In this document: positions 1 through 64,000 of the stretch, piece by piece
How the letters are laid out: every line of letters begins with the position of its first letter
Numbering within the stretch: position 1 is the first letter of the stretch
The notes under the pieces: generated by a model
Databases searched by the model: none
What the model was told of the DNA's origin: nothing
What the model saw: the letters and a program-made list of their open reading frames with translations, nothing else
Assembly: GCF_025141175.1 (NCBI RefSeq)
Contig: NZ_CP081155.1
Coordinates: forward strand, 2,323,001 to 2,387,000
DNA length: 64,000 nucleotides
Direction of reading: 5' to 3'
Source of the DNA: Jannaschia sp. M317
GTDB lineage: Bacteria; Pseudomonadota; Alphaproteobacteria; Rhodobacterales; Rhodobacteraceae
Program-made: the position numbers and the translations under genes

Positions 1-1
1 A

Positions 2-937
2 TTGCGCATCATCGCGGGCGTGGATCGCCAGGACAGCGGCGAGGTCTGGCTTAACGGAGAGCTGGTGTCCGGCGGCGAGGTGCACGTGCCACCCGAGGCA
101 CGGGGTGTGGGCCTCATGTTCCAGGACTTTGCGCTGTTCCCGCATCTGACGGTCGCGCAGAATATCGGCTTTGGCCTGCGCCGGGACGCGGTGTCCGCCG
201 CGCGGGTGGAGGAGCTATTGAAGCGGGTCGATCTGGCCGGCTACGACGAAAAGCATCCGCATCAATTGTCCGGAGGAGAGCAGCAGCGCGTCGCCCTGGC
301 CCGCGCCTTGGCCCCCCGTCCCAAAGTCATGCTGATGGATGAACCCTTTTCTGGCCTCGACAACAGGCTGCGCGACGGCATTCGCGATGCAACCTTGTCG
401 GTTCTCAAAGAGGCGGGAACGGCGGTCTTGCTGGTGACCCACGAGCCGGACGAGGCGATGCGCATGGCCGATGAAATCGCGCTGATGCGGGCGGGGCGGA
501 TCGTCCAGAAGGCCGCGCCCTACAACATCTACAACACTCCCGCCGATCCTGCGGCCGCCGCGTTCTTTAGCGATACCAATGTTTTGCAAGGTGTCGTTCA
601 CGGGGCCCTGACGGAGACACCCTTCGGTCAGTTCCTGGCCCCCGGATTGCCGGAAGGGACGACCGTCGACATCGTCTTTCGTCCGCAGCATGTGCGCATT
701 GATTTCGACCGCGATGGCCGTGGCCCACGTCCCACCGCCGCAGAGGGTGCGCCCGCGCGGGGCACGGTGCAACGGTCCCGGTTCATGGGCAAGGAAAGCC
801 TGGTAGAATTCCTGATGGCCGATGGGGAAACGAAGGTGACGGCGACGGTGCCTGCCGTTTTCCTGCCCAAGCCCGAAACGGTCATGTGGCTATCGATCCG
901 GCGCGATCGTTGTTTCGTGTTTCCACAACGTCAATAA
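2..937 (+). CDS. ABC transporter ATP-binding protein, Fe(III)/FbpC-like, 5' end cut by window
   Basis: ATPase subunit of an ABC importer, cytoplasmic, closest in pattern to the iron(III)/spermidine group (FbpC/PotA). The visible part starts after the Walker A loop, so the gene begins upstream of the window; the TTG at base 2 is just the first possible in-frame start. Seen: Q-loop Q41 (MFQDFALFPH), signature LSGGEQQRVALARAL from residue 89, Walker B with MDEPFSGLD (about 112-120) and the H-loop histidine H147 in LLVTHEPDEA. The last 100 residues look like the TOBE-type regulatory region of this group. The substrate is inferred only from family resemblance; the permease and binding-protein genes would lie upstream. 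Confidence 0.85.
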   Translation: MRIIAGVDRQDSGEVWLNGELVSGGEVHVPPEARGVGLMFQDFALFPHLTVAQNIGFGLRRDAVSAARVEELLKRVDLAGYDEKHPHQLSGGEQQRVALARALAPRPKVMLMDEPFSGLDNRLRDGIRDATLSVLKEAGTAVLLVTHEPDEAMRMADEIALMRAGRIVQKAAPYNIYNTPADPAAAAFFSDTNVLQGVVHGALTETPFGQFLAPGLPEGTTVDIVFRPQHVRIDFDRDGRGPRPTAAEGAPARGTVQRSRFMGKESLVEFLMADGETKVTATVPAVFLPKPETVMWLSIRRDRCFVFPQRQ

Positions 938-941
938 CGGC

Positions 942-968
942 GAAAGCCGCCCATGGGCGGCCGTTTCC
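942..968. terminator. Bidirectional terminator-like palindrome
   Basis: GCCGCCCATGGGCGGC (946-961) is a perfect 16-base palindrome flanked by AAA on the left and CGTTT on the right, between two convergent genes (ABC ATPase and DUF882). Placement and symmetry suggest a shared terminator, but the T-tracts are short. Confidence 0.5.
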
Positions 969-988
969 GATAAGCAAAGTTTGGGAGT

Positions 989-1585
989 TTAGCGACCCCA
1001 GGTCCGGACAACGCCACAATCAACGTGGGTGAAGTTCGAGCCGGAATAACGTCCGACACCACCCGCCCCGCAAGACGCGGCGGCGCGTGCCACCTGACCA
1101 ACCGACCGTGACCCAAGCCGCAAATCGGCGGCCTGACCCTTTAGGTGCAGGGAGTTGCGCGCAACGCCGCTGGAGCGGCTGCGCAGCAACGCGTTCGTGG
1201 CAGGAGAGCGGTAGCCGGAGAGCAGGAGGAAAGGTTCGTTCGCGTCGACAAGGTTATGGGTGGCGGCAATGATATCGACGGTGCGGTTGTCGATTTGTTT
1301 GACCTCATTGCGGCGCCAGTCACGGAAGAAGAAATTGATCTCCCGCAGGGCATCGGGGACATAGTTCCCTTCGACCCAATAGATGGTGTCCATGGATTCG
1401 CCGGTCCGGGCGTTGTGCATCTTGATGCGACGGATATCGCCACCCCCGCGCAAGAACCCAGCGGCGTTTGCGTAAGTCGGTGCCGCCACGACGGCGGTGG
1501 CTGCGAAAGCGCTCAGAAGTCGACGACGCGTCAACGACACGGTCGCACCTGTCTGTGTCAGATCAGTCACGTTTGCCCCATTCAT
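989..1585 (-). CDS. DUF882 (YcbK-like, peptidase M15-related) Tat-exported protein
   Basis: Predicted periplasmic protein of the YcbK/DUF882 family, related to zinc M15 murein peptidases. The start taken here (MNGANVT) gives 198 residues; an ATG 16 codons upstream (1633) is possible. The N-terminus carries a twin-arginine motif (SLTRRRLLSAFAATAVV) and an A-x-A type cleavage region. In the C-terminal half, SGYRSPATN, LHLKGQAADLRL and FTHVDCG carry the His/Asp/His metal-ligand pattern of the family. It is divergent from an L,D-transpeptidase gene; ycbK and ycbB (ldtD) are also neighbours in E. coli, which supports a role in peptidoglycan remodelling. The exact substrate is unknown. Confidence 0.85.
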   Translation of the reverse strand: MNGANVTDLTQTGATVSLTRRRLLSAFAATAVVAAPTYANAAGFLRGGGDIRRIKMHNARTGESMDTIYWVEGNYVPDALREINFFFRDWRRNEVKQIDNRTVDIIAATHNLVDANEPFLLLSGYRSPATNALLRSRSSGVARNSLHLKGQAADLRLGSRSVGQVARAAASCGAGGVGRYSGSNFTHVDCGVVRTWGR

Positions 1586-1841
1586 CCAGTCGGGCCGTCT
1601 TCGCGGCCTCAGTGTCTCATCCCCATGTGACATCCGTTCTTTGGCATGACTTTCGCGATTCCGGAAAGCGGGTTCCCGGGTATCTTGGATATGAGCAGAA
1701 ATCCGCCAAAAAAGGTGCTGTGCCGCGGTGGTCGCAGGCCTGTTGCCAAGATGTCTACAGCCAAGGATTTACGATTTCGTGAATAGACAGCCGGGACCGG
1801 TCCGATACCCTGCGTAAAGTTATTATAAATGGACGGGATAG

Positions 1842-3437
1842 ATGATTTTTCCGCGTACACTTTCCGCCCTTGCACTTGGCCTGGCCCTGACGACCGCGCC
1901 CATGGCGCTTGCCGCACCGCTGGTGACGCCGTTTCAGCAGGCCGTCGCACAGTCCGCCAGTGAAGATGCCGCCATCGCAGCCTTTTACCGTGCCCGCGAT
2001 TTCGCTCCGATTTGGATGGGCGAGGCAGAGGGGGCCTTTGGCCCTGAACACCGCCGCGCCGCCTTTCTCTGGGCGTTGGATGCGGCCCCGGATCACGGAT
2101 TGCCGATGGGGCGCTACGACGCCGCCACGATCCGCGCCGATTTTGCCGCCGCCCGCACCGCCTCTGAGCGGGGTGCGTTGGAAGTGGAGATGACGAAACG
2201 GTTCTTGCGTTACGCGCAGGACGTCAGCTCCGGCATTCTTGACCCGAAACGGGTGGATTCCACCATCAAGGTCGACGTGCCGAAACGCGACTGGCTGGAC
2301 CAGATCACCACCTTCACCGAGGGCGACCCCTATGCCTTTGTCCAGGGGCTTTGGCCGACGTCGCCGGCCTACACCCGGCTGCTGCGGGAAAAGCTGCGGT
2401 TGGAGGGAGTGCTTGCGGCCGGTGGCTGGGGCCCCCGCGTCGACAGCGGAAGCCTGAAGCCCGGTGCCGAGGGGCGATCGGTCGTGTCCCTACGCAACCG
2501 TTTGATCCGTATGGGGTATCTGCGCCGCTCGGCGGTGTCTGCCTATGATGCGGACATGGAAACGGCGGTTCGTAATTTTCAGATCGACCACGGCTTGACG
2601 CCCGACGGCGAGGCCGGGCAATCGACGATCGCGGCCATCAACGTGCCGCTAGAGGACCGTATCGGCCAGATCGTCGTCGGTCTGGAGCGGCAACGCTGGA
2701 TGAACAAGCCGCTGGAATCGCGCCATATCCTGGTGAACCTGGCCGAACAGCACGCCTATGTGGTCGACGATGGGAAAGTGACGTTTGACACGGTCGTTGT
2801 GGTCGGGGCCGACACGCCCGACCGGCGCACGCCGGAGTTCAGCCACACGATGACGCATATGGTCATCAACCCCTATTGGCATGTGCCGCGGTCGATCACC
2901 GTGAACGAATACCTGCCCGCGCTGCGGCGGGGTGGTGCGCAGCACCTGGAGGTGTATTCGAGTTCAGGCCGCGTGAACCGCGCCAACGTGAACTTTGGCC
3001 GCTATACCGCTGCAAACTTTCCCTTTTCTCTGAAACAGCCGCCGGGGCCGCGCAATGCGCTTGGCCGGGTCAAGTTCATGTTTCCGAACCAATGGAACAT
3101 CTACCTGCACGACACGCCATCGCGGAACCTGTTCGCGCGCGACCTGAGGACCTTCAGCCATGGCTGCGTTCGCGTCGGGCGCCCGCTGGAGCTGGCCTAT
3201 CATCTGCTGACACCGCAATCCGCCACGCCGAAGCAGGATTTCGATTCGATCCTGGCCCGTGGCGCGGAGCGGCGCGTGGATCTGGATCAACCTGTCGGCG
3301 TTCACCTGGTCTATTGGTCGGCTTGGGTCACACCGCTTGGCCGGGCCAACTATCGCGGGGATCCCTATGGGCGTGACGCGAAGTTGCTGCGCGCCCTGAG
3401 CGATGCCGGGGTGGAACTGACGGACCGGCGCAGTTAG
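1842..3437 (+). CDS. Murein L,D-transpeptidase (YcbB/LdtD-like)
   Basis: Exported enzyme that forms 3-3 peptidoglycan cross-links. 531 residues: signal peptide (about 1-25, ending MALAAP), an N-terminal scaffold, a peptidoglycan-binding repeat around 205-265 (LRNRLIRMGYLR ... AVRNFQIDHGLTPDG), and a C-terminal YkuD catalytic domain. The catalytic signature FSHGCVRVG is present, with nucleophile C442. The length and order match the large YcbB type, not the short ErfK type. The gene is divergent from the DUF882 gene, with about 250 bp of shared control region. Confidence 0.92.
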   Translation: MIFPRTLSALALGLALTTAPMALAAPLVTPFQQAVAQSASEDAAIAAFYRARDFAPIWMGEAEGAFGPEHRRAAFLWALDAAPDHGLPMGRYDAATIRADFAAARTASERGALEVEMTKRFLRYAQDVSSGILDPKRVDSTIKVDVPKRDWLDQITTFTEGDPYAFVQGLWPTSPAYTRLLREKLRLEGVLAAGGWGPRVDSGSLKPGAEGRSVVSLRNRLIRMGYLRRSAVSAYDADMETAVRNFQIDHGLTPDGEAGQSTIAAINVPLEDRIGQIVVGLERQRWMNKPLESRHILVNLAEQHAYVVDDGKVTFDTVVVVGADTPDRRTPEFSHTMTHMVINPYWHVPRSITVNEYLPALRRGGAQHLEVYSSSGRVNRANVNFGRYTAANFPFSLKQPPGPRNALGRVKFMFPNQWNIYLHDTPSRNLFARDLRTFSHGCVRVGRPLELAYHLLTPQSATPKQDFDSILARGAERRVDLDQPVGVHLVYWSAWVTPLGRANYRGDPYGRDAKLLRALSDAGVELTDRRS

Positions 3438-3471
3438 ATCCCTCGGAGGCATCGACCTCCGAGGGGCTGAC

Positions 3472-4572
3472 ATGTTCACGTTGACGGAAATCGCCACTGC
3501 GCTTGGTCGCCCGGTTGAAGGCGACGGGTCGCTGACCTTTGTGCGCGCCTCGGAACCTGCGGCGGCCGGTCCAGACGATCTGGCCCTGGCAATGTCGCCT
3601 GCCTACGGTCCGGCCTTGACTGAGGGGCAGGCGCGGGGCGCGATCCTTTGGGACGGTGCCGATTGGCGCGCCATGGGATTGCAGGGTGCCGTCATGGTGC
3701 CGCGCGCGCGGCTGGCGATGGCCGGAATCACCGCAGCCTTGGACGCGGGGCCGGTGATGACCCCTGGCATCCACCCCACGGCGTTGATCGACCCGTCTGC
3801 CGAGGTGGGGCCTGAGGTTTCGGTCGGGCCCTATGCGGTCATCGGCCCGCGCAGCCAGATCGGCGCGCGCGCCCGGATCGGGGCGCAGGTCACGATCGGT
3901 GCGGATGTGTCCTTGGGCTGCGATGCCCTGATCCTGCCGCGGGTGGTGATCGGGGACCGGGTCGTGATCGGTGCACGGTTCATCTGCCAGCCCGGCGCAG
4001 TGATTGGCGGGGACGGGTTCAGCTTTGTCACGCCCGAGGAATCCGGCGTAGAAAAGGCGCGCAAGACGCTGGGCGACCAGGGCGAGATCACAGAGCAGAG
4101 CTGGACGCGGATTCATTCCCTTGGCGCGGTGCGGATCGGCGATGACGTCGAAGTCGGCTCGAACGCGACCATCGACCGGGGCACGGTCGCGGATACCACG
4201 GTCGGCCGGGGCACCAAGATCGATAACCTGGTGATGATCGGCCACAACAATCGCATCGGCGAGGATTGCCTGCTCTGTGGGCAGGTGGGCATGGCCGGTG
4301 GGACGACGGTGGGCAACCGGGTCGTTCTGGCCGGGCAGGTAGGGGTCAGTGATAACATTTCCATCGGGGATGACGTGGTTGCAGGCGGTGGCACCAAGAT
4401 CCTGTCAAAGGTGGCGGCGGGCGAAGTCATCCTTGGTTATCCGGCGGTGAAGATGGAGACCAACATGGCGATGTATCGCGCGTTGCGGCGGCTGCCCCGC
4501 ATGGCAGAACAAGTGGCCGAGCTTCGTAAAACCGTCACGGCTTTGGTGCAGGGCAAGCCCCATGACACATGA
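3472..4572 (+). CDS. lpxD: UDP-3-O-(3-hydroxyacyl)glucosamine N-acyltransferase
   Basis: Third step of lipid A synthesis: moves a 3-hydroxyacyl chain from acyl carrier protein to UDP-acylglucosamine, in the cytoplasm. 366 residues, normal for LpxD. Residues 1-95 form the uridine-binding N-domain; from about 100 onward there are many hexapeptide repeats of a left-handed beta-helix. The catalytic histidine lies in VMIGHNNRIGEDC. The gene overlaps the following acyl carrier protein gene by 11 bp. In many proteobacteria lpxD follows bamA; here it sits about 60 kb from bamA and is coupled to its own ACP and ketoacyl synthase. Confidence 0.95.
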   Translation: MFTLTEIATALGRPVEGDGSLTFVRASEPAAAGPDDLALAMSPAYGPALTEGQARGAILWDGADWRAMGLQGAVMVPRARLAMAGITAALDAGPVMTPGIHPTALIDPSAEVGPEVSVGPYAVIGPRSQIGARARIGAQVTIGADVSLGCDALILPRVVIGDRVVIGARFICQPGAVIGGDGFSFVTPEESGVEKARKTLGDQGEITEQSWTRIHSLGAVRIGDDVEVGSNATIDRGTVADTTVGRGTKIDNLVMIGHNNRIGEDCLLCGQVGMAGGTTVGNRVVLAGQVGVSDNISIGDDVVAGGGTKILSKVAAGEVILGYPAVKMETNMAMYRALRRLPRMAEQVAELRKTVTALVQGKPHDT

Positions 4573-4831
4573 AGACATTCGCACCCGCGTGCACGCCATC
4601 CTCGCCGAACAGGCCATGATTGACCCTTCGGACGTGACCGATGACGCCAGCCCTGCCGATCTTGGCATCGACAGCATGGGCGTGGTCGAAGCAATCTTTG
4701 CCATCGAGGAAGGATTCGACGTGACCGTGCCCTTCAACGCCAATGAGCCGGACAAATCGGATTTCGACATCTCGACCGTCGGGGCCATCGTCACGGCGGT
4801 CGCGGGGCTGATCGCCAGTCAGACGCCCTGA
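4562..4831 (+). CDS. Acyl carrier protein, lpxD-linked
   Basis: 89-residue acyl carrier protein. The phosphopantetheine attachment serine is S38 in ADLGIDSMGV. It differs from the housekeeping AcpP by an insertion-like stretch after helix II (VPFNANEPDKSDFD), a trait also seen in specialised carriers. It starts inside the end of lpxD (ATG at 4562) and its stop overlaps the next start as TGATG, so the three genes are very likely translated together. I infer that it carries acyl chains for lipid A, by analogy with AcpXL of rhizobia; sequence similarity to AcpXL itself is not obvious. Confidence 0.9.
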   Translation: MTHEDIRTRVHAILAEQAMIDPSDVTDDASPADLGIDSMGVVEAIFAIEEGFDVTVPFNANEPDKSDFDISTVGAIVTAVAGLIASQTP

Positions 4832-6039
4832 TGCGGCGCGTGGTCATCACCGGGGCGGGCACGGTCAACGCGCTTGGCACGGATGTTCCCGCGACCCTGG
4901 CGGCGATGCGCGAAGGCCGCTGCGCCATCGGAGAGCTGGACATCCGCGACGTTGACCGGCTGGCCATCCGCATCGGCGCGCAGGTGCGTGGGTTTGATCA
5001 ATCGGCACATTTCAACCGCCAGCAGGTCGCATTGTATGACCGGTATACGCAATTCGCGATTCTGGCCGCGCGCGAGGCGATCGGCCAGGCAGGATTGACC
5101 TTTGCGGGCGAATTGGCGGCACGGGCGGGCGTGATCCTGGGCACTTCGGGGGGCGGGTTGAACACCCAGGACGAGAATTATCGCGTCGTCTACGAAGAGG
5201 GGAAAAACCGCGTTCATCCCTTTGTGGTGCCCAAGCTCATGAACAATGCGGCGGCGGCGCATCTGTCCATGGAATGGAACCTCAAGGGGCCCAGTTTCAC
5301 CGTCGCCACCGCCTGCGCCAGCAGCAACCATGCCATCGGGCAGGCGTTCCAGTTCGTGCGATCGGGCATCTCGGACGTGATGGTGACCGGCGGGGCAGAG
5401 GCGATGCTGTGTTTCGGCGGGGTCAAGGCGTGGGAAGGGTTGCGCGTGATGTCGCGCGACACCTGCCGTCCGTTCTGCGCCACCCGGTCGGGGATGGTTC
5501 AGGGCGAAGGTGCCGGAATTTTCGTGCTGGAAGACTATGAGCACGCGCGCGCCCGCGGGGCCGAGATCCTGGCAGAGGTCGCGGGCGTCGCGATGACATC
5601 GGACGCGTCGGACATCGTGATGCCGTCCCGCCAGGGCGCGGAACGCGCGATGATCGGCGCGATGAAGGACGCAGGGCTGAACCCCGAAGACGTGAGCTAT
5701 ATCAACGCCCACGGCACCGGCACGGCCGCCAACGACAAGACGGAATGCGCGGCGGTGGCCCATGTGTTCGACCGGCACGCGGATCGGCTGGCGATTTCTT
5801 CGACCAAGTCGATGCATGGCCACTGCATCGGTGCGACCGGCGCGATCGAGCTGTTGGCCTGTATCATGGCGCTGCGCGACGGCGTGATTGCGCCGACAGC
5901 GAACTGGCAGGAACTGGACCCGGAATGCGCGCTGGACGTGGTGCCGAACGAGGCCCGCGACGCCAAGGTCGCGGCCTGCCTGTCCAACGCCTTTGCCTTT
6001 GGTGGCATGAACGCGGTGCTGGCGCTGCGCGCAGTCTAA
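4831..6039 (+). CDS. Beta-ketoacyl-ACP synthase (FabF family), lpxD-linked
   Basis: Condensing enzyme for fatty-acyl chain elongation, 402 residues, thiolase fold. Catalytic residues are intact: nucleophile C162 in TVATACASSNHAIG, H294 in YINAHGTGTAAND, and K326/H331 in TKSMHGHCIGATGAIE. The second histidine motif reads SMHGHCIG where FabF normally has SMTGHLLG, so it belongs to a divergent branch. It is the last gene of the lpxD-ACP-synthase unit, followed by a convergent ialB-type gene. Likely role (inference): making or extending an unusual acyl chain for lipid A or another envelope lipid. Confidence 0.9.
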   Translation: MRRVVITGAGTVNALGTDVPATLAAMREGRCAIGELDIRDVDRLAIRIGAQVRGFDQSAHFNRQQVALYDRYTQFAILAAREAIGQAGLTFAGELAARAGVILGTSGGGLNTQDENYRVVYEEGKNRVHPFVVPKLMNNAAAAHLSMEWNLKGPSFTVATACASSNHAIGQAFQFVRSGISDVMVTGGAEAMLCFGGVKAWEGLRVMSRDTCRPFCATRSGMVQGEGAGIFVLEDYEHARARGAEILAEVAGVAMTSDASDIVMPSRQGAERAMIGAMKDAGLNPEDVSYINAHGTGTAANDKTECAAVAHVFDRHADRLAISSTKSMHGHCIGATGAIELLACIMALRDGVIAPTANWQELDPECALDVVPNEARDAKVAACLSNAFAFGGMNAVLALRAV

Positions 6040-6072
6040 GTGTCGCGGCGGGCGCGGGCCCGCCGCGTAAAA

Positions 6073-6744
6073 TCAGTTCTGGTTTGGCACTTCGACGGCG
6101 GAGAAGCCGGCGGTGAAGCCGGTCAGCGACATGGTCAGCAGCGCCTCTTGGTCCGGGGCCTGGGCGGGCACGACCGTCAAGGTGGCCTTGGCCCCACGCT
6201 TGAGCCGGTTCACATCCTCGGCGCGCAGACCAAGACGCGCATAGCACCCGCCGACATCGCAGAAGGCAAAGGGATAGCGACGGGGCTGACCGCTGTCGAT
6301 CTGCATGGTCACCTGCGCCGTCAACAGCGTCTGAAGCGGGGTGAGGATGGTGGCACCGGCCACGATCTCTCCGCCATCGGGCAGATCAAAGATGTTGACG
6401 TCGGCGGTGGGGTTGCCGTTCTGATCGCTTAGCCGCTGGAACATCTGGCAGGGGTCTTCCTGACCTTCGGGGGCCTCCAGGCAACGGATTTCCCAATCGC
6501 CATGTTCTTCCTTGATATAGATACCGGGGGCGGCGTTCGGGGCCGCGACCTCTTCGCCAGTGGACAGGACCTGTGCGGCCAGATCGTCGGTTCCGGTCTC
6601 GGCCGGGGTTTCGGCGGCAGGGACCTGATCCGCGGTGTCCGCAGTTTCGGTCGATTGTGCCCATCCGGCAGACGTGGCCAACACGAACGCCAGCGATGCG
6701 GCGGTGGCGGTCCGAAGGATCGAGTTGGTCGGCAGGTCGGTCAT
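6073..6744 (-). CDS. Invasion-associated locus B (IalB) family protein
   Basis: Periplasmic or surface protein of the IalB family, 223 residues, start taken at MTDLPTN. A signal peptide ends near ATSAGWAQ (about 30). A Glu/Ala/Thr-rich linker (about 31-70) precedes the IalB domain, which starts near HGDWEIRCL and contains PCQMFQRLS and FAFCDVGGCYARLGL. IalB proteins of Bartonella affect host-cell entry; in free-living Rhodobacteraceae their role is not known. An open frame extends upstream of this start, but only this methionine is followed directly by a signal peptide. Upstream lies a candidate leader or small RNA. Confidence 0.85.
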   Translation of the reverse strand: MTDLPTNSILRTATAASLAFVLATSAGWAQSTETADTADQVPAAETPAETGTDDLAAQVLSTGEEVAAPNAAPGIYIKEEHGDWEIRCLEAPEGQEDPCQMFQRLSDQNGNPTADVNIFDLPDGGEIVAGATILTPLQTLLTAQVTMQIDSGQPRRYPFAFCDVGGCYARLGLRAEDVNRLKRGAKATLTVVPAQAPDQEALLTMSLTGFTAGFSAVEVPNQN

Positions 6745-6849
6745 CGCGTCAGCACTCCGGTCAATGGTTTTGCCTGCTTTAGCACGGTTGAAGGCGGCGT
6801 GCAGGGGCGAATTGACGGCGGATACCCGCGTTCGGAGGGGTGGCAAACA

Positions 6850-6935
6850 TCTGCCCAAAAAGCAGAAAAGGGCCCGTGAGAAGGCCCTTTTCAATTGCTT
6901 TTTTTCTCTCCCCGTCGGACTGGCCGACTTGATAT
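6850..6935 (-). ncRNA. Candidate small RNA or ialB transcription-attenuating leader
   Basis: The 410-bp gap 6745-7154 holds no convincing protein gene. On the minus strand there is a promoter-like pair TTGACG (6969-6964) and TAAGGT (6947-6942) with a 16-bp spacer. It is followed by a small hairpin (6914-6928, GTCGG/CCGAC), an A-rich stretch, and a strong terminator hairpin ending in T residues. The predicted transcript is about 85 nt. It could be an independent small RNA or a leader that ends transcription before ialB (start 6744). I do not recognise a known RNA family. Confidence 0.45.
6857..6905. terminator. Strong bidirectional rho-independent terminator
   Basis: GAAAAGGGCC (6865-6874) pairs perfectly with GGCCCTTTTC (6883-6892) around an 8-nt loop. 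Outer AAAAAGCA/TGCTTTTT arms can extend the stem past a 3-nt bulge. T-tracts follow in both directions. It lies upstream of two divergent genes, where a terminator would not be expected unless a short RNA ends here. Confidence 0.75.
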
Positions 6936-7154
6936 GTGCGGACCTTATCAACACCCCTCGCGGCGTCAACAGGCTAATTTCGTTCCAATCCCCGTTGATT
7001 GCGCAGGAAACGGTTCCGACCGGACCCCGATCCAACGAAAAAGAGCCGCACGGTCCGAAAACCGCGCGGCCAGTCGACAGGGAGGATAACCGCGACGCAG
7101 GCTGTGCGCCGCTGGTAGCCAATGATATGACAGCGAAAGGTTAAATTCGCGCTA

Positions 7155-8714
7155 ATGGGGCAGGGCATGGTTGAGATGGACGGGATGATCTTTGTGGGGG
7201 GCGGCGGCGCGGATTACGGCACGCCGCAGCACCTGCGCCTGGACTATGCCAACCGGCACGGGCTGATCGCGGGGGCCACGGGGACGGGCAAGACCGTCAC
7301 CTTGCAGATCCTGGCGCAGGGATTTTCCGACGCGGGCGTCCCTGTGTTTCTGTCCGACGTAAAGGGGGATCTGTCCGGCCTGGCGCGGCCAGGGTCAGCG
7401 GATCACAAGTTGCACGGTGCCTTTGCCAGCCGGGCGGACACCATCGGGCTGGACCTGGAATACCGCGCGACACCCGTGACGTTCTGGGACCTGTGGGGAG
7501 AGGCGGGGCATCCGGTGCGCACGACGGTCTCTGAGATGGGGCCCCTGCTGCTGGCGCGGCTGATGGATCTGAGCGAGGCGCAGGAAGGTGTTCTGAACAT
7601 CGCCTTCCGCGTGGCGGATGAGCAGGGCCTGGCGTTGTTGGACCTGAAGGACCTGCAGGCGTTGCTGGTCTGGACCGGTGAGAACCGCAAGGATCTGGGT
7701 CTGCGTTACGGCAACATCTCGACTTCATCCGTGGGCGCGATCCAACGGCGGCTGTTGATGTTGGAGGAACAGGGCGGCGAACATCTGTTCGGGGAACCGG
7801 CGCTGGCGTTGTCGGATATCATCCGCACGGACCCGGATGGGCGCGGCCGCGTCAACATCCTGGCCGCTGACCGGCTGATGGGCGCGCCCCGGCTTTATGC
7901 GACGTTCCTGCTGTGGCTGCTAAGCGAGCTGTTCGAAGAGCTGCCCGAGGTAGGTGATCCGGACAAACCGAAGCTGGTGTTCTTTTTCGACGAGGCGCAT
8001 TTGCTGTTCGACGGGGCCCCACGGGCCTTGGTCGACAAGGTGGAACAGGTGGCGCGGCTGATCCGGTCCAAGGGGGTCGGTGTCTATTTCGTGACCCAGA
8101 ACCCCGACGACATCCCCGAGGATGTGCTGGGTCAGCTGGGCAACCGGGTGCAACACGCCTTACGGGCGTTTACGGCCAAGGATCGACGCGCACTGCGACA
8201 GGCCGCTGAAAACTATCGCGAGAATCCCCGGTTTGAGATCGAGGACGCCATCCGAGAGGTCGGCGTGGGCGAGGCCGTCACCTCGTTGTTGGAGCGCAAG
8301 GGCATTCCCGGCGTGGCCGAACGTACGCTGATCCGGCCCCCCGCGTCGCAGCTGGGGCCGATCACGGACGCCGAGCGGCGGGAGGTCATGGCCGCCTCGC
8401 CCGTGGCCGGGCGCTATGAGGCAGAAGTGGACCGCGAGTCGGCGTTCGAAGTCCTGCAGAAACGTGCCGAGGATGCGGCGAAAGCGGCCGAAGCGGCGGA
8501 ACGCGAAGAAGAGGAGGCCGAAGCCTCCGAGCGGGAATACAAGGCCGGGCGGCGGTACACCGGGGGCCGGGTCAGCCGGTCGACCTCGACCCGGTCGCGT
8601 CGGTCCGACAGCGTCGGCACGACGTTCGCCAAATCCATGGCCCGGTCGCTGGGCAACCGCGCGGGCAAGGCGCTGGTACGCGGTGTTCTGGGCGGCTTGT
8701 TTCGCGGGCGATGA
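7155..8714 (+). CDS. HerA/YjgR-type ATPase (DUF853)
   Basis: Cytoplasmic P-loop ATPase of the YjgR/DUF853 family, relatives of the HerA-FtsK translocases. 519 residues. Walker A is GATGTGKTVTLQIL (about 40-53) and Walker B is LVFFFDEAHLLF (about 275). The C-terminal 90 residues are a charged Glu/Ala coiled-coil stretch and a Ser/Arg-rich tail. Three in-frame ATGs (7155, 7167, 7176) are possible starts; a GGGGCAGGG ribosome site overlaps the first, so 7167 or 7176 may be the true one. The following acetyltransferase overlaps it by 4 bp (ATGA). Cellular role not established. Confidence 0.88.
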   Translation: MGQGMVEMDGMIFVGGGGADYGTPQHLRLDYANRHGLIAGATGTGKTVTLQILAQGFSDAGVPVFLSDVKGDLSGLARPGSADHKLHGAFASRADTIGLDLEYRATPVTFWDLWGEAGHPVRTTVSEMGPLLLARLMDLSEAQEGVLNIAFRVADEQGLALLDLKDLQALLVWTGENRKDLGLRYGNISTSSVGAIQRRLLMLEEQGGEHLFGEPALALSDIIRTDPDGRGRVNILAADRLMGAPRLYATFLLWLLSELFEELPEVGDPDKPKLVFFFDEAHLLFDGAPRALVDKVEQVARLIRSKGVGVYFVTQNPDDIPEDVLGQLGNRVQHALRAFTAKDRRALRQAAENYRENPRFEIEDAIREVGVGEAVTSLLERKGIPGVAERTLIRPPASQLGPITDAERREVMAASPVAGRYEAEVDRESAFEVLQKRAEDAAKAAEAAEREEEEAEASEREYKAGRRYTGGRVSRSTSTRSRRSDSVGTTFAKSMARSLGNRAGKALVRGVLGGLFRGR

Positions 8715-9220
8715 AGGTCCGGCGGCTTCAGCCCGGGGACGCGGCCCGTGTCTCCCTGATCCATCAGGCGGGGCTGGCCACCGGGCATGCCTCGTTCCGA
8801 GAGGTTGCGATGACCACGGCGGAGGTTGCGGGGTCGTTTTCTCTCTGCCTCGTGGCCGAATCCGAGGGTGTTCTGGGCTATGCAGGCGTCGGCGCGACTT
8901 CGGCGCGTCCTGTCTATTCCGGGGTGGGCGAAGTCAGCGTCTATGTCGCCCCGGAGGCCGCAGGGCGCGGGGTCGGGCGCGCGCTGTTGACCCGTTTGGT
9001 GAGCGAGAGCGAGGAGGCAGGCTGGTGGACCTTGGTGGCGCAGATCTTTCCGGAGAACGCGGGAAGCCTCGCGTTGCACCGAGCCTGCGGTTTTGAGGTG
9101 TTGGGGGTGCGCCGCGGCCTGGGCCGGATGGGGCACGGGCCGATGGCTGGGCGCTGGCGCGATGTCGTGATGATGGAGCGGCGCAGCGCCGTGGCCGGGG
9201 TCGCAGAGCCGCGCGTTTAG
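8711..9220 (+). CDS. GNAT family N-acetyltransferase
   Basis: 169-residue acetyltransferase of the GCN5-related fold. The acetyl-CoA binding motif A is clear: VAPEAAGRGVGRALLTRLV (about 77-95). The WWTLVAQIFPENAGSLALH segment resembles phosphinothricin/amino-acid N-acetyltransferases (Pat/MddA type). Its ATG overlaps the stop of the YjgR gene, so the two are probably cotranscribed. Substrate cannot be named from sequence alone. Confidence 0.85.
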   Translation: MKVRRLQPGDAARVSLIHQAGLATGHASFREVAMTTAEVAGSFSLCLVAESEGVLGYAGVGATSARPVYSGVGEVSVYVAPEAAGRGVGRALLTRLVSESEEAGWWTLVAQIFPENAGSLALHRACGFEVLGVRRGLGRMGHGPMAGRWRDVVMMERRSAVAGVAEPRV

Positions 9221-9306
9221 GTCGGGCGGCCAACCCGACCAGTCGTCGGCGCGGAACATGATTGTGGCGCTGTGACGGTCGCCGTTGCGACCATCACCTT
9301 GCCGCT

Positions 9307-9336
9307 GGAATGATTTCGCTTTCGCGAGATCATTCC
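9307..9336. terminator. Stable hairpin across the guaA stop codon
   Basis: GGAATGAT (9307-9314) and ATCATTCC (9329-9336) form a stem whose inner part closes as TCGC-GAAA-GCGA on the minus strand, a GNRA tetraloop hairpin. The guaA stop lies inside it. No T-tract follows, so it may act as a 3' stabiliser more than a classical terminator. It lies between convergent genes. Confidence 0.45.
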
Positions 9337-10904
9337 CACTCGATCGTGCCCGGAGGTTTTGACGTGATGTCGTAGGTCACCCGGTTGATGCCCGGCACCT
9401 CGTTGATGATCCGCGTCGCGGTTTCGCCGAGGAATTCATGGCTGAACGGGTAATAATCCGCCGTCATGCCGTCCACCGAGGTCACGGCGCGCAAGGCGCA
9501 GGCGTAATCATAGGTGCGTCCGTCGCCCATGACGCCGACGGTGCGAACCGGCAGGATCGCCACGAACGCCTGCCAGATGTCATCGTACAGGCCATGGCGG
9601 CGGATCTGGTCGATGTAGACCGCGTCGGCCTTGCGCAGGATGTCGAGCTTGGCGCGCGTGATCTCTCCGGGGCAGCGGATGGCGAGGCCCGGACCAGGAA
9701 ACGGGTGGCGGCCGATGAAGCTGGGCGGCAGGCCGAGTTCGCGGCCCAGTGCGCGGACTTCGTCCTTGAACAGCTCGCGCAGCGGCTCCACCAGGGTCAG
9801 GCCCATCTTTTCGGGCAGGCCGCCCACGTTGTGGTGCGATTTGATCGTGACCGAGGGGCCGCCGGAAAAGCTGACCGATTCGATGACATCGGGGTAAAGC
9901 GTCCCCTGCGCCAGGAAACGCGCGCCCTCGATCTGGTCGGCATATTTCTGGAACACGTCGATGAACAGCCGACCGATGATCTTGCGCTTGGTCTCGGGGT
10001 CCGACACGCCGTCCAGCTCGCCCAGGAACAGATCCTGTTCTTCGGCATGGATGACGTGCAGGTTCATGTGGTCGCGGAACATGGCCACCACCTCGGAGGC
10101 CTCATTCTGGCGCAACAACCCGTGGTCGACGAAAACACAGGTCAGCTGGTCGCCGATCGCTTCGTGAATGAGGGCGGCGGCGACCGACGAATCGACCCCG
10201 CCGGACAGCGCGCAGATCACCTTTGCATCGCCCACCTGTTCGCGAATCGCTGCAATCGCCTGTTCGCGGTAGCCGGCCATCGTCCAGTCGCCGTCAAAAC
10301 CGGCCAACCGTACGAAATTCTCATAAAGCTGCGCCCCCTTGGGGGTGTGGTGCACCTCGGGATGGAACTGCACGGCATAGAAATTGCGCGCCACATCGGC
10401 GGTGATCGCAAACGGCGCACCGGGGGAGGTGCCGTAGACCTCGAACCCAGGGGCCAGTTTGGCCACGTGATCGCCATGCGACATCCAGACCTGTTCGCGC
10501 CCGGTCGATTCGAGCCCGTCGAACCAGCCATCCAGCAGTGACAGCTTGCTTTCCGGGGTGACATAGGCGCGGCCGAATTCCGCGGTGCCTTCGCCCCGCG
10601 TGACCTGCCCGCCCAGCATCTGCTGCATGACCTGCTGGCCGTAGCAGATGCCCAGAACCGGCACGCCCATCTCGAACACCTCGGCGGGGGGGCGGGGGGA
10701 GCCGGCGTCGGGCACCGATGCCGGGCCGCCCGACAGGATCACCGCGCGGGGCGCGAAGTCCGTCAGAAAGGCCGGGGTGACCGACTGAAAGGGGTGGATT
10801 TCGCAGTAGACATTCAGCTCGCGCAGGCGACGCGCGATGAGCTGGGTGACTTGGCTGCCGAAGTCGATGATCAGCAGGCGCTGATGGTCTGTCGTGTTGT
10901 CCAT
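9330..10904 (-). CDS. guaA: GMP synthase (glutamine-hydrolysing)
   Basis: Converts XMP to GMP using glutamine and ATP; cytoplasmic, purine synthesis. 524 residues, the usual length. N-terminal class I amidotransferase: nucleophile Cys in [12 protein letters not shown], with FHPEVHHTP supplying the His-Glu pair. The ATP pyrophosphatase domain has the P-loop [14 protein letters not shown]. The C-terminal dimerisation domain ends PPGTIEWE, the family ending. It is divergent from an MttB-like gene and convergent with the acetyltransferase gene. Confidence 0.97.
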
Positions 10905-11039
10905 GGGTCAGGCGATTACGCGCAGCGGACCGGGCGCGCAAGCGCCGGAATGTCGTCTTTCGCCCCGCGCCGCCGCATCCGGGCCGGGTTGGCGCGCAGC
11001 CGCGCTATACTTGGGGCCAGACAGACAGGGGATAGGGCC

Positions 11040-12569
11040 ATGGCGGAAACGGCACGCAGAAAACGCGGCGGCGGCGGGGCGGCGCGCCGCGCAGAGCGGA
11101 CATCGACCAAGGTCGAAACCGCGGGCACCATCCTGCGCAACATCCCGAACTTCGAGATCCTCAACGAAGAAGCGCTCGAAATCATCGAGAGCAACGCGGA
11201 AACCGTTCTGGCTGAAATTGGCGTGGCCTTCGTCGAGAACCCCAAGGCGCTGAACCTCTGGCGCGAAGCAGGGGCAGAGATCGACGGCGAAACCGTGCGT
11301 ATCCCGCGCGGTCTGGCGCGCAAGCTCTGTGCCACGGCCCCGTCGACGTTCACCCAGATCGCCCGCAACCCGGATCGCGCGGTCGAAATCGGCGGCAAGA
11401 ACCTTGTGTTGGCTCCGGTCTATGGCCCGCCTTTCGTGCGGGACGCAGGCGGCCGACGCTATGCCACGATGGCGGATTTCGAGACCTTCGTGAAGCTGGG
11501 GCAGATGTCCCCCTGGTTGCACCATTCCGGCGGCACCGTCTGCGAGCCGACGGATATCCCGGTGAACAAGCGGCACCTCGACATGCTGATGGCGCATATG
11601 ACGTTGTCGGACAAACCGTTCATGGGCTCGGTCACGGAACCCAGCCGCGCCCGCGATTCGATCGAGATGTGCGATATCCTGTTCGGCGGGCTGCAGGATC
11701 GCACCGCGATGGTGTCGCTGATCAACATCAACTCTCCGCTGACGTTCGATTCGATCATGATGGGCGCGTTGGAGGAATATGCCGCCGCAAACCAGGCCTG
11801 CATCATATCCCCGTTCATCGTGGGGGGCGCCATGGCACCGGTATCGGTCGCGGGCACCTTGACGCAGGTCCTGGCCGAAGTGATGGCGGGCGTAGCCTAC
11901 AGCCAATTGATCCGGCCCGGTGCGCCGGTGATTTTCGGGGCCTTTGTGACCTCTATCGACATGAACTCCGGCGCGCCCACCTTCGGCACGCCAGAGGCCG
12001 CGCAGATCACCTACGGTGCCGGACAGTTGGCGCGGCGCATGGGGCTGCCCTACCGGTCTGCCGGGTCGTTCTGCGGGTCGAAGTTGCCGGACGCCCAGGC
12101 CGCCTATGAGACGGCGAATTCGTTGAACGTGGGGTTGCTGGCGGGTGTGAATTTCATGCTGCACGCCTGTGGCTGGCTCGAAGGCGGGCTGGTCGCCGAC
12201 TTCGAGAAATTCGTGATGGACGCCGATCAGCTGGGCGCGCTGCACAAGCTGGCGCAGGGCGTCGCCTATGACGAAAACGCGCAAGCAATGGACGCCATCC
12301 GAGAGGTCGGGCCCGGCGGCCACTACCTGGGCTGTGCCCATACTCAGGCCAATTTCAAGACCGCGTTCTGGCGGTCCAACCTTTTGGACTACAAGCCATT
12401 CGAGACCTGGTCCGAAGAAGGGGCCCGCGACACGCGCGCCCTGGCGCGGGTCAAGATGGATGCGATGTTGGCGGCCTACGAAGAACCGCCGATGGACCCC
12501 GCCGTGCGCGAGGCCCTCAAGGACTATGTGGATCGGCGCAAGTCAGAGATGCCCGACGCCAACATCTAG
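11040..12569 (+). CDS. MttB-like (COG5598) methyltransferase without pyrrolysine
   Basis: Member of the trimethylamine methyltransferase superfamily, 509 residues from ATG 11040. Family landmarks include GPPFVRDAGGRRYATMADF, HHSGGTVCEPTDIP and the C-terminal GPGGHYLG...H.QANFKTAFWRS. There is no internal amber codon, so this is a non-pyrrolysine relative like the glycine-betaine-type methyltransferases, which pass methyl groups to a corrinoid protein or tetrahydrofolate. The first 25 residues are basic and probably disordered. No corrinoid-protein gene is adjacent, so the substrate and acceptor remain unknown. Confidence 0.85.
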   Translation: MAETARRKRGGGGAARRAERTSTKVETAGTILRNIPNFEILNEEALEIIESNAETVLAEIGVAFVENPKALNLWREAGAEIDGETVRIPRGLARKLCATAPSTFTQIARNPDRAVEIGGKNLVLAPVYGPPFVRDAGGRRYATMADFETFVKLGQMSPWLHHSGGTVCEPTDIPVNKRHLDMLMAHMTLSDKPFMGSVTEPSRARDSIEMCDILFGGLQDRTAMVSLININSPLTFDSIMMGALEEYAAANQACIISPFIVGGAMAPVSVAGTLTQVLAEVMAGVAYSQLIRPGAPVIFGAFVTSIDMNSGAPTFGTPEAAQITYGAGQLARRMGLPYRSAGSFCGSKLPDAQAAYETANSLNVGLLAGVNFMLHACGWLEGGLVADFEKFVMDADQLGALHKLAQGVAYDENAQAMDAIREVGPGGHYLGCAHTQANFKTAFWRSNLLDYKPFETWSEEGARDTRALARVKMDAMLAAYEEPPMDPAVREALKDYVDRRKSEMPDANI

Positions 12570-12572
12570 GGG

Positions 12573-12854
12573 TCAGGCCCCGCGAAAGCTGCGCGCTTCG
12601 GCCAGCAGTGCGGCCAGAATGTCCACGTGCCGCGCAAAGCTGTAGGTCGTGGCCCGTTCGCGGCGCCGCTTTTCAAGCTCGGCCTCGATTGGCAGCAGCT
12701 TTTCAAGCGCCGCGCGGGCCGTTCCGGGAATCGCCACCCGCAGCATGCGCCGCAGGTCACGGCGGCGCTCGTATTGGCCTGTGCCATGGGCTGCCGCCTG
12801 AACCAGCAGGCCAGGACGGTTCAGATCATTCAGGGTCTTGGTCATTTCGCACAT
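12573..12854 (-). CDS. DUF6477 small conserved protein
   Basis: 93-residue basic helical protein (LNDLNRPGLLVQAAAHG, YERRRDLRRMLR) of the uncharacterised DUF6477 type. The start at 12854 has AAAGG 8 bases upstream; a second methionine at 12845 is possible. It is divergent from the DUF6456 gene and shares with it a 208-bp control region that contains DnaA-like and CtrA-like motifs. Function unknown; possibly connected to the DUF6456 protein because of the shared promoter region. Confidence 0.7.
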   Translation of the reverse strand: MCEMTKTLNDLNRPGLLVQAAAHGTGQYERRRDLRRMLRVAIPGTARAALEKLLPIEAELEKRRRERATTYSFARHVDILAALLAEARSFRGA

Positions 12855-12986
12855 CAGCGTCGCCTTTCTGGAAACCGTTCGTCACGGGCTTTGATCATGG
12901 CGGATGAACCGGGGGCGTTGCGTGAAAGCAGGATGCAGAGAACGGGCGTGTCGCAGTGTTTACGGTTTGGAAACATTTGTGTCGGT

Positions 12987-12995
12987 TGTGGATAA
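12987..12995 (-). promoter_or_regulatory. DnaA box
   Basis: TGTGGATAA is an exact complement of the consensus DnaA box TTATCCACA. A second, one-mismatch copy (TTTTCCACA) lies at 13037-13045. Both are in the control region between the DUF6477 and DUF6456 genes. An isolated exact 9-mer could occur by chance, but its place in an intergenic regulatory region is suggestive. Confidence 0.4.
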
Positions 12996-12997
12996 GA

Positions 12998-13014
12998 TTA
13001 ACCTCTTGGTAACC
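12998..13014. promoter_or_regulatory. CtrA-like site upstream of the DUF6456 gene
   Basis: TTAACC-N5-GTAACC, one base from the CtrA consensus TTAA-N7-TTAAC. It lies 49 bp before the DUF6456 start and immediately after the DnaA box. One-mismatch sites are not rare, so the call rests on location and on the known CtrA control of gafA in Rhodobacter capsulatus. Confidence 0.4.
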
Positions 13015-13062
13015 AATCAGGGGTGATCTGACGGTGTTTTCCACAGCTCGTCGGAGCCTCTG

Positions 13063-14172
13063 ATGACATCGCCTACCGCCTCGGACCCACCGGTCGCCAT
13101 GTTCCCCGATTGGGTGCCGGAAGCCGCGCGCACCTATCTGGAACATGCCTGCGGCGGTCGCCCATTGCGGCAGGTGGCGTTGGACCGGGGCTGCGCGGCG
13201 TCGACCGTCCTGCGTCAGGTGCGGCGGGTCGAGCAAAGCCGTGACGATCCGCTGGTAGACGATGTCCTGGACCGGCTCGCAGAGGCCGCAGGACTGGGCC
13301 AGACTCAAATACACGCGAAGGGACCCCCCGCAATGTCAGCCATGCCTCAGAGCGCCGCCCTCATCGACGATGATACCCTCAATCGCGAAGCGCGCCGCGT
13401 GCTGCGCCGCCTTTGCGAGGCCGACAGCTTTCTGGCTGTCGGTCCGGGAATGCCGCAGGCCGTTGTTCTGCGCGACGCGGGCGACACGCCCACGCGCACC
13501 GCCACGCTGCCGCGCAATGTCGCGCAGGCCATGGTCCTGAAGGATTGGGTCAGCTGCTACAAGGCGGGCCGCGTCACCCGATACCGGATCACCGACGCCG
13601 GGCGCGCCGCGCTGAAGCGGCTGCTGGGAGAGACGCTGCAAAAAAGGGTAGAGGCGCGCGGCATGGCCGAATCGCCCAGCCCCTTCCTGACCCAGCACAT
13701 GGAGATGGGCGAAAGGGTCATCCCTGGCGATCGGGGGGCCGAGACGCTGCGCGTCAACCTGTCGGAATCGCCATTGGGCATGCTGGCCCGCAAAAAGGAC
13801 CGGGGCGGCAAACCCTTTCTGTCGATGGAGCTGGTCGTGGCCGGCGAACGACTGCGCGAGGACTTCGAAAAGGCCCAGATGGGGCCGCGCGTGGGCCAGA
13901 ACTGGGATCGGTTCCTGACGGCGGGGGACCGGGGTCAGATGGGGGCGAGCGATCCGGTCGGCGGCCCGGATGCGGCGCGCAAGCGGGTGTCGGACGCGCT
14001 GCGCGCGCTTGGCCCTGGCCTGGGGGATGTCGTTTTGCGCGTCTGCTGCTTCCTCGAAGGGCTGGAGGCCGCGGAAAAGCGCATGGGCTGGTCGGCACGG
14101 TCCGGCAAGATCGTCCTGCGCATCGCCTTGCAACGCCTGCAGGCTTACTACGACGGCTTGAACGGCCGCTAG
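13063..14172 (+). CDS. DUF6456 regulator, candidate GafA (gene transfer agent activator) homologue
   Basis: 369-residue protein with two recognisable parts. Residues 20-58 look like a DNA-binding helix-turn-helix (ARTYLEHACGG...LRQVALDRGCAASTVLRQV). The last ~150 residues are a DUF6456 domain with ESPLGMLARKKDRGG and a C-terminal sigma-region-4-like helical segment (SARSGKIVLRIALQRLQAYY). As I recall, R. capsulatus GafA, the direct activator of the gene transfer agent cluster, has this same HTH plus sigma-like plan and similar length. That identification is from memory of the family and needs alignment. Its stop codon shares a CTAG tetranucleotide with the convergent peroxidase gene. Confidence 0.85.
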   Translation: MTSPTASDPPVAMFPDWVPEAARTYLEHACGGRPLRQVALDRGCAASTVLRQVRRVEQSRDDPLVDDVLDRLAEAAGLGQTQIHAKGPPAMSAMPQSAALIDDDTLNREARRVLRRLCEADSFLAVGPGMPQAVVLRDAGDTPTRTATLPRNVAQAMVLKDWVSCYKAGRVTRYRITDAGRAALKRLLGETLQKRVEARGMAESPSPFLTQHMEMGERVIPGDRGAETLRVNLSESPLGMLARKKDRGGKPFLSMELVVAGERLREDFEKAQMGPRVGQNWDRFLTAGDRGQMGASDPVGGPDAARKRVSDALRALGPGLGDVVLRVCCFLEGLEAAEKRMGWSARSGKIVLRIALQRLQAYYDGLNGR

Positions 14173-16865
14173 GTCATCAATCGCGCAAGCAGCCGCGCTT
14201 CGCGTCCGCGAAGGGCAGGGCGCGCGTCCGGGCCATAGCCTTGGGCGTGCAGCTCCGGGAAGAGGGTCAGGACCTCTGAGCGCGATTCTGCGGCGATTGC
14301 CGACATCGCCTGGGGGCCGGGGTGAAAGCTTTCTGACGGGATGCCGCCTGCCAGCACGATCTGGTGGGTATCGAACAGGATGTGGATGTAATCCACGGCG
14401 CCGCCTTCGACCTGGGCGATGCCGTCGCGACCCGTCAGCGCGATCGCCGGCACCAGAACATCGGCATCCCCGAACATCACCTCGGCCAAGGCGGATGTCA
14501 GGACGATCCGATGCTGGGGCGACACGATCAGGGGCGCGCGGTTGTCCAACGCGCCCGCCTCGATCCTAACCGGCGCAAACCGCCCACGCGCGGGCACCGT
14601 CGTGCGGCCGATCCATCGGATCGGTTGCAGGCCGTGGTCCACCGTCAGAACGCGGGCACCGGGGCGCAGCGTCTCGATTGGTCGTTTGCCCAGCGCGGTC
14701 ACGACCAAGGTACCGGGCGTAAAGCAGGGTGCGACCTCGAAGCATTCGAATCGCGTAACCTGACCGTCGGCCCAGGTGATCACGCCGTCGGTGTCGGATC
14801 CGTCGTCAAAGGCGACCTTGGCCCCCTTGCCAAGGGTCAGCCGGTCCAGCCCATTTCCGCCATCCACGCGCAACACACCGCCGCCGTCCAGATGCAAGGC
14901 GTCGTCGCTGTTGCCCAGCTCGATCAAGTCGACCTGCGCATCCGGCCCGACCCAGACGATGTCATCCTCGTTGCCGGTCCGCACCGCACCGACCCGTGCC
15001 TGACCAGACAGGGTGACCCGGTCGTCGCCGTTGCCGGTGGTCACCGACCCGGCTTCGGCGCGGTCGGTCAGGGTGACACAGTCGTCGTCGCCCCCGGCGT
15101 CGAGATCTGCGACCTGCGCGGTTCCGCCAAGGGTCAGATCGTCATCCCCCGCGCCGCCCATCACCATGCCCGACGCACTGCCGGACGTCATGGAAAAGCT
15201 GTCGTCGCCGCTGCCCAGATCGACCATGCCGTCGACGTGGCTGCCGCCGATGACCGTGACGTCGTCGTCACCGTGGCCGGCCACGACATCGCCCCGAACA
15301 TCCTTCGCGGTCAGGTCGAGCGTGTCGTTGCTGTCGGTGCCCTTGATCCCCAGAACCTCGGTCAGGGTGCGGGTTTCCATCAGAAAGGGATCGTCCTGAA
15401 TGTGGTCCACCATGGAGTTGCGCAGGATCACGTCCTTCATCCCCGAGGCGCGGACCTCGGCCAGGATCGCATCCCCCAGGTCCTCGTTCAGCGTGCCAAA
15501 GGTTTCGTCGCCCTGGGCCGTCCGCGTGAATTGGTCAGAGATGATATGCGTGAAAAGCGGCCCCATCATCGTGGCCGCGACCTTGTCCTCGGCCAGGCCA
15601 CCCACCCACAGATCGACCTGAAAGACGTCGTCATAGACGGCCGCCAGTTCGGCCTGCAGGGCGCTGTCGTTGGTGACGATCGAGAAATCTTGTGGGTCCA
15701 GGGTCGCCGGATCGATATCGCCCAACAGCTGCGCGCGGACCGAGACGTAGCTGTCCATTCCGTGGTCCGCACCCCGCATCAGGTTCAACGCCGGAAGAGA
15801 GAAACCTGAAACACCGTCAGGGGTTTGCAGGAAGAAGTTCAAGTCGTCTACGACCTTGGTGTCCAGCTCCTCCGCGGCCTGCCCGGCCATGCCGCGCAGA
15901 TAGGCATCAATGCCCTGCTCGCGGACGAGTTCGGGGTTGAAGAACGCCTCCATCAGGGCCTGATGCCCGCCCTCGGCCTCGCTGCCGTCGTCGTTTACGC
16001 GGTCCAACCGAGAGGCGACAATCGTATGACCGAACCGGAACGCGGCGGTCGAGAACTCCAACGCGACCTGACCATCGACGTCGGGGTCGTGGGCCGTGTC
16101 CTCGGGCACGGCATTGCCGATCAGGAGGGGCAGCCATTCGCCGTAAGTGATTGCCTGCAGCTCATATTCCACGATCTCGCGGGCCCCTTCGAACAGCTGC
16201 TCGTCGTCCCAATCGGGGTGCTCCTCGGCCAGGCGATCGGCCCAGTAATTGTGTTCGCGTGCGAACAAAGTATGCAGCGAAAGAAGGTTTGGGTTCTCGT
16301 TCGCACGCACGTCGCCGGCCAGATAGACGGCTTCCTCGCCCTCCATCTCGCCGGCCATGATCATCTGTGGGTTGGTCTGCGGCAGCAGGCCATAAGGCGA
16401 GGTCGCATCTTGCGACATGTCCAGGCGCCCCCCCTCGAAGGCGCGCACATCGTCCGTCCGGCCCGTGTTGGATCCGTAGATCATCGAACCGTCGATCTGC
16501 CAGGTAATCGCGTTGCCATAGGCGCGCGGTTCATCGTCCCCGGTGCCCTCCATCACGGCAGAGCGGCCCACACCATGGGCAAAGGCGGGGTTGTCCATGA
16601 CCTCTTGGTCACCTTCGGGTGTGAGGCTCAGATCATGGTCGAGAAACTGGCCCCAAGTGGTGAACAGCGCGCTGACCCCGGACTCCGCCGGGTCGGAGGC
16701 GTCCTGATCGAACAGCCGGGACGCAACCTCCATCGGGTCGGCCCCTTGGTAGAGCGCGCCCAAAGCGTCGTCGTACCGCGCCTCGGTCAGGCGGGGCATT
16801 TCCTCCAACTTGGCCAAAAACGGGCAACGCCCCCCCCCGGAGGCCACCCCATCTGATGCAGACAT
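14169..16865 (-). CDS. Animal-type haem peroxidase with repeat region and C-terminal Hint domain
   Basis: 898 residues from the ATG at 16865 (an upstream GTG at 16916 has no good ribosome site). Residues 1-510 are an animal haem peroxidase domain: distal His H77 in WGQFLDHDLSLTP, R203 in LLSLHTLFAREHN, proximal H280 in AFRFGHTIV. Residues ~520-700 are Asp/Gly-rich repeats of about 20 residues (G.GDD motifs), like RTX or beta-helix modules. Residues 714-860 are a Hint_2 domain (C714 in CFTPGTLVV, H785 in SPQHRIVL). There is no signal peptide, consistent with type I secretion. Probably an extracellular oxidative enzyme processed at the Hint domain (inference). Confidence 0.9.
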   Translation of the reverse strand: MSASDGVASGGGRCPFLAKLEEMPRLTEARYDDALGALYQGADPMEVASRLFDQDASDPAESGVSALFTTWGQFLDHDLSLTPEGDQEVMDNPAFAHGVGRSAVMEGTGDDEPRAYGNAITWQIDGSMIYGSNTGRTDDVRAFEGGRLDMSQDATSPYGLLPQTNPQMIMAGEMEGEEAVYLAGDVRANENPNLLSLHTLFAREHNYWADRLAEEHPDWDDEQLFEGAREIVEYELQAITYGEWLPLLIGNAVPEDTAHDPDVDGQVALEFSTAAFRFGHTIVASRLDRVNDDGSEAEGGHQALMEAFFNPELVREQGIDAYLRGMAGQAAEELDTKVVDDLNFFLQTPDGVSGFSLPALNLMRGADHGMDSYVSVRAQLLGDIDPATLDPQDFSIVTNDSALQAELAAVYDDVFQVDLWVGGLAEDKVAATMMGPLFTHIISDQFTRTAQGDETFGTLNEDLGDAILAEVRASGMKDVILRNSMVDHIQDDPFLMETRTLTEVLGIKGTDSNDTLDLTAKDVRGDVVAGHGDDDVTVIGGSHVDGMVDLGSGDDSFSMTSGSASGMVMGGAGDDDLTLGGTAQVADLDAGGDDDCVTLTDRAEAGSVTTGNGDDRVTLSGQARVGAVRTGNEDDIVWVGPDAQVDLIELGNSDDALHLDGGGVLRVDGGNGLDRLTLGKGAKVAFDDGSDTDGVITWADGQVTRFECFEVAPCFTPGTLVVTALGKRPIETLRPGARVLTVDHGLQPIRWIGRTTVPARGRFAPVRIEAGALDNRAPLIVSPQHRIVLTSALAEVMFGDADVLVPAIALTGRDGIAQVEGGAVDYIHILFDTHQIVLAGGIPSESFHPGPQAMSAIAAESRSEVLTLFPELHAQGYGPDARPALRGREARLLARLMT

Positions 16866-17077
16866 CGCAGGCACTCTTTCACCGACACGCCCCCACGCGC
16901 AGGGACATCCTATCACATTACGAAAAAGTTAAGGAGAGGTGGCCCGGCGACAGTCTGTTTCCAGTCGCGGCAGAACGTCCGGCCCAGGCCGGTCTTTGGC
17001 ACGCGCACCGCGTAAATCAGCCATCAATCGGTCACTGCAGTGCCCCGAAGGGAAACCGCCGCACGATACCTGTAACT

Positions 17078-17106
17078 AAAAAGACCCGGCCAGATGGCCG
17101 GGTCTT
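17078..17106 (-). terminator. gltA rho-independent terminator
   Basis: GACCCGGCCA/TGGCCGGGTC stem (17083-17092 with 17095-17104) with a 2-nt centre, effectively a tight GC-rich loop, followed on the minus strand by TTTTTAG. It lies just downstream of the gltA stop. Confidence 0.85.
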
Positions 17107-17128
17107 TGCAATTCATCGCGGTCGCGGA

Positions 17129-18424
17129 TCAGCGGCTTTCGACGTCGACATAGTCGCGCTGCGTCGGCCCGGTATAAAGCTGACGCGGGCGACCGATCTT
17201 GAGCGCCGGATCGGACAGCTGTTCCTTCCACTGCGAAATCCAGCCCACGGTCCGCGACAGGGCGAAGATCGGGGTGAACATCGACGTCGGGAAACCCATC
17301 GCCTCCAGAATGATGCCAGAGTAGAAATCGACGTTCGGGAACAGCTTCTTGTCGGCGAAATACGGATCGGCAAGCGCCTGCTTTTCCAGCTCTTTCGCAA
17401 CCTGAAGCGTCGGGTTGTTCTCAACGCCCAGCAGTTCCAGAACTTCGTCTGCGGACTGTTTCATCACGGTCGCACGCGGGTCGAAGTTCTTATAGACCCG
17501 GTGCCCGAAGCCCATCAGGCGGAACGGATCGTTCTTGTCCTTGGCGCGGGCGATGTATTCCGGGATGCGATCGACGGTCCCGATTTCCTGCAGCATCTCC
17601 AGGCAGGCCTGGTTTGCCCCCCCGTGAGCGGGCCCCCAGAGGCAGGCGATGCCAGCGGCGATACAGGCAAACGGGTTCGCCCCCGAGGACGAGGCCAGAC
17701 GCACGGTCGAGGTCGAGGCGTTCTGCTCGTGATCGGCGTGCAGGGTAAAGATACGGTCCATGGCACGGGCCAGGATCGGATCGACGTGGTATTCCTGCGC
17801 AGGGACAGAAAAGCACATGTTCAGGAAGTTGGACGCGTAATCCAGGTCGTTCTTGGGATAAACGAACGGCTGTCCGACCGAATACTTGTAGGCCATAGCG
17901 GCAATCGTCGGCATCTTGGCAATCAGCCGGATGGAGGCGACTTCGCGCTGCCACGGGTCGTTGATATCCGTGGAGTCGTGGTAGAAGGCAGACATCGCCC
18001 CGACAACACCGACCATCGTGGCCATCGGGTGCGCATCCCGCCGGAACCCACGGAAGAAGTTATGCATCTGCTCGTGGATCATCGTGTGATTGGTCACACG
18101 GCTTTCGAAATCCTCCAGCTCGGCAGCCGACGGCAGATCCCCGTAGAGCAGCAGATAGCAGACCTCCAGATAGTGGGACTTTTCGGCCAGCTGGCCGATC
18201 GGATAGCCGCGGTGCAGCAAGACACCCTCGGCGCCGTCGATATAGGTGATCGCTGACTCGCAGGCAGCCGTCGAGGTGAAGCCGGGGTCGTATGTGAACA
18301 CGCCAGCCTGACCATAAAGCTTACCGATATCGACGACGTCGGGCCCCACGGTCGGCGAATGGATCGGCATGTCGTAGCTTTGTCCGGCGATGTTCAGGGT
18401 CGCTGTCTTATCGGTGTCGGCCAT
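17129..18424 (-). CDS. gltA: Citrate synthase
   Basis: Entry enzyme of the TCA cycle, oxaloacetate plus acetyl-CoA to citrate. 431 residues, typical of the hexameric type II enzyme of Gram-negative bacteria ([22 protein letters not shown] near the start). Catalytic motifs: H in [17 protein letters not shown] in [17 protein letters not shown], and D in [11 protein letters not shown] region. It ends with an independent terminator and is followed on its 5' side by gltX in the same direction, with an 84-bp gap. Confidence 0.97.
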
Positions 18425-18508
18425 GGTCGTCCTTTCGTCGGGTGGCGGCAGGGGAATACCCCGCAGCCCTTTGATATCCTGCGCGTTCTTGCTGCTGTCT
18501 TTTTGGAT

Positions 18509-19921
18509 CTAGCTGTCCTGCGCCTCGGGTTCGGTGGCCGCATCTTGGACACGGGCCAGGGTCTCTGCCTGTCCGAGGACGAGCATCATATCGAAAACGC
18601 TGGGGGTTGCCGTGCGGCCCGCCAAGGCCGCGCGAAGCGGTGCGGCCAGCTTGCCCAGACCAAGGCCCTTTGCCTCGGCCATGGCACCGACGATGCCCTC
18701 CAACGTGTCTCGCGACCAGCTAGCAGTTTGCAGGTGCGGCGTCAATTCTTTCAGTATACCACGGGATACAGTGTCCAGCGCCTTGGCTGCCTTTTCATCC
18801 GGTACGATCGGGCGATCAGCCAGCGCAAAACCCGCACGATCAAGCAGTTGCGGCAGGGTTTTGGAGGCCTCCTTGACCAGGGGAACGGCGGCGGCAAGTC
18901 GCACCGCATCGGGGGCCGGACGGTCATCGCGCTGCGCAAAGTCCAAGGCGGCGGCGGTCACATCGGCATCCGGCATGGCGCTCAGGTGCTGACCGGAGAG
19001 GTTCTCCAACTTCTTGAGGTCCAGGCGGGCAGGGGCCTTGCCGATCCCGTCCAGGTCGAACCATTCCCGCGCCTGCGCATCGTCAAAGAACTCATCGTCC
19101 CCATGGCTCCAGCCCAGGCGCGTCAGATAGTTGCGCAGCGCTTCGGCCGGGTAACCCATGCCGGCGTATTCCTCGACGCCCAGTGCGCCATGTCTTTTCG
19201 ACAACTTTTTGCCGTCCGACCCATGAATCAGGGGGATATGCGCCCAGACCGGTTCGTCCCAACCCATCGCGGCATAGATCTGCGCCTGACGTGCCGCGTT
19301 GTTCAGGTGATCGTCGCCGCGGATCACGTGGGTCACGCCCATATCGTGATCATCCACCACGACGGCCAACATATAGGTCGGCGTCCCGTCCGAGCGCAGC
19401 AGAACCATGTCGTCCAGCTGGTCGTTGCGGACCGTGACATCGCCCTGAACCCGGTCTCGCACCACCGTCTGGCCGTCGCGCGGCGCCTTCAGCCGGACCA
19501 CGAAGGGGGCATCGGGGTGGTCGGTTTCAGGCACGTCGCGCCAGGGGCTGAGAAACAGTGTCGAGCGGCCCTCGGCCCGCGCCGCTTCGCGGAAGGCCTC
19601 GATCTCTTCCTGAGAGGAGAAACACTTGTAGGCGTGCCCCTTGGCCAGCATCTGATGCGCGACCTCGGCGTGGCGCGGTGCATTCTCGGCCTGGCTGACG
19701 GCATCGCCGTCCCAATCCAGCCCCAACCAGGTCAGACCTTCGAAAATGGCCTGCGTTGCCGCTTCGGTCGATCGCGCCCGGTCCGTGTCCTCGATCCGAA
19801 GCAGGAATTTCCCGCCCCGACCCCGTGCATAAAGCCAATTGAACAGCGCGGTGCGCGCGCCCCCGATGTGCAGATAGCCGGTGGGCGAAGGGGCGAAACG
19901 AGTGACGACAGGGGCGTTCAT
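18509..19921 (-). CDS. gltX: Glutamyl-tRNA synthetase
   Basis: Charges tRNA-Glu; 470 residues from the ATG at 19921, which directly precedes the conserved [21 protein letters not shown] start (the HIGH-type motif reads HIGG, as is normal for GluRS). The KMSKS-type loop is KKLSKRHG. The C-terminal anticodon-binding helical region is present. An in-frame ATG 20 codons upstream lacks family similarity. It is divergent from comEC, and a CtrA-like motif lies in the gap. Confidence 0.96.
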
Positions 19922-19962
19922 GCGGGTCTCCGAAGGGATGGGCAGGGTTTGGCAGCACTTGG

Positions 19963-19977
19963 TTAACCATTTGTAAA
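19963..19977. promoter_or_regulatory. CtrA-like site between gltX and comEC
   Basis: TTAACCATTTGTAAA: the left half TTAACCAT fits the extended CtrA consensus, the right half TAAA has one mismatch to TTAA after the correct 7-bp spacer. It lies 58 bp before comEC and 41 bp before gltX. Confidence 0.45.
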
Positions 19978-20035
19978 CCACACGTCGGCCAAGCTTCGGG
20001 GCGTTCTATTGGGCAGGAGGTCGAAGAACAAGGTG

Positions 20036-22129
20036 ATGGACCCACCCGTCGCGTCTCCGACGTCGTGGTCGCGCCTGCGCGGGGCCATCGTGCTGGCCTG
20101 TCACGGTCTGCGCGGGCGCAGGCTGCTTTGGGGGGCGACCTGTTTCGGCACGGGCGTTGGTGGGTATTTCGCCTTGCCCGTGGAACCAAGCGCACCGCAG
20201 ATCGGCGCGGTCGGGGTTTGCGTGGTCTTGCTGGTCCTGCTCGGATGGTGGCTCCGGCAGGGGGTGGGCCTCCTTGCCCTGTTTGCCGCCGCGCTGATGG
20301 CGGGGCTGTTGGTTGCCGCGCTGCGAACGCAGGTCGTGGCGGGGCCGGTTCTCGAATTCCGATACTATGGCGCGGTCGAGGGGCGGGTGGTTAAACTTGA
20401 CCGTTCTGCATCTGGCGCGCCGCGCATCACCCTGGATCAGGTTCGCCTGGATGGCTTTGCCCCTGACCGCACCCCGCGACGGGTTCGCCTTTCAATGCAC
20501 GGCCCGGGTCCGGTCGCGCCAAAACCGGGCGCACGCATGATGACGACCGCGCATCTGTCAGGTCCAAACGGACCGGCAGAACCGGGGGGCTTCGATTTTC
20601 AGCGCCACGCCTGGTTCCAGAAACTGGGGGCCATCGGATACAGCCGCCTGCCGTTGTTGCAATCGGGTCCGGCTGACGGCGGTTTGGCTCTGATCATAGA
20701 CCGCATGCGCGCAGGCATCGGCGCCGGTCTGCGCGAAAGCCTGCCCGGCCAGCGCGGAGAGATCGCAGCCGCCATCACGACAGGCGACCGATCCGGCCTG
20801 TCGGCCGAAGTGGTAGAGGCCCTTCGCGTGTCGAATCTGGCGCACTTGCTGGCGATTTCCGGGCTGCATATGGGGCTGTTGGTCGGCTTCGTCTTTTGGG
20901 CCACGCGCGGCGGACTGGCGCTTTGGCCCGCCGTTGCCCTGCGTCACCCGACACGGGCCTGGGCGGCGGCGGTGGCCTTGCCCTTTGCGCTGTTCTACCT
21001 GTTCCTGTCGGGCGGCAGCGTCGCGACGCAGCGCGCCTTTGTGATGGCTGTGGTCATGCTGGGCGCGATCCTGTTGGGGCGCAAGGCACTGTCGCTCCGC
21101 TCCGTCGCCATCGCGGCGTTGATCGTGCTGCTTTGGCGCCCCGAAAGCATCACGGGCCCCGGATTTCAGATGTCATTCGCCGCAACCGGGGCTCTGGTGA
21201 TTGCCTTCCGCGCGCTGACCCGCCTGCGTCAGAACGATGCCTGGGCCCCGTGGTTCAAGGGATGGCGCGGGGCGATCCTGTCGTTGCTGGTGTCGTCTAT
21301 CGTGGCGGGCGCGGCGACGGCGCCTTTTGCGGCGTTGCATTTCAATCGGGTGGGACAGTTGGGTGTTCTGGCGAACCTCCTGGCGGTGCCAGCGATGGGC
21401 ACTCTTGTCATGCCGCTCCTGTTGATCGGACTGATACTTTGGCCCTTGGGCTTGGAAGCGGGACCGTTTTGGTTGGCCGGTCAGGGCATCGCCTGGATCG
21501 TCTGGGTGGCAGAATGGATCGCAAGTTTGCCGGGGGCGGTCAGCCATGTTCCCGCGCCACAGGTTGTGGTCTTGCCGCTGCTTGGGCTTTCGATGGCTCT
21601 GTTCGGGGCGGCCCGGACCGTTGGGCGGGGGATTGGCCTTGCGCTGTTCGGGCTGGCGCTCGGCCTGTGGGCAACCTCGCCCAGACCCGCGCTGCTTATC
21701 TCTTCGGACGGACGGCTCGTCGGGACCATGACCCTGCAGGGCCGTCACCTCAGCCGCGACACCGGCGCGGGTTTCGTTGCCTCTGTCTGGCTCGAGAACG
21801 ATGGAGATGGGGAGACCCAGGCAGAGGCCGCCACGCGCGCGCCACCCCTGAAAGGCTTGCCCGACATCTGGGCGCTCCGCGGGAAAACAGGTCTCCAGAC
21901 GGCCTTGGAGGAATGCGCGGAACGCGGCGGCTGGTTGGTCACACCCGTACGCGTCGACGCTGCCGTGCCGGGGTGCCGCATCTTCGAAGAACGCACCCTG
22001 CGGAATACAGGAGCCATCGCGCTATACGGGTCAGAAAACGACGGGTATGCCCCGCCGTGGCGTATGGTTACCGCGCGCGAGACCCAAGGGCGACGCCCCT
22101 GGGTCCCAGGCCAACCGTCACCTCAATAG
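20036..22129 (+). CDS. comEC: ComEC/Rec2 family DNA-uptake channel protein
   Basis: Inner-membrane protein that carries transforming single-stranded DNA into the cytoplasm. 697 residues from ATG 20036; an AGGAGG at 20015-20020 rules out the TTG further upstream and fits ATG 20036 or GTG 20033. Membrane spans near the start ([20 protein letters not shown]) are followed by the DUF4131-type domain and then the Competence domain with [20 protein letters not shown] and many helices. The C-terminal 130 residues lack a full metallo-lactamase domain, as in short alphaproteobacterial ComEC. Its stop overlaps convergent lexA by 7 bp. Confidence 0.92.
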
Positions 22130-22818
22130 CTGCGGATCAACCCGACGAGCCGTCCCTGCACGCGGACCCGGTCTTCGGGGAGCATGCGGGTTTCGTAGGC
22201 CGGATTGGCCGCCTCCAGCGCAATCATCCCCTTGGATCTGCGGAAGCGTTTCAACGTGGCCTCGTTGTCATCTACCAGAGCCACGACAATATCGCCGCTG
22301 TCCGCCGTATCCTGTTCGCGGATCACGACCACATCGCCGTCATTGATCCCGGCATCGATCATCGAATCGCCCCGGACCTCCAACGCGTAATGGTCACCGC
22401 CCCGATCAAGCATCTGGCCGGGAACCGCCACATGGCTGGCCACTTCGCTAATCGCCTCGATCGGAACACCTGCGGCGATCCGGCCCATGACAGCCAGCTC
22501 GACCGCGTCGATCTTGACTGCGCGCGCGCCTCCCGGCGCTTTCGGCGTGTCGTCCCGCGACCCGTCCACGACACGCGGCACAAAGCTGGCCCCCTGCATC
22601 ATGTCCTCTGGCAAGCGGGTAATTTCGATCGCGCGGGCCCGATGGGCCAGCCGTCGAATAAATCCTCGTTCCTCAAGTGCGGTGATCAGGCGGTGGATTC
22701 CGGATTTGGACCGCAGGTCCAGCGCATCCTTCATCTCGTCAAAACTCGGCGGCACCCCATCGCGCTGCACGCGCTTGTGGATAAAGGCCAATAGGTCGCG
22801 TTGCTTGCGCGTCAGCAT
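22123..22818 (-). CDS. lexA: LexA SOS repressor
   Basis: Repressor of the DNA-damage response; self-cleaves with RecA*. 231 residues. N-terminal winged helix ([16 protein letters not shown] ... [18 protein letters not shown]) and C-terminal S24 peptidase. The cleavage pair is A116-G117 in RIAAGVPIE; catalytic S152 is in [15 protein letters not shown] and K190 in NEATLKRF. A consensus SOS box lies 36 bp upstream, so it is autoregulated. Its 3' end overlaps comEC by 7 bp on the other strand. It follows moeA in the same direction but has its own promoter. Confidence 0.97.
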
Positions 22819-22853
22819 GTCCAGGGTCCCCGTGCTCTCGCTAATCTGTTTTT

Positions 22854-22868
22854 GTTCTAGTTAGGTTC
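22854..22868. promoter_or_regulatory. SOS box (LexA operator) of lexA
   Basis: Direct repeat GTTC-TAGTTAG-GTTC, exactly the alphaproteobacterial SOS box GTTC-N7-GTTC, positioned upstream of the lexA start. Confidence 0.9.
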
Positions 22869-22946
22869 CGGTTTTGTGTCAACAAATGTCACCCGCAAGA
22901 CCAGAATGCGATCAAATGCTTGCCAGAGGGTTAACGCAGTGCCGGA

Positions 22947-24118
22947 CTAGTCGAGATCAATGGTTTCGACTGGCGCGCCAGCCTCTTTCGGACCGTCATG
23001 CGCCGGGCGGATCACCAGCACGTCGCTTTCTGCCAGAACCGTCAGCAGGCTGCTGTCCTGGCGGTCGGACACGTGAACTGCGCCGGTCTCGGTCCGTCGC
23101 GCACGCATGTAGTGTTGCCGTGGGCCGTTGGGCCCGATCGGTGCGGCAAGCGGCCTTTGGTGGCGAGGGGGCTGCGTGGGCAGACCTTGCATTGCGGCGA
23201 TCATCGGCAAGATGAAGACTGTCCCGCAAACCATTGCTGACACGGGATTACCAGGCAGCCCAATGACCGCCATTGTCCCCCGTCGTCCGGCCATGAGAGG
23301 CTTTCCCGGACGCATGGCGATCCGGTGAAACGCCATGTCTACCCCCCATTCGCGTAGCGCCGGCGCGACCAGATCGTGATCTCCGACCGAAGCACCGCCA
23401 ATGGTCACCAGCAAATCCACCTTGGCGACCAGGTCGAGCGTTGCGGCAAGGCTGTCCGCCGTATCGCGTGCGATCGGCAGCAGGCGCACCTGGGCCCCCG
23501 CGCGTTCCAGCATTGCAGCCAAGCCGTACCCGTTTGATGCGACGATCTGACCGGGTGCCAAGGACGCTCCGGGCAGGCGCAATTCGTCCCCCGTCATGAC
23601 AATCGCGACGGTTGGTTTGCGACGGACAGGCACCCGGTCGACGCCCATGGCCGCCAGAAGGGCGATTTGCCGCGCCGATGCCATACCCAGCGGCACCGGC
23701 GTATCCCCGATACGAAAATCGCCCCCGGCGGGGCGGATGTTGCGACCGGTGCCGACAGTGGGCAGAACAGAGATTGTATCGCCGTCGCGGTCGCAATCTT
23801 CCTGGATCAGAACATGTGTCGCGCCGTTCGGGATGGCCGCACCGGTGAAAATCCGCACCGCCTCACCCGGCTTGACTGGTCGCGCGATGGGACGACCGGC
23901 CGCAGCCTCGCCTATGACGACAAAACTGTCTCCGGGCTCCGGCCCGTGCGAGGTGACGGCATAGCCATCCATGGCAGAGGCGGCAAAGGGCGGTTGATCG
24001 TGGCGGGCGGGCACAATGTCGGCCAGGACTCGCCCGGCGGCATGCCGCAGGGGGACAGTTTCGGTCGGAAGAAGGGGCGCAAGTTCAAGGAGATGAGCCT
24101 GCGCCTCTGCGACGGAGA

Positions 24119-24122
<4 letters not shown>
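22947..24122 (-). CDS. moeA: Molybdopterin molybdotransferase
   Basis: Inserts molybdate into adenylylated molybdopterin. 391 residues from the ATG at 24122, which forms an ATGA overlap with the moaC stop. Seen: the N-terminal [12 protein letters not shown] start, [30 protein letters not shown] and [11 protein letters not shown], all hallmarks of MoeA. It is the last gene of trpG-trpD-trpC-moaC-moeA; lexA follows after a 128-bp gap that holds the lexA operator. Confidence 0.95.
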
Positions 24123-24594
<472 letters not shown>

Positions 24595-24598
<4 letters not shown>

Positions 24599-25407
24599 CT
24601 GGTCGGCACCAGAGGATTGGCGAGCAGGGCCCGCGTCGCGGTAGCGACGTCATCCTGCCGCATCAGGCTTTCGCCGATCAGGAAGCAGCGTGCGCCGTGC
24701 CGGGCCATATCCGACAGATCGTCGGGGGCGAACAGCCCGCTTTCAGAGATCAGCAGCCGGTCTTCGGGGGCGCGGCGTGACAGGTCGCGCGTAACCTGAA
24801 GATCGGTGACGAAGGTATTGAGATCACGGTTGTTTATTCCCAATAGTGGGGACTTCAACCTGGCCGCGCGTTCCAACTCGTCCTGGTTGTGGACCTCGAT
24901 CAGGGCATCCATTCCCCAATCGAAGGCTGCGGCCTCCAACTCGGCCGCCTGTTCGTCCGACACGCTGGCCATGATGATCAGGATACAGTCCGCCCCGAGG
25001 CTGCGGCTTTCGGCCACCTGCCACGGATCATACAGGAAATCCTTGCGCAGAACCGGCAGATCCACAGCGGCGCGGGCCGCGATCAGAAAAGCATCGTCGC
25101 CTTGAAAAGAGGGGCCATCGGTCAAGACAGACAGGCAGGTCGCGCCACCGTCCTGATAGGCGGTTGCAATGGCAGGCGGGTCAAAGTCTGCGCGGATCAA
25201 ACCCTTGGATGGGCTGGCTTTCTTTACCTCAGCAATCAGACCGTAACCGGTCGCCGTTGCGCCGCGCAGGGCGTCGGCAAAGGGCCGCACGGGGTCGGCG
25301 GCGCGCGCGGCTGCTTCGATTGCGTCCTGCCCACGCTCCGCCTTGCGCACGGCGACGTCCTCCAACTTGTAGGACTTGATCTTCTCCAGGATGGTGGGCG
25401 CGTTCAT
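24595..25407 (-). CDS. trpC: Indole-3-glycerol phosphate synthase
   Basis: Fourth step of tryptophan synthesis, TIM barrel, 270 residues. Typical motifs: [19 protein letters not shown] at the N-terminus, [47 protein letters not shown] and LLISESGLF. It is a stand-alone TrpC, not fused to TrpF. It overlaps trpD by 4 bp upstream and moaC by 4 bp downstream. Confidence 0.96.
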
Positions 25408-26423
25408 TCCGCTGCCTCCGAGGTGAGTTGCGCGAGGGCCGTCACTTTGCCAAGCGCGGCCCCGGTGTCGATGGAAATAGCCGCTTTTTCAACGCCTTCC
25501 GGCAGTGTCTTCACATGCCCCGCAACCACAAGTGCTGCGGCCGAATTCAACAGGACCGCGTCACGGTAGGCCCCGGTCTTGCCATCCAGCAACGCCCGGA
25601 AGGCGCGGCCGTTTTCCTCCGGCTCGCCGCCCAGAATCGCCTCGAACGGGTGCGTGGGCAAGCCCGCGTCGTCCGGCGTGATTTTACGCTCGCTCACGTG
25701 GCCATCTTCCAAAACGGCCACGGCGGTCGGTCCGGCGATCGAGATCTCGTCGGTACCATCGCTGCCATGAACCAGCCAGGCGGTCTCTGACCCCAAACGT
25801 CCCAGCACCTCGGCCATTGGCCGGATCAGGGCGGGCGAAAAAGCCCCGGTCAGCTGACGCTTGACACCTGCAGGGTTGGTAAGGGGGCCCAGAATGTTGA
25901 ACACCGTCCGCGTGCCCAGTTCCGAGCGCACGGGCATCACATGGCGAGTGGCAGGGTGGTGCATCGGGGCCATCATGAAACAGATGCCAACCTCTTTCAG
26001 AGCCTTTTCAGCAACATCCGCACCGACGTTCACGTTGATACCCATCTGGGTCAACACATCAGCAGCCCCAGATAGGGACGACAGGTTCCTGTTGCCGTGC
26101 TTGGCCACCGGTACGCCCGCGCCTGCGACCACAAAGGCCGTCGCGGTTGAAATGTTGAGCGTGCCCTTGCCGTCGCCGCCCGTGCCGACGATGTCCATCG
26201 CCCCCTCTGGTGCCGTCACGGCGTTGCAGCGTGCGCGCATGGCGGCGGCGGCGGCGGCGATTTCCTCGGTCGTCTCGCCGCGCGTGCGCAGTGCCATCAG
26301 CAGGCCCGCGATCTGCACCGGCGTGGCGGCCCCGTCGAAGAAAGCGGCAAAGGCCGCTTCGGCCTCCTGCGGGGTCAAGGGGCGGTCGGGGGCGGCGTTC
26401 AGCAGCGCCTTGAGATCGGTCAT
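25404..26423 (-). CDS. trpD: Anthranilate phosphoribosyltransferase
   Basis: Second step of tryptophan synthesis; joins anthranilate to PRPP. 339 residues, normal. The PRPP-binding motif [19 protein letters not shown] is complete, followed by [19 protein letters not shown] and the [10 protein letters not shown] loop. It overlaps trpG and trpC by 4 bp each (ATGA), so trpGDC is one translationally coupled unit. Confidence 0.97.
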
Positions 26424-27001
26424 GCGGCCACCGGCATCAGGTCGAGGAAATTCTTCAACAGCGCATGCCCGTGTTCTGACGCGATGCTTTCGGGGTGGAA
26501 TTGAACCCCATGAATGGGCAGCTCCTTGTGACGCAGGCCCATGATGGTGCCATCCTCCAGTTCCGCGTTGACGGCCAGGGTGTCCGGCAGGCTTTCCCGT
26601 TCCACGATCAGTGAATGATAGCGCGTGGCGTTGAATGCCTCTGGCAGGCCCGAAAAGACCCCGGTGCCGTCGTTAAGCATCCGGCCCATCTTGCCGTGCA
26701 CGATTTCACCGGCGCGCACGACCTTGCCGCCCAATGCCTGACCAATCGACTGATGCCCCAGGCAAACGCCCAGCAGCGGCGTCCCCGTTTCCAGGCAGGC
26801 ATGGACCAAAGGCAGGCAGATGCCCGCCTGATCGGGGTCGCAGGGGCCGGGCGACAGCAGGATGCCGTCGGGCCGCAACCCCATCGCGTCCTGCGTGGTC
26901 AGCGCGTCGTTTCGCACCACCTTCACCTCGGCACCCAATTCGGCGACGTAGTGAACGAGATTCCAGGTGAAACTGTCGTAATTGTCTATCAGCAGAAGCA
27001 A
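26420..27001 (-). CDS. trpG: Anthranilate synthase component II (glutamine amidotransferase)
   Basis: Supplies ammonia for anthranilate synthesis with TrpE, which is not in this window. 193 residues. Class I amidotransferase landmarks: [17 protein letters not shown] start, nucleophile Cys in [17 protein letters not shown], and [17 protein letters not shown] at the end. First gene of the trpGDC-moaC-moeA unit. No attenuator with tandem Trp codons is visible in the 140 bp upstream. Confidence 0.96.
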
Positions 27002-27142
27002 GCCGGTCCCTCCTTGGGGCGCGCCATCGGGGGTGCCAAGCCGGGCACGTCGGGGCTATACATGCCCAAGGGCCGGGGGCAGGGTCAAGATACGGAAGTG
27101 CGCATGTTTTCAACATGCGGAGGCGCGGGGGCGTAAGCGGCG

Positions 27143-28675
27143 ATGAACGGACTGGTCAGAGGGCTCTTGTTGGGGGGCGGCAGCGCGCTGGCGTTGTCGG
27201 CGGTTCTGCTGGGCACCGTGTCCTTGCTGACGCCATCGCCCGACGTCGGCGGGGGCGTGGCACCTCCGCCCAGCGCTCCGCCTGCACAACCTGTGATAGA
27301 GGGGGCCGAGGACAGCGTGCCTCAGCGTCCCGACCCCTTGCCGGACCGGGTTTCCGCGCCCGAAACGGCAGCGGTCGCGCCCACGCCCGAACCTGATGCG
27401 CCCGCAGGCAAGGCCGTCGATGCGACCGCCCCGACCGCGGGTGTGCCATTGCCCGCAGGTAGCCAGTTCAATCGCCCGCGCGAAGATCTTGACCCGATCG
27501 TACCCGGCACCGACGCGGACATCGCGGTCGTTCAGTCGGGCGTCGTGCCGCCGGGCACCGACGCGCCAGCCACCGCGCCCACGCCCGATACCGCGACCGC
27601 AGGCTTGCCGCAGGCCAGCCAGGCAATCGCTAGCGTCGTCGCACCCGAAGCTGGCGAAGCCCCGCTGCGCCCGTCCGAAGTCATCGAATCAGCGCCGCAG
27701 ACATTCCGCGAGATCGTCCTGACGGACGAGGCACCGGACAACCCGAACGCGCCTGATCCCGTCACCGAAGCCATTCCCGCCCAGACCGAAGAGCCCCCGG
27801 AGCCGATTGTCGAGCCCGCCGCGCCGGATGTCACGCTGGTGAAAGACCCCTTGGAGGTCGACCGCGAGGAAGAGGCCCCGGAGGAGCAGGTCGCCCCCAC
27901 CTTGCCGCGCCGCATCATTCTCGACAGCGCGCGGGAGGTGGACGCCGAAAGCGTGGATGCATCCGCGCCAGAAGAGGCAGCGACACCCACCGACACGCGC
28001 GCTCTGCTCGCCCATGCCGCGCCTTTCGAAAACCCGGAGGGCCTGCCGCTGTTCTCGATCATCCTGATCGACGACCCCGACGGCACCATGCCACGCGAGA
28101 CGCTGCTTGGATTTGATTTCCCCGTCACTTTTGCCGTCGACCCGTCGACCCCCGGCGCCAATGAGGCGGCGGCAACCTACCGCGCGGCAGGCTACGAGGT
28201 GCTGATGCTGGCCGATGCGCTGGCGCTGCGCGGGGGCGCGCAGGACGTGGAGATCGCGCTGGCGGGGGCCCAGGCCGAAGTGCCCGAGGCAGTCGGCGTG
28301 CTGGACCGCGCAGGCGGCGGCTTTGCGTCCAACCGCTCTGCCTTGGCGGCTCTGCTGCCGCCCCTGGAAGAAGCGGGCATGGGCTTTGTCGCCTACGGCA
28401 CCGGCCTCAACACGGCGGTGAACACGGCCCTGCGCGAAGGCGTGCCGGCGCAGGCCGTCTACCGCGTGCTGGACGAGGGAAATGAACGCGCCACGGTGAT
28501 CACACGCTTTCTGGACCGCGCGACCTTTGAGGCGGCCCAGGACGGCAGCGCCATCGTCGTCGGGCGGTCTCGCCCAGAGACGGTGACGGCCTTGTTTTCC
28601 TGGGCGCTTGGCCGCCGGTCGGACAGCGTGGCCGTCGCTCCGATCAGCCACCTTCTGCGTGCCGCGGCGGAGTAG
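27143..28675 (+). CDS. Divergent polysaccharide deacetylase family protein (YibQ/DUF610-like)
   Basis: 510 residues. An N-terminal membrane anchor (LVRGLLLGGGSALALSAVLLGTVSLL) is followed by about 270 residues rich in Pro, Glu and Ala, predicted disordered and presumably periplasmic. The C-terminal ~210 residues are the divergent deacetylase fold: LPLFSIILIDDPDG, FPVTFAVDPSTPGA, GYEVLMLAD, GFASNRSALAALL, GMGFVAYGTGL. The long low-complexity linker and the loss of the usual histidine metal ligands at the first motif suggest a wall-binding or structural role more than deacetylation. It is divergent from trpG. Confidence 0.8.
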   Translation: MNGLVRGLLLGGGSALALSAVLLGTVSLLTPSPDVGGGVAPPPSAPPAQPVIEGAEDSVPQRPDPLPDRVSAPETAAVAPTPEPDAPAGKAVDATAPTAGVPLPAGSQFNRPREDLDPIVPGTDADIAVVQSGVVPPGTDAPATAPTPDTATAGLPQASQAIASVVAPEAGEAPLRPSEVIESAPQTFREIVLTDEAPDNPNAPDPVTEAIPAQTEEPPEPIVEPAAPDVTLVKDPLEVDREEEAPEEQVAPTLPRRIILDSAREVDAESVDASAPEEAATPTDTRALLAHAAPFENPEGLPLFSIILIDDPDGTMPRETLLGFDFPVTFAVDPSTPGANEAAATYRAAGYEVLMLADALALRGGAQDVEIALAGAQAEVPEAVGVLDRAGGGFASNRSALAALLPPLEEAGMGFVAYGTGLNTAVNTALREGVPAQAVYRVLDEGNERATVITRFLDRATFEAAQDGSAIVVGRSRPETVTALFSWALGRRSDSVAVAPISHLLRAAAE

Positions 28676-28765
28676 ACGGACCCGCGCGCCAAGCCCCGCG
28701 CAAACGGTCGCGCCGTTGTCTGGCATCCCGGCCAGGGGGCGGGCCGCAATGTGTCAGGGGATCTT

Positions 28766-29596
28766 CTAGTCCGCAGCAGACGGCAGGGCGATCTGCGCGA
28801 CCTGTTCCGCGATCGGTTCGACCGACAGGGGATGGATTTCCGCGATGTGATCTTCGGGCGCGCCAATCGGTTGCCACGTGCGGTGCTTGTAGATTTCCAG
28901 CGCCTTGAAATGCGCCTTGTATCCCATCTTTGGAGAGCCGGGGACCCAGTACCCAAGATAGATGAACTGTAGGCCCGCCTCGCGCGCGATCTCGATATGA
29001 TCGAGAATGATATGGGTGCCCAGGCTGTCCTGCGGCACATCCGGGTCGTAGAAGGAATAGACCATCGACAGCCCGTCATCGAGAACGTCCGTCAGGCAGA
29101 CGGCGCGCAGCTTGGCCTTGCCCCCCTCGGCCAGGGGACGATCGTCCCAGTATTCGATCACGCGCGTTCGGATCGGGGTTTCCTCGATCATCGCGGCGAA
29201 TTCGAAGATATCCATATCGGCCATACCGCCATCGGCATGCCGTGTTTCCAGGTAGTGCCGGAACAGATCAAACTGCGCTTCTGTGGCCCAGGGCGATGTC
29301 ACCTCCCGGCGCAGGTGGGTGTTCCGACGCAGCACCTTGCGCTGCGACCGGTTGGCGGAAAAGTCGTCGACCCTGATCCGCGCCGAAAGGCAGGCGTTGC
29401 AGTCGGCACAGCTGGGCCGATAGAGCACGTTCTGCGACCTGCGAAAGCCTTGTTTGGAAAGCTTGTCGTTCAGCTCGGACGCGCCGGATCCCTGCAGTGC
29501 GGTGAACAACTTCCGTTCGCGCCTGCCGTCCAGATAGGGGCAGCCCTGCGGGGCGGTCACGTAGAACTGTGGCGTCAGAGGCAGGCTGTGGCGCAT
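28766..29596 (-). CDS. bpt: Aspartate/glutamate leucyl-tRNA-protein transferase (Bpt)
   Basis: N-end-rule enzyme that adds leucine to proteins starting with Asp or Glu, marking them for ClpS/ClpAP. 276 residues from ATG 29596 ([22 protein letters not shown]); the open frame upstream lacks similarity. Seen: [14 protein letters not shown], the Cys pair in [16 protein letters not shown], and [21 protein letters not shown] near the C-terminus, all typical of the ATE1-like bacterial family. Separate transcription from the neighbouring RDD gene is likely, since the gap is about 180 bp. Confidence 0.93.
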
Positions 29597-29775
29597 CGGG
29601 GTCGAGCTTCCGTCTTGGGTACATCCGAAGCCTAGAGGCAGCACACCTCAGGTCAACGGATTTCGGCAACAATGGGCAATGGTCTGGGCGTGCTGGTTCG
29701 CACAAACGCATCAATCCGGACCAAAAGGCCCGGATTGTCGTAAATATTTCGTTAAGATGTCCCGGAGGCGGACGC

Positions 29776-30231
29776 TCAGCCCGGGCGGTTGATCGCCGCC
29801 GAGCCCAGCAGAAGGTCCGTCAGGCCCTGGCGTTTGTCGGTCACGAACATCGCCGCGATAGAGGCCAGCGCAGGCAGCACGAAAGACATCGACGCATAGT
29901 AGCCGATCACATGCAGCGCGGCGGTAAACCCGTCGAAGCGGTCGCCATGCAGGTCGCGCAACTCGATCCCCATCACGCGCATGCCCAGCGTGGCAGAGCG
30001 GTTGGACAGGGTGGTCACACGGTAGAGAAAACCGATCACGAGGAACGTCAGCGGCCAAAGGAACCACGCCGCCGATAGCGTCACGATCCCGGCCAGAAAG
30101 GTCAGCACGGTGATCAGGGTGACGTCCATCAACCAGGCAATGCCGCGCTTGGTCAGGACGCCGTCATAAAAGGCAGGGTCGTGGTGCGGGTCGGGCAGGG
30201 TGTCGGTGCGGTCCAGGAATGTCATGTCCAT
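29776..30231 (-). CDS. RDD family membrane protein
   Basis: 151-residue inner-membrane protein with an RDD domain. The eponymous residues appear in TKRGIAWLMDVTLI and in the region around KRQGLTDLL. Three membrane helices are visible: LITVLTFLAGIVTL, WPLTFLVIGFLYRV and IGYYASMSFVLPALASIAAMF. The function is unknown; some RDD proteins act in ion exchange. It lies downstream of a DUF2852 gene in the same direction, separated by a strong hairpin. Confidence 0.8.
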   Translation of the reverse strand: MDMTFLDRTDTLPDPHHDPAFYDGVLTKRGIAWLMDVTLITVLTFLAGIVTLSAAWFLWPLTFLVIGFLYRVTTLSNRSATLGMRVMGIELRDLHGDRFDGFTAALHVIGYYASMSFVLPALASIAAMFVTDKRQGLTDLLLGSAAINRPG

Positions 30232-30259
30232 CTCTAATGTGCTGCGGCGGTGTGTTGGT

Positions 30260-30287
30260 CGGTCCCCGACGGAATTGTCGGGGACCG
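30260..30287. terminator. Perfect 11-bp hairpin between DUF2852 and RDD genes
   Basis: CGGTCCCCGAC (30260-30270) and GTCGGGGACCG (30277-30287) form a perfect stem with a 6-nt loop. It lies between the DUF2852 stop and the RDD start on the same strand. No T-tract is present, so it may serve as an mRNA 3' stabiliser or a weak terminator that lowers RDD expression. Confidence 0.5.
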
Positions 30288-30324
30288 GGGGCCTGGGCCA
30301 GGGAGGCAGCCCAGGCGGGGAGGA

Positions 30325-30756
30325 TCAGGCCTCGGTCGAGGCGTTCTGGTCGGCGCCGCGCTTGCTGCGCTCTTCCATGAACTGGTCGAACTCTGCCTTG
30401 TCCTTGGCCTCACGCAGACGCTGCAGATAGGTTTCGAAGGCTTCCTGCTCATCCTCCAGGCGGCGCAGCATGTCAGCCTTGTAGCTGTCGAATGCGGCGT
30501 TGCCAGAGGTCCGCATCCGGCTCATCGAGCCGCGACGGCGGGTATTGCAGGTCATTGCGTTTGAACGGCCGGAAAACATGCGTTTGCTCCAGATCATGTA
30601 GGCGAGAAGGGCGAGACCGATGGGCCAGAAGAAGACGAAGCCCAGGATCATCGCGGCGATCCAGGCACCCTTGCCACGGGCGTCGAGCCAACCTTCGGTA
30701 CGGGAAAGCCAGTTACCGGAGGTCTCGGGGCCGGCGTAGGCGGGGGACGGTGTCAT
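30325..30756 (-). CDS. DUF2852 membrane protein
   Basis: 143 residues from the ATG at 30756, which has AGGAG 9 bases upstream; an in-frame ATG 13 codons earlier is less likely. One or two membrane helices (KGAWIAAMILGFVFFWPIGLALLAYMIW) are followed by a long charged helical tail (FDSYKADMLRRLEDEQEAFETYLQRLREAKDKAEFDQFM), probably a cytoplasmic coiled coil. The family is uncharacterised. The promoter region has repeated TTCACAT elements. Confidence 0.8.
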   Translation of the reverse strand: MTPSPAYAGPETSGNWLSRTEGWLDARGKGAWIAAMILGFVFFWPIGLALLAYMIWSKRMFSGRSNAMTCNTRRRGSMSRMRTSGNAAFDSYKADMLRRLEDEQEAFETYLQRLREAKDKAEFDQFMEERSKRGADQNASTEA

Positions 30757-30778
30757 CTTTGTGGTCTCCTGTCGGTTG

Positions 30779-30865
30779 ATGTGAATGCTTTTCACATGAA
30801 CAGAGATGGGGATGCTCCGAGAGGGTTCAAGTATTTATGTTAAGATTATTCACATGGACGGAGAT
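30779..30865. repeat. Repeated TTCACATG elements upstream of DUF2852
   Basis: TTCACATGAACAGAGAT at 30791-30807 recurs as TTCACATGGACGGAGAT at 30849-30865 (15 of 17 identical, 58 bp apart). The first copy is also the right arm of an inverted repeat ATGTGAA-N5-TTCACAT (30779-30797). Such an arrangement looks like binding sites for a dimeric regulator that controls the DUF2852 gene. Confidence 0.5.
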
Positions 30866-30879
30866 CGTCTCTCAAAAAT

Positions 30880-30916
30880 CCTCCTAGCACTTTGATATAT
30901 CGTCTTTTTTAGGAGG
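30880..30916 (-). terminator. Candidate terminator downstream of the 30998-31438 gene
   Basis: CCTCCTA (30880-30886) and TAGGAGG (30910-30916) form an inverted repeat with a 23-nt loop; read on the minus strand it is followed by ATTTTTG. It lies 80 bp after the stop of the upstream membrane-protein gene. The long loop makes it a weak terminator candidate. Confidence 0.4.
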
Positions 30917-30997
30917 CTTCAAAAGCCATACCCCGCTGATATGACCGCGAAAACCGGCCAGATTCCTGCCGGTTTCCACGTCTGATGCGTCCGCCTG

Positions 30998-31438
30998 TCA
31001 GACCGATATCGCATCTGCTACTGCAACCGGGCGTGCGACGGGCCAGGCGATCAGGGCCAGGAAACCGATGTTCGGCACCACGTTCCAGGGCGCGCCCGCC
31101 AGCACCGACCCCAGGCTGTCCAGACAGAACCAGGCCAGAAAGCCTGTCAGCACGATCTTGCGGATCGGTTCCGGCGTTGCGCGCAGGGGCGCGCCCGCCA
31201 GTTGCCAGGTCGTCACCCCCCAGCCAAAGGTGATCCCGCCCAGGATTGCCAGAACCAGCCGCCCCTCTGGCGTGGTCAACCCCTCGGCCCCGGCAACGGG
31301 TGGCGTCATGAGATCGACGAACCAAAGGCTCGGCATGGCGAGGGTTGGGTTCGTCGCCGCAAGAAAGGTCGTGAGGCCGAACCCCATGATGATGGCTGCC
31401 GAGATTTTTAGCCCGCGGGCCATGCGGTCGATTGTCAT
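30998..31438 (-). CDS. Hypothetical membrane protein
   Basis: 146 residues, no family recognised. Four hydrophobic segments are visible: ISAAIIMGFGLTTFLA, GRLVLAILGGITFGWGV, KIVLTGFLAWFCLDSLGSVL and NIGFLALIAWPVARPV. The pattern is that of a small integral inner-membrane protein. It is divergent from an XRE/MmyB-type regulator gene (105-bp gap), so that regulator may control it. Confidence 0.75.
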   Translation of the reverse strand: MTIDRMARGLKISAAIIMGFGLTTFLAATNPTLAMPSLWFVDLMTPPVAGAEGLTTPEGRLVLAILGGITFGWGVTTWQLAGAPLRATPEPIRKIVLTGFLAWFCLDSLGSVLAGAPWNVVPNIGFLALIAWPVARPVAVADAISV

Positions 31439-31543
31439 GTCGTTCTCCTAACCTGTGATGCCCGTACCTGGCCGTCTACGCAGGAGCCGGGCAATTCCCT
31501 CGCAGGTAAGCGACAGGCTTCCGTCTGCGGGGTAGGGTGGGCC

Positions 31544-32290
31544 ATGACATTCGGATCGGAATTGCGCCGCTGGCGCGCGCACCGCAGGCTCAGCCAGCTT
31601 GATCTCGCGTTGGAGGCGCAGGTCTCGCCGCGGCATCTGTCCTTTCTGGAAACCGGGCGCGCACAGCCCAGCCGGACCATGGTCGCCCGCCTCGGGCGGG
31701 CGCTGGACGTGCCGCTGGGCGGATTGAACGTGCTGATGACGGCGGCAGGGTTCGCCCCCGCGCATCGCCGCTCCGACCTGTCAGAGGCGCATATGGCCCG
31801 CGTCGGCGCCGCGATGGCGCGCATCGTCGATCGCCACGATCCCTGGCCGGGCTTCGTTCTGGATGCGGATTGGCGGCTGGTGCGGGTCAATGCCTGCGCC
31901 GGACGGTTGTTTGCGCCCCTCGGTCTGGGCGTGGGGGACAGCCTGCTGGCGGCCTTCACCACCCCCGGATTCGGGGCTGAGGTGATCGAAAACTGGCCAG
32001 AAGTCGCCCGCCACTTTGCCACCCGCCTCAGCACCGAAAGCCGGGCTGCCGGCGGGAACGCCCTATTGGATCAAGCGACCCGTGTTCTGTTGTCCGACCC
32101 GCAGGTTGGCGCCGACACACCGGAAACGGATGCCCCGATCCTGCCCACGATCTATCGCTTTGGCGGGCTGCGCCTGGCGTTCTTTTCCACTTTCGTCACC
32201 TTTCAGGGCGCGCGCGATGTGTCGCTGGCGGACCTGAAGGTAGAGCTGCTTTTCCCTGCCGACGCCGCGACCGAGGCCGCGTTGACCTAG
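31544..32290 (+). CDS. Helix-turn-helix regulator with MmyB-like ligand domain
   Basis: 248 residues. The N-terminal XRE helix-turn-helix is [41 protein letters not shown] (quoted in parts; residues 2-42). The rest is an MmyB-like, PAS-related ligand-binding domain ([19 protein letters not shown]). Relatives are transcription factors thought to bind fatty acids or similar ligands. It is divergent from a small membrane protein gene, a likely target. Its TAG stop lies in a CTAG shared with the stop of convergent mnmA. Confidence 0.87.
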
Positions 32291-33426
32291 TAGCCGCGCC
32301 AGATCCAGCCGCCGCCAAAGACGCGCGTGCCATCCATGTCGTAGAATACGCAGGCCTGACCGGGGCTGACGCCTTCTTCGGGGGTCAGCAATTCGACCTC
32401 GGCCAGACCGCCGGGCTTGGGCCGCAGGATCGCTTCGCGCGGGGGGCGGGTGGACCGGACCTTGACGCCGATGTGCCATTCCTCGCGGCTGTCCAGCGGG
32501 GCGTCACCCAGCCAGTTGATCTCCCGCAAGGGGACCAGCCGCGTGGCCAGCGCCGATTTCGGCCCGACGACGACCTGCCGTGCCTCCGGGTCCAGCTTTA
32601 CGACATAAAGCGGCTCGGACAGCCCCCCGATGCCAAGGCCACGGCGTTGCCCAATGGTGTAGTGGATCACGCCGTCGTGCCGCGCCAACGCGCGGCCCTG
32701 CATGTCGACGATGGACCCAGGCTCACCCGCGCCAGGGCGCAGCTTTTCGATGACTGCGGCGTAATCGCCGTTGGGCACGAAACAGATATCCTGGCTGTCC
32801 GGCTTGTCGGCCACCGGCAGCCCGTATTTCGCCGCCAACGCCCGCGTCGCCGCCTTGTCGGGCAGGTGCCCCAGCGGGAAGCGCAGATAGTCCAGCTGGG
32901 CATCGGTGGTGGAGAACAGGAAATAGGATTGGTCGCGCACCGGGTCGGCGGCCATATGCAGTTCGGGCCCGCGCAGGCCCAGCTTTCGCTGGATATAGTG
33001 ACCGGTGGCCATGCAGTCGGCGTCCAGGTCCTTGGCCGTTTCCAACAGGTCGCGGAACTTCACCCGCTCGTTGCAGCGGATGCAGGGCACCGGCGTCGCG
33101 CCGCCCAGATAGGCGTCGGCGAATTCGTCGATCACCGCCTCGCGGAACGTGTTCTCGTAATCCAGCACGTAATGCGGAAAGCCCATGGTCTCGGCCACCC
33201 GGCGCGCGTCGTGGATGTCGCGCCCGGCGCAGCAGGCCCCCTTTTTGGCCAGGGCCGCCCCGTGGTCATAAAGCTGGAGCGTCACGCCAACCACGTCATA
33301 CCCCTCTTCGGCGAGCTGGGCTGCGACCACGGAACTGTCGACGCCACCGGACATGGCGACGACGACACGCGTGTCGGCGGGGGCCTTTGGCAGGCCAAGG
33401 GAATTGAGCGTCGTATCGAGTGGCAT
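32287..33426 (-). CDS. mnmA: tRNA-specific 2-thiouridylase
   Basis: Adds sulfur at the wobble uridine of tRNA-Lys, Glu and Gln. 379 residues from the ATG at 33426. Seen: P-loop [18 protein letters not shown], the first catalytic Cys in [11 protein letters not shown] and the second in [12 protein letters not shown], and [14 protein letters not shown]. The C-terminal beta-barrel ends [12 protein letters not shown]. The 3' end overlaps the convergent MmyB-like regulator by 4 bp. Confidence 0.96.
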
Positions 33427-33551
33427 GGGGTCTCTCCGGCGGAGGTCGGGGCCAGATATAGGAAAATCCGACCTATTCTCAAGACCCGCCTTCACCCTCG
33501 ATTAACGCCATCCGGGCACAGAAGACCTGCGATGAATATCAGGAGGTCGCG

Positions 33552-33830
33552 ATGTATCTTAGAAAGGGGCCGGGCCCACGGGTGGTTACGTTGCCCGACG
33601 GCTCGCAGATGACCCGCGCGGATCTGCCACCTCAGGGCACCACGCGATGGGTCGCGCGGCGCAAGGCGTTGGTGGTCATGGGGGTCGAGTCGGGGCTTAT
33701 CACGCTCGACGAGGCCATTGAACGTTACGAGCTGTCCCAAGAAGAATACGACAGTTGGGCCACGGCTATTTCAACGCATGGAACGGACGGTCTCAAAACC
33801 ACTCTGATTCAGCAGTTTCGTCATCAATGA
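33552..33830 (+). CDS. sciP: CtrA inhibitor SciP (DUF1153)
   Basis: 92-residue helix-turn-helix protein that in Caulobacter binds CtrA at promoters and prevents RNA polymerase recruitment. Typical sequence: YLRKGPGPRVVTLPDGSQMTRADLPP, TRWVARRKALVVMGVESG, LITLDEAIERYELSQEEYDSW. AGGAGG lies 8 bases before the ATG. It sits 94 bp upstream of ctrA on the same strand, a linkage that couples the activator and its inhibitor. Confidence 0.95.
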   Translation: MYLRKGPGPRVVTLPDGSQMTRADLPPQGTTRWVARRKALVVMGVESGLITLDEAIERYELSQEEYDSWATAISTHGTDGLKTTLIQQFRHQ

Positions 33831-33859
33831 TCCGGTTTTTTTTAATGCATCGACAATCA

Positions 33860-33875
33860 GTAACCCAAAGTTAAC
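33860..33875. promoter_or_regulatory. CtrA-like autoregulatory site upstream of ctrA
   Basis: GTAA-CCCAAAG-TTAAC, one mismatch from TTAA-N7-TTAAC, 50 bp before the ctrA start. CtrA controls its own promoter in other alphaproteobacteria, so the location is plausible. Confidence 0.45.
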
Positions 33876-33924
33876 TATTTCCGGCAAGGCTTAGTCATAC
33901 TTTGATGCCTTCCGGGAGATGACC

Positions 33925-34638
33925 ATGAGAATCCTGCTCGTTGAAGACGATCCGACCACTTCCAAAAGCATCGAACTGATGCTGGGCAGCGCGAACCTGA
34001 ACGTCTACTGCACCGACATGGGCGAAGAAGGGATCGATCTGGCCAAGCTCTATGACTACGATCTGATCCTGTTGGACCTGAACCTGCCGGACATGAATGG
34101 GCATGACGTGCTCAAACAATTGCGGCTCAGCCGGATCGAGACGCCTATTCTGATCCTCTCCGGCTCCGACGATACGGAAAACAAGATCCGGGGATTCGGC
34201 TTCGGGGCCGATGATTACATGACCAAGCCATTTCATCGCGACGAACTTATCGCCCGGATCCATGCGATCGTCCGTCGGTCCAAGGGGCATTCCCAATCGA
34301 TCATCCGCACCGGCGACGTCGAGGTGAACCTCGACGCCAAATCGGTCGAGGTCGGCGGCCGCACGGTGCATCTGACAGGCAAGGAATATCAGATGCTGGA
34401 GCTTCTGAGCCTGCGCAAGGGCACGACACTGACCAAGGAAATGTTCCTCAACCACCTTTATGGCGGCATGGATGAGCCCGAGTTGAAGATCATCGACGTG
34501 TTCATCTGCAAGCTGCGCAAGAAGCTGACAGAGGCCACGGGCGGCCAGAACCACATCGAAACGGTCTGGGGCCGCGGATATGTCCTGCGCGATCCACAGG
34601 GGGTTTCTGACGAGGGGCGCGATCTGATCTCTGCCTGA
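33925..34638 (+). CDS. ctrA: Cell-cycle response regulator CtrA
   Basis: Master response regulator of the OmpR family, phosphorylated through CckA-ChpT. 237 residues. Receiver domain 1-120 with acidic pocket E7/D8/D9, phospho-acceptor D51 in [13 protein letters not shown] and the conserved lysine in [14 protein letters not shown]-terminal winged helix with [18 protein letters not shown] and [12 protein letters not shown]. The ATG at 33925 is chosen because GGGAG directly abuts the ATG at 33919. In Rhodobacteraceae CtrA governs motility, gene transfer agents and competence more than essential division. Confidence 0.97.
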
Positions 34639-39044
<4,406 letters not shown>

Positions 39045-39045
39045 A

Positions 39046-39066
39046 AGAACAAAACCCTTTTTGTTC
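39046..39066 (+). terminator. Hairpin after recG
   Basis: GAACAAAA and TTTTGTTC form an 8-bp inverted repeat with a short CCCT-type loop just after the recG stop, with T residues in the right arm. It may end the ligA-recG transcript. Its right arm contributes an extra GTTC (39063-39066) next to the SOS box. Confidence 0.5.
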
Positions 39067-39072
39067 CCCTAT

Positions 39073-39087
39073 GTTCTCATAAAGTTC
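39073..39087 (+). promoter_or_regulatory. SOS box upstream of a small membrane-protein gene
   Basis: GTTC-TCATAAA-GTTC, an exact match to the alphaproteobacterial LexA operator GTTC-N7-GTTC, the same form as at lexA in this window. It lies 29 bp after recG and 64 bp before the start of the 41-residue ORF at 39152. A further GTTC lies at 39063-39066 with a 6-bp spacing. Confidence 0.8.
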
Positions 39088-39151
39088 TTTACAGGCCGTT
39101 TCCAGTATGAGAACAAAGGTGCAACAAGAGCAGCAAGAAGAGGTATCTGAA

Positions 39152-39277
39152 ATGGCCCGCAAGATCCGCAAGACCATCCGCCGCGTAGAGCGGGAGCCTT
39201 TGACAGATATTCTTGGCGGCGTTTGGCTGGTCACCTTGATGCTCAGCCTGCTGCACCTTCCTGCTTTGATCGCCTGA
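39152..39277 (+). CDS. Small single-span membrane protein, predicted LexA-controlled
   Basis: 41 residues: a basic cytoplasmic N-terminus (MARKIRKTIRRVEREPL) and one membrane helix (ILGGVWLVTLMLSLLHLPAL). GAAGAGG lies 8 bases before this ATG; an in-frame ATG at 39107 would give 56 residues but has no ribosome site. The exact SOS box 64 bp upstream predicts induction by DNA damage. Size, topology and control resemble SidA of Caulobacter, a 29-residue SOS-induced division inhibitor, although I see no sequence similarity to it. Function is therefore unproven; division inhibition is the leading hypothesis. Confidence 0.7.
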   Translation: MARKIRKTIRRVEREPLTDILGGVWLVTLMLSLLHLPALIA

Positions 39278-39289
39278 TCGCGATCCCAG

Positions 39290-39475
39290 TCGTTTCTGCC
39301 CGCGTCCCGTTCGCCTGTCTTGCTCCGGTCTCCCCTTACCGGTTCAGGACGCGCCGCCCGGATTGCCCCCCGAGCTGCGCCGCCCAAGGTTTCTGACACC
39401 TTCGGCCACTGCCCGAGCGTACGGAAGACGCACCTTACCCGCCGCCTCCCTCACCGGAGTGCGGCGGTTTTTTTT
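39290..39475 (+). ncRNA. Candidate small RNA with CU-rich hairpin loops
   Basis: The 364-bp gap 39278-39641 contains no convincing ORF. It has a hairpin CCGGT-CTCCCCTT-ACCGG (39325-39342), a second one AAGGT-TTCTGAC-ACCTT, and a terminator whose loop carries CTCCCTCACC. CU-rich loops able to pair with Shine-Dalgarno sequences are typical of a class of alphaproteobacterial small RNAs. No clear promoter was found, so it could also be the 3' UTR of the SOS-linked gene. The rest of the gap (39476-39641) shows nothing I can name. Confidence 0.35.
39439..39475 (+). terminator. Rho-independent terminator
   Basis: CCGCCGC (39439-39445) pairs with GCGGCGG (39461-39467), followed by eight T residues. 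Plus-strand orientation. It ends transcription from the SOS-linked small gene or from a separate small RNA. Confidence 0.85.
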
Positions 39476-39641
39476 GAGGCAAATGCCTGTATCTCAACGC
39501 ATCGAGAGGGTGTGTCACAGGCGTTCATGAGCGGTAATTGGCACCTAACAGCCATTCCAAGCCCGCCATCGCGGGGGGCACCCGTCAATACCCCCGAAGA
39601 GGCCGCAAATCAAAGAGATGTCAGCGCAGAAAGCCGCGCCT

Positions 39642-40094
39642 CTAGGGCGCGCACCGCGTCTGGTCGCCTGCTTGATCCAGCGCCTCGACCGTCGCATCCA
39701 AGGCAAGCAGGATCGACGCATGCCGATTGCGGAAATCCCGCGCAGGGGTCAGCACCTCCAACCCGTCGAAGGGGCTGTCCGGCACCGGACCCCCGCCGAG
39801 CATCGCGCGCAACTGGTCGCGCCCGCGCCGCACATCCCCAGCGGTCAGCCCCAGCATGACACGCCCGCTCACCGAGGCAGAGGCCTGCCCCAGGGCGCAG
39901 GCCTTCACATCCTGAGCATAGCGCGCGATCCGCCCATCCTCGACATCCAGCGACACCGTCACCGTCGATCCGCACAATGGCGATCGTTTGCGCACGCTGG
40001 CATGCGGCGCCGCGATCGGATCGGTGGCGGGCATGTCGGCGGCAAGTTCCAGAATACGGCCCGAGTAGAGCTTGATCAGGTCGGCATCGGGCAT
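39642..40094 (-). CDS. Iron-sulfur scaffold-like protein (SufU/IscU fold)
   Basis: 150 residues from the ATG at 40094 (MPDADLIKLYSGRILELA). The SufU/NifU-N fold is indicated by SPLCGSTVTVSLDVEDGRIARYAQDVKACALGQASASV. Two of the three usual ligand cysteines are present (C in PLCGS, C in KACALG); the usual CGD is CGS, and the third Cys is not in its normal place, with only a Cys near the extreme C-terminus (TRCAP). This suggests an altered cluster-handling or delivery role. It is divergent from hisI. Confidence 0.8.
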   Translation of the reverse strand: MPDADLIKLYSGRILELAADMPATDPIAAPHASVRKRSPLCGSTVTVSLDVEDGRIARYAQDVKACALGQASASVSGRVMLGLTAGDVRRGRDQLRAMLGGGPVPDSPFDGLEVLTPARDFRNRHASILLALDATVEALDQAGDQTRCAP

Positions 40095-40161
40095 CGGCTT
40101 CCTTTCACGGTCTGCCCGGCTTAGGTAGCCCCTCGACCCCGCGATGCAAAGGTACCTGGCC

Positions 40162-40533
40162 ATGACTTTCGACCCCGCAACGCTCCGCTACGATGATCGG
40201 GGGCTGATTCCCTGCATTGCCCAGGACGCCGACAGCGGCGAGGTGCTGATGATGGCCTGGATGAATGCCGACGCGGTGACCCGGACGCTCGACACCGGAC
40301 GCGTCACGTATTGGTCCCGGTCGCGGCAGGCATTCTGGGTGAAGGGGGAATCGTCGGGCCATGTTCAGGCGCTGGTGGACCTGCGCGTGGACTGTGACCG
40401 GGATTGCCTGCTGGCCGTGGTCAATCAGACCGGCCCGGCCTGCCACACCAATCGACGCGTCTGTTTCTATACCTCTGTCCGCGATGGCACCGAGGTAGAG
40501 CTGATGGACCCTGAAACATCGGCGGAAAGCTGA
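40162..40533 (+). CDS. hisI: Phosphoribosyl-AMP cyclohydrolase
   Basis: Third step of histidine synthesis. 123 residues from ATG 40162 (MTFDPATLRYDD). Seen: GEVLMMAWMN, TYWSRSRQAFWVKGESSGH and the zinc-binding cysteines in DCDRDCLLAVV and ACHTNRRVCFY. It is a stand-alone HisI, not fused to HisE. It lies just upstream of the edd promoter and is probably transcribed separately from it. Confidence 0.95.
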   Translation: MTFDPATLRYDDRGLIPCIAQDADSGEVLMMAWMNADAVTRTLDTGRVTYWSRSRQAFWVKGESSGHVQALVDLRVDCDRDCLLAVVNQTGPACHTNRRVCFYTSVRDGTEVELMDPETSAES

Positions 40534-40552
40534 GAACGCGCCTGTCCGGGAC

Positions 40553-40578
40553 TTGCACTGTTAGCGCTAACAGTGCAA
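40553..40578. promoter_or_regulatory. Perfect 26-bp operator palindrome in the edd promoter
   Basis: TTGCACTGTTAGC followed directly by its exact reverse complement. The core TGTTAGCGCTAACA with central CG is typical of LacI/GalR-family operators. It covers a possible -35 (TTGCAC) and reaches the likely -10 region, 28 bp before the edd start, so binding would block transcription. Confidence 0.8.
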
Positions 40579-40605
40579 TTATCCGGCAACCGCAGGAGGA
40601 CCGTC

Positions 40606-42408
40606 ATGCCGCTCGATAGCCGAATCGACGAGATCACTGAAACCATTCGCGAACGGTCCCGCCCGACGCGGGATGCCTATCTGGCCCGCATGCGCGCCCA
40701 GGCGCAGGAAGGGCCGCGCCGGGCGCATCTGGAATGCGGCAATCAGGCCCATGCCTATGCCGCCATGGGCGCGCAAAAGGACGACCTGTTGGCCGACCGC
40801 GTCCCCAACATCGGGATCGTGACCGCCTACAACGACATGCTCAGCGCGCATCAGCCGTTCAAGGATTACCCCGACCGCATCAAGGCCGCCGCCCGCGCGG
40901 CCGGCGCCACCGCGCAGTTGGCCGGGGGGGTGCCCGCGATGTGCGACGGCGTCACTCAGGGCCAGGTCGGGATGGAGCTGTCGCTGTTTTCGCGCGACGT
41001 GATCGCCTTGGCCGCAGGCGTGGCGCTTAGCCACAACACATTCGATTCGGCGCTCTATCTGGGCATCTGCGACAAGATCGTGCCTGGTCTGGTGATCGCC
41101 GCCGCGACCTTCGGCTACCTGCCAGGCATTTTCGTCCCCGCTGGTCCGATGACCTCCGGCCTGCCGAACGAAGAGAAATCCCAGGTCCGCCGCGATTATG
41201 CCGAGGGCAAGATCGACCGTGCCGGTCTGATGAAGGCTGAAATGGCCAGCTATCATGGCCCGGGCACCTGTACCTTTTACGGGACGGCCAATTCCAACCA
41301 GATGCTGATGGAATTCATGGGGCTGCACCTGCCCGGTGCGTCCTTCATCAATCCGGGCACGCCGCTGCGCGACGCGCTGACCGAGATGGCGGCGCAGCGC
41401 GCGACCGAGATCACGGCGCTTGGCAATGCCTATACGCCGGTCTGCGACGTGCTGGACGAAAAGGCCTATGTGAACGGCCTCGTGGGCCTGATGGCGACCG
41501 GTGGTTCGACCAACCTCGTGCTGCACCTGATTGCCATGGCCCGGGCGTCCGGGGTGCAGCTGACCTGCGCCGATTTCGACGCTATTTCCGAGGCGACGCC
41601 GCTGATGGCGCGCGTTTATCCGAACGGCTTGGCCGACGTGAACCATTTTCACGCGGCGGGCGGGCTGCCGTTCATGATCGGGCATCTGCTGGACGCGGGC
41701 CTGCTGCACGAAGACGTCTCGACCGTCGCCGGGCAGGGGCTGTCGGCCTATGCGCAGGAACCCAAGCTGACCGAGGGGCGCGTGACCTGGGAACCGGGCC
41801 CCCGCGACAGCCTGAATGACAAGATCCTCAAGACGCCGCAGGACGCCTTCGCCAAGACCGGCGGGCTGAAGCAGGTGCATGGGAACCTGGGCCTCGGCGT
41901 CATGAAAATCAGTGCCGTAGCCCCCGAACTTCATGTGGTCGAAGCCCCCGCGCGCGTCTTTCACACCCAAGACGCGGTGAAGGAAGCGTTCCGCGCGGGC
42001 GAGCTGAACCGCGACTGCGTCGTCGTCGTCCGTTTCCAGGGCCCGCGCGCCAATGGGATGCCGGAATTGCACGGCCTGACCCCGGTTCTGACGGTTCTGC
42101 TGCAACGCGGACACAAGGTCGCGCTGGTCACCGATGGGCGCATGTCCGGCGCCTCTGGCAAGGTGCCTGCCGCCATTCATGTGGCGCCCGAGGCGCTGGA
42201 TGGCGGGCTGATCGCGCGGGTGCAGGACGGCGACATGATCCGCGTTGCCGCCGCCGAAGGTGTGCTGGAATGCCTCGCCGACCTCAGCGATCGCAGCCCC
42301 GCCGCGCCGGACCTCAGCGGCAACAGCCACGGCATCGGACGCGAGTTGTTTGATGTGTTCCGGGCCAATGCCGGACGCTCCGATCAGGGCGCGGGCGTGG
42401 TGGTCTGA
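40606..42408 (+). CDS. edd: Phosphogluconate dehydratase
   Basis: First specific step of the Entner-Doudoroff pathway: 6-phosphogluconate to KDPG. 600 residues from ATG 40606, with AGGAGG 7 bases upstream. IlvD/Edd family iron-sulfur enzyme: cluster cysteine regions [19 protein letters not shown] and [27 protein letters not shown] (in parts), with [20 protein letters not shown] near the C-terminus. It is followed 69 bp later by eda. A LacI-type palindrome overlaps its promoter. Confidence 0.96.
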
Positions 42409-42477
42409 CCAAAGCTGGCAATCTGGCCCCATATGGGCCAGAACGCCCCCAACGATGACTTGCAAAGGCCCCAGAAC

Positions 42478-43110
42478 ATGACCCCCCAGGACCAGTCCAA
42501 AGCCGCCCTTGACCTCGCCGGACGCGCGCCGGTCATTCCCGTCCTCGTCCTCAACGACGTGGCCCACGCCGCCCCCCTGGCCGAGGCGCTGGTCGCTGGC
42601 GGCTTGCCCGCGTTGGAGGTGACGTTGCGCACGCCCGCCGCGCTGGATTGCATCCGGGCCATGGCCCAGGTGCCCGGCGGCATCGTTGGCGCGGGCACCT
42701 TGCTGACCCCCGAAGACGTGCGCGCGGCCAAGGCGGCGGGTGCGACCTTCGGTGTCTCGCCAGGTGCGACCGACACCCTGCTACAGGCCTGTATCGACGA
42801 AGACCTGCCGCTTTTGCCCGGTGCCGCGACCGCGACCGAGGCGATGATTCTGCTGGAAAAGGGCTTCACCATGCAGAAGTTCTTTCCAGCCGAGGCGTCG
42901 GGCGGCGCCCCCGCGCTCAAGGGGATCGGTGCCCCCCTGCCTCAGATCACCTTTTGCCCCACCGGCGGCGTCAGCATGAAAAACAAGGACAGCTATCTGT
43001 CTCTGCCGAACGTCATCTGCGTCGGCGGCAGCTGGGTCGCGCCGCAGGACAAGATGGACGCAGGCGATTGGGCCGGGATCGAAACCCTCGCCCGCGAGGC
43101 GCGCGCGTAA
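42478..43110 (+). CDS. eda: KDPG/KHG aldolase
   Basis: Splits KDPG into pyruvate and glyceraldehyde 3-phosphate, completing the Entner-Doudoroff pathway. 210 residues from ATG 42478, with AAAGG upstream; the 15-codon extension lacks similarity. Catalytic Glu in LPALEVTLRT and Schiff-base Lys in MQKFFPAEASGG are present, as are the IVGAGTLLTPEDV and FCPTGGVSMKN phosphate-binding loops. Cotranscribed with edd. Confidence 0.95.
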   Translation: MTPQDQSKAALDLAGRAPVIPVLVLNDVAHAAPLAEALVAGGLPALEVTLRTPAALDCIRAMAQVPGGIVGAGTLLTPEDVRAAKAAGATFGVSPGATDTLLQACIDEDLPLLPGAATATEAMILLEKGFTMQKFFPAEASGGAPALKGIGAPLPQITFCPTGGVSMKNKDSYLSLPNVICVGGSWVAPQDKMDAGDWAGIETLAREARA

Positions 43111-43114
43111 CCCC

Positions 43115-43918
43115 TCAGACGCCGTAGGTCGCCAGGAGGTCATCGACCTCCTGCGCGCCGATCCCGCCCAGGCTGTGGAAATCGCCTGCGCCGAACATCT
43201 CGATCGCCGCATCGCGGATGACCCTGTGCGTCGCCCGCGCCAAGGCAGATCCAAGCGAGATGCGCGCCACCCCGGCTGCCGCGAAATCCGCGCGGACGGA
43301 TTGCGTCCAGGGCCCCGCCGCCAGCGCATTGACGGGGGCGGACACGGCCTCGGTAATGGCCCGCAAATCCGCCATGCCGCCGGGCATCGGACAATAGAGA
43401 ACATCCGCGCCCACCGCCTCAAAGGCCTCCAACCGCCTGATGGCTTCGTCGATGTCATACAGACCGTGCATCACCCCATCGGCCCGCGCGCAGAACACGA
43501 AATCCGCGGGCAGATCCCGCGCCGCTTCGACCGAGGCCTGCATCCTCTCGACCGCGTGGTCAAAGCCGTAGGCCGTGAAATCGGGGGCCACGTCCTCAAA
43601 ACAACAGCCCGCCAGCCCGGTTTCCGCCGCCAGCCGGATCGTCTCGGCGCAGATCTCGGGCGCGGCTCCGTAACCGTCCTCCAGGTCCGCCGAAACGGGC
43701 AGGGGCACCGCGTCGACCAGTTCGCGCGCATGAAACAGCGCCTCTTCGCGCCCGACGCGCCCGCCATCGGGCAAGCCGCGGGTAAAGGCATAGCCCGCCG
43801 AGGACGTCGCAATCGCCTGCGCCCCCAAGGCACCCAGCATCTTGGCCGACCCGATGTCCCAGGCATTCGCAAGGATGAAGGGATCGCCGGGACGGTGAAG
43901 GTCGCGGAACGAGGTCAT
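43115..43918 (-). CDS. Isocitrate lyase/PEP mutase superfamily protein
   Basis: 267 residues, from the ATG at 43918. TIM-barrel enzyme of the ICL/PEPM superfamily: FILANAWDIGSAKMLGALGAQAIATSSAG, VSADLEDGYG with metal ligands, and FVFCARADGVMHG. It lacks the KKCGH catalytic loop of true isocitrate lyase. Family members include oxaloacetate decarboxylase, carboxyphosphonoenolpyruvate mutase and 2-methylisocitrate lyase-like enzymes; which reaction applies here is unclear. It is convergent with eda (4-bp gap). Confidence 0.85.
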   Translation of the reverse strand: MTSFRDLHRPGDPFILANAWDIGSAKMLGALGAQAIATSSAGYAFTRGLPDGGRVGREEALFHARELVDAVPLPVSADLEDGYGAAPEICAETIRLAAETGLAGCCFEDVAPDFTAYGFDHAVERMQASVEAARDLPADFVFCARADGVMHGLYDIDEAIRRLEAFEAVGADVLYCPMPGGMADLRAITEAVSAPVNALAAGPWTQSVRADFAAAGVARISLGSALARATHRVIRDAAIEMFGAGDFHSLGGIGAQEVDDLLATYGV

Positions 43919-44188
43919 GGGGTCATCTCCTTGACGGGCGGGCGGCGCGCGCCACACGCCGGAGCATGCGCCCTGCCGGTCAGAGTGCAAGGCGAATATG
44001 CGTGATCGGCGCCGCACACCGGCCATCGCGGTTGCGACAGGGGGGCGTGCGTGCTAGCGGGCGGACATGGATCGCGTGACCTGCATTATCTGCATCTGAC
44101 GCGCCCGCCGCACCACGGCGGGCCGACGGTGGCCTGCACTCCCGCGCCCGGCCCCACACCCCCGCCCGACGAACCAGGAGACGCCCGG

Positions 44189-45544
44189 ATGGACCGGCCA
44201 CAGATGCGCCTGCGCAATTCCATGACCCGCAAGACCGGGGCCTTCGCCCCGCTCGACCCCGCGAATGTGCGGCTCTATCTCTGCGGGCCGACGGTCTATG
44301 ACCGCGCGCATCTGGGCAATGCGCGCAATGTGATCCTGTTCGATCTACTGTTCCGGCTTTTGCGCCACGACTATGGGGACGCTCACGTCACTTACGTGCG
44401 CAACTTCACCGACGTCGATGACAAGATCAACGCGCGGGCGGCGGCCACTGGGCGGCCCATCGGGGACATCACCGACGAGACGATCGGCTGGTATCATGCC
44501 GATATGGATGCGCTGGGCAACCTGCGCCCCACCCATGAGCCCCGCGCGACGGCCTACATCGCCCAGATGGTGACCATGATCGAGGGCTTGATCGACGCGG
44601 GCCACGCCTATGCGGCGGACGGCCACGTCCTTTTCTCGGTCGCCAGTTTCCCCGACTACGGCACCCTCTCGGGTCGGTCGGTGGATGACATGATCGCGGG
44701 GGCCCGGGTCGAGGTGGCACCCTATAAAAGGGACCCGATGGATTTCGTGCTGTGGAAACCCTCGGACGCGGAAACGCCGGACTGGGACAGCCCATGGGGC
44801 CGGGGGCGCCCCGGTTGGCATATCGAATGCTCTGCCATGGCCAAGGAACTGCTCGGCCCCAGCTTCGACATCCACGGCGGCGGCAACGACCTGATGTTTC
44901 CGCACCACGAAAACGAGCGCGCGCAAAGCTGCTGCGCCGACCCGGACGCGGGCTTTGCACAGGTCTGGCTCCACAACGAGATGCTACTGGTCGAGGGCAG
45001 GAAGATGTCCAAGTCGCTGGGCAATTTCTTCACCGTGCGCGACCTGCTGGATCGCGGCGTGCCGGGCGAGGTCATCCGTTTCGTGTTCCTGTCGACCCAC
45101 TATTCGAAGCCGATGGACTGGACCGAGGAAAAGGCCCGCGAGGCGGAGGCGACGTTGCGAAAATGGCGCGCGCTGGCGGCACCGGGCGGCACGCCCGATC
45201 CGGCGGTCTTGTCGTCCCTGCGCGACGATCTGAACGCCCCCGGTGCCATCGCAGAGCTGCACCGCCTGGCCAAGACGGGCGACGGCGCGATGCTTGCAGC
45301 CTCGGCCGCCGTGCTGGGGCTTTTGACGCCAGAGTTGGGGCAATGGTCCGAGACGGGGGACGACGCGCTGGTCGAGGCCGTCCTTGCCGCGCGGCTGGAT
45401 GCGCGCGCGGGCAAGGATTGGGCCCGAGCCGATGCGCTGCGCGACGGTCTGCTGGCGGCGGGTGTCGTCGTGACCGACGGCAAGGGCAAAGGGTGGGAGG
45501 CCGGAACAGGCTTCGATCCCGCCAAATTGGAGGGGCTGCTGTGA
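44189..45544 (+). CDS. cysS: Cysteinyl-tRNA synthetase
   Basis: Charges tRNA-Cys; 451 residues from the ATG at 44189 (CAGGAG 8 bases upstream). Seen: zinc-site Cys in [18 protein letters not shown] (HIGH-type motif), further ligands in [10 protein letters not shown] and [11 protein letters not shown], and the KMSKS loop [11 protein letters not shown]. The open frame extends 46 codons upstream into low-similarity sequence. It is followed by cimA 67 bp later. Confidence 0.96.
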
Positions 45545-45611
45545 TCACAAAGACGTCCGACCTGGATCACCCCTGGGTCACCCGCTCGGAATACCAAGGG
45601 GTCCACCCCTC

Positions 45612-47207
45612 ATGACCGAACGGCTGTACCTCTACGACACCACCCTGCGCGACGGGCAACAGACCCAGGGCGTGCAATTCTCGGCCTCCGAAAAGGTCGA
45701 GATCGCGACCCTGCTCGATGGCCTCGGCCTCGACTATATCGAGGGCGGCTGGCCCGGCGCGAACCCCACCGACAGCGAGTTCTTCGACGCCGCCCCCAAG
45801 ACCCGCGCGACCCTCACCGCCTTTGGCATGACCAAGCGCGCGGGTCGTTCGGCGGAAAACGACGACGTGCTGGCCGCCGTCGCCAACGCGGGCACGCCCG
45901 CCGTCTGTCTGGTCGGAAAAACCCATCCGTTTCATGTGGATACCGCGCTGGGCATCACCCTGGACGAGAACCTTGAAAACATCCGCGCCTCGATCGCGCA
46001 TCTGGTTTCAATGGGCCGAGAGGCCTTGTTCGACGCAGAGCATTTCTTCGACGGCCACGCCTCCGACCCGGCCTATGCCCGCGCTTGTTGCCAGACCGCC
46101 CTGGAGGCGGGGGCGCGCTGGGTCGTCTTGTGCGACACCAACGGCGGCACAATGCCAGGCCAGATCGCCGAGGTCATCGCGGGCCTCGACCTGCCGGGCG
46201 AAAAACTGGGCATCCACACCCACAACGACACCGAACAGGCGGTCGCCGGATCCCTGGCCGCGGTCGACGCGGGCGTGCGCCAAATTCAAGGCACGCTCAA
46301 TGGGTTAGGCGAACGCTGCGGCAATGCGAACCTGACGTCCCTGATCCCTACGTTGCTGTTGAAAGACCCCTACGCAACCCGGTTCGAGACCGGTGTTTCC
46401 AGGGACAAACTGCCCGGCCTGCTCAAGGTATCCCGCCGCCTGGACGACATCCTGAACCGCGTCCCCCGGCGCGAGGCGGCCTATGTCGGGGCCTCGGCCT
46501 TTGCCCACAAGGCGGGCCTGCACGCCAGCGCGATCCTGAAGGATCCGACCACCTATGAACACGTGCCGCCCGCCTCGGTCGGCAACGCCCGCATCGTGCC
46601 GATGTCCAATCAGGCTGGCCTGTCGAACCTGCGCCGCCGCCTTGCCGAAGCAGGCCTGCCTGGCGACGACACCGCCGCCCTGCGCCGCATCCTGGAACGC
46701 GTCAAGCTGCGCGAGGACGAGGGGTATGCCTATGACGGTGCCCAGGCCAGTTTCGAGTTGATCGCGCGCGAAGAGCTGGGCCTGCTGCCCAACTTCTTCG
46801 AGGTCAAACGCTACCGGGTCACGGTCGAGCGGCGGAAGAACAAATACGACAAGATGGTTTCCCTGTCCGAGGCGGTCGTAGTGCTAAAGGTCGACGGAGA
46901 AAAGAAACTTTCCGTGTCGGAATCGCTGGATCAGACGGGATCAGACCGTGGTCCCGTCAACGCCCTGTCCAAGGCCCTGTTCAAGGACCTGGGCAGCTAT
47001 CAGGACAAGATCGACGACATCCGCCTAACCGATTACCGCGTGCGCATCATGCAGGGCGGGACCGAAGCGGTCACCCGCGTCATCATCGACCATGAAGACG
47101 GGACCGGGCGTCGCTGGTCCACCGTCGGCGTCTCGCCCAACATCGTCGACGCCAGTTTCGAGGCGCTGCTGGACGCGGTGCGCTGGAAACTGTGCCAGGA
47201 TCTGTGA
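45612..47207 (+). CDS. cimA: Citramalate synthase
   Basis: Condenses pyruvate and acetyl-CoA to (R)-citramalate, a threonine-independent route to isoleucine. 531 residues. HMGL-like barrel signature LYDTTLRDGQQTQGVQFSA and GIHTHNDTEQAVAGSLAAV; the C-terminal LeuA-type allosteric domain is present (SYQDKIDDIRLTDYRVRI). Length and the GQQTQG variant distinguish CimA from 2-isopropylmalate synthase. Probably cotranscribed with the downstream squalene-synthase-like gene (4-bp gap). Confidence 0.92.
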   Translation: MTERLYLYDTTLRDGQQTQGVQFSASEKVEIATLLDGLGLDYIEGGWPGANPTDSEFFDAAPKTRATLTAFGMTKRAGRSAENDDVLAAVANAGTPAVCLVGKTHPFHVDTALGITLDENLENIRASIAHLVSMGREALFDAEHFFDGHASDPAYARACCQTALEAGARWVVLCDTNGGTMPGQIAEVIAGLDLPGEKLGIHTHNDTEQAVAGSLAAVDAGVRQIQGTLNGLGERCGNANLTSLIPTLLLKDPYATRFETGVSRDKLPGLLKVSRRLDDILNRVPRREAAYVGASAFAHKAGLHASAILKDPTTYEHVPPASVGNARIVPMSNQAGLSNLRRRLAEAGLPGDDTAALRRILERVKLREDEGYAYDGAQASFELIAREELGLLPNFFEVKRYRVTVERRKNKYDKMVSLSEAVVVLKVDGEKKLSVSESLDQTGSDRGPVNALSKALFKDLGSYQDKIDDIRLTDYRVRIMQGGTEAVTRVIIDHEDGTGRRWSTVGVSPNIVDASFEALLDAVRWKLCQDL

Positions 47208-47211
47208 CGTC

Positions 47212-47979
47212 ATGAGCGATGATCTGACCGCCTGCGCCGGCATCGTGCAGCGGGGCGACCCTGACCGATTTGCCGCTGTGATGGCGGCGCCCGTGGACCT
47301 GCGCCGGATGCTGCTGCCGCTTTATGCGTTCAACGTCGAGGTGGCGCGCGCGCCCTGGGTCACGCAAGAGCCGTTGATCGCAGAGATGCGGCTGCAATGG
47401 TGGCGCGACGCGCTGGAGCAGATCGGCACGGGCGGCCCCGTCCGGCGGCACGAGGTGGTGACCCCGCTGGCCGACATTCTGGACGCAGAGGCGGTTCACG
47501 CGCTGGATGGTCTGATCGAGGCGCGCCGGGCCGACATCGACAAGGGTGCGCCCGAGGGACGGGACGCATTGGTGCAATACCTGGACGAGACGGCTGGCAC
47601 GCTGCTTTGGACTGCGGCCCGCCTGGCGGGTAGCCAGACCGAGGATGCGGTGCGCGCGGCGGGCCGGGCTCAGGGCGTCGTCGGGTTCCTGCGGGCGGTG
47701 CCGGACCTGCTGGCAAAAGGGCATCACGCCCTGCCGCATGGGGACCCGGTCGAGGAGATTCGGGTCCTGGCCGAAACAGGACAACAGGCATTGCGGCAGG
47801 CCCGCGCCTCAGGATTTGATCGGGCCGCGCGACCTGTGCTGGCGGTTTTGGCGGGGGCGTCAAACGTGCTGGCGCGCGTGGCGCGCGCGCCCGAGGCGGC
47901 CTTGGATCAACCAGTCGATCCCGCACCGTTCCGCGTGGCGGCACGCCGGGCCGCGATTGTCACGTTTGGGCGGATCTGA
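47212..47979 (+). CDS. Squalene/phytoene synthase family protein (NDUFAF6-like)
   Basis: 255 residues from ATG 47212. All-helical trans-isoprenyl synthase fold indicated by DRFAAVMAAPVDLRRMLLPLYAFNVEVAR (in parts) and EMRLQWWRDALEQ. The paired DxxxD motifs of true squalene or phytoene synthases are degraded, a feature of the NDUFAF6-type group linked to respiratory complex I assembly. No carotenoid genes are nearby. I therefore favour an assembly or accessory role over terpene synthesis; this is inference. Confidence 0.8.
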   Translation: MSDDLTACAGIVQRGDPDRFAAVMAAPVDLRRMLLPLYAFNVEVARAPWVTQEPLIAEMRLQWWRDALEQIGTGGPVRRHEVVTPLADILDAEAVHALDGLIEARRADIDKGAPEGRDALVQYLDETAGTLLWTAARLAGSQTEDAVRAAGRAQGVVGFLRAVPDLLAKGHHALPHGDPVEEIRVLAETGQQALRQARASGFDRAARPVLAVLAGASNVLARVARAPEAALDQPVDPAPFRVAARRAAIVTFGRI

Positions 47980-47982
47980 GGT

Positions 47983-48489
47983 TCAGGCCGGCGCCGCGCG
48001 CAGATAGCTGCGCATTCCATAGATCAGGGGCGTGCCGTCCTCGGCCACGCGCACGGCGCGCACGGCCCCGATGATGACGTGGTGCGTGCCGATCAGATCG
48101 ACCGCCTGCACCTCGCAATCGAAGCCCGCCAACCCCCGCAGCAGCGGCGCGCCCGTGACGAGGGTGTCGAAATCCACGCCTTCGAACCGCTCGGCCCCAT
48201 CCACGCCTGTGCGGCCTGCGAAACGGTCGGCGAGCGACTGCTGCCCGGCTTCCAACACATTGGTCGCAAAACAGCCGTTGGTCAGAATCGGCTTGGCCGC
48301 CGAAGCGGATCGGTTGACGCAGACCACCAAGGTCGGTGCGTCGCCGTCCGCGCTGACGCTTGTCATGGCCGAGACGGTGACGCCCGCGCGGCCACCCGGC
48401 CCATCGGTCGTGACCACGCTGACGGTCGCGGCGGCGCGGCTCATGGCCTGGATGAAATCTTGGCGGAGGTTTTCCATGTCCCGGGACAT
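47983..48489 (-). CDS. Flavin reductase family protein
   Basis: 168 residues from the ATG at 48489; ATG 48477 is an alternative. FMN-binding split-barrel of the flavin-reductase/HpaC type: AMSRAAATVSVVTTDGPGGRAGVTVSAMTSVSADGDAPTL (in parts), FATNVLEAGQQSLADRFAG, and GTHHVIIGAV near the C-terminus. Such proteins reduce FMN or FAD for partner monooxygenases; no partner is adjacent. It is convergent with the squalene-synthase-like gene and divergent from the agmatinase gene. Confidence 0.88.
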   Translation of the reverse strand: MSRDMENLRQDFIQAMSRAAATVSVVTTDGPGGRAGVTVSAMTSVSADGDAPTLVVCVNRSASAAKPILTNGCFATNVLEAGQQSLADRFAGRTGVDGAERFEGVDFDTLVTGAPLLRGLAGFDCEVQAVDLIGTHHVIIGAVRAVRVAEDGTPLIYGMRSYLRAAPA

Positions 48490-48584
48490 AGCCGAACCGG
48501 AGGCAGTGTCGAGAGACAAGGGGGCTTTCCCTTGTCCACACCGCGTGGCTACCTGCGCGGGACTTTTCCAGATCGGAGGCGGCA

Positions 48585-49550
48585 ATGGCCCTGCAGGACG
48601 CGCGCAATCAGGTGGACATGGGTTTCACGCGGACAGATTCCCGCGGCCTGGCGTTCGAGAACGCGTTCGGTGGCGCGACCTCGGCGTTTCGGCGGCGCTA
48701 CACCAAGGATCTGACGGGATTTGACCTGGCAATCACCGGCGTGCCCTTTGACCAGGCGGTGACCCACCGACCGGGCACCCGGTTCGGCCCCCGCGCCATC
48801 CGCGAGGCCAGCACGCTGCAACCTTTCGATCCGCCGTATTACTGGGACTATTCGCCGCTGGATGAATTTGCGGTGGCAGACTACGGCGATTGCGGGTTCG
48901 ACTATGCCAAGGTGGCGGAATTCCCGGCCACGTTGAAAAACCACGTCGCGGGGATCCTGGACCAGGGCGTGGGGTGTCTGGCCATGGGCGGCGATCACTA
49001 CGTCAGCTTTCCGATCCTGCAGGCCCACGCAGACAAGCATGGACCGCTCAGCCTGATCCAGTTCGACGCCCATTCCGATACCTGGCCTGACGACGACATG
49101 AGCCGAATCGATCACGGCACCATGTTCTACAAGGCCGTGAAAACCGGGATCGTGGATCCCGAAACTTCGGTTCAGATCGGCATCCGCACGGTGAACCCGG
49201 ATACGCTGGGCGTGACCACGATCGACGCCCGCGCCGTGCACGAGGCCGCGCCGGGGGCCGTGGCGCGCCGCATCAAGGAGGTTGTGGGCGACCGCAAATG
49301 CTATGTCACCTTCGACATCGACTGTCTGGACCCGGCCTTTGCGCCTGGGACCGGCACACCGGTCTGGGGTGGTCTGTCGTCTGGGCAGGCGGCGGCGATT
49401 CTGCGGGATCTGGCGGGGATCAACATGGTTGGCGGCGACGTGGTCGAAGTTTCGCCGCCCTATGACACCACTGGGGCGACGGCAATTGCGGGCGCTCATG
49501 TCCTGATGGAGTTGATGTGCCTTTGGGGGTGGACGCGCCGCAAGGCGTGA
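48585..49550 (+). CDS. speB: Agmatinase/ureohydrolase
   Basis: Releases urea from agmatine or a related guanidino compound. 321 residues. The two-manganese ligands are complete: GGDHYVSFP, FDAHSDTW and FDIDCLDPAFAPGTGTP. The N-terminal ITGVPFDQAVTHRPGTRFGPRAIREAS is typical of the agmatinase branch. Substrate assignment within ureohydrolases is moderately sure. Convergent with a short hypothetical gene (18-bp gap). Confidence 0.9.
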   Translation: MALQDARNQVDMGFTRTDSRGLAFENAFGGATSAFRRRYTKDLTGFDLAITGVPFDQAVTHRPGTRFGPRAIREASTLQPFDPPYYWDYSPLDEFAVADYGDCGFDYAKVAEFPATLKNHVAGILDQGVGCLAMGGDHYVSFPILQAHADKHGPLSLIQFDAHSDTWPDDDMSRIDHGTMFYKAVKTGIVDPETSVQIGIRTVNPDTLGVTTIDARAVHEAAPGAVARRIKEVVGDRKCYVTFDIDCLDPAFAPGTGTPVWGGLSSGQAAAILRDLAGINMVGGDVVEVSPPYDTTGATAIAGAHVLMELMCLWGWTRRKA

Positions 49551-49568
49551 CACCCATTCACGGGGCGA

Positions 49569-49985
49569 TCAGACCAGTCCTGCCTGCGGGCAGGCGCGGA
49601 AAAGCGCGACTTCGGGCGCTGCGTCGGTCAGGTCGATTGGCACCACCAGATCGCCCAAGGCCACCAGCGCGCGCCCGCCACCTTCGATGCCGGACAGAAC
49701 ATTCCCGAAGCCTCGGTCCGTAACGGTCAGACGCGGCCCGGTGATCCGGTGCCGCGTGGTGGAAATCGTGAGGTCCACGCCGTCAAAGCGGATCGCCAGA
49801 AAAGGCGCGGGCGGCCATCCCTCGGCGCGGTCCAGGTGTAGCGCGTAGACCCCGCTGGCCGGTTCGAAGGTCACGGTCGTGACAATCCCCTTGTCGTCGT
49901 GTTGCAGGGTGCAGATCGGCGTCGCAGTGAACGTCCAGGCGAAGGCTTGGGCAGGCAGCAGCAGAAAGATCAGATATCGAAGCAT
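49569..49985 (-). CDS. Hypothetical exported protein
   Basis: 138 residues from the ATG at 49985. A signal peptide (MLRYLIFLLLPAQAFA) is followed by a compact domain with one Cys pair (ICTLQ and FRACPQ) that may form a disulfide. No family recognised; the sequence is beta-rich in appearance (VTTVTFEPASGVYALHL). It is divergent from lipA with about 130 bp between. Confidence 0.7.
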   Translation of the reverse strand: MLRYLIFLLLPAQAFAWTFTATPICTLQHDDKGIVTTVTFEPASGVYALHLDRAEGWPPAPFLAIRFDGVDLTISTTRHRITGPRLTVTDRGFGNVLSGIEGGGRALVALGDLVVPIDLTDAAPEVALFRACPQAGLV

Positions 49986-50115
49986 GCCCCTGAGGTAGCG
50001 CGCGGGCGGGATCGGGCCAATCCCGTGCAATGCATGGCGGGGTTGCGACCCTGGGCCACTGGCGCGGCGGCGGGGAATGCCCTACATCAAGGCGACTGAC
50101 GAGCGGAGGAAGCCC

Positions 50116-51069
50116 ATGCGCGACCTGAAGATTCCAGAGCAACGCCACCCCGAAAAGGCCCGTCGCCCGGACAATCCCCAACCGAAAAAACCAAGCTGGA
50201 TCCGGGTCAAGGCACCGGTCGGCAAGGGCTATACCGATACGCGCAACATCATGCGCGAGCACAAGCTGACCACCGTCTGCGAAGAGGCGGGATGCCCTAA
50301 CGTCGGCGAATGCTGGTCCCAGGGTCATGCCACGATGATGATCATGGGCGAGGTCTGCACCCGCGCCTGCACCTTCTGCAACATCGCGACCGGCAAGCCG
50401 CCCGAAGCCCTGGATGTGTTCGAGCCTGGTCGTGTGGCGGATGCGGTGCAAAAGCTGGGGCTGAAGCACGTGGTCATCACCTCGGTCGACCGCGACGATG
50501 TAGAAGACGGCGGGGCCGAGCATTTTGCCCAGACCATTCGCGCCATTCGCAAACGGTCGCCCGAAACCACGATCGAAATCCTGACGCCCGATTTCATCCG
50601 CTGCGCCCCCGAAGCGTTGGAAGTCGTGGTCGCGGCCAAGCCCGATGTGTTCAACCACAACCTGGAAACCGTCCCCGGCCTCTACCCAGAGGTGCGGCCC
50701 GGTGCGCGATATTTTCATTCGCTGCGGCTGTTGCAGCGTGTGAAGGAACTGGACCCCGCGATGTTCACGAAGTCCGGCATCATGGTCGGTCTGGGCGAGG
50801 ACCGGCAGGCCGTTATTCAGGTCATGGAAGACATGCGCGCCGCCGACATCGATTTCCTGACCATCGGTCAATACCTGCAGCCAACGCCCAAGCATCACGC
50901 GGTCGACCGGTTCGTGACCCCCGAAGAATTCGCGAGCTATGAGAAGGCGGCGTTCGGCAAAGGCTTCCTGATGGTGTCCGCGTCTCCTCTGACCCGGTCA
51001 AGCTATCACGCGGGCGATGATTTCGCACGGTTGCGCGCGGCCCGTCTGAAAAAGCTGGGCGGGATCTAG
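50116..51069 (+). CDS. lipA: Lipoyl synthase
   Basis: Radical SAM enzyme that inserts two sulfurs into protein-bound octanoate. 317 residues from ATG 50116 (GGAGGAA 6 bases upstream). The auxiliary cluster motif [12 protein letters not shown] and the radical SAM motif CTRACTFC are intact; [21 protein letters not shown] and the C-terminal [10 protein letters not shown] motif are also typical. lipB is not adjacent. Confidence 0.97.
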
Positions 51070-51148
51070 CGCCCGGTTGCGGTGGTATGGCTGACCCCGC
51101 CGAGACCCTGTGCGCGGGCCATTCGTGGCCCGCGATTACCCGTTCCGG

Positions 51149-52375
51149 CTAGGGGATCTTGACCCAGGGCGCGGCCTTTTTGATGGGACCGGGCCGGGCC
51201 AAAAGCCAGCCTTGCGCATAGGACACCCCCAGTTTTTCAAGGGCGTGCCATTCACCGGCACGTTCCACCCCCTCTGCGACGACCTTGGCCCCGGTTTCTT
51301 TGCCGAAACGAACCAAGGCAGAGGCCAGCGCGCGGCGGGCCGGGTCGGTGTCGATGTCGCGCACAAGCGCCATGTCGAGTTTCAAGACGTCCGGGCGCAG
51401 GCGCAGGATCTGTTGCAACCCCGAATAGCCCGAGCCGACGTCGTCAATCGCCACCCAGGTGCCACAGGCGACGATGGCACCGACTGCGCGACGTAACTGC
51501 GCGACATCTGTTGCGGTCTGGTGTTCGGTGATTTCCAGGGTCAGCCGGTCAGGTTCATTGGCGCGCAACAACGGCAAAAGCGCACCGCTGGCCACCGTAT
51601 CCGGGGCCGCGTTGATCGCCAGGCGGGTTCCCCGCGGCAGATCGGTCAGACCCTTCAGAGCCACCTTGGTCACGGCCAGTTCCAATTCGATCTGCAACCC
51701 CGCGATCCGCGCATCCTCGAACCAGACATCGGGCGTGCGATAGGGATCGGTGCGGAACCGGCAGAGAGCTTCGAACCCCGAAAGTCCGCCGTCAGACACG
51801 CGGTAGATCGGCTGATAGACCACCTCAAACGCCTTGCTGCGCAGCATTTCCTGCGTGCGTTTCCGTGCGAGGTCGACGTCGGATTCACGGGCCAGTTTCA
51901 AATGGATCTGTTGTCGCGCAATGTCGGCGAACATCTCCATCACTTTCAGGTCGCGGTCGTTGAGGCCTGGATTGGGCACCGGTGACAGCGTGCAGAACAT
52001 GCCATAAACACTGCCGTCCGGTCGGTAGATCGGCAGGCTGGCGTGGCTGCCGATGGGCACCTCTGTCGTGATCGGCATGTCACGGGCCAGAGGGAGCTGC
52101 CGCGTGTCCGGAATCAGGTTCGGCAATTCGCCTGACAACACGTGACGGCAATATACCTCATCCAGGGTGCGGGCGTCGCCTGGCTTGAGCAGATCCTCCA
52201 ACCCCGGGGCGCTGACGTTGCGAAAAACGGTTCTTTCGCCCACAAATTCCGACAGATAGGCAATCGGCATGCCAAGATGTTCGCGCACAGCGTCCAGGGC
52301 GCGGTCGATAATTATGTCGTCATCGGATCGACCGGTGGGGTCCGCGTCGAGCATTGTAATCTTTTCCTGAAGCAT
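51149..52375 (-). CDS. GAF-EAL cyclic-di-GMP phosphodiesterase
   Basis: 408 residues from the ATG at 52375, with GGAGG just upstream. An N-terminal GAF sensor (about 20-165; IYRPDGSVYGMFCTLSP) is followed by an EAL domain. EAL catalytic residues look intact: E in GFEALCRF, N in AINAAPDT, E in LEITEHQ, DD in AIDDVGSGYSGL, K in LKLDMALV, E in VVAEGVE and Q in YAQGWLLARP. No GGDEF domain is present. Likely a soluble phosphodiesterase responding to a small ligand. A 6-bp inverted repeat lies in its leader. Confidence 0.9.
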   Translation of the reverse strand: MLQEKITMLDADPTGRSDDDIIIDRALDAVREHLGMPIAYLSEFVGERTVFRNVSAPGLEDLLKPGDARTLDEVYCRHVLSGELPNLIPDTRQLPLARDMPITTEVPIGSHASLPIYRPDGSVYGMFCTLSPVPNPGLNDRDLKVMEMFADIARQQIHLKLARESDVDLARKRTQEMLRSKAFEVVYQPIYRVSDGGLSGFEALCRFRTDPYRTPDVWFEDARIAGLQIELELAVTKVALKGLTDLPRGTRLAINAAPDTVASGALLPLLRANEPDRLTLEITEHQTATDVAQLRRAVGAIVACGTWVAIDDVGSGYSGLQQILRLRPDVLKLDMALVRDIDTDPARRALASALVRFGKETGAKVVAEGVERAGEWHALEKLGVSYAQGWLLARPGPIKKAAPWVKIP

Positions 52376-52405
52376 CGCCGCCTCCAAAAGGTCCGTGCCT
52401 CGGGG

Positions 52406-52423
52406 TTAGCGGTGAAACGCTAA
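52406..52423. promoter_or_regulatory. Inverted repeat in the GAF-EAL gene leader
   Basis: TTAGCG-GTGAAA-CGCTAA, a perfect 6-bp inverted repeat with 6-bp spacer, 31 bp upstream of the EAL gene start. Could be an operator half-site pair or a leader hairpin. Confidence 0.3.
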
Positions 52424-52465
52424 TGATCCGCCAAGATATTCCCTCAAATACGCGACACAGGCGAA

Positions 52466-53401
52466 CTATGGGCGCGGCGGCAAGGCCTTGAGATAGGCGG
52501 CAATTGCGGCCCGGTCGGCGTCGGTCAGGCGCGCCATGTTGGCGACCACCGCCGTCATGTGTCCCCCGACGCTGTCGAAATCAGGGGTGAACCCGTCGCG
52601 GAGATAGGCCGCGATATCCGCCTCGGACCAGTCGAGCGTTGCGGGCGTCAGCCCCGGTACACGGCCCCGGCCCGACGGATCCGGTGCCCCGGCCATCCAG
52701 CGGTCACGGTCCAACCCGCCCAGCGCGTCCCGCGGCGTGTGGCATTCTGCACAATGGGCCAGGGCTTCGACCAGGTAGCGACCCCGCGCCACCTGAGGCC
52801 CGGTTTCCGCGCGGGTGAAATCGTCCGGAACATAGAGCCGTTTCCAGACGCCCACACCCCGCCGGAGGTTGAACGGAAAAGCCAGGTCATGCGGCAGGCT
52901 TTCGGCCCCAGATGGCGGCAGGGTCGCCCAAAAGGCCCAGAGGTCGGCGATGTCCTGCGGATCCGCCAAGGTGTAGGCGGCATAGGGGAAGGCAGGGAAA
53001 TAATGGCTGCCGTCAGGTGAAACGCCGCGCTGCACGGCGCTGGCGAACTGCGCCAGGGTCCAGTCGCCGATACCGTGGTCCGGATCGGGCGAGACATTCG
53101 GCGCGCGGAATGTCCCGAAGGGCGAGGCAAAGCTCTGACCGCCGGACAGAAGCAGCGCGTCCTCCGCGTCCGGGGCCACGTGGCATGACGCACAGCCAGC
53201 CGCCCAGAACACAGGTTCCCCCCGCGCGGCGTCACCGGTCAGACCGGCGGTCGCCTCAGGGGGCAGGGGGATGGCGCGGGTCAGCCAAAGGCCGGCCACC
53301 GTGACGAGCACGGCGATCAGGCTGATGACGATCAGACCCGCGCGCAACACCGGCTGGCTCAGTTCGCGCTGGCGCGATAGTCGTCGTGGCACGACCCGCA
53401 T
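52466..53401 (-). CDS. Membrane-anchored dihaem cytochrome c
   Basis: Up to 311 residues. An N-terminal membrane helix (AGLIVISLIAVLVTVAGLWL) anchors two c-type haem domains: first CAACH-type site GCASCH at about residue 71-75, second HCAECH in the C-terminal half, with later methionines (HMTAVVANM) as possible axial ligands. The ATG at 53401 overlaps the cytochrome c' gene by 43 bp; a GTG after the c' stop (QPVLRAG) is an alternative start. Probably an electron carrier to the c' protein or a terminal reductase. Confidence 0.85.
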   Translation of the reverse strand: MRVVPRRLSRQRELSQPVLRAGLIVISLIAVLVTVAGLWLTRAIPLPPEATAGLTGDAARGEPVFWAAGCASCHVAPDAEDALLLSGGQSFASPFGTFRAPNVSPDPDHGIGDWTLAQFASAVQRGVSPDGSHYFPAFPYAAYTLADPQDIADLWAFWATLPPSGAESLPHDLAFPFNLRRGVGVWKRLYVPDDFTRAETGPQVARGRYLVEALAHCAECHTPRDALGGLDRDRWMAGAPDPSGRGRVPGLTPATLDWSEADIAAYLRDGFTPDFDSVGGHMTAVVANMARLTDADRAAIAAYLKALPPRP

Positions 53402-53829
53402 GTCCGGCCCACGGCACCAACCCCACCGCGCAGGGCGTCCAGCCCGTCACCGGCCACGGCCTGCAGCTGTTGGGTCGCCTCGGCGAATCCATCGATTTCC
53501 GCCTGGAAACCCGCGCGGTCTGTCCAGATTGCCGGCAGGGCGCGGGTGCCCTCTACGTCATCGGTGGATGTGCCTGCTGGCCACATCGTTTCGTGGTCGA
53601 TCATGCCCAATGCGGCAAGGTTGTCTGCCGCCGTCTGCGCGGCATCGGCGTCATAATCGACGTTGCCGCGCGCCATGCCACCGACAACACCCATGTTCAG
53701 GGAATAGAGGTTCATCATCCCGTGGCGCGCGGCGATTTCCGGCGGCAGTTTGGCATGGCCTGCGGCGTATCCGGCAGCACCGATGGACAGGATCGTGGCG
53801 GCGAGGAGGGCGGTGGTCTTGGTTTGCAT
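53359..53829 (-). CDS. Cytochrome c'
   Basis: 156 residues with a signal peptide (about 1-22, ending GYAAGHA). The single haem site is at the far C-terminus, RTCGSCHDDYRA, the hallmark of the four-helix cytochrome c'/c-556 family. These periplasmic proteins bind NO or CO and may protect against nitrosative stress. It is followed in an overlapping arrangement by a membrane dihaem cytochrome c on the same strand, suggesting a functional pair. Confidence 0.9.
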   Translation of the reverse strand: MQTKTTALLAATILSIGAAGYAAGHAKLPPEIAARHGMMNLYSLNMGVVGGMARGNVDYDADAAQTAADNLAALGMIDHETMWPAGTSTDDVEGTRALPAIWTDRAGFQAEIDGFAEATQQLQAVAGDGLDALRGGVGAVGRTCGSCHDDYRASAN

Positions 53830-53892
53830 GTCAGGCTCCGACTTTGCAGCGAGGGTCGCCTGATGGTGCGGCGTCGGGTGCCCTGGGTCAAA

Positions 53893-54477
53893 TCACGTTC
53901 TGCGGTCGGCGTGCCATTTTGCCCAATCGGCTGGCGTATCCAGATCGCGAACCGCTCGGTCACCGGGCAGGGCCACCAACTCGGCCTTGTGCCTTGCCAG
54001 TATGTCCCGCGCCCCGGTGTCGCCTGTCAGGGCCTGCAGTTCGGGAAACAGCTCGCGATGCAGGACGATCGGGTGGCCGGGCGTGCCGTCCTGCGCGGTT
54101 GCGCGCAGAGCGGGCGCGGTACTGGTGCGCCAGGCCTGGGCGACGGCGTCAAGTTCCTCTGCGCCGATGCCGGGCAGATCGGCCAGTTGGATCATCAACG
54201 CATCGGATCGGCAGGCCGCCGCCCCCGCACGGATCGACGCAGACAGCGCCAGATCCTGCACGTCGAGCAGCCGCGCGGGCGTATCCCCCAACCAGGCACG
54301 GCGGGACCGGTCGGCGGCGGGCAGGGCCACCAGCACCTCGTCACTGACGGCGCAGGCGGCGCGGGTCGCGCGCAGGATCAGGGGGGTGCCGTCGATTTCC
54401 TCCAAAAGCTTGTCGCGCCCGGCCATACGGCTGGACGCTCCGGCGGCGAGGATCAGAATGGCGGGTGTTTGACGCAT
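53893..54477 (-). CDS. MobA-like nucleotidyltransferase (MocA type)
   Basis: 194 residues from the ATG at 54477; another ATG lies 4 codons upstream. The NTP-transferase motif is ILILAAGASSRMAGRDKLLEEIDGTPL (in parts), with the metal-binding acidic motif in MIQLADLPGIG and GHPIVLHRELF later. The closest relatives are molybdenum-cofactor cytidylyl/guanylyl transferases, but no molybdoenzyme gene is adjacent, so the substrate is uncertain. An exact CtrA-type site lies 217 bp upstream. Confidence 0.85.
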   Translation of the reverse strand: MRQTPAILILAAGASSRMAGRDKLLEEIDGTPLILRATRAACAVSDEVLVALPAADRSRRAWLGDTPARLLDVQDLALSASIRAGAAACRSDALMIQLADLPGIGAEELDAVAQAWRTSTAPALRATAQDGTPGHPIVLHRELFPELQALTGDTGARDILARHKAELVALPGDRAVRDLDTPADWAKWHADRRT

Positions 54478-54693
54478 GGGGTGCTGCATAGCCGGGCCAT
54501 CGCGCAGGGCCAATGGCCGAAACCCGTCCGCAGAACTAGCGGAGGGGGAGGGGCCACGCCAGGCGCGGCCCCGGGGGAAACCGCAGATCGCGGGTGGGAG
54601 GCCCGGCAATCCACAAGAACGCGTCCCGGATCAGGCCGGAACATCCTGCCCGACCGCACATGCCGGACAGCGAGGAGTTTTGCCCGAAAACGT

Positions 54694-54709
54694 TTAAATT
54701 AAGGTTAAC
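54694..54709. promoter_or_regulatory. Exact CtrA consensus site
   Basis: TTAA-ATTAAGG-TTAAC matches TTAA-N7-TTAAC without mismatch. It lies directly after the DUF1206 stop and 217 bp upstream of the MobA-like gene, in a 235-bp gap with no other feature I can see. It is the only exact CtrA site I found in an intergenic region of the window. Confidence 0.55.
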
Positions 54710-54712
54710 GGG

Positions 54713-55537
54713 TCAGCTGGCGGCGTCGATCAGGGCCGAAAGCGGCTTTAGCGCGCCGTGCGCGACCTTTGGAATGATCCGATAGGCGGCGTTCACAAAG
54801 CAAAAGAACGCGAAGCCCAGCAGCCCCAGGCAGAGCAGGATCACCAGGAAATTGCCGAATGGCTGCGACTTGAGCCAGTCAAACACCGAATCCAGTCCCC
54901 CGGCTTCCTGACTGTTGCCGCTGAATGCCGCGGCCAGCAGCAGCCCGCCGATCACCAGGATCATCACCGCCTGTGCCAGAACCCCGGCCCGCAGCGCCCA
55001 GTCCCATTTGCGCGTGAACGGGTTGCCCATCAGCGTGTCGCGATAGGACCGTTTCCACGCCTTGATCCCATAATAGACCCCCGCCCCCAAAGTGCACAGC
55101 GCAGCGAAACCGACCATCAGGGGCCCGCCGGGCCAGGACAGAACCGCGCCGATCATCTCGGGGATGCCGCCGCCGCCGCTGTTGCGGCCCAGCGCGATGA
55201 TCATGGCCAAGACCCCCAAAGCACCGTGCAGGGTTCCGGTCACCAGCATCCCCAGTCTGGACACGACGCCCTTTGCCTCGGTGCCGTAATCCTCCAGATC
55301 CTTGACCGCGTCGATGACCCGCCACAGGGCATAGGCCAGCAGGCCAAGACCGATCAGCCACAGAATGACGACACCCCAGGTGCTTTGAGACAAGGTCTCC
55401 ATCGTCGAAGACGTGCCCTCCGCCTCGCGACCGCGCCAGATCGCCCAGAGAGACAGGCCCGCAACCGCCAGATAGGTCACACCGCGCCCTGCATATCCGG
55501 CACGCATGACGGGGATGGACCAGGAATAGTCAGACAT
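54713..55537 (-). CDS. DUF1206 membrane protein
   Basis: 274 residues from the ATG at 55537, about six membrane helices arranged as three similar pairs (for example GVTYLAVAGLSLWAIWRG, GTLHGALGVLAMIIALG, AGVLAQAVMILVIGGLLLAAAF). The internal threefold repetition is the DUF1206 pattern. Function unknown. It is followed by a CtrA site and precedes an AraC-type regulator gene on the same strand. Confidence 0.85.
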   Translation of the reverse strand: MSDYSWSIPVMRAGYAGRGVTYLAVAGLSLWAIWRGREAEGTSSTMETLSQSTWGVVILWLIGLGLLAYALWRVIDAVKDLEDYGTEAKGVVSRLGMLVTGTLHGALGVLAMIIALGRNSGGGGIPEMIGAVLSWPGGPLMVGFAALCTLGAGVYYGIKAWKRSYRDTLMGNPFTRKWDWALRAGVLAQAVMILVIGGLLLAAAFSGNSQEAGGLDSVFDWLKSQPFGNFLVILLCLGLLGFAFFCFVNAAYRIIPKVAHGALKPLSALIDAAS

Positions 55538-55616
55538 TGGGAAGCGCTCCTTCGGGATGGGTGAAGGGGGAACGCGCAAAGGGGGGGCGCGGGTTCCGCG
55601 CCGGGGCGTGGTGCCG

Positions 55617-56459
55617 TCAGGAGGCGGCGGCGCGGCCTTCGCGGCGGCGGAACTCCGACGGGGTCAGACCGGTGGCATTGCCAAAGGCGCGCGTGAAGTA
55701 CGCGGGCGAGGAAAACCCGAGTCCCGCCGATATGCTGGCCGCGCTGTCATGGGTGTCCGCCAAGCGGCGGCGCGCCTCATGCATCAGCCGCGCCGTCAGA
55801 TAGCGCGAGGCGGTCATGCCGCAGCTGTCGCGCAGGGTCCGTGTCAGATGTGTCGGCGTGACGTCCAGCGCCTCTCCGATGGTTTCGAGGTTGGCTCCGG
55901 TGCCCAATTGCCGCTCCACCTCTTTGGCAAATCGTTCGGCCAGGCGGGCGGGCGCGGGCAGGGGTGTGTCGGGGGTTGCCCTGCCTTCCCGCTCGATCAG
56001 GGCCGACAACAGGATGACACGGGCCAGGGCGGCCCGCCCGGACGGCGGATCCGTCAGGTCGCCCGCCTGGGCCAGCCGATCCAGAAGGCCCGCGATCTCG
56101 CCCTGCTTTGCGACCTCGGACAGGCGCAGGCGTCGGGGACGGTCGGGCAGGGGCGCTTCGAACAGTTCGGGCAGGCGGGCCAGGGTGCCTTCGGTCATCG
56201 CGCCAGGTTCCAGCGCAAAAGGCGTGCCGGGTGGCAGCACGATACAGGTCGCGGGACCAAAGCCGCGGGTGCGGGCGTTGATCGTCACACGTCCCTGGCC
56301 GCGCGCGATCCAGATCAGGACGGGCAATGTGTCGGCATGGGGTTCTTCGCGGCGCCACCGACCGGACCGGGCCAGCGGAGTCACCATCTCCTGCCGCATG
56401 CCGCGCAGACGCTCGGCCTCGGTCAGGGTGCGCGCTTCGAATAGTCGGATTCGCGACAT
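55617..56459 (-). CDS. AraC family transcriptional regulator
   Basis: 280 residues from the ATG at 56459. The C-terminal ~100 residues hold the two helix-turn-helix units: LETIGEALDVTPTHLTRTLRDSCGMTASRYLTARLMHEARRRL (in parts) and ISAGLGFSSPAYFTRAFGNATGLTPSEFRRR. The N-terminal half is a cupin-like sensor (GQGRVTINARTRGF). Targets are unknown; the adjacent DUF1206 gene, 79 bp downstream on the same strand, is a candidate. Confidence 0.9.
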   Translation of the reverse strand: MSRIRLFEARTLTEAERLRGMRQEMVTPLARSGRWRREEPHADTLPVLIWIARGQGRVTINARTRGFGPATCIVLPPGTPFALEPGAMTEGTLARLPELFEAPLPDRPRRLRLSEVAKQGEIAGLLDRLAQAGDLTDPPSGRAALARVILLSALIEREGRATPDTPLPAPARLAERFAKEVERQLGTGANLETIGEALDVTPTHLTRTLRDSCGMTASRYLTARLMHEARRRLADTHDSAASISAGLGFSSPAYFTRAFGNATGLTPSEFRRREGRAAAS

Positions 56460-56504
56460 GGCCACACCATTGGCGAAGGCCGCCGCCATGTCAAAACCTG
56501 ACCG

Positions 56505-57386
56505 TCAGAGGCGCGTTGCAGCCAAGCGGTGCCAGGTTTTCATGCGGTTGCGGAACCAAGTGCGTTGACGTTTGGCATATTGGCGGCTGGCAAGGATGGC
56601 GCGGGCCCGGGCCTCGGGCAGGGTGATCTCCGACTTCAGGTGGGCGATCAATTCCGGCGCGCCTATGGCCTGTGCCGCATTCAGGCGCGCGTCCCAACGC
56701 GGCAGGACGGCGCGCGCCTCATCCAGCGCACCGGCGTCCAGCATCATGTCGAACCGGCGTTCGATCCGTGGATCAAGCCAGTCTTTCGGGGCGTCGATCA
56801 CCAGCGGAATGGCCTGGTCCAGCGGCACCAATGGCGGCGGCGTGTCCGCCTGCCAGGCGCGGATCGACCGGCCCGTCGCGCGGGCCACTTCCCAGGCGCG
56901 CATGACACGCATGGGGTTCGCGGTGTCGATGTCGTCGCGCACGTCCGGGTCCAGTTCGGCCACCAGCGCAGGCAGACCGTCCGCCTGCAGCCGCGCCGTG
57001 GCCTCGGCCCGGATTTCGGGTGGTGTGGCGGGGATGTCCGCCAACCCTTCGGTCAGCGCGCGGAAGTAGAGGCCGGTGCCCCCCACGACGATGGGACGGG
57101 GCCCCGCAGGCAAGGCGGCCACGTCGCGCAGCCAGTCGCCCACGGAATAGGCCGCTTCGAACGGGACATGGCCATAGAGTACATGGGGTGCCTGGTCCAG
57201 ATCCGCCTGCGGGGGGCGGGCGGTCAGAAGGGACCAATCCGCGAACACCTGAAGCGCGTCCGCGTTCACGATCCGCCCGCCATGGCGACGGGCGATTTCC
57301 AAAGCCAGCGCCGATTTGCCGCTGGCCGTTGGTCCGGCAATCAAAACCGGGCGATCAGAGGCCAAACCGTCTATCGTTTCCAACAT
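56505..57386 (-). CDS. miaA: tRNA dimethylallyltransferase
   Basis: Adds dimethylallyl to adenosine 37 of tRNAs that read UNN codons. 293 residues from the ATG at 57386 ([25 protein letters not shown], in parts); the P-loop is [11 protein letters not shown], and [13 protein letters not shown] and [13 protein letters not shown] are conserved substrate-binding motifs. The C-terminal [17 protein letters not shown] is a typical tRNA-contact tail. The longer upstream open frame is not similar to the family. It is divergent from pyrH. Confidence 0.96.
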
Positions 57387-57488
57387 CTTAGGGTCCCATC
57401 CTAGACCTGCAAAAAGGCCATCACGCCCCGGTTGCCTGCCCCCGCCTAATCTGCGACACACGCCTCGGCAACAGCGAGAGGGCACACC

Positions 57489-58226
57489 ATGCAGGATCAA
57501 CCGGCAAAGGAGCACGCCCCCGTATTGAAGCGCGTCATGCTGAAAATCAGCGGCGAGGCGCTGATGGGGCCGCAAGGCTTTGGCCTGCATCCCCCGACCG
57601 TCGAACGCATCGCCCGTGAGGTGCAGTCCGTGCATTCCATGGGGGTCGAGGTCTGCATGGTGATCGGGGGCGGCAACATCTTTCGCGGGCTGCAAGGATC
57701 CGCGCAGGGGATGGAGCGGACGACGGCTGACTACATGGGCATGCTGGCCACGGTGATGAACGCGCTGGGCATGCAGGGCGCGCTGGAAAGCCTGGGCCTG
57801 CATACCCGCGTCATCTCGGCCATTCCGATGGACCAGGTCTGCGAGCCCTACATCCGCCGCCGCGCCGTGCGTCACCTCGAAAAGAAGCGGATCGTGATTT
57901 TTGCCGCCGGGACCGGGAACCCGTATTTCACGACCGACACCGCCGCGACGCTGCGTGCATCCGAAATGTCGTGTCAGGCCATCTTCAAGGGGACCAAGGT
58001 TGATGGCGTCTACGACAAGGACCCGATCAAGTACCCGGACGCGAAACGCTATGAGACGGTGACCTACGACGAGGTTCTATCGAAGCATCTGGGCGTTATG
58101 GACGCCTCGGCCATCGCGCTGGCGCGGGAAAACCGGCTGCCGATCATCGTGTTCTCGCTGGATGCGCCGGGCGGGTTCCGATCGATTCTTGCGGGCGAGG
58201 GGACGTCGACCCGCGTCGAAGGCTGA
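57489..58226 (+). CDS. pyrH: UMP kinase
   Basis: Phosphorylates UMP to UDP; hexameric amino-acid-kinase fold. 245 residues. Seen: [44 protein letters not shown] and [19 protein letters not shown]. It starts the segment pyrH-frr-uppS-cdsA-dxr-rseP-bamA, a classical proteobacterial order, with a short membrane ORF between it and frr. Confidence 0.97.
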
Positions 58227-58318
58227 GCGGATTTGACACTTTCTTAACGTTAATGCGCCACTTTGGGGACACGTCGTCGTGGCCCGATAGGGGGTCTTTA
58301 ACGCGTGAGGTGTCTGCC

Positions 58319-58420
58319 GTGCCCAACGAAGAAAGCGACCCGCTGGCCCTGATCGGCCTTGGATGCGCCGTCATCCTTTTGCTGTCGACCTCGGCCAACC
58401 TTCTGCTGTCCTATCTTTGA
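58319..58420 (+). CDS. Candidate 33-residue membrane protein between pyrH and frr
   Basis: Short ORF with GTG start at 58319, GAGG 8 bases upstream. Product about MPNEESDPLALIGLG then a hydrophobic segment CAVILLLSTSANLLLSYL, that is, an acidic N-terminus and one membrane helix. It lies in the 290-bp pyrH-frr gap. The good ribosome site and clear membrane segment support coding; absence of any recognised relative leaves it unproven. Confidence 0.45.
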   Translation: MPNEESDPLALIGLGCAVILLLSTSANLLLSYL

Positions 58421-58516
58421 TCCGGCCGGTTGTAGCCCCCGGGTTGCACACCGCAGAGACTTTCCCCGCCGCACCCAAGGGGCTATAGCACCGCAAAGCC
58501 CACCGGGAGAGACAAG

Positions 58517-59071
58517 ATGGCCGACGACTTCGAGCTTGATACCGACGACATGGAACGCCGCATGGATGGCACCATGGCAAACCTGCGGACCGAATTCGGA
58601 TCGCTGCGTACCGGCCGTGCCTCTGCCTCCATGCTGGAGCCGGTGATGGTGGACGCCTATGGGTCGCCCACTCCGATCAACCAGGTCGGGACCGTCAACG
58701 TCCCAGAGCCGCGGATGGTCACGGTCAATGTCTGGGACAAGGGTCTGGTCGGCAAGGTCGAAAAGGCCATCCGGGAATCGGGCCTGGGCATCAACCCGCA
58801 GCTCAACGGCACGATCATCATGTTGCCCATCCCCGAGCTGAACGAGGAACGTCGCCGCGAACTGGGCAAGGTCGCCGGCCACTACGCCGAAGGCGCCCGC
58901 GTTGCGGTCCGCAACATCCGCCGCGATGGCATGGACCAGATCAAGAAGGGCGACCCGCCCGAGGACGAGCGCAAGATGTGGGAGCAGGAGGTCCAGGAGA
59001 TGACCGACCGCTACATCAAAAAAGTCGATGCCGCGCTGGAGGCCAAGCAAGAAGAAATCATGCAGGTCTGA
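58517..59071 (+). CDS. frr: Ribosome recycling factor
   Basis: Splits post-termination ribosomes together with EF-G. 184 residues, standard length. Seen: [47 protein letters not shown] (in parts), [15 protein letters not shown] and [17 protein letters not shown], all near-universal in RRF. It lies between pyrH and uppS in the conserved order. Confidence 0.97.
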
Positions 59072-59140
59072 GCGCCTTTGCGGGCCTTGCAAGGGGCCCG
59101 CGCACGCCATGACCCCGCTGATGACCAAGAGGATCGAGAG

Positions 59141-59863
59141 ATGAGCAGCCGCAGCCCAGAGACCGGCCCGCGCCATGTCGCGATCATCATGGACGGCAAC
59201 GGCCGTTGGGCGCAGCAACGCGGCCGCCCCCGCCTGCTCGGGCACCGTGCCGGGGCCCGCCGCGTCCGCGAAGTCATCGAAGCCTGCCCCGACAACAATG
59301 TTGAATACGTCACCGTATTCGCCTTTTCGACAGAGAACTGGAAACGGACCCAGACCGAAGTTGCGGGCCTGATGTCCTTGTTTCGACGTTATATCGAAAG
59401 CGAGGCGCAGACCCTGTTGAAACAGGGGACGCGCGTGCGGTTCATCGGGGACCGGCTGCGGCTGGATGCCAAGTTGCAGAAGCTGATGAACTGGATCGAG
59501 GCGCTGACGGCGCACAACACCCGCTGCAACCTGACAATCGCGCTGAACTACGGGGGCCGGGACGAGGTGGCGCGGGCGACGAAACGGTTGGCGCGGGATG
59601 TGGCCGATGGTCGGCTCGACCCCGATGACATTACCGACGAGACGCTGCCGCGCTATCTGGACACCCATGTCCTGCCCGATCCGGATCTCGTCATCCGCAC
59701 CTCGGGCGAAGCGCGGATCTCGAACTTCCTCCTGTGGCAATCGGCCTATGCGGAATATGAATTCGTCGATACGCTCTGGCCCGATTTCACCCGCGCCAAA
59801 TTCGAAGAAGTGCTGAGCCGGTATGGCGGGCGCGACCGTCGGTTCGGCGGGGTAAAACCATGA
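59141..59863 (+). CDS. uppS: Undecaprenyl pyrophosphate synthase
   Basis: Makes the C55 lipid carrier for cell-wall and lipopolysaccharide synthesis. 240 residues from ATG 59141, chosen because it directly precedes the family start HVAIIMDGNGRWAQQRGRPR and has GAG-type ribosome sequence upstream. FAFSTENWKR, NLTIALNYGGRDE and VIRTSGEARISNFLLWQSAYAE are typical. Overlaps cdsA by 4 bp (ATGA). Confidence 0.96.
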   Translation: MSSRSPETGPRHVAIIMDGNGRWAQQRGRPRLLGHRAGARRVREVIEACPDNNVEYVTVFAFSTENWKRTQTEVAGLMSLFRRYIESEAQTLLKQGTRVRFIGDRLRLDAKLQKLMNWIEALTAHNTRCNLTIALNYGGRDEVARATKRLARDVADGRLDPDDITDETLPRYLDTHVLPDPDLVIRTSGEARISNFLLWQSAYAEYEFVDTLWPDFTRAKFEEVLSRYGGRDRRFGGVKP

Positions 59864-60747
59864 ACCACCCCGAAGAAGAGCAGAACGCGACGCCCCTTCT
59901 ACCGGAGGAGGAACCGCCGCTATTCGATTTCGACATGGATCCGCCAAGCGAGCCGGTGACGGACAGCCGGTTTCAGGATCTGGCCCCGCGCCTGATCACC
60001 GCCGTCTTGCTGCTGCTGGTCGGGGGCGTGGCAATCTGGTTGGGCGGCATCTGGTTCACGGCGCTGATCTCGCTTTGCGTGGGTGTCATGTTGTGGGAAC
60101 TGTCTACGATGGTGCGCACGGGACCAAAGCGCGCGCGGCTGATGGCCTGCGTGGGCGGCGGTGCGCTGTTCCTGACGCAGTTCCTGCCGGTCGGTTTTGC
60201 CCTGCCGCTTCTGATGCTTGTGCCGATGACGGCGATCGCCTTCATTCGGCATCACCGCCGCCTGATGGTCGGTTTTTCCGCGGCGATTGTTCTTGCAGGG
60301 TTGTCGCTGACCGAACACCTGACGCAGTTCGGTTTCGTCTGGATGATCTGGCTTATCCTGGTTGTGGTCGCCTCTGACGTGATGGGCTATTTCGCCGGGC
60401 GCATTCTGGGCGGGCCGAAATTCTGGCCCCGCGTCAGTCCCAAAAAGACCTGGTCCGGCACCATCGCGGGTTGGGTCGGGGCCGGTCTGATCGGCTGGAT
60501 CTGGGTGATCTGGCAAGATGCCGGATGGGAAACCGTCGGCATTTCCGTCGCGCTGGCGATGATGGCGCAGATGGGCGACATCGCGGAATCCGCGGTCAAG
60601 CGGAAGATGGGCGTCAAGGACAGCTCCAACCTGTTGCCGGGCCATGGCGGCCTGTTCGACCGGTTCGACGCGATGCTGGGCGCTGCGCTGATGCTGTTGG
60701 TGATCGAGTCGCTGTCGGAATTCCCGCCGGTTCCGGGCATCGGATGA
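59860..60747 (+). CDS. cdsA: Phosphatidate cytidylyltransferase
   Basis: Makes CDP-diacylglycerol for phospholipids; integral membrane enzyme. 295 residues with an acidic 50-residue N-terminal extension and about seven helices. The family signature is SDVMGYFAGRILGGPKFWPRVSPKKTWSGTIAG (in parts) near residue 170, and LLPGHGGLFDRFDAMLGA near the C-terminus. Translationally coupled to uppS and dxr by 4-bp overlaps. Confidence 0.95.
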   Translation: MNHPEEEQNATPLLPEEEPPLFDFDMDPPSEPVTDSRFQDLAPRLITAVLLLLVGGVAIWLGGIWFTALISLCVGVMLWELSTMVRTGPKRARLMACVGGGALFLTQFLPVGFALPLLMLVPMTAIAFIRHHRRLMVGFSAAIVLAGLSLTEHLTQFGFVWMIWLILVVVASDVMGYFAGRILGGPKFWPRVSPKKTWSGTIAGWVGAGLIGWIWVIWQDAGWETVGISVALAMMAQMGDIAESAVKRKMGVKDSSNLLPGHGGLFDRFDAMLGAALMLLVIESLSEFPPVPGIG

Positions 60748-61907
60748 GACGTGTTTCCGTTTTCGGCGCGACCGGGTCCATCGGTCAGAATACGCTCGAT
60801 TTGATTGCGCGGGCCCCCGATGACTATGACGTGGTTGCGCTGACGGGGGCGGGGAACGTTTCCCGATTGGCGAGGGATGCCAAACGGTTGCACGCTGACG
60901 TTGCGGTAACGGCGCGCGTCGATCTGCTGGATGATCTGAAGGCCGCGCTGGCAGGCTCCGGGATCGAGGCCGCGGCCGGCGATGCGGCCTTGTTGGAGGC
61001 GGCGGACCGACCGACCGACTGGGTGATGTCCGCCATCGTCGGCGCCGCCGGGTTGAAACCCGGTTTGCGGGCCCTGCGCCACGGTGGCACGCTGGCCCTG
61101 GCCAACAAGGAATCGCTGGTCTGCGCGGGCCCGTTGCTGCTGTCGGAGGCACGCCGGTACGGGGCCACCATCCTGCCGGTGGACAGCGAACATTCGGCCG
61201 TCTTTCAGGCGCTGGTCGGCGAAGACCCTGCTGCGGTCGAAAAGATCATCATTACCGGATCGGGCGGAGGACTGCGCGACTGGCCATTGGACCGGTTGAC
61301 GCAAGCCACACCCGAAGATGCGGGCAGCCACCCCAATTGGGATATGGGCCAGCGGATCACCATCGACAGCGCGTCGATGTTCAACAAGGCGATGGAGCTG
61401 ATTGAAACCAAAGAGTTCTTTGGCACCCCTCCGGGCGGCATCGACACCGTGATTCATCCCCAAAGCCTGATGCATGCGCTGGTGCAGTTCCGCGACGGCG
61501 CGCTGATGGCGCATCTGGGCGCGCCCGATATGCGCCATGCGATCGGCTACGCGCTACACTGGCCCGACCGGCGGGACCTGCCGGTGGACCGGCTGGACCT
61601 GACGACGATCGGGCAGCTCGATTTCCACGCACCCGATCCGGCGCGCTATCCGGCGCTCGCGCTCGCGCGGGCTGTCATGGCGGGGGGCGGATTGCGGGGG
61701 GCTGCGTTCAACGCGGCCAAGGAATACGCGCTCGACCTTTTCATCGCGCGCGAGATCCGGTTCACCGACATGGCGATCCACGTTGCCGAGACGCTGGAAA
61801 CAATGGAAGCGCGCGGATGCCTTGATGCTGCCGCCTTGACCCTCGATATGGTGTTGGACACCGACCGAGAGGCGCGGGCGCTTACGCGCGCCGCTGCCTC
61901 CGCCTGA
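60744..61907 (+). CDS. dxr: 1-deoxy-D-xylulose 5-phosphate reductoisomerase
   Basis: Second step of the MEP isoprenoid pathway, feeding the isoprenoids used by UppS. 387 residues from ATG 60744, overlapping the cdsA stop by 4 bp. Seen: NADPH motif SVFGATGSIGQNTLDLI, LANKESLVCAG, LPVDSEHSAVFQ, ITGSGGGLRDW and the metal site in DMGQRITIDSASMFNKAMELIE (in parts). Confidence 0.97.
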   Translation: MRRVSVFGATGSIGQNTLDLIARAPDDYDVVALTGAGNVSRLARDAKRLHADVAVTARVDLLDDLKAALAGSGIEAAAGDAALLEAADRPTDWVMSAIVGAAGLKPGLRALRHGGTLALANKESLVCAGPLLLSEARRYGATILPVDSEHSAVFQALVGEDPAAVEKIIITGSGGGLRDWPLDRLTQATPEDAGSHPNWDMGQRITIDSASMFNKAMELIETKEFFGTPPGGIDTVIHPQSLMHALVQFRDGALMAHLGAPDMRHAIGYALHWPDRRDLPVDRLDLTTIGQLDFHAPDPARYPALALARAVMAGGGLRGAAFNAAKEYALDLFIAREIRFTDMAIHVAETLETMEARGCLDAAALTLDMVLDTDREARALTRAAASA

Positions 61908-61925
61908 GCAGGAGCCCTCGACCCC

Positions 61926-63260
61926 ATGGACGCAAGCCTCATCCCGCAATTCGGTGGACTGATCTGGACGCTGTTGGCCTTTGTCGTCGCGCTGTCGGTG
62001 ATCGTCGCGATCCACGAATACGGGCATTACATCGTCGGACGCTGGTGCGGCATCAAGGCGGATGTCTTTTCCATTGGCTTCGGCCCGATTTTGGCGAGCC
62101 GCGTGGATAAACATGGCACACGCTGGCAGTTGGCGGCGCTGCCGCTGGGCGGCTACGTGAAGTTCCGGGGCGACGCCAATGCCGCCTCGGTCGGTGATGA
62201 CGGCACCTTGTCAGAGATGACCGACGAGGAACGGGCCCAGACCATGACGGGGGCATCGCTTTGGCGGCGCGCGGCAACCGTGGCGGCAGGGCCGGTGTTC
62301 AACTTCATCCTGTCGATCCTCGTTTTTGCCGCCTTCGTCGGCATCGCAGGGCAGGCTGTCGAAGATCCGATTGTAGGCAAGATCAAGGAACTGCCTGCCG
62401 AGGTTCAGACCTTGGACGAGGGTGACAGGATCCTGTCGATCAACGGCACCGCCGTTGCGACCCTGCCGGATCTGACCAGCGCGGGCCGAGCCCTGACCGA
62501 GGCGGAAACAGCCACCTATGAGGTGGAGCGGGACGGCGTTCGCACCACGATTGAGGCCGCACTGCCCATGCCTGCGCGCATCGAGGTCGTGCAGCCCCGG
62601 TCCGCCGCGTGGGATATCGGGCTGGAGGCGGGCGACGTCATCCGCCGGGTCGATGGCACGCCGATCCATTCCTTCGGGGCGCTTCAGGCAATTGTGGCCG
62701 AAACCCAAGGCACGCCTTTGACCCTGGATGTCTGGCGCGCTGGCGAGATGCTGGAATTCACCCTGGTTCCCCGCAGCATGGATTTGCCGACGCCCGAAGG
62801 CGGCTTCGAGCAGCGCTGGCTGATCGGCATTACCGGCGGGTTGATGTTCGATCCCATGACCGAGCGCGCGGGGCCGATCAATGCGCTGTCCTATGGTGTC
62901 GATCAGACGATCTATATCGTCCGGCAGTCATTGTCGGCCCTGTCACACATCGTCACCGGTCAGATCAGCACCTGTAATTTGTCTGGTCCCATCGGCATTG
63001 CCGAAGTTTCGGGTGCCGCCGCAAGCCAGGGTTTCGATCAGTTCATCTGGTTCATTGCCGTCCTGTCAACCGCCGTGGGCCTGTTGAACCTGTTCCCGAT
63101 CCCGGTCCTGGATGGCGGGCACCTTGTGTTTTTCGCCTACGAGGCCGTTTCCGGCACGCCGCCGTCCGATCGCGCGGTGCGGGTTCTGATGTCGGTGGGG
63201 GTGGCTTTGATGGGCGCGCTGATGATGTTCGCTTTGTTCAACGATATTTTTTGCCCCTGA
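61926..63260 (+). CDS. rseP: RIP metalloprotease RseP
   Basis: Intramembrane site-2 protease that acts on anti-sigma factors in envelope stress. 444 residues. Active site H30-E31-Y-G-H34 in the first membrane helix and the LDG motif in LFPIPVLDGGHLV near the C-terminus; two PDZ-like domains lie between (about 125-290), for example AAWDIGLEAGDVIRRVDG. Position between dxr and bamA is the conserved order. Confidence 0.95.
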   Translation: MDASLIPQFGGLIWTLLAFVVALSVIVAIHEYGHYIVGRWCGIKADVFSIGFGPILASRVDKHGTRWQLAALPLGGYVKFRGDANAASVGDDGTLSEMTDEERAQTMTGASLWRRAATVAAGPVFNFILSILVFAAFVGIAGQAVEDPIVGKIKELPAEVQTLDEGDRILSINGTAVATLPDLTSAGRALTEAETATYEVERDGVRTTIEAALPMPARIEVVQPRSAAWDIGLEAGDVIRRVDGTPIHSFGALQAIVAETQGTPLTLDVWRAGEMLEFTLVPRSMDLPTPEGGFEQRWLIGITGGLMFDPMTERAGPINALSYGVDQTIYIVRQSLSALSHIVTGQISTCNLSGPIGIAEVSGAAASQGFDQFIWFIAVLSTAVGLLNLFPIPVLDGGHLVFFAYEAVSGTPPSDRAVRVLMSVGVALMGALMMFALFNDIFCP

Positions 63261-63359
63261 CCCGTACCCGGCGAATGGGTCCGGAATCGCCCCAGAGCTG
63301 CCCCATTCCTGCCGCAAACCGACGGCAGTTAAGGAGGACCAGCTTCCAGGGGAGTTTCC

Positions 63360-63485
63360 ATGCATCAGGTAAGAAACGGATATCGCGGGCTTTCCATCTT
63401 CATGGGCCTGAACATCGACCGCTTCCTTTCGGTCTTTGCGATTCTACTGGCCGTCGTTCTGGCCGGCTGGGTTCAGTCGTTCTGA
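63360..63485 (+). CDS. Candidate 41-residue membrane protein between rseP and bamA
   Basis: ATG at 63360 with GGGAG 5 bases upstream and an AAGGAGG a little further back. The product has a polar N-terminus (MHQVRNGYRGLSIFMGLNID) and one membrane helix (RFLSVFAILLAVVLAGWV). It sits in the 343-bp rseP-bamA gap and is followed by a GC-rich hairpin. Coding is likely but unproven; function unknown. Confidence 0.55.
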   Translation: MHQVRNGYRGLSIFMGLNIDRFLSVFAILLAVVLAGWVQSF

Positions 63486-63517
63486 CCCTCTGGCAACAGG
63501 TCCAGTTTGCAAGCAAA

Positions 63518-63538
63518 AGGCCGCCTTTCGGGCGGCCT
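63518..63538 (+). terminator. GC-rich hairpin before bamA
   Basis: AGGCCGCC and GGCGGCCT form an 8-bp stem around a 5-nt loop, downstream of the small ORF. Only a weak T-run follows, so readthrough into bamA is likely; it may act as an attenuator. Confidence 0.5.
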
Positions 63539-63603
63539 CTGCGCTTTGACAAGCCCACCCCCCTCGGCTAGGGATTTGGCCAAGAAGATTGCAAGTGGGG
63601 CGG

Positions 63604-64000
63604 ATGATTATGGACGAACGCGACGGGGCCAAGGGCTTGGCCGGTCGGGGGACGAAACCCCGCATGTTTGGACGTCTTCGCCTGACGGGAACCGCGTTGA
63701 TGGGCGCGCTGCTGATCGCGGGCGCAGCCGAGGCACAGAGTTTCCGGTTCAGCACCTTCGAGGTGCAGGGAAACCAGCGTATCGAAACGGCCTCCATCCT
63801 TGCCAACCTCGGCGTCACCCCGGGCCAGCCCGTCAGCGCGGCGGCCATCAATGACGGGTTTCAGCGGCTTCAGGCCTCTGGCCTGTTCGAGCGGGTCGAG
63901 GTCATTCCACAAGGTGGCAAGTTGTTGGTCATCGTCGAGGAATATCCGACCATCAACCGCATCAGTTTCGAGGGGAACAAGCGGCTGGATGACGAGGCGC
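63604..64000 (+). CDS. bamA: Outer-membrane assembly protein BamA, 3' end cut by window
   Basis: Core of the beta-barrel assembly machine. The visible 132 codons cover an unusually long polar N-terminus (about 25 residues), a signal peptide (LRLTGTALMGALLIAGAAEAQS) and the first POTRA domain (FRFSTFEVQGNQRIETASIL, FQRLQASGLFERVEVIPQGG) running into the second (INRISFEGNKRLDDEA). ATG 63604 and 63610 are both possible starts. The gene continues past the window end. Confidence 0.93.
   Translation, partial: MIMDERDGAKGLAGRGTKPRMFGRLRLTGTALMGALLIAGAAEAQSFRFSTFEVQGNQRIETASILANLGVTPGQPVSAAAINDGFQRLQASGLFERVEVIPQGGKLLVIVEEYPTINRISFEGNKRLDDEA

What the first reader, a model, noticed from the sequence alone, without database searches (positions are those of the whole stretch)
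39073..39277. Exact SOS box in front of an undescribed 41-residue membrane protein
GTTC-TCATAAA-GTTC matches the alphaproteobacterial LexA operator exactly and is the same form as the box at lexA in this window. It is followed by a well-placed ribosome site and an ORF for a basic N-terminus plus one membrane helix. Short SOS-induced membrane proteins (SidA in Caulobacter) block division; no similar protein is known to me in Rhodobacteraceae. The linkage to ligA-recG also fits a damage response.
Basis: partly seen in the sequence, partly recalled or inferred. Interest (0 to 1): 0.78.

Follow-up and report, generated by a model that had tools for sequence, protein, structure and literature searches.

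The report
SOS-controlled membrane peptide with structured RNA
Most sampled bacteria of the family Rhodobacteraceae carry, usually just after the DNA-repair gene recG, a small gene with a DNA-damage (SOS) type switch that encodes a roughly 40-residue membrane protein and ends in a conserved folded RNA; neither part matched the family databases searched, and both are candidates for a damage checkpoint.

Summary
The box, ribosome site and 41-residue ORF are at the stated coordinates. An exact GTTC-N7-GTTC is not rare by itself (2 in the window against 1.87 expected), but comparison makes the case. Of 113 relatives' loci picked by protein similarity, 112 carry the exact box upstream of the ORF and 111 have recG just upstream. 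The protein profile matches 340 of 394 family genomes at E<=0.1, only noise in 140 other class genomes, and the ORF is under purifying selection. Of 118 loci picked by promoter sequence alone, 113 encode the protein and 114 have recG just upstream.

The ~190-nt 3' UTR is a conserved multi-hairpin RNA with C-rich loops: a closing stem, inner hairpins and a terminator, with strong compensatory change. No Rfam family matches it above threshold.

I read it as a LexA-repressed, two-output damage-response gene. Most likely the peptide restrains division at the membrane, as SidA does, and the 3' RNA acts on mRNAs, as Klebsiella DinR does. LexA control is inferred from sequence; both functions are hypotheses. 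A ftsZ ribosome-site target gave mixed evidence.

The parts
39063..39066 (+). additional upstream GTTC half-site, N6 before the box
   Evidence: GTTC starts 10 nt before the box in 98 of 112 loci; position
39073..39087 (+). SOS-type operator GTTCTCATAAAGTTC (LexA binding inferred)
   Evidence: exact GTTC-N7-GTTC in 112 of 113 loci
39088..39093 (+). predicted -35 element TTTACA, directly after the box
   Evidence: TTTAC conserved at 86-99% per position in 112 loci; TTGACA in the divergent locus L314. Promoter role inferred
39111..39116 (+). predicted extended -10 region (TGA-GAACAA); start of transcription probably near 39123
   Evidence: GAACA starts 23 nt after the box in 94 of 112 loci; promoter role inferred, no start-site data; the consensus scan does not call it
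39140..39143 (+). Shine-Dalgarno GAGG
   Evidence: sequence
39152..39277 (+). 41-residue protein: basic N-terminus, one predicted membrane helix, conserved D-x-x-G-G core and LHLP end
39292..39474 (+). conserved structured 3' RNA including the terminator (match of model R1, 29.9 bits)
39302..39431 (+). closing stem of the RNA: 39302-39314 with 39417-39431, enclosing hairpins at 39317-39350, 39351-39380 and 39382-39406
   Evidence: fold z -4.47, 0 of 200 shuffles as stable; coordinates; arm-swap test 0 of 20,000 permutations in 20 same-genus sequences
39439..39475 (+). terminator hairpin CCGCCGCCTCC/GGAG-T-GCGGCGG and T run
   Evidence: the simple scanner does not list it (the stem has a bulged T)
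36960..39044 (+). recG
   Evidence: Pfam DEAD, Helicase_C, RecG_dom3_C; GTG start by inference
22123..22818 (-). lexA
   Evidence: PF01726 and PF00717
22854..22868 (+). SOS-type box upstream of lexA

Best explanation
A LexA-repressed, two-output damage-response gene found across Rhodobacteraceae. LexA sits on the GTTC repeats next to the -35 element and keeps the gene off. When RecA on damaged DNA triggers LexA cleavage, a transcript of roughly 350 nt is made. Its 5' half is translated into a ~40-residue inner-membrane peptide (basic end inside, short C-terminus outside) that most likely holds back division by touching a membrane protein of the divisome. Its 3' half is a stable multi-hairpin RNA, ended by the terminator, that shows C-rich loops and most likely acts as a 3'-UTR-derived regulatory RNA on ribosome sites. 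Shown by sequence: operator form, promoter core, coding selection, conserved RNA fold, synteny. Inferred: LexA control, transcript ends, topology. Hypothetical: division target and RNA targets.
For: Box in 112 of 113 loci chosen by protein. In 118 loci chosen by promoter sequence only: protein at E<=1e-3 in 113, recG end within 300 nt upstream in 114, RNA model match at E<=0.01 in 102 (7 of the 118 end within 400 nt of the site). Profile in 340 of 394 family genomes at E<=0.1. pN 0.224 against pS 0.556, pN<pS in 91 of 91 same-genus pairs, not so in shifted frames. RNA: 91.6% of cells paired against 71.9% in shuffles, 521 double changes against 145 +/- 9 (alignment fitted to the model); the unfitted arm-swap test gives 0 of 20,000. 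One match per genome where found. SidA and DinR as precedents (passages of PMC10907235).
Against: No expression, LexA-binding or phenotype data. The bare box is not significant in the window. One of the 113 loci (L155) lacks the exact box, and so does one further family locus that I left out of the 113 (L028). The predicted -10 has no T at its last position and the consensus scan finds no promoter. The RNA's inner hairpins differ in the window's own genus: model R1 matches over 120 nt or more in only 5 of 20 same-genus loci, the rest match mainly the 3' end, and in 6 of 20 same-genus whole genomes it is not found. No RNA target stands out: ftsZ ranks at a median of 6.5 among about 16 genes per genome. 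The structured 3' end could serve only transcript stability or termination.
Confidence: 0.55

Rival explanations
1. Only the peptide matters: a SidA-like SOS division inhibitor, and the 3' structure merely protects or terminates a short mRNA.
For: Peptide profile in 340 of 394 family genomes and coding selection; small SOS proteins change division elsewhere (SidA, YneA, SosA, named in PMC10907235 passages).
Against: A plain protective hairpin need not keep several C-rich motifs: CTGTCC and CTGCCT each occur in 70 of 78 other-genus UTRs against 5.9 and 6.8 expected, within a closed multi-branch fold.
Confidence: 0.2
2. The RNA is the main product, a LexA-induced 3'-UTR-derived sRNA repressing mRNAs such as ftsZ; the peptide is secondary.
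For: ftsZ ribosome site ACAGGCGGACAG: CAGG[CT]GG in 18 of 18 and GGACAG in 13 of 18 genomes, against 17 and 8 of 749 background gene starts; both halves are complementary to frequent words of the RNA (GCCUGU, CUGUCC). For CUGCCUG, 0.5% of background starts pair as well as the median of the 12 non-genus ftsZ sites. DinR of Klebsiella is the precedent.
Against: Per-genome energy ranking does not single out ftsZ. For the combined motif ACUGCCUGUCCC 7% of background starts pair as well (15% for the 6 same-genus sites), and for CUGCCUG 13% in the same genus. Window ftsZ has GGACAA, not GGACAG. The ORF is clearly under coding selection.
Confidence: 0.15
3. A type I toxin gene like tisB or dinQ: the peptide depolarises the membrane to produce dormancy under damage, and mRNA structure or an antisense RNA limits translation.
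For: Small SOS-linked membrane peptide with a structured mRNA; TisB and DinQ precedents (DinQ from the abstract start; TisB recalled).
Against: Syntenic and near universal in a family, unlike typical toxin modules (recalled); no antisense promoter found (a weak scan); conserved D, GG and LHLP residues suggest a specific partner.
Confidence: 0.1

Closest known systems
SidA of Caulobacter crescentus
   Same: SOS-induced, very small inner-membrane protein in an alphaproteobacterium (passage; size recalled)
   Different: no match to the profile above noise in the 140 class genomes outside the family that were sampled (SidA itself was not fetched or compared); here beside recG and followed by a conserved structured RNA; division role untested
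dinI-DinR of Klebsiella pneumoniae
   Same: LexA-controlled mRNA for a small protein whose 3' end carries a regulatory RNA (PMC10907235, passages seen)
   Different: DinR is called Klebsiella-specific and Hfq-dependent and represses ftsZ; here another ORF, a multi-hairpin fold conserved across a family, and an unproved target
TisB and DinQ SOS-linked membrane toxins of E. coli
   Same: short single-helix SOS-linked peptides
   Different: those have antisense RNAs (DinQ: abstract start; TisB recalled); none detected here
CcsR RNAs behind a small-protein gene in Rhodobacter (recalled, from no call)
   Same: small ORF followed by C-rich-loop RNAs in the same family of bacteria
   Different: recalled as sigma-factor rather than LexA controlled, with another loop motif and ORF

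Membership tests
LexA (SOS) regulon of Rhodobacteraceae | GTTC-N7-GTTC at the promoter, conserved in orthologues | tested here: met
   112 of 113 loci (a 114th, L028, left out, lacks it); box abuts the conserved TTTAC
LexA (SOS) regulon of Rhodobacteraceae | LexA binding and damage induction | not testable with these tools
   no binding or expression data for this locus seen in the ten paper searches
SidA-type SOS division inhibitors | small single-pass inner-membrane protein | tested here: met
   best 19-residue Kyte-Doolittle mean 1.97; at least 1.6 in 110 of 111 loci proteins of 30 residues or more; AlphaFold helix 2-34, pLDDT 75; membrane insertion itself inferred
SidA-type SOS division inhibitors | sequence homology to SidA | not tested
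   SidA sequence not fetched; profile matches outside the family are noise (best E 0.019)
SidA-type SOS division inhibitors | binds late divisome proteins and blocks division | not testable with these tools
   needs experiment
DinR-type 3'-UTR-derived SOS sRNA | conserved RNA at the 3' end of a mRNA with a LexA-type operator, closed by an intrinsic terminator | tested here: met
   one mRNA spanning both is inferred from the absence of a visible internal terminator
DinR-type 3'-UTR-derived SOS sRNA | base pairing with the ftsZ ribosome site | tested here: inconclusive
   motif complementarity enriched, energy rank not special
DinR-type 3'-UTR-derived SOS sRNA | processing and Hfq dependence | not testable with these tools
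   needs Northern blot and co-immunoprecipitation
any Rfam family | match over the gathering score in the 3' UTR | tested here: not met
   window 38900-40200 and 18 loci: no match near a gathering score. At lax thresholds the window gave 3 chance-level matches, one of them (ylbH leader, 17.1 bits against 50, E 0.72) on the opposite strand of the 3' UTR; in the loci only Ysr141 below threshold, elsewhere
any Pfam, NCBIfam or PHROGs protein family | match to the small protein | tested here: not met
   25 members in Pfam and NCBIfam (best E 0.41 and 0.088), window protein alone in PHROGs; no PDB sequence match at E<=1
type I toxin-antitoxin (tisB, dinQ) | antisense RNA antitoxin | tested here: inconclusive
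   no promoter found on either strand by a scan that also misses the expected one

The most novel reading that the evidence does not exclude
A family-wide bifunctional SOS RNA: one LexA-controlled transcript carries two division brakes, a divisome-binding membrane peptide and a multi-loop 3' RNA whose CUGUCC and GCCUGU loops cover the unusually conserved ftsZ ribosome site ACAGGCGGACAG, so that constriction and FtsZ synthesis stop together after damage.
Probability: 0.15. Interest if true: 0.92.

Novelty: new variant of a known kind. Interest (0 to 1): 0.8.

Why it matters
How Rhodobacteraceae (Roseobacter group, Rhodobacter, Paracoccus) hold division during DNA damage is, as far as I know (recall), not worked out. 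This locus is a near-universal candidate with a ready test in laboratory strains. If it works as proposed it would add a new small-protein family, a new RNA family and, beside DinR, another case of an SOS mRNA with a regulatory 3' end.

Tried and rejected
Longer reading frame from the upstream ATG at 39107 (56 residues): rejected, because in some relatives that stretch holds an in-frame stop (L008) or is out of frame (sequences) while the DNA motif itself is conserved, so it reads as promoter or leader.

ftsZ as RNA target: per-genome energy ranks were 8,3,6,14,1,9,7,6,10,4,1,3,2,10,9,8,13,4 among 12 to 20 genes, not special; the gene calls in that control and were poor (wrong-frame ORFs) and were replaced by codon-position-based calls. 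Only 18 of 20 genomes gave a ftsZ start by my rule (L293 and L299 dropped). ftsZ was the only target chosen beforehand; other mRNAs were not tested as targets.

A single MAFFT alignment of all UTRs was too gappy for RNAalifold; sub-groups and a covariance model were used instead. Known RNA families: none over threshold.

Rows dropped before the count of 113: L021, L024 and L030 (judged spurious), L022, L023, L026, L027 (same genomes as L083, L065, L078, L061), and L028, a true recG-linked family locus whose exact box is missing (GTTC-N6-GTTC only). With L028 the count is 112 of 114.

Genomes without a protein hit: of 23 such (20 of the 54 misses, and 3 more), model R1 matched 6; three of these (L309, L310, L314) hold the recG-linked locus with box and a more divergent ORF, the other three (L311, L312, L313) are unrelated places. 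So 340 of 394 probably misses some true cases, though its weakest hits near E 0.1 may be noise, and some genomes may truly lack the gene. In one search one of the 26 matches (G031) lies on another contig than its locus. The 121 order genomes (117 with a hit) all belong to the same family, so they add no wider reach.

Literature: ten library searches listed no paper that I recognised as describing this locus. Seen beyond listings: passages of PMC6473078 and its section 24, where LexA sites predicted in D. shibae name other genes; passages of PMC2864571, PMC10907235 and PMC9426580. Supplements were not readable, so an entry in a table cannot be excluded.

Full report
WHAT IS THERE. The window (family Rhodobacteraceae, judged from the named records that share the promoter; the genus is not named) holds ligA and recG (Pfam). 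After the recG stop at 39044 come GTTC at 39063, the box GTTCTCATAAAGTTC at 39073-39087, TTTACA at 39088-39093, GAACAA at 39111-39116, GAGG at 39140 and a 41-residue ORF at 39152-39277. About 160 nt after the stop lies a G+C-rich terminator hairpin followed by a T run (39439-39475).

IS IT CHANCE. The bare box could be: 2 in the window against 1.87 expected, 114 in the genome against 71 for the reversed pattern. The conserved surroundings are not. In 113 loci (20 same genus, 93 other genera; taken from the hit lists, including weak hits, a part of all hits), 112 have an exact box upstream of the ORF and 111 have the recG end 81 to 305 nt before the match. L155 lacks the box, and a further family locus left out of the 113, L028, has only GTTC-N6-GTTC. 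Aligned on the box in 112 loci, TTTAC, an extra GTTC 10 nt upstream (98 of 112), TGAGAACAAA 20 nt after the box end (GAACA at exactly 23 in 94 of 112) and CAACA are conserved. GTTC-N7-GTTCTTTAC occurs in 101 of 149 family genomes, once in 98 of them, 104 sites against 8 for the reversed control.

INDEPENDENT CHECK. Of those 80, 76 have the ORF at E<=1e-3 (79 at E<=0.1), 78 have the recG end within 300 nt upstream and 70 match the RNA model at E<=0.01 (three of these matches are under 100 nt). Of the other 38, 37, 36 and 32 do. Together 113, 114 and 102 of 118; 7 of the 118 are cut within 400 nt downstream of the site.

THE PROTEIN. The profile of 25 members matches 340 of 394 family genomes at E<=0.1 (339 of 393 genera). 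One search (single sequence) found it in 20 of 20 same-genus genomes. Among 142 class genomes, 2 are family members with strong hits; of the other 140, 10 have matches that are noise, best E 0.019. Among 14 same-genus genes pN is 0.224 and pS 0.556, with pN<pS in 91 of 91 pairs; in the shifted frames it is 47 and 0 of 91. D19, L26 and P37 are invariant among the 25. Seven K/R and two D/E in the first 15 residues suggest N-in, C-out. AlphaFold gives a helix at 2-34 and a short one at 36-40, mean pLDDT 75. No Pfam, NCBIfam, PHROGs or PDB match.

THE RNA. The window 3' UTR folds at -83.1 kcal/mol, z -4.47, 0 of 200 shuffles as stable. In 98 of 113 loci my terminator rule delimited the UTR. Swapping the 3' arm of the closing stem between sequences weakens pairing: self -23.4, non-self -17.5 kcal/mol, 0 of 20,000 permutations as good (95 of 98 UTRs); separately, 20 same-genus (-20.8 against -16.3) and 75 others (-24.2 against -18.1), 0 of 20,000 each. 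Against shuffles of its own 3' arm the median z is -2.3, with 61 of 95 below -2; 10.5% of those shuffles pair as well. A covariance model from 7 sequences matched all 100 loci given to it at E<=0.01; 72 of the 80 other-genus matches span at least 120 nt, but only 5 of the 20 same-genus ones do, the rest covering mainly the 3' end (lengths recounted). One search gave 79 of 83 loci at E<=1e-5; in these 91.6% of cells pair (71.9% in shuffles), 36 of 40 pairs show double changes, 521 cells against 145 +/- 9, and partner slides give at most 138 (that alignment was fitted to the model). In 60 whole genomes there is one match each in 14 of 20 same-genus and 12 of 16 other family genomes (one of these at another place) and in 0 of 24 outside. 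C-rich words are kept: CTGTCC and CTGCCT each in 70 of 78 other-genus UTRs against 5.9 and 6.8 expected; in the window's genus CTGCCC and CGTCCC each in 16 of 20. No Rfam family over threshold; one chance-level match (ylbH, E 0.72) lies on the opposite strand of the 3' UTR.

HOW IT MOST LIKELY WORKS. LexA on the GTTC repeats blocks the adjoining -35; damage relieves this (inferred from lexA, recA and the box form in this genome). The peptide enters the inner membrane and most likely acts on the divisome. The 3' RNA most likely persists as a regulatory RNA. Support for the second part is structural; DinR of Klebsiella shows that an SOS mRNA can carry an sRNA against ftsZ (passages). I tested ftsZ: its ribosome site is unusual and conserved (CAGG[CT]GG in 18 of 18; GGACAG in 13 of 18; background 17 and 8 of 749 gene starts), and 0.5% of background starts pair with CUGCCUG as well as the median non-genus ftsZ site (13% for the same genus; CUGUCCC 4.7% for both). 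But the combined motif leaves 7% (same genus 15%) of background as good, ranking by energy within each genome leaves ftsZ in the middle, and the window genome itself has GGACAA. I keep ftsZ as an open lead only.

LIMITS. No expression data; LexA binding, transcript ends, membrane insertion and both functions are inferred. The absence outside the family rests on 140 sampled class genomes for the protein and 24 for the RNA. Shuffle and permutation tests do not remove phylogeny.

Noticed in passing
39047-39066: GAACAAAA-CCCT-TTTTGTTC inverted repeat between recG and the box, present in similar form (such as GGAACAAATGCAGTTTGTTC in L014 and L015) in several same-genus loci; it may be a further operator or a recG terminator.
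   Followed up: no
L291 and 17 other ftsZ loci: Conserved, unusual ftsZ ribosome site ACAGG[C/T]GGACAG; similar ACAGGCGG sites precede other genes of the same region in some genomes (murG and murC judged by recall of their N-termini), which may point to a shared post-transcriptional control.
   Followed up: partly
39642-40163 (-): ORF on the opposite strand downstream of the terminator, no Pfam match at 1e-5, although it resembles an iron-sulfur cluster scaffold protein (recalled); similar sequence follows the RNA in several loci printed.
   Followed up: no
L309, L310, L314: Family genomes missed by the protein profile still hold the recG-linked locus with an exact box, a diverged ORF and the RNA (weak in L314), so the ORF seems to evolve faster than its promoter.
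   Followed up: yes
L028 (genome G034): recG-linked family locus without the exact N7 box: GTTC-N6-GTTC followed by a T-rich stretch and TTGACG; an RNA model match for G034 lies just downstream.
   Followed up: partly
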